Positions 1 through 8,720 of a stretch of 8,720 bases of DNA are shown here, in pieces. Made by a program: the position numbers and the translations under genes. Origin of the DNA: Streptomyces speibonae (GTDB lineage Bacteria > Actinomycetota > Actinomycetes > Streptomycetales > Streptomycetaceae); assembly GCA_000715605.1 (NCBI GenBank), contig KL568532.1, positions 103,260-111,979 on the forward strand, read 5' to 3'. Each line of letters starts with the position of its first letter. Position 1 is the first letter of the stretch. The notes under the pieces were generated by a model. That model was given only the letters and a program-made list of their open reading frames with translations, searched no databases and was not told the origin of the DNA.

Positions 1-1029
1 CGCCAGAGCCGCCGGCGCCCTCCGAAGAAGAACAACACCTCGACGATATTGCTGGTCGTGGCGGGTGTCCTGGTCCTCATCGGCGCGGTCCTGATCGGCC
101 GCTGGGCCATCAGCGGCAGCGGCGGCGTGGGCAACGACACCGTCGCGGCCCCGAATTTCGTCGGCGAGACGAAAGCCGACGCCGAAAAACTCGCCGCCAA
201 CAGCGACTTGAAGCTCAGCTTCGACGAGAAACCCTGCGAGAACCAGAGCAAGGGCAAGATCTGCTCGCAGGACCCGGAGGCCGGTACGAAGGTCGACAAG
301 GACTCCACCGTCGCCCTGGTCGTCTCCACGGGGGCGCCGAAGGTCGCGGTGCCGAGCGTCGTCGGCGACAAGCTCGAGGACGCCAAGGCCGAGCTCGAGG
401 GCGACAAGTACGAGTTCGTCGTCGAGGTCGAGGAGAAGGTGGACGCCCAGGAGCCGGGCACGGTCCTCGAACAGGACCCGGGTCTGGGCGAAGAGGTGGA
501 GAAGGGCACCACCGTCACCCTCACCGTCGCCAAGGAAGAGGCCAAGTCGACGGTTCCGGACGTCCTCGGCAAGTCCTGTGACGAGGCCAAGGCGCAGATG
601 ACGGCGAACGACCTCACCGGCAACTGCACCGAGCAGGAGACCGACGACCCGAACCAGGTCGGCAAGGTCATCAGCACCACGCCGGGAGCGAACACCCAGG
701 TCGACAAGAACTCCCAGGTTCAGATCGTCGTCGGCAAGGCCAAGGAGCAGCAGAAGGTGCGGGTGCCGGAGGTCCGCAACCGGACGCTGGCCCAGGCCCG
801 GCAGGAACTGCAGCAGCAGGGCTTCACCAACATCCAGGTCGCGGGCCCGGGTGCCGGGAACGACAACTCCCTGGTGGTCCAGCAGAACCCGCAGCCCGGT
901 ACCGAGGTGGACAACCCGGCGGCCACGCAGATCACGCTGACCACCCTGGGCGGCAACGGAGGCGGCGGCGGAGGCGGCGGCGACAACAGCAACTTCTTCG
1001 GCGGCCTCACCGGCGGCAACGAGGACTGA
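1..1029 (+). CDS. pknB: PASTA-domain Ser/Thr protein kinase PknB, C-terminal part (5' truncated by window)
   Basis: The reading frame is open from the first base, so the kinase domain lies upstream of the window. What is visible (342 residues) is a basic juxtamembrane stretch (RQSRRRPPKK), one hydrophobic helix at about residues 17-36, and four PASTA repeats at about 47-111, 113-178, 182-246 and 253-316. These carry the typical VPxVxG starts and QxPxxGxxV turns. A Gly-rich tail follows (about 317-342, ending GGLTGGNED). PASTA domains of this family sit outside the cell and bind muropeptides or lipid II, signalling to the cytoplasmic kinase that controls growth and division. Repeats 1 and 3 each hold two cysteines (79/88 and 193/209), which could form disulfides outside the membrane; repeats 2 and 4 have none. 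Assignment to PknB rests on the PASTA architecture plus the neighbouring sortase, pabA and crgA genes; the kinase itself cannot be checked here. Confidence 0.93.
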   Translation, partial: RQSRRRPPKKNNTSTILLVVAGVLVLIGAVLIGRWAISGSGGVGNDTVAAPNFVGETKADAEKLAANSDLKLSFDEKPCENQSKGKICSQDPEAGTKVDKDSTVALVVSTGAPKVAVPSVVGDKLEDAKAELEGDKYEFVVEVEEKVDAQEPGTVLEQDPGLGEEVEKGTTVTLTVAKEEAKSTVPDVLGKSCDEAKAQMTANDLTGNCTEQETDDPNQVGKVISTTPGANTQVDKNSQVQIVVGKAKEQQKVRVPEVRNRTLAQARQELQQQGFTNIQVAGPGAGNDNSLVVQQNPQPGTEVDNPAATQITLTTLGGNGGGGGGGGDNSNFFGGLTGGNED

Positions 1030-1065
1030 CCCGCACGAGGGGACCTTCCCCCGCCCCGCACGACA

Positions 1066-1101
1066 GGAGCCCCGGCCCTCCACCGAGAGGGCCGGGGCTC
1101 C
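1066..1101. terminator. Bidirectional hairpin terminator between pknB and srtE2
   Basis: A perfect 15-bp inverted repeat (GGAGCCCCGGCCCTC at 1066-1080 pairing with 1087-1101) closes a 6-base loop, 36 bases past the pknB stop. It lies in the gap between convergent genes, so the same hairpin can serve pknB on the plus strand and the sortase operon on the minus strand. No long T-run follows, which is usual for Streptomyces terminators. Confidence 0.8.
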
Positions 1102-1144
1102 TTGTATGCGCGGGCGCGTCCCCTTGTATGCGCGGGGGCGTCCC
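1101..1144. repeat. Tandem duplication of a 22-bp unit
   Basis: Two head-to-tail copies of a 22-base unit beginning CTTGTATGCGCGGG lie at 1101-1122 and 1123-1144. They differ at a single base (C in the first, G in the second, unit position 15). The repeat starts at the last base of the hairpin stem and ends 8 bases before the srtE2 stop codon. It looks like a recent local duplication in the gap between convergent genes; no function is evident. Confidence 0.75.
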
Positions 1145-1152
1145 CCGGGACC

Positions 1153-1917
1153 TCAGCGCAGTTCCGCCGGCGGGGTCCGGTCCTGGTCGACCTTCTCCGT
1201 GCGGACGAGTTCGCCCCAGACGATGTAGCGGTACTTGCTGGTGTACACCGGCGTGCAGGTGGTCAGCGTGATGTAGTGACCGGCCTTCTTCCTGCCGGAC
1301 TCCTCCGGGATCCCCTTGAGGACGCCGACGTTGTACTTCGAGGTCTCGGGCAGGGTCGCGAAGGTCTTGTAGACGTACCAGGTGTCCTTCGTCTCGAAGA
1401 CGATCGGATCGCCCTTCTCGACCTTGTGGATGTTGTGGAACTTCGCGCCGTGGCCGTCCCGGTGCGCCGCCAGGGAGAAGTTGCCCTTCTTGCCGGAGGT
1501 GGGCAGCGTGGCCTTCACGGGGTCGGTGTAGTAGCCGGCGACCCCGTCGTTGAGGACCTTCATCGAGGTGCCCTTCTCGACGAGGATCTCGTCCCCGGTC
1601 ATCGCGGGCACGTGCAGGAAGCCGATGCCGTTCTTGCTGTCGTAGGAGGCGGGACCGCCGCTGCTGCCGCCCCCGTCCGACTCCTGCTCCCAGGCGTCGC
1701 GGACCTTGTCCGCCTGCTTGTCCGCCTCGCGGTCCGCGACGACGTTGGTCCACCACAGCGAGTAGACGACGAACAGCCCCATCACCAGGCCCGCGGTGAT
1801 GAGGAGTTCCCCGAAGAAGCTGACCACCATCGCCACCGGCCCCGGGCGGCGGCGGCGCGCCGGCGCGGATGCGGGCGGGTCGGAGTGCTGTGCGGTGTCG
1901 TCGGCGGTCGCTGCCAC
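1153..1917 (-). CDS. srtE2: Class E sortase (SrtE2-like)
   Basis: Membrane-anchored transpeptidase expected to attach surface proteins carrying LAxTG-type signals to peptidoglycan; in S. coelicolor the two class E sortases of this locus anchor long chaplins. The 254-aa product has a short basic N-terminus (RRRRPGP), one membrane helix at about residues 29-53, a linker, then the sortase barrel. The catalytic residues are visible: His152 (in LAAHRDGHG), Cys221 (in TLTTC) and Arg230 (in SKYRYIVWG). I chose the GTG at 1917 because AGAGGA lies 3 bases upstream and it leaves 13 bases after the srtE1 stop. An in-frame ATG at 1947 would add 10 residues and overlap srtE1 but has a poorer ribosome site. 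It is the last gene of the minus-strand operon. The symbol is assigned by synteny and similarity to the S. coelicolor pair. Confidence 0.92.
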   Translation of the reverse strand: MAATADDTAQHSDPPASAPARRRRPGPVAMVVSFFGELLITAGLVMGLFVVYSLWWTNVVADREADKQADKVRDAWEQESDGGGSSGGPASYDSKNGIGFLHVPAMTGDEILVEKGTSMKVLNDGVAGYYTDPVKATLPTSGKKGNFSLAAHRDGHGAKFHNIHKVEKGDPIVFETKDTWYVYKTFATLPETSKYNVGVLKGIPEESGRKKAGHYITLTTCTPVYTSKYRYIVWGELVRTEKVDQDRTPPAELR

Positions 1918-1930
1918 GTTTCCTCTGCCC

Positions 1931-3136
1931 TTAACTGACGAGCGCATCCGGCTTGCCCTTGCTGCGCGGCCGTTCCTCGACCATCTTGCCCCAGACGATC
2001 AAGCGGTACTTGCTGGTGAACTCCGGGGTGCACGTGGTCAGCGTGATGTAGCGCCCCGGCCCGGTGAAGCCCGACCCCTTCGGGACCGGCTCGAGGACGC
2101 TCACGTTGCTCGGCGGGGTGACCGGCAGCATCGACGCCGTCTTGTAGACGAAGTAGCTGTCCTGGGTCTCCACGACGATCGGGTCGCCCGGCTCCAGCCG
2201 GTTGATGTACCGGAACGGCTCCCCGTGGGTGTTGCGGTGGCCCGCGAGCCCGAAGTTGCCGGTCTTCGCGTCCGGCATCGCCGTCTTGAGGGCACCCTCC
2301 GCGTAGTGGCCCACCATGCCCCGGTCCAGCACCTTCTTGCTGCTGATGCCCTCCGCGATCGGCACCACCACGTCGAGCCGCGGGATGTGCAGCAGCGCGA
2401 AGCCCTGTCCCGGCTCGAACGCCCCCGGCTGACGCTTTCCGTCCGCCCAGTCCTTCTGGAGGTCACTGACCTCCTTGCCGGCCTGCGCCTGTGCCCGCAC
2501 GTTCGTCCACCACAGCTGGTAGGTGACGAACAGCAGCATCAGGACGCCGCAGGTGATGAACACCTCACCGATGGCCCGGCTGGCGACGACCGCCGGACTC
2601 GCCTTGCGCGCCCGGGCCCGTCGGCGTGCCTCCACACGGGACAGGGGCGCCCGGGAGGCCTCCTCAGCGGCCTCTGACGCCCCCTCGCGGCCTCCGGCGG
2701 CCTCGTGGCCCTCCGCGGCCTTGTGGGAGCCTCCACGGCGCCCCTGACGCTTCCTGGCGGCCTTTCTGCGGGCCGCCCGGCCGCCCGGCGCCGGCGTGGC
2801 TTCGGCAGGGGCCGTCCTCTTCGGGGGCTCGGGGATGCGCAGCGCCACGGTTTCCTCGTCGACCGGCGGCAGCGTGGCGGTGGCGTCGGACGCGCCGCCG
2901 TAGGCATCGGGCTGCGGGTAGGGCTCCGGCTGCGGGTAGGACTCGGGCTGCGGGGCGGGGACGTAGGGCTGAGCCTGCGTGCCGTCGTAAGCCTGCGTGC
3001 CGTCGTACCAGCCATCCCCGTACGAGCCTGGCGCTCCGTACGCACCGGGCGCCCCGTACGGCTGCCCGCCGTACGAGGTGCCCTGGTCGCCGGCACCGTA
3101 GGCGCCGGACTCGCGCTCGGGGCGCAGCGCCGTCAC
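1931..3136 (-). CDS. srtE1: Class E sortase with long disordered N-terminus (SrtE1-like)
   Basis: Second sortase, 401 aa. Residues 1-180 are low complexity: a Gly/Tyr/Ala/Pro part (GAYGAPGSYG), a Pro-Gln-Glu-Tyr part (PQPEPYPQPDAYG) and a basic Ala/Arg/Glu part. A membrane helix at about 187-207 follows, then the catalytic domain with His300 (LAGHRNTHG), Cys369 (TLTTC) and Arg378 (SKYRLIVWG). With the disordered part preceding a single helix, the first 185 residues are probably cytoplasmic and the barrel outside. The GTG start at 3136 is favoured because it shares a GTGA with the pabA stop, a 4-base overlap typical of translational coupling; the frame is open further upstream but would intrude into pabA. 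The catalytic Cys lies 32 residues from the C-terminus, as I recall for S. coelicolor SrtE1. The N-terminal extension may offer tyrosines and basic patches for cytoplasmic contacts; that is inference. Confidence 0.92.
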   Translation of the reverse strand: MTALRPERESGAYGAGDQGTSYGGQPYGAPGAYGAPGSYGDGWYDGTQAYDGTQAQPYVPAPQPESYPQPEPYPQPDAYGGASDATATLPPVDEETVALRIPEPPKRTAPAEATPAPGGRAARRKAARKRQGRRGGSHKAAEGHEAAGGREGASEAAEEASRAPLSRVEARRRARARKASPAVVASRAIGEVFITCGVLMLLFVTYQLWWTNVRAQAQAGKEVSDLQKDWADGKRQPGAFEPGQGFALLHIPRLDVVVPIAEGISSKKVLDRGMVGHYAEGALKTAMPDAKTGNFGLAGHRNTHGEPFRYINRLEPGDPIVVETQDSYFVYKTASMLPVTPPSNVSVLEPVPKGSGFTGPGRYITLTTCTPEFTSKYRLIVWGKMVEERPRSKGKPDALVS

Positions 3137-3771
3137 GCCGTGGACCTGCCCACCACGGGGGCGAGCCCCGCGGACCTCGCCACCGCGCCCTGGTCCCCGC
3201 ACTCCACCAGCCAGTTGGCCAGCATCCGGTGGCCGTGCTCGGTCAGCACGGACTCGGGGTGGAACTGCACGCCCTCGACGGGCAGTTCACGGTGCCTCAG
3301 ACCCATCACTATGCCGTCGGGCGTCCGGGCCGTGACCTCCAGCTCCGCCGGTACGGTGGCCGGTTCGGCGGCCAGCGAGTGGTAGCGCGTCGCCGTGAAC
3401 GGGGAGGGCAGGCCGGCGAAGACGCCCTTGCCCTCGTGCGTCACCGGTGAGGTCTTGCCGTGCAGCAGCTCGGGCGCCCGGTCCACCACGCCGCCGTACG
3501 CCACCTGCATCGACTGCATGCCGAGACAGACGCCGAAGACCGGCACCCCGGCCGACGCGCAGTGCCGCACCATGTCCACGCAGACCCCGGCCTCCTCGGG
3601 GGTGCCGGGGCCCGGGGACAGCAGCACTCCGTCGAAGCCCTCCTGGGCGTGCGCCGTCGACACCTCGTCGTTGCGCAGGACCTCGCACTCGGCGCCCAGT
3701 TGGTACAGGTACTGGACCAGGTTGAAGACGAAGCTGTCGTAGTTGTCGACGACGAGAATGCGCGCGCTCAC
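3133..3771 (-). CDS. pabA: Aminodeoxychorismate/anthranilate synthase glutaminase subunit (component II)
   Basis: Class I glutamine amidotransferase, 212 aa, the usual length of TrpG/PabA. It hydrolyses glutamine and passes ammonia to a chorismate-using partner (PabB or TrpE) for folate or tryptophan synthesis in the cytoplasm. Visible motifs are the N-terminal ILVVDNYDSF, the oxyanion-loop SPGPGTP at 52-58, the nucleophile Cys82 in GVCLGMQ, and His171 and Glu173 in FHPES, completing the triad. The GTG start at 3771 overlaps the stop of the upstream small gene by 4 bases (GTGA), and its own stop overlaps the srtE1 start in the same way. The larger open frame extends to 3951 but would overlap the small membrane gene and adds no conserved sequence. 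No synthase component I is in the window, so whether it serves folate, tryptophan or both cannot be told from sequence here. Confidence 0.93.
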   Translation of the reverse strand: MSARILVVDNYDSFVFNLVQYLYQLGAECEVLRNDEVSTAHAQEGFDGVLLSPGPGTPEEAGVCVDMVRHCASAGVPVFGVCLGMQSMQVAYGGVVDRAPELLHGKTSPVTHEGKGVFAGLPSPFTATRYHSLAAEPATVPAELEVTARTPDGIVMGLRHRELPVEGVQFHPESVLTEHGHRMLANWLVECGDQGAVARSAGLAPVVGRSTA

Positions 3772-3929
3772 TGGTTGTCCACCGTCACATCGTTGAAGGG
3801 CAGCAGCGGCTCGGCCCACGGGAAGACGTACTGGAAGAGCACGTAGACCACGGCGACGATCAGCACCAGTGAGATGAGCGCCCGCACCCATCCGTTGCCC
3901 GGCAGATGCCGCCAGATCCAGCTGTACAT
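3768..3929 (-). CDS. Small single-pass membrane protein, 53 aa
   Basis: Starts at the ATG at 3929 (MYSWIWRHLP), with AAGGGA 4 bases upstream. The open frame runs to 4055, but the extra residues are not membrane-protein-like and lack a ribosome site. The product has an aromatic-rich N-terminus, one hydrophobic helix at about residues 16-37 (ALISLVLIVAVVYVLF), then a short acidic tail ending DVTVDNQ. Its stop overlaps the pabA start in GTGA, so it heads the tightly coupled group with pabA and the two sortases. A -10-like TAGTCT (minus strand, 3979-3984) lies about 50 bases upstream, but no clear -35 is seen. No function is recognised. It is of a size that automated annotation often misses, and position suggests an envelope-related role; that is only inference from neighbours. 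Confidence 0.75.
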   Translation of the reverse strand: MYSWIWRHLPGNGWVRALISLVLIVAVVYVLFQYVFPWAEPLLPFNDVTVDNQ

Positions 3930-4099
3930 GCCGTCCCTTCCGTCGTACCACGGCACCAGACCCACGCCGTACGCCAACAGACTAACGGCGCGCCCCCTCC
4001 GTTTTCCCGGCCTCCACGGGGTGTGCGAAGTCCGTACGAGTCCCGCCGCGTGCACCGGTATGTACGTGGCGCGGGGCCGAACGCCTCACGCCGGAGCAT

Positions 4100-4113
4100 G
4101 TTCCACGTGAAAC
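4100..4113. other. parS-like ParB binding site (one mismatch)
   Basis: GTTCCACGTGAAAC differs from the Streptomyces parS consensus GTTTCACGTGAAAC at one base (position 4), which breaks dyad symmetry on one side only. It lies in the 220-base gap between the DUF881 gene and the 53-aa gene, about 170 bases upstream of that start. ParB binds such sites near oriC to organise chromosome segregation; degenerate sites are known to be bound. Confidence 0.7.
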
Positions 4114-4149
4114 ATCGGCGGGGGGCGGCATCCGCCGGTGTGCGGACCG

Positions 4150-4929
4150 CTAGTCCACGGGCTTCGCGTGGTGCAGATCGACCGTGCCGGAGTAGCCGGG
4201 CAGGGTCACCGTTCCGTGGTTCTCGACCTTCCAGCCGAGCCCGTAGACATTGACGTACACCATGTAGTTCTGGATCGCCGGCGAGGCCGAGAGCGCCTTC
4301 TTCAGCTTCGCCGGATCCCCGACCGCGGTGATCTTGTACGGCGGCGAGTAGACGCGCCCCTGGAGGATCAGGGTGTTGCCCACACAGCGCACCGCGCTGG
4401 TGGAGATCAGCCGCTGGTCCATGACCTTGATGCCCTCGGCGCCGCCCTCCCACATGGCGTTCACCACGGCCTGGAGATCCTGCTGGTGGATGACCAGATA
4501 GTCGGGCTGCGGCTCGGGATAGCCGGGCAGCTTGGCGGTGGCGTCCGGCGGGGCGTCGTCGAGGGTGACCGTGACCGCCTCGCCCTTGAGCTCCTGGGTG
4601 CCGGCGCGCTTCTCCAGGTCGGCGAGCTTCTCGTCCTCGGCCCGGGTGCTGCCGTCGTCCCTCTCGGCCAGCGACTCGACGTCCTCGCGCAACGCGCCGT
4701 TGGACTCCTCGAGCTTCCCGTTCTCGCGGCTGCGCTCGTGGATCAGGTCGGACAGCCTCAGCAGTGAGGCGTCCGTACGGATGTCGGTGCCCTTGGCCGT
4801 GTCGAAGCTGGTGAAGAAGATCAACCCGGCCAGGGCGAACACGCCCGCGGTGAGGATCCGCACGGGCCGGACACGGCGTCGGCGGACGGGACTGGATTCC
4901 GGTCCGGGGAAGTCGGCAGAATTGCTCAA
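4150..4929 (-). CDS. DUF881 family membrane protein with coiled coil
   Basis: 259 aa. Order of parts: basic N-terminus (PVRRRRVRPVR), a membrane helix at about residues 24-41, a heptad-like charged coiled coil at about 54-108, then the DUF881 domain at about 115-250 (GEAVTVTLDDAP, INxP-type core around YLVIHQQDLQAVVNAMW, GGAEGIKVMDQRL, TLILQGRVYSPPYKI). The C-terminal part should be outside the membrane. The start is TTG at 4929, supported by AAGGG 4 bases upstream (and AAGGAG further up) and by the lack of any other in-frame start nearby upstream. The gene diverges from crgA with a 141-base gap, the same partnership seen beside crgA in mycobacteria. The biochemical role of DUF881 proteins is not established to my knowledge; the coiled-coil and single-pass layout resembles divisome-associated bitopic proteins, which is inference. 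Confidence 0.88.
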   Translation of the reverse strand: MSNSADFPGPESSPVRRRRVRPVRILTAGVFALAGLIFFTSFDTAKGTDIRTDASLLRLSDLIHERSRENGKLEESNGALREDVESLAERDDGSTRAEDEKLADLEKRAGTQELKGEAVTVTLDDAPPDATAKLPGYPEPQPDYLVIHQQDLQAVVNAMWEGGAEGIKVMDQRLISTSAVRCVGNTLILQGRVYSPPYKITAVGDPAKLKKALSASPAIQNYMVYVNVYGLGWKVENHGTVTLPGYSGTVDLHHAKPVD

Positions 4930-5070
4930 CGTACCCTTATCTCCTTCGGCGCCGTGGAAGGACTACGCTAACGGACGCCCGGGGGAGCCCTCGGAGTCCC
5001 CTTGTACGCTGCTCCGAGCCCGACCCAGTTCCCTGCGCGGCCACGCAGCGCATCGACAGGAGAGACCCTC
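4930..5070. promoter_or_regulatory. Divergent promoter region of the DUF881 gene and crgA
   Basis: This 141-base gap must hold the promoters for both divergent genes. Two copies of TACGCT (4964-4969 and 5005-5010) are the only -10-like hexamers I see for crgA, and neither has a convincing -35 at 16-19 bases. The crgA ribosome site is AGGAGAG at 5058-5064. I cannot place transcription starts. Confidence 0.3.
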
Positions 5071-5325
5071 GTGCCGAAGTCACGTATCCGCAAGAAGGCC
5101 GACTACACGCCGCCGCCGGCGAAGCAGGCGACGGCCCTCAAGCTGACCAACCGCGCCTGGGTCGCGCCCGTGATGCTGGCGCTGTTCCTCATCGGGCTGG
5201 CCTGGATCGTCGTCTTCTACGTCACCGACGGCACCCTGCCCATCGATTCCCTGGGCAACTGGAACATCGTCGTGGGCTTCGGGTTCATCGCCGCCGGATT
5301 CGGCGTCTCCACGCAGTGGAAGTAG
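5071..5325 (+). CDS. crgA: Cell division inhibitor/coordinator CrgA
   Basis: 84 aa, the usual length for CrgA. The protein begins [15 protein letters not shown], the characteristic basic N-terminus of the family, and has two membrane helices at about residues 30-51 and 62-80 joined by a short loop ([13 protein letters not shown]), ending QWK. In Streptomyces CrgA holds back FtsZ-ring formation and links aerial growth to sporulation septation; in mycobacteria it is a divisome membrane protein that contacts FtsZ and septal synthesis proteins. The GTG at 5071 is the start: AGGAGAG lies 6 bases upstream and the product then matches the family N-terminus. A frame open from 5002 would add unrelated residues. 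A strong hairpin follows 25 bases after the stop. Confidence 0.95.
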
Positions 5326-5350
5326 CGCACTCCGCACAGTGAGCGCTGCT

Positions 5351-5382
5351 CTGCCCAGAGCTGTTCCCACAGCTCTGGGCAG
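5351..5382 (+). terminator. crgA hairpin terminator
   Basis: CTGCCCAGAGCTGT (5351-5364) pairs perfectly with 5369-5382 across a TCCC loop: 14 bp, located 25 bases after the crgA stop. It ends 2 bases before the first DnaA-box-like sequence, so it should keep crgA transcription out of the box cluster. Confidence 0.8.
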
Positions 5383-5384
5383 GA

Positions 5385-5596
5385 CTATCCACTGAGTTAT
5401 CCACAGCCCTTGTCCACATGTGGATAGGGAACCCGATCTGTGGATAACCCTTCGAAGGTTGACGCCGGTGTGACAGAAACACTGGCAACCGAAAACATGT
5501 TCGCAAGTCGCCTGACCTGCGCAAACACCGGTCGATCGGTGAAAGTCCCGGCCTCCCGGCACCCTGTGCACAAGATCCGCCACGAACTGTGGACAA
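5385..5596. promoter_or_regulatory. Cluster of DnaA boxes outside oriC
   Basis: Nine-base DnaA boxes found by eye: TTATCCACA 5397-5405 (+), TTGTCCACA 5410-5418 (+), TGTGGATAG 5419-5427 (- , CTATCCACA), TGTGGATAA 5439-5447 (- , TTATCCACA), TGTGCACAA 5565-5573 (- , one mismatch) and TGTGGACAA 5588-5596 (- , TTGTCCACA). A weaker CTATCCACT is at 5385-5393. TTGTCCACA and TTATCCACA are the strong Streptomyces and general bacterial boxes. The second and third abut head to head with no spacer; the third and fourth start 20 bases apart, about two helical turns. The cluster fills the 280-base gap between convergent crgA and the rhomboid gene, so a promoter role is unlikely. S. coelicolor has DnaA-box clusters outside oriC reported to bind DnaA and moderate initiation (H69, H24, D78, from memory); this may be the counterpart of one. 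No AT-rich unwinding element or dnaA/dnaN gene is present, so it is not oriC. Confidence 0.85.
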
Positions 5597-5605
5597 CCTC
5601 GGCCC

Positions 5606-6493
5606 TCAGGTGAGCTGCGCCGTCCTGAGCACGGTCATCAGCACCACCACGGCCAGCACCAGCGCACATGTGCCGTACTGCACCAGCGCCCGCCGGTTCC
5701 GCGGGGCGTGCACCATGGCGTACCCGATCACCACACCGGCGACGAACCCACCCAGGTGCGCCTGCCAGGCGATGTTGCCCCACCCGAACGTGATGATCAC
5801 ATTGATGACCAGCAGGGCGATGATCGGACGCATGTCCTGGTTGAGCCGGCGCATCAGCACGGCGATCGCGCCGAACAGACCGAAGATCGCGCCGGACGCA
5901 CCGAGTGACGCCGTGGAGCCCGAGGCCAGCACATAGGTCAGCGCACTGCCCGCCAGCCCCGAGATCAGATAGAGCGCGAGGTAGCGGGCGCGGCCGAGAG
6001 CCTCCTCCAGCGGGCCGCCGAGCCACCACAGACCGAGCATGTTGAAGCCGATGTGCCAGATCGCCTCGTGCGTGAACATCGAGGTGAACAGGCGGTACCA
6101 CTCGCCCTCGGCCACGCCCTCGGTGGGCAGGAAGGGCTCCGGCGGCCAGACACCGACCAGCACGAGCGGGTCCAGCAACGACGGCCGGATCTGCACGGCG
6201 AGGAACACCGCGAGATTGATTCCGAGGAGGATCTTGGTCAGCAGCCGGGGATCGGCGGCGACGGTCCCGCCGGCGATGGTGCGCGGCATCGAGGCCGCGG
6301 GCGAGTGTCCGGTGCCCGACCCGCCACGGACGCACTCCGGGCACTGGAATCCGACGGAGGCACTGACCATGCACTCCGGACAGATCGGCCGTTCGCACCG
6401 GGTGCAGCGGATACCGGTCTCGCGGTCCGGGTGGCGATAGCAGACAGGGACGCGCTGGGCGCCCTGCGGGCCGCCGGCAGCCTGGTCGTCCAT
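5606..6493 (-). CDS. Rhomboid family intramembrane serine protease with N-terminal zinc finger
   Basis: 295 aa. The N-terminus carries a Cys/His cluster (Cys18, His21, Cys30, Cys33, Cys38, Cys41, Cys51, Cys54) with the spacing of a B-box-like cross-brace zinc finger. A linker (to about 80) is followed by a rhomboid domain of six or more membrane helices. Rhomboid hallmarks are present: His147 and Asn151 (WHIGFNM), catalytic Ser200 in GASG, and His246 in AHLGGF, giving the Ser-His dyad. Such enzymes cut membrane proteins within or near the bilayer; the substrate here is unknown. The ATG at 6493 is preceded by AGGGG 5 bases upstream. An open frame reaches 7000 but runs through ppiA and is not conserved-looking. 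The gene lies 101 bases after ppiA on the same strand with a strong terminator between, and converges on crgA across the DnaA-box cluster. Confidence 0.93.
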   Translation of the reverse strand: MDDQAAGGPQGAQRVPVCYRHPDRETGIRCTRCERPICPECMVSASVGFQCPECVRGGSGTGHSPAASMPRTIAGGTVAADPRLLTKILLGINLAVFLAVQIRPSLLDPLVLVGVWPPEPFLPTEGVAEGEWYRLFTSMFTHEAIWHIGFNMLGLWWLGGPLEEALGRARYLALYLISGLAGSALTYVLASGSTASLGASGAIFGLFGAIAVLMRRLNQDMRPIIALLVINVIITFGWGNIAWQAHLGGFVAGVVIGYAMVHAPRNRRALVQYGTCALVLAVVVLMTVLRTAQLT

Positions 6494-6523
6494 GGGATCC
6501 CCTACGTCGTGTGGAAAAAGGCA

Positions 6524-6555
6524 CGCCCCGCCCATCCTTACGGATGAGCGGGGCG
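6524..6555 (-). terminator. Intrinsic terminator of ppiA
   Basis: Arms 6524-6537 and 6542-6555 pair over 14 positions with one mismatch and a 4-base loop. Read on the minus strand, the stem is followed within 4 bases by TTTTT (6515-6519), the only classic T-tailed terminator in the window. It begins 39 bases past the ppiA stop and its T-run ends about 20 bases before the rhomboid start. Confidence 0.85.
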
Positions 6556-6594
6556 ATTGGTTCCCTTCGGGGGCTTTGGCGCTCCGGGGTGCGC

Positions 6595-7122
6595 TCAGCC
6601 CTCGCGGATCTGGACCGACTCGATCACCACGTCCTTCAGCGGACGGTCGGTACGCGGGTTGGTCTGCGTCGACGCGATGCTGTCGATGACCTTCTGGCTC
6701 GCGGCGTCGGTGACCTCGCCGAAGATCGTGTGCTTGCGGTTCAGCCACGCCGTCGGGGAGACGGTGATGAAGAACTGCGAGCCGTTGGTGCCCGGACCGG
6801 CGTTGGCCATCGCCAGCAGGTAGGGCTTGTCGAAGCGCAGGTCGGGGTGGAACTCGTCCTCGAACTGGTAGCCGGGCCCACCGGTCCCGTTCCCCAGCGG
6901 GTCCCCGCCCTGGATCATGAAGCCACTGATCACCCGGTGGAAGACCGTGCCGTCGTAGAGCTTGTCCGTGGACTTCTGACCGGTCTGCGGGTGGGTCCAC
7001 TCCCGCTCGCCCTTGGCGAGCTCGACGAAGTTCTTGACCGTGATCGGCGCGTGGTTCGGGAAGAGCCGGACCTCGATGTCGCCGTGGTTGGTCTTCAGGG
7101 TGGCGTAGAGCTGCTCAGCCAC
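6595..7122 (-). CDS. ppiA: Cyclophilin-type peptidyl-prolyl cis-trans isomerase
   Basis: Cytoplasmic single-domain cyclophilin, 175 aa, no signal peptide. It catalyses cis-trans isomerisation of Xaa-Pro bonds. The active-site signature is intact: FHRVISGFMIQGGD (Phe61, His62, Arg63, Gln71), the GSQFFIT strand (Phe118), Trp126 and His131 in WLNRKHTIFGEV; Trp126 is the residue linked with cyclosporin binding in this family. A YQFEDEF segment at 85-91 is typical of bacterial PpiA. The GTG at 7122 is chosen because GGAAGG sits 6 bases upstream and the product begins VAEQLYATLKTN as in actinobacterial relatives; the frame is open to 7341 with non-conserved residues. It diverges from the DUF5324-like gene and ends at a T-tailed terminator. 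It is the likely counterpart of mycobacterial ppiA, which also lies near crgA. Confidence 0.95.
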   Translation of the reverse strand: MAEQLYATLKTNHGDIEVRLFPNHAPITVKNFVELAKGEREWTHPQTGQKSTDKLYDGTVFHRVISGFMIQGGDPLGNGTGGPGYQFEDEFHPDLRFDKPYLLAMANAGPGTNGSQFFITVSPTAWLNRKHTIFGEVTDAASQKVIDSIASTQTNPRTDRPLKDVVIESVQIREG

Positions 7123-7460
7123 GATGTGCCTTCCGTTGTTTTCCGTGACCCCCCGATCCTCGCACGGACCGGACGCCCAGTCGCCCGGCCTGCGTTCACA
7201 GCAGAGCAACACGGCCGTTCGGCTTGCGGAAAACAGCGCGAGTACTCCCGTGCCAGGGGCGCCGGGCGGCAATCCGTGGCATTGTCGACGACAAGCTCCC
7301 GTTACCCCGGATTCATCCGGAATGGCATGCGATATCACCATCGATCAAGCACACCGGCACCCGTATGCCCGTCCGCGCATGCCGCACGGCGACCCGGCAG
7401 GCATGATCCGTAAAAGGGTGGAAAGTCGAAATACCGTACGCCACCGAGGAGGAGGAACCC
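7123..7460. promoter_or_regulatory. 338-bp divergent intergenic region between ppiA and the DUF5324-like gene
   Basis: No gene is apparent here. It must contain both divergent promoters, but I find no hexamer pair that I would defend. Visible items are a short hairpin (CCGGAT TC ATCCGG, 7307-7320), a somewhat AT-richer stretch at about 7320-7350 and 7405-7440, and the strong purine ribosome site GAGGAGGAGGAA at 7446-7457 for the plus-strand gene. Short open frames crossing it are shadows without ribosome sites. Confidence 0.4.
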
Positions 7461-8159
7461 GTGACCCGCATCGACAGCGTGCGCGCCGCGACCGGTTCGG
7501 CGAAGGACAGCGTGCTGCACGCCGCGGAAGTGGTGGCGCCCTACGCCGACACGGCCAAGGTCAGGGCCGCGCACTACGCACAGGAGGCCCGCGTACGGCT
7601 GGCGCCCAAGGTGACACAGGCCGCCGGGCAAGCCCGCGTCCAGTACGGCGCCCATGTGCAGCCGTACCTGGAACAGGCCCGGACGCATGTGCCGCCGAAG
7701 GTCGACAAGGCCGCCCAGCAGGCCGCCGTCCGCACCCGCACGGCCGCCCGGCAGGCGGCGGACTACTCCCGGCCGGTGATCGAGCAGGCGGTGGCCGCCG
7801 CCGGTCCCGCCAGGGAGCAGGCCGCGGCCCGCAGCGCCGCCGCGCTGGCCGCTCTGCGCGGCCAGGTGTCGGCCCGGGACATCCAGAAGCTGGTCCGCAG
7901 GCAGCAGCGGCGGGCCAAGGCCGGCCGTGCCGCGCGGATGGTCCTGATCCTGGGCGCCGTGGCCGGCGGTGCCTTCGCCGCCTGGAAGTGGTGGGACAAG
8001 CAGGCCAACCCGGACTGGCTGGTGGAGCCCCCGGCCGCGACGGATGTGTCGGGCTCGTCCAAGCTGACGGCGGTGGACGGCAGCGACCTGGGCGCGCTCG
8101 ACCCCGAGGTCGAGGCCAAGGAGGCCGCGGAGGAGGCCGCAAGGCGCGACGAGCCCTGA
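7461..8159 (+). CDS. DUF5324-like protein, Ala-rich helical repeats with one membrane helix
   Basis: 232 aa starting at GTG 7461, with GAGGAGGAGGAA just upstream. Residues 1-135 are almost all Ala, Arg, Gln, Lys and Val in amphipathic helices punctuated by Pro and Tyr (VVAPYADTAKVRAAHYA, RVRLAPKVTQAAGQARV, HVQPYLEQARTHVPPKV), a roughly 20-25-residue pattern similar to apolipoprotein-like repeats. A basic patch (LVRRQQRRAKAGRAARM, about 144-160) precedes a membrane helix at about 158-176 (VLILGAVAGGAFAAWKWW), and the tail is acidic and disordered. By the positive-inside rule the long repeat part would be cytoplasmic. This fits the actinobacterial DUF5324 family as I recall it. No biochemical role is known to me. 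It converges on tRNA-Ala. Confidence 0.82.
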   Translation: MTRIDSVRAATGSAKDSVLHAAEVVAPYADTAKVRAAHYAQEARVRLAPKVTQAAGQARVQYGAHVQPYLEQARTHVPPKVDKAAQQAAVRTRTAARQAADYSRPVIEQAVAAAGPAREQAAARSAAALAALRGQVSARDIQKLVRRQQRRAKAGRAARMVLILGAVAGGAFAAWKWWDKQANPDWLVEPPAATDVSGSSKLTAVDGSDLGALDPEVEAKEAAEEAARRDEP

Positions 8160-8183
8160 CGGGCACCCACAGGTACCCACGTC

Positions 8184-8235
8184 AACGGCGCGGTGGGGCA
8201 GAAGACTTGAGCGTCTTCTGCCCCACCGCGCCGTT
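8184..8235 (+). terminator. Strong hairpin terminator after the DUF5324-like gene
   Basis: A perfect 23-bp inverted repeat (8184-8206 with 8213-8235) closes the 6-base loop TTGAGC, 24 bases after the stop codon. It is the longest perfect stem in the window. Its right arm ends inside the parS site (shared bases 8233-8235), so the TTT that follows the stem is part of parS. Confidence 0.88.
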
Positions 8236-8246
8236 TCACGTGAAAC
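8233..8246. other. parS, perfect ParB binding site
   Basis: GTTTCACGTGAAAC is an exact match to the 14-bp palindromic parS consensus of Streptomyces. ParB nucleates here, spreads, and with ParA and SMC segregates and folds origin regions; Streptomyces parS sites cluster around oriC. The site is non-coding, between convergent DUF5324-like gene and tRNA-Ala, with a hairpin on each side. Confidence 0.93.
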
Positions 8247-8251
8247 AGGCG

Positions 8252-8290
8252 GGACCCCTCCCACCATGTATCCGCCGGTGGGAGGGGTCC
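8252..8290 (-). terminator. Hairpin downstream of tRNA-Ala
   Basis: GGACCCCTCCCACC (8252-8265) pairs perfectly with 8277-8290 over an 11-base loop. It starts 5 bases past the 3' end of the tRNA gene on the minus strand, the expected place for its terminator or processing signal. Confidence 0.75.
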
Positions 8291-8295
8291 GGGTG

Positions 8296-8368
8296 TGGAG
8301 CCTAGGGGAGTCGAACCCCTGACATCTGCCATGCAAAGACAGCGCTCTACCAACTGAGCTAAGGCCCC
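8296..8368 (-). tRNA. tRNA-Ala (anticodon UGC)
   Basis: The minus strand folds as a complete cloverleaf of 73 bases: acceptor GGGGCCT pairing with AGGCTCC, D arm GCTC-AGTTGGTA-GAGC, anticodon arm CTGTC-TTTGCAT-GGCAG, T arm AGGGG-TTCGACT-CCCCT and discriminator A. The anticodon is TGC, reading GCN alanine codons. The acceptor stem has the G3-U70 wobble pair that marks alanine tRNAs. The 3' CCA is not encoded (CAC follows the discriminator), as is usual in Streptomyces, so it must be added after transcription. Confidence 0.97.
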
Positions 8369-8419
8369 GGAAGGAAAGCGTCCACCTGGAAGAACACATC
8401 CCGGTGGGCGCCCGACACC

Positions 8420-8450
8420 AGAGTACCGGGTCCCCCCGGGGATTCCGCAA
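8420..8450 (-). promoter_or_regulatory. Possible promoter of tRNA-Ala
   Basis: On the minus strand TTGCGG (8450-8445) and TACTCT (8425-8420) resemble -35 and -10 hexamers of the main vegetative sigma factor, though the 19-base spacer is long. The -10 lies 51 bases upstream of the mature tRNA 5' end, leaving a leader to be removed by RNase P. No other candidate is better. Confidence 0.35.
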
Positions 8451-8485
8451 AAAGATTGGGGGTCCCCGTGACCAACCACTCTCCG

Positions 8486-8525
8486 TAAGATGCTCGGCGG
8501 GGTTCGCTACAGCGAACCGCGGTTC
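8486..8525 (+). promoter_or_regulatory. Putative -10 and overlapping palindromes (operator) upstream of the HTH gene
   Basis: TAAGAT at 8486-8491 is a good -10, though no -35 is clear. Just downstream are two overlapping perfect dyads: GGTTCGCT-AC-AGCGAACC (8501-8518) and GAACCGCGGTTC (8514-8525). They share the middle GAACC, so there are three alternating half-sites. This lies in the expected leader, 25 bases before the ATG, and could bind a dimeric regulator, perhaps the HTH protein itself. Confidence 0.5.
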
Positions 8526-8549
8526 ATGGGGAAGCGATGGGGAGACGCA

Positions 8550-8720
8550 ATGGACGCCGCACAGCAGGAAGCCACCGCCAGAGCGCGGGAACTGCAGCGG
8601 AATTGGTATGGGGAGCCACTGGGGGCGCTCTTCCGTAGGCTCATAGACGACCTGGGCCTCAACCAGGCTCGTCTCGCGGGGGTACTGGGACTGTCCGCGC
8701 CGATGCTCTCGCAGCTGATG
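8550..8720 (+). CDS. Helix-turn-helix (XRE-like) DNA-binding protein, N-terminal part (3' truncated by window)
   Basis: 57 codons are visible with no stop. The ATG at 8550 has GGGGAG 5 bases upstream; an in-frame ATG at 8526 would add eight residues (MGKRWGDA) but lacks a ribosome site and overlaps the palindrome. After an Ala/Gln/Glu/Arg-rich helix, residues from about 24 form an XRE-type HTH: LGALFRRLIDDLGLNQARLAGVL then GLSAPMLSQLM, with the NQARLAGVLGLS turn and the recognition helix beginning SAPMLSQ. The protein is likely a cytoplasmic transcription regulator. Streptomyces carries an HTH gene beside this tRNA-Ala, as I recall. The rest of the protein, and hence any effector domain, lies outside the window. 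Confidence 0.85.
   Translation, partial: MDAAQQEATARARELQRNWYGEPLGALFRRLIDDLGLNQARLAGVLGLSAPMLSQLM

What the first reader, a model, noticed from the sequence alone, without database searches (positions are those of the whole stretch)
5385..5596. DnaA-box cluster away from oriC between two convergent genes
Five exact or near-exact DnaA boxes (TTATCCACA or TTGTCCACA type) and two weaker ones fall in 212 bases. They include a spacerless head-to-head pair (5410-5427) and a third box two helical turns on. Convergent genes on both sides and the crgA hairpin at 5351-5382 make a promoter role unlikely, pointing to DnaA titration or initiation control. Clusters of this kind (H69, H24, D78) were reported in S. 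coelicolor from memory; this may be an orthologue of one, so the novelty is uncertain, but its pairing with crgA, a division regulator, deserves attention.
Basis: partly seen in the sequence, partly recalled or inferred. Interest (0 to 1): 0.75.

Follow-up and report, generated by a model that had tools for sequence, protein, structure and literature searches.

The report
Ancient DnaA-box array beside crgA
Just after the cell-division gene crgA this genome carries a tight array of predicted binding sites for DnaA, the protein that starts chromosome replication; the same array sits beside crgA in nearly every Streptomyces examined and, in a related form, in most actinomycete families sampled, where it likely helps limit or time replication.

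Summary
The gap holds six DnaA boxes within one mismatch (four exact) in 200 bp, including the spacerless head-to-head pair. It is the only place in this 8.76-Mb assembly with four exact boxes within 250 bp, about 20 kb from oriC. It is conserved: each of 80 fetched streptomycete crgA loci has three or more boxes there, as do 30 of 30 loci from an even genus draw. Boxes A and D are identical in all 81 aligned loci.

Of 101 crgA loci from 37 other families of the class, 80 have at least two boxes within 200 bp after crgA and 74 a head-to-head core (2 of 1,257 control windows). A whole-genome scan for that core in 236 genomes gave 36 sites, one per genome, all 25-213 bp past crgA. The neighbouring gene changes; the array stays. 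The mycobacterial counterpart is published as DnaA-bound (PMC7738170), so this is very likely a real, ancient DnaA-binding element. Sequestration of DnaA from oriC is my preferred mechanism, inferred; a DARS-like or crgA-coupled role is open. The Streptomyces cluster itself is probably the H69 cluster reported in 2006 (recalled; paper not held).

The parts
5071..5325 (+). crgA, cell-division protein CrgA; the gene whose 3' side carries the array
   Evidence: Pfam CrgA PF06781, E 2e-30 over the whole protein
5351..5382 (.). strong hairpin, terminator-like for crgA; not conserved as sequence in relatives
   Evidence: window 5335-5395 folds at -34.5 kcal/mol, z -4.8; mean identity 0.405 in 81 loci
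5385..5393 (+). weak box-like site CTATCCACT (two mismatches)
   Evidence: sequence
5397..5405 (+). DnaA box A, TTATCCACA, exact
   Evidence: identical in 81 of 81 loci
5410..5418 (+). DnaA box B, TTGTCCACA, exact; left half of the head-to-head pair
   Evidence: A-to-B start offset 13 in 58 of 81 streptomycete loci
5419..5427 (-). DnaA box C, CTATCCACA, one mismatch; right half of the head-to-head pair, no spacer to B
   Evidence: weakly conserved letter by letter (0.63)
5439..5447 (-). DnaA box D, TTATCCACA, exact, inside the invariant stretch ATCTGTGGATAAC
   Evidence: identical in 81 of 81
5459..5474 (.). conserved non-box motif TTGACGCCGGTRYGAC (TGAC-N7-TGAC), candidate site for a second protein, unidentified
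   Evidence: 11 of 16 positions kept in 79 or more of 81 loci; with its leading G the only exact match in the genome
5565..5573 (-). DnaA box E, TTGTGCACA, one mismatch
   Evidence: columns 5567-5572 kept in 80 or 81 of 81
5588..5596 (-). DnaA box F, TTGTCCACA, exact
   Evidence: mean identity 0.996 in 81 loci; D-to-F offset 149 in 56 of 81
5606..6550 (-). convergent rhomboid-protease gene (start codon not settled)
   Evidence: Pfam Rhomboid PF01694, E 1.3e-36

Best explanation
The gap between crgA and the rhomboid gene holds a conserved array of predicted DnaA-binding boxes, built round a head-to-head box pair, that likely draws DnaA away from oriC about 20 kb off and so would restrain or time replication initiation. 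Shown here: the boxes, their near-invariance in Streptomyces, their recurrence beside crgA across the class, the preserved box spacings, and independence of the neighbouring gene. Shown elsewhere: DnaA binding at the mycobacterial counterpart. Inferred: DnaA binds here in Streptomyces, the array doubles soon after oriC fires and then takes up free DnaA, and its tie to crgA helps keep replication and division in step.
For: Boxes and rarity. Streptomyces conservation: three or more boxes in 80 of 80 fetched loci; even draw, the best 30 of 45 genus crgA hits given as loci: 30 of 30 with three or more boxes, 27 of 30 with the A-D pair; A-D pattern in 380 of 392 genus genomes, usually one site, control 0. 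In the 80 loci, 271 exact boxes lie in the 350-bp gaps and 19 in the other 1.42 Mb. Class-wide: core in 74 of 101 loci against 2 of 1,257 control windows, in 29 of 37 families; genome-wide core pattern at 36 sites in 36 of 236 genomes, all 25-213 bp past the end of the CrgA match, control 0. Nearest recognised gene after the array in core-bearing loci (79 of 80 scored): rhomboid (-) 48, PH-domain (+) 11, Zn-ribbon (+) 6, thiolase (-) 5, unrecognised 9 (families shown on examples), which argues against a promoter. Published passages: M. tuberculosis DnaA pulls down and gel-shifts this position, M. smegmatis DnaA ChIPs its homologue, and neither neighbour changes in dnaA mutants (PMC7738170). 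A review treats S. coelicolor box clusters as datA-like repressors of untimely initiation (PMC5742627).
Against: No binding or deletion data for this Streptomyces site were available to me. In the mycobacterial study, site variants lengthened cells while the initiation rate was unchanged, which fits a pure titration model poorly. The array stays with crgA even where crgA lies 81-132 kb from dnaA (G613, G609, G465), so distance to oriC alone does not explain its place; in G643, at 168 kb, no core was found. A plain sink would need box number, not the fixed 12-13 bp spacings seen.
Confidence: 0.6

Rival explanations
1. A DnaA-reactivating, DARS-like element: ADP-DnaA bound head to head on the core, helped by a tandem third box, would release ADP and so promote initiation.
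For: Of 80 core-bearing class loci (four of them fetched because they had the pattern), 73 have a tandem flanking box by a loose six-letter pattern, with A 12-13 bp before B or D 11-13 bp after C; random placements in the same loci give 21 of 4,000. One head-to-head plus one tandem pair is the topology of the DARS core. DARS1 of E. coli read the same way: + box, - box 14 on, - box 12 on. Reviews call the head-to-head pair characteristic and essential.
Against: The head-to-head spacer is 0-3 bp (1 bp in 62 of 80) against 5 bp in DARS1. In Streptomyces C-D is 19-22. The published review groups the Streptomyces clusters with repressors.
Confidence: 0.15
2. A local switch on crgA: DnaA bound just past the stop codon acts as a roadblock or terminator, or crgA read-through strips DnaA from the array, coupling division to replication.
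For: The array follows crgA through changes of neighbour and of distance to dnaA, and all 36 genome-wide core sites are at crgA.
Against: Neither neighbour's expression changed in mycobacterial dnaA mutants. Of 81 streptomycete loci, 54 have hairpin arms in the D-E interval and the window has a strong hairpin before A, which could suffice for termination.
Confidence: 0.15
3. A terminator or chance repeat mistaken for DnaA boxes.
For: The core is a palindrome and the gap has true hairpins.
Against: Core halves are 0-3 bp apart, leaving no loop unless the stem opens; asymmetric single boxes accompany it; exact boxes are 4.5 per kb against 0.04 in control windows, 91 against a shuffle mean of 0.15; mycobacterial DnaA binds its counterpart.
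Confidence: 0.03

Closest known systems
S. coelicolor DnaA-box clusters H69, H24, D78 (Smulczyk-Krawczyszyn et al. 2006, not held; cited in PMC5742627)
   Same: Box clusters near but outside oriC in Streptomyces; this is probably the H69 locus (recall: cosmid H69 holds SCO3854, crgA).
   Different: The orthology could not be tested. What I recall of the in vivo work concerns D78. Class-wide conservation and the tie to crgA are not something I recall from it.
DnaA-binding site Rv0010c-Rv0011c of M. tuberculosis and its M. smegmatis homologue (PMC7738170, passages read)
   Same: Lies between crgA (Rv0011c, name recalled) and the next gene; palindrome of two DnaA-like boxes. Class loci of family f6 such as L206 have CrgA, core, then a PH-domain gene, with crgA 12-14 kb from dnaA in G475, G589 and G649 (24 kb in G540, 35 kb in G431).
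   Different: In L143 and L206-L208 no A box stands next to the core and D is 13 bp on; the next gene is co-directional; DnaA binding is shown there, not in Streptomyces.
E. coli datA
   Same: Origin-proximal DnaA-box cluster in a gap flanked by gene 3' ends.
   Different: All essential datA boxes point one way with an IHF site; here both orientations meet head to head.
E. coli DARS1/DARS2
   Same: One head-to-head pair plus a tandem third box.
   Different: Shorter head-to-head spacer here; no activity data; DARS2's IHF and Fis sites not sought.

Membership tests
Non-oriC DnaA-box cluster (general kind) | More DnaA boxes in a short stretch than chance, away from oriC | tested here: met
   oriC is C14:128456-128965, cluster C14:108656-108855
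Non-oriC DnaA-box cluster (general kind) | Bound by DnaA | not testable with these tools
   seen in print for the mycobacterial counterpart only
S. coelicolor H69 cluster | Same locus, between the crgA and rhomboid orthologues | not testable with these tools
   2006 paper not held; a text search with H69 found 0 papers, one with SCH69, SCO3854, StH69 found one Streptomyces paper, PMC4416010, which I did not open
Mycobacterial Rv0010c-Rv0011c DnaA site | Immediately downstream of crgA | tested here: met
   window 5397-5596 follows crgA; f6 loci such as L206 have the same order. The following gene differs: rhomboid here, PH-domain there
Mycobacterial Rv0010c-Rv0011c DnaA site | Palindrome of two DnaA-like boxes | tested here: met
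   window boxes B and C; core in 74 of 101 class loci
datA | Essential boxes share one direction | tested here: not met
   boxes A, B are + and C to F are -
DARS | Box I opposite to boxes II and III | tested here: met
   window B(+), C(-), D(-) or mirror A(+), B(+), C(-); 73 of 80 class loci with core
DARS | Spacing as in DARS1 (starts 14 and 12 apart) | tested here: not met
   window 9 and 20; class core mostly 10 and 12-13
DARS | Speeds ADP release from DnaA | not testable with these tools
   needs purified protein
oriC | Lies beside dnaA | tested here: not met
   the dnaA C-terminal domain is at C14:129219-129419, about 20 kb away

The most novel reading that the evidence does not exclude
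An ancestral actinomycete control element: a three- or four-box DnaA complex with a head-to-head core, inherited with crgA since early in the class, that resets DnaA (DARS-like release or sequestration) and is coupled through crgA to septation, so that one small non-coding site links replication initiation to cell division in Streptomyces and mycobacteria alike.
Probability: 0.3. Interest if true: 0.9.

Novelty: new variant of a known kind. Interest (0 to 1): 0.74.

Why it matters
Most actinomycetes, to my knowledge, lack the E. coli regulators of DnaA, and how they time initiation is open. A single non-coding site conserved beside crgA in 29 of 37 sampled families outside the genus (74 of 101 loci) is a strong candidate for such a regulator. 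It would join two separate reports, a Streptomyces box cluster and a mycobacterial DnaA site, into one element that can be tested in harmless soil bacteria, and it gives the closeness of crgA to oriC a possible reason.

Tried and rejected
Error found and corrected: searches (second part; first part; first part) located the crgA stop with a query that ended in a stop sign. In many loci the 'downstream' stretch then began too late, and box counts came out too low (27 of 95 with core; 4 of 30 genus loci with A-D). repeat the work without it and replace those numbers. The neighbour identifications rest on the loci themselves and were redone.

Rejected or left open: promoter of either neighbour (convergent genes, changing neighbours); known RNA family (only weak hits below the gathering score near the gap; tRNAs only); sigma-70 promoter at the TTGAC motif (no -10 in place by eye, no scan run); MtrA site at 5459-5474: the reverse strand reads GTCACACCGGCGTCAAC, a half-match to the published direct-repeat consensus, but 33 of 81 loci break the half-site, so only a lead. 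Helical phasing of D-F (149, 159, 169) looked suggestive, but most loci share 149 by descent and few independent changes exist, so I make no claim.

Results against: the A-D pattern site of G345 is 50 kb from its crgA, though its crgA has three or more boxes too (L133). One search prints only part of its sites; of the five genomes with both positions printed, four are at crgA. Of the 12 genus genomes without the A-D pattern, crgA was found in nine; eight keep three or more boxes and L199 has one, from a truncated hit. Outside the genus, 8 of 101 loci have no box in 200 bp, and families f2, f5, f29, f34, f39 and f45 have no locus with two or more. The strict core pattern hits only 36 of 236 genomes. 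Dropped rows: L155 and L227 (too short), L182 (not a convincing crgA), L288-L292 (fetched because they had the core). One search includes all of these except L227 in its set; four of the five fetched ones and L155 are among its 80.

Full report
The window lies at C14:103260-111979 of an 8.76-Mb draft assembly whose crgA neighbours are Streptomyces. crgA (5071-5325, +) and a rhomboid gene (ending at 5606, -) converge on a 280-bp gap. One search places six DnaA boxes within one mismatch there, four of them exact, with B and C head to head and no spacer. The shuffled expectation for the whole window is 1.32 sites; 10 are found. Genome-wide there are 71 exact TTRTCCACA (control pattern 14), and no other place has four within 250 bp. 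Sixteen of the 71 lie in the 119.9 kb round oriC that I read, where 0.97 would be expected. oriC itself (C14:128456-128965, just past the 3' end of dnaA; named from position and box density) has 11 boxes within one mismatch but one exact, so by exact boxes this cluster is the densest in the assembly. The assembly is rated only 82% complete, so an unseen rival is possible.

Conservation in Streptomyces. All 80 have at least three boxes in the 350 bp after crgA, mean 4.9. In an alignment of 81 with the window, boxes A and D are identical in every row, F is 0.996 identical on average, E 0.94, B 0.87 and C 0.63; the hairpin before the array is 0.41 and crgA's own coding sequence 0.91. Exact boxes number 271 in the 350-bp gaps and 19 in the other 1.42 Mb of these loci, and no other 250-bp window there holds more than three boxes. 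A less selected sample is the even draw: the 30 loci given (of 45 genus genomes, own included) all have three or more boxes, and 27 have the A-D pair. The A-D pattern occurs in 380 of 392 genus genomes, mostly once, with a control count of zero. In one search most sites are reported on both strands because the pattern is nearly its own reverse complement.

Other conserved parts. After D comes TTGACGCCGGTRYGAC, of which 11 of 16 positions are kept in at least 79 of 81 loci; it has a single exact match in the genome, and its binder is unknown. D-to-F is 149 bp in 56 of 81 loci. Hairpin arms between D and E occur in 54 of 81 loci (L060 and L032 fold strongly); the window lacks them and has its strong hairpin before A. 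Hairpins move, boxes stay.

Beyond the genus. I took crgA loci from even draws over the order and class with further stretches, mostly one per genus, chosen before looking at their gaps. After the correction described under Tried and rejected, 101 loci from 37 families remained. Within 200 bp after crgA, 93 have a box, 80 have two or more, and 74 have the head-to-head core TCCMCA-N(0-3)-TGKGGA; control windows from the same loci have it in 2 of 1,257. Boxes number 229 against a shuffle mean of 5.4 (maximum 12 in 20 rounds). Control windows include coding DNA and the loci are related, so the p-value (3e-96) overstates independence; the family count, 29 of 37 with the core, is the fairer figure.

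A test without choosing crgA first: the pattern TTNTCCMCANTGKGGANAA was run over 236 whole genomes of the class. It hit 36 genomes of 20 genera, once each; the reversed control hit none. All 36 sites lie 25-213 bp past the end of the CrgA match (positions; distances). The 23 genus genomes in that draw do not match this strict form because their B-C pair has drifted; 22 of them were also, and 21 of those have the A-D pattern.

Geometry. In 80 class loci with the core (four of them fetched for having it), the B-C spacer is 1 bp in 62; A-to-B is 12-13 bp in 43 of the 48 with an A; C-to-D is 11-13 in 29 of the 41 with a D; 73 have a flank at one of those spacings, against 21 of 4,000 random placements; 16 have both flanks. 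In Streptomyces A-to-B is 13 in 58 of 81 and C-to-D 19-22 in all 68 scored (13 not scored). So one head-to-head pair plus one tandem partner is the common plan, in two mirror forms. E. coli DARS1, read here from K-12, is + at 7108, - at 7122, - at 7134 of L286: the same topology, another head-to-head spacing. I took this to be DARS1 from its place between bioD and uvrB (recalled). datA boxes point one way.

Neighbours and position. The nearest recognised gene after the array (five query proteins, 79 of 80 loci scored) is a convergent rhomboid in 48 core-bearing loci, a co-directional PH-domain gene in 11, a co-directional Zn-ribbon gene in 6 and a convergent thiolase in 5, with 9 unrecognised (families confirmed on examples). 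Of 25 genomes asked for dnaA, all have one. Where the crgA position is printed on the same contig, distances run from 12 kb (G589) to 168 kb (G643, whose crgA shows no core). Arrays persist in G613 (81 kb), G609 (84 kb) and G465 (about 132 kb if the contig is circular), so the array follows crgA and not merely the origin.

Literature. In PMC7738170 (passages read) M. tuberculosis DnaA enriched five regions, among them Rv0010c-Rv0011c; ChIP-seq in M. smegmatis found the homologues; a gel shift confirmed binding; a palindrome of two DnaA-like boxes lies 65 bp before Rv0010c; variants there lengthened cells, with the initiation rate unchanged; neither neighbour's expression changed in dnaA mutants; the authors leave titration or nucleotide exchange open. 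The paper does not use the name crgA (0 occurrences). That Rv0011c is crgA is recalled, and is supported by f6 loci here: CrgA, core, PH-domain gene, with crgA 12-14 kb from dnaA in three of the five f6 genomes asked. PMC5742627 (passages) says S. coelicolor box clusters act like datA, citing the 2006 paper, which is not held. No title or abstract start in the listings joins the two sites; I opened few of those papers, and subscription papers are mostly outside that library.

Reading. That this is a DnaA-binding element under strong selection is very likely. How it works is inferred: I favour sequestration of DnaA near oriC, with DARS-like reactivation and coupling to crgA as live rivals. The mycobacterial phenotype, longer cells without changed initiation, speaks for the link to division.

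Noticed in passing
class loci such as L167, L206, L212, L238, L263, just before the first box: A second conserved palindrome, consensus aTYACAnnnnTGTRAtTC, stands next to the array in many families: 32 of 101 loci against 0 of 1,257 control windows. A slightly stricter form was absent from the nine class and two own-genome stretches round dnaA that I scanned. Its binding protein is unknown.
   Followed up: partly
5459-5474: Motif TTGACGCCGGTRYGAC after box D is nearly invariant in Streptomyces and has one exact genome match; a weak MtrA-like half-site on the reverse strand is only a lead.
   Followed up: partly
L060 within 10346-10465 and L032 within 10340-10460 (D-E interval): Strong hairpin with arms CCCCCTG...CAGGGGG between boxes D and E in 54 of 81 streptomycete loci, absent from the window, which has another hairpin at 5351-5382.
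   Followed up: partly
own genome C14:166385-166647 and C18:55898-56221: Two further box groups: five boxes including one exact near the contig end, and four exact boxes in 324 bp. They may correspond to other reported Streptomyces clusters.
   Followed up: no
own genome C14:50001-169903: Exact DnaA boxes are crowded round oriC: 16 of 71 in 1.4% of the assembly.
   Followed up: partly
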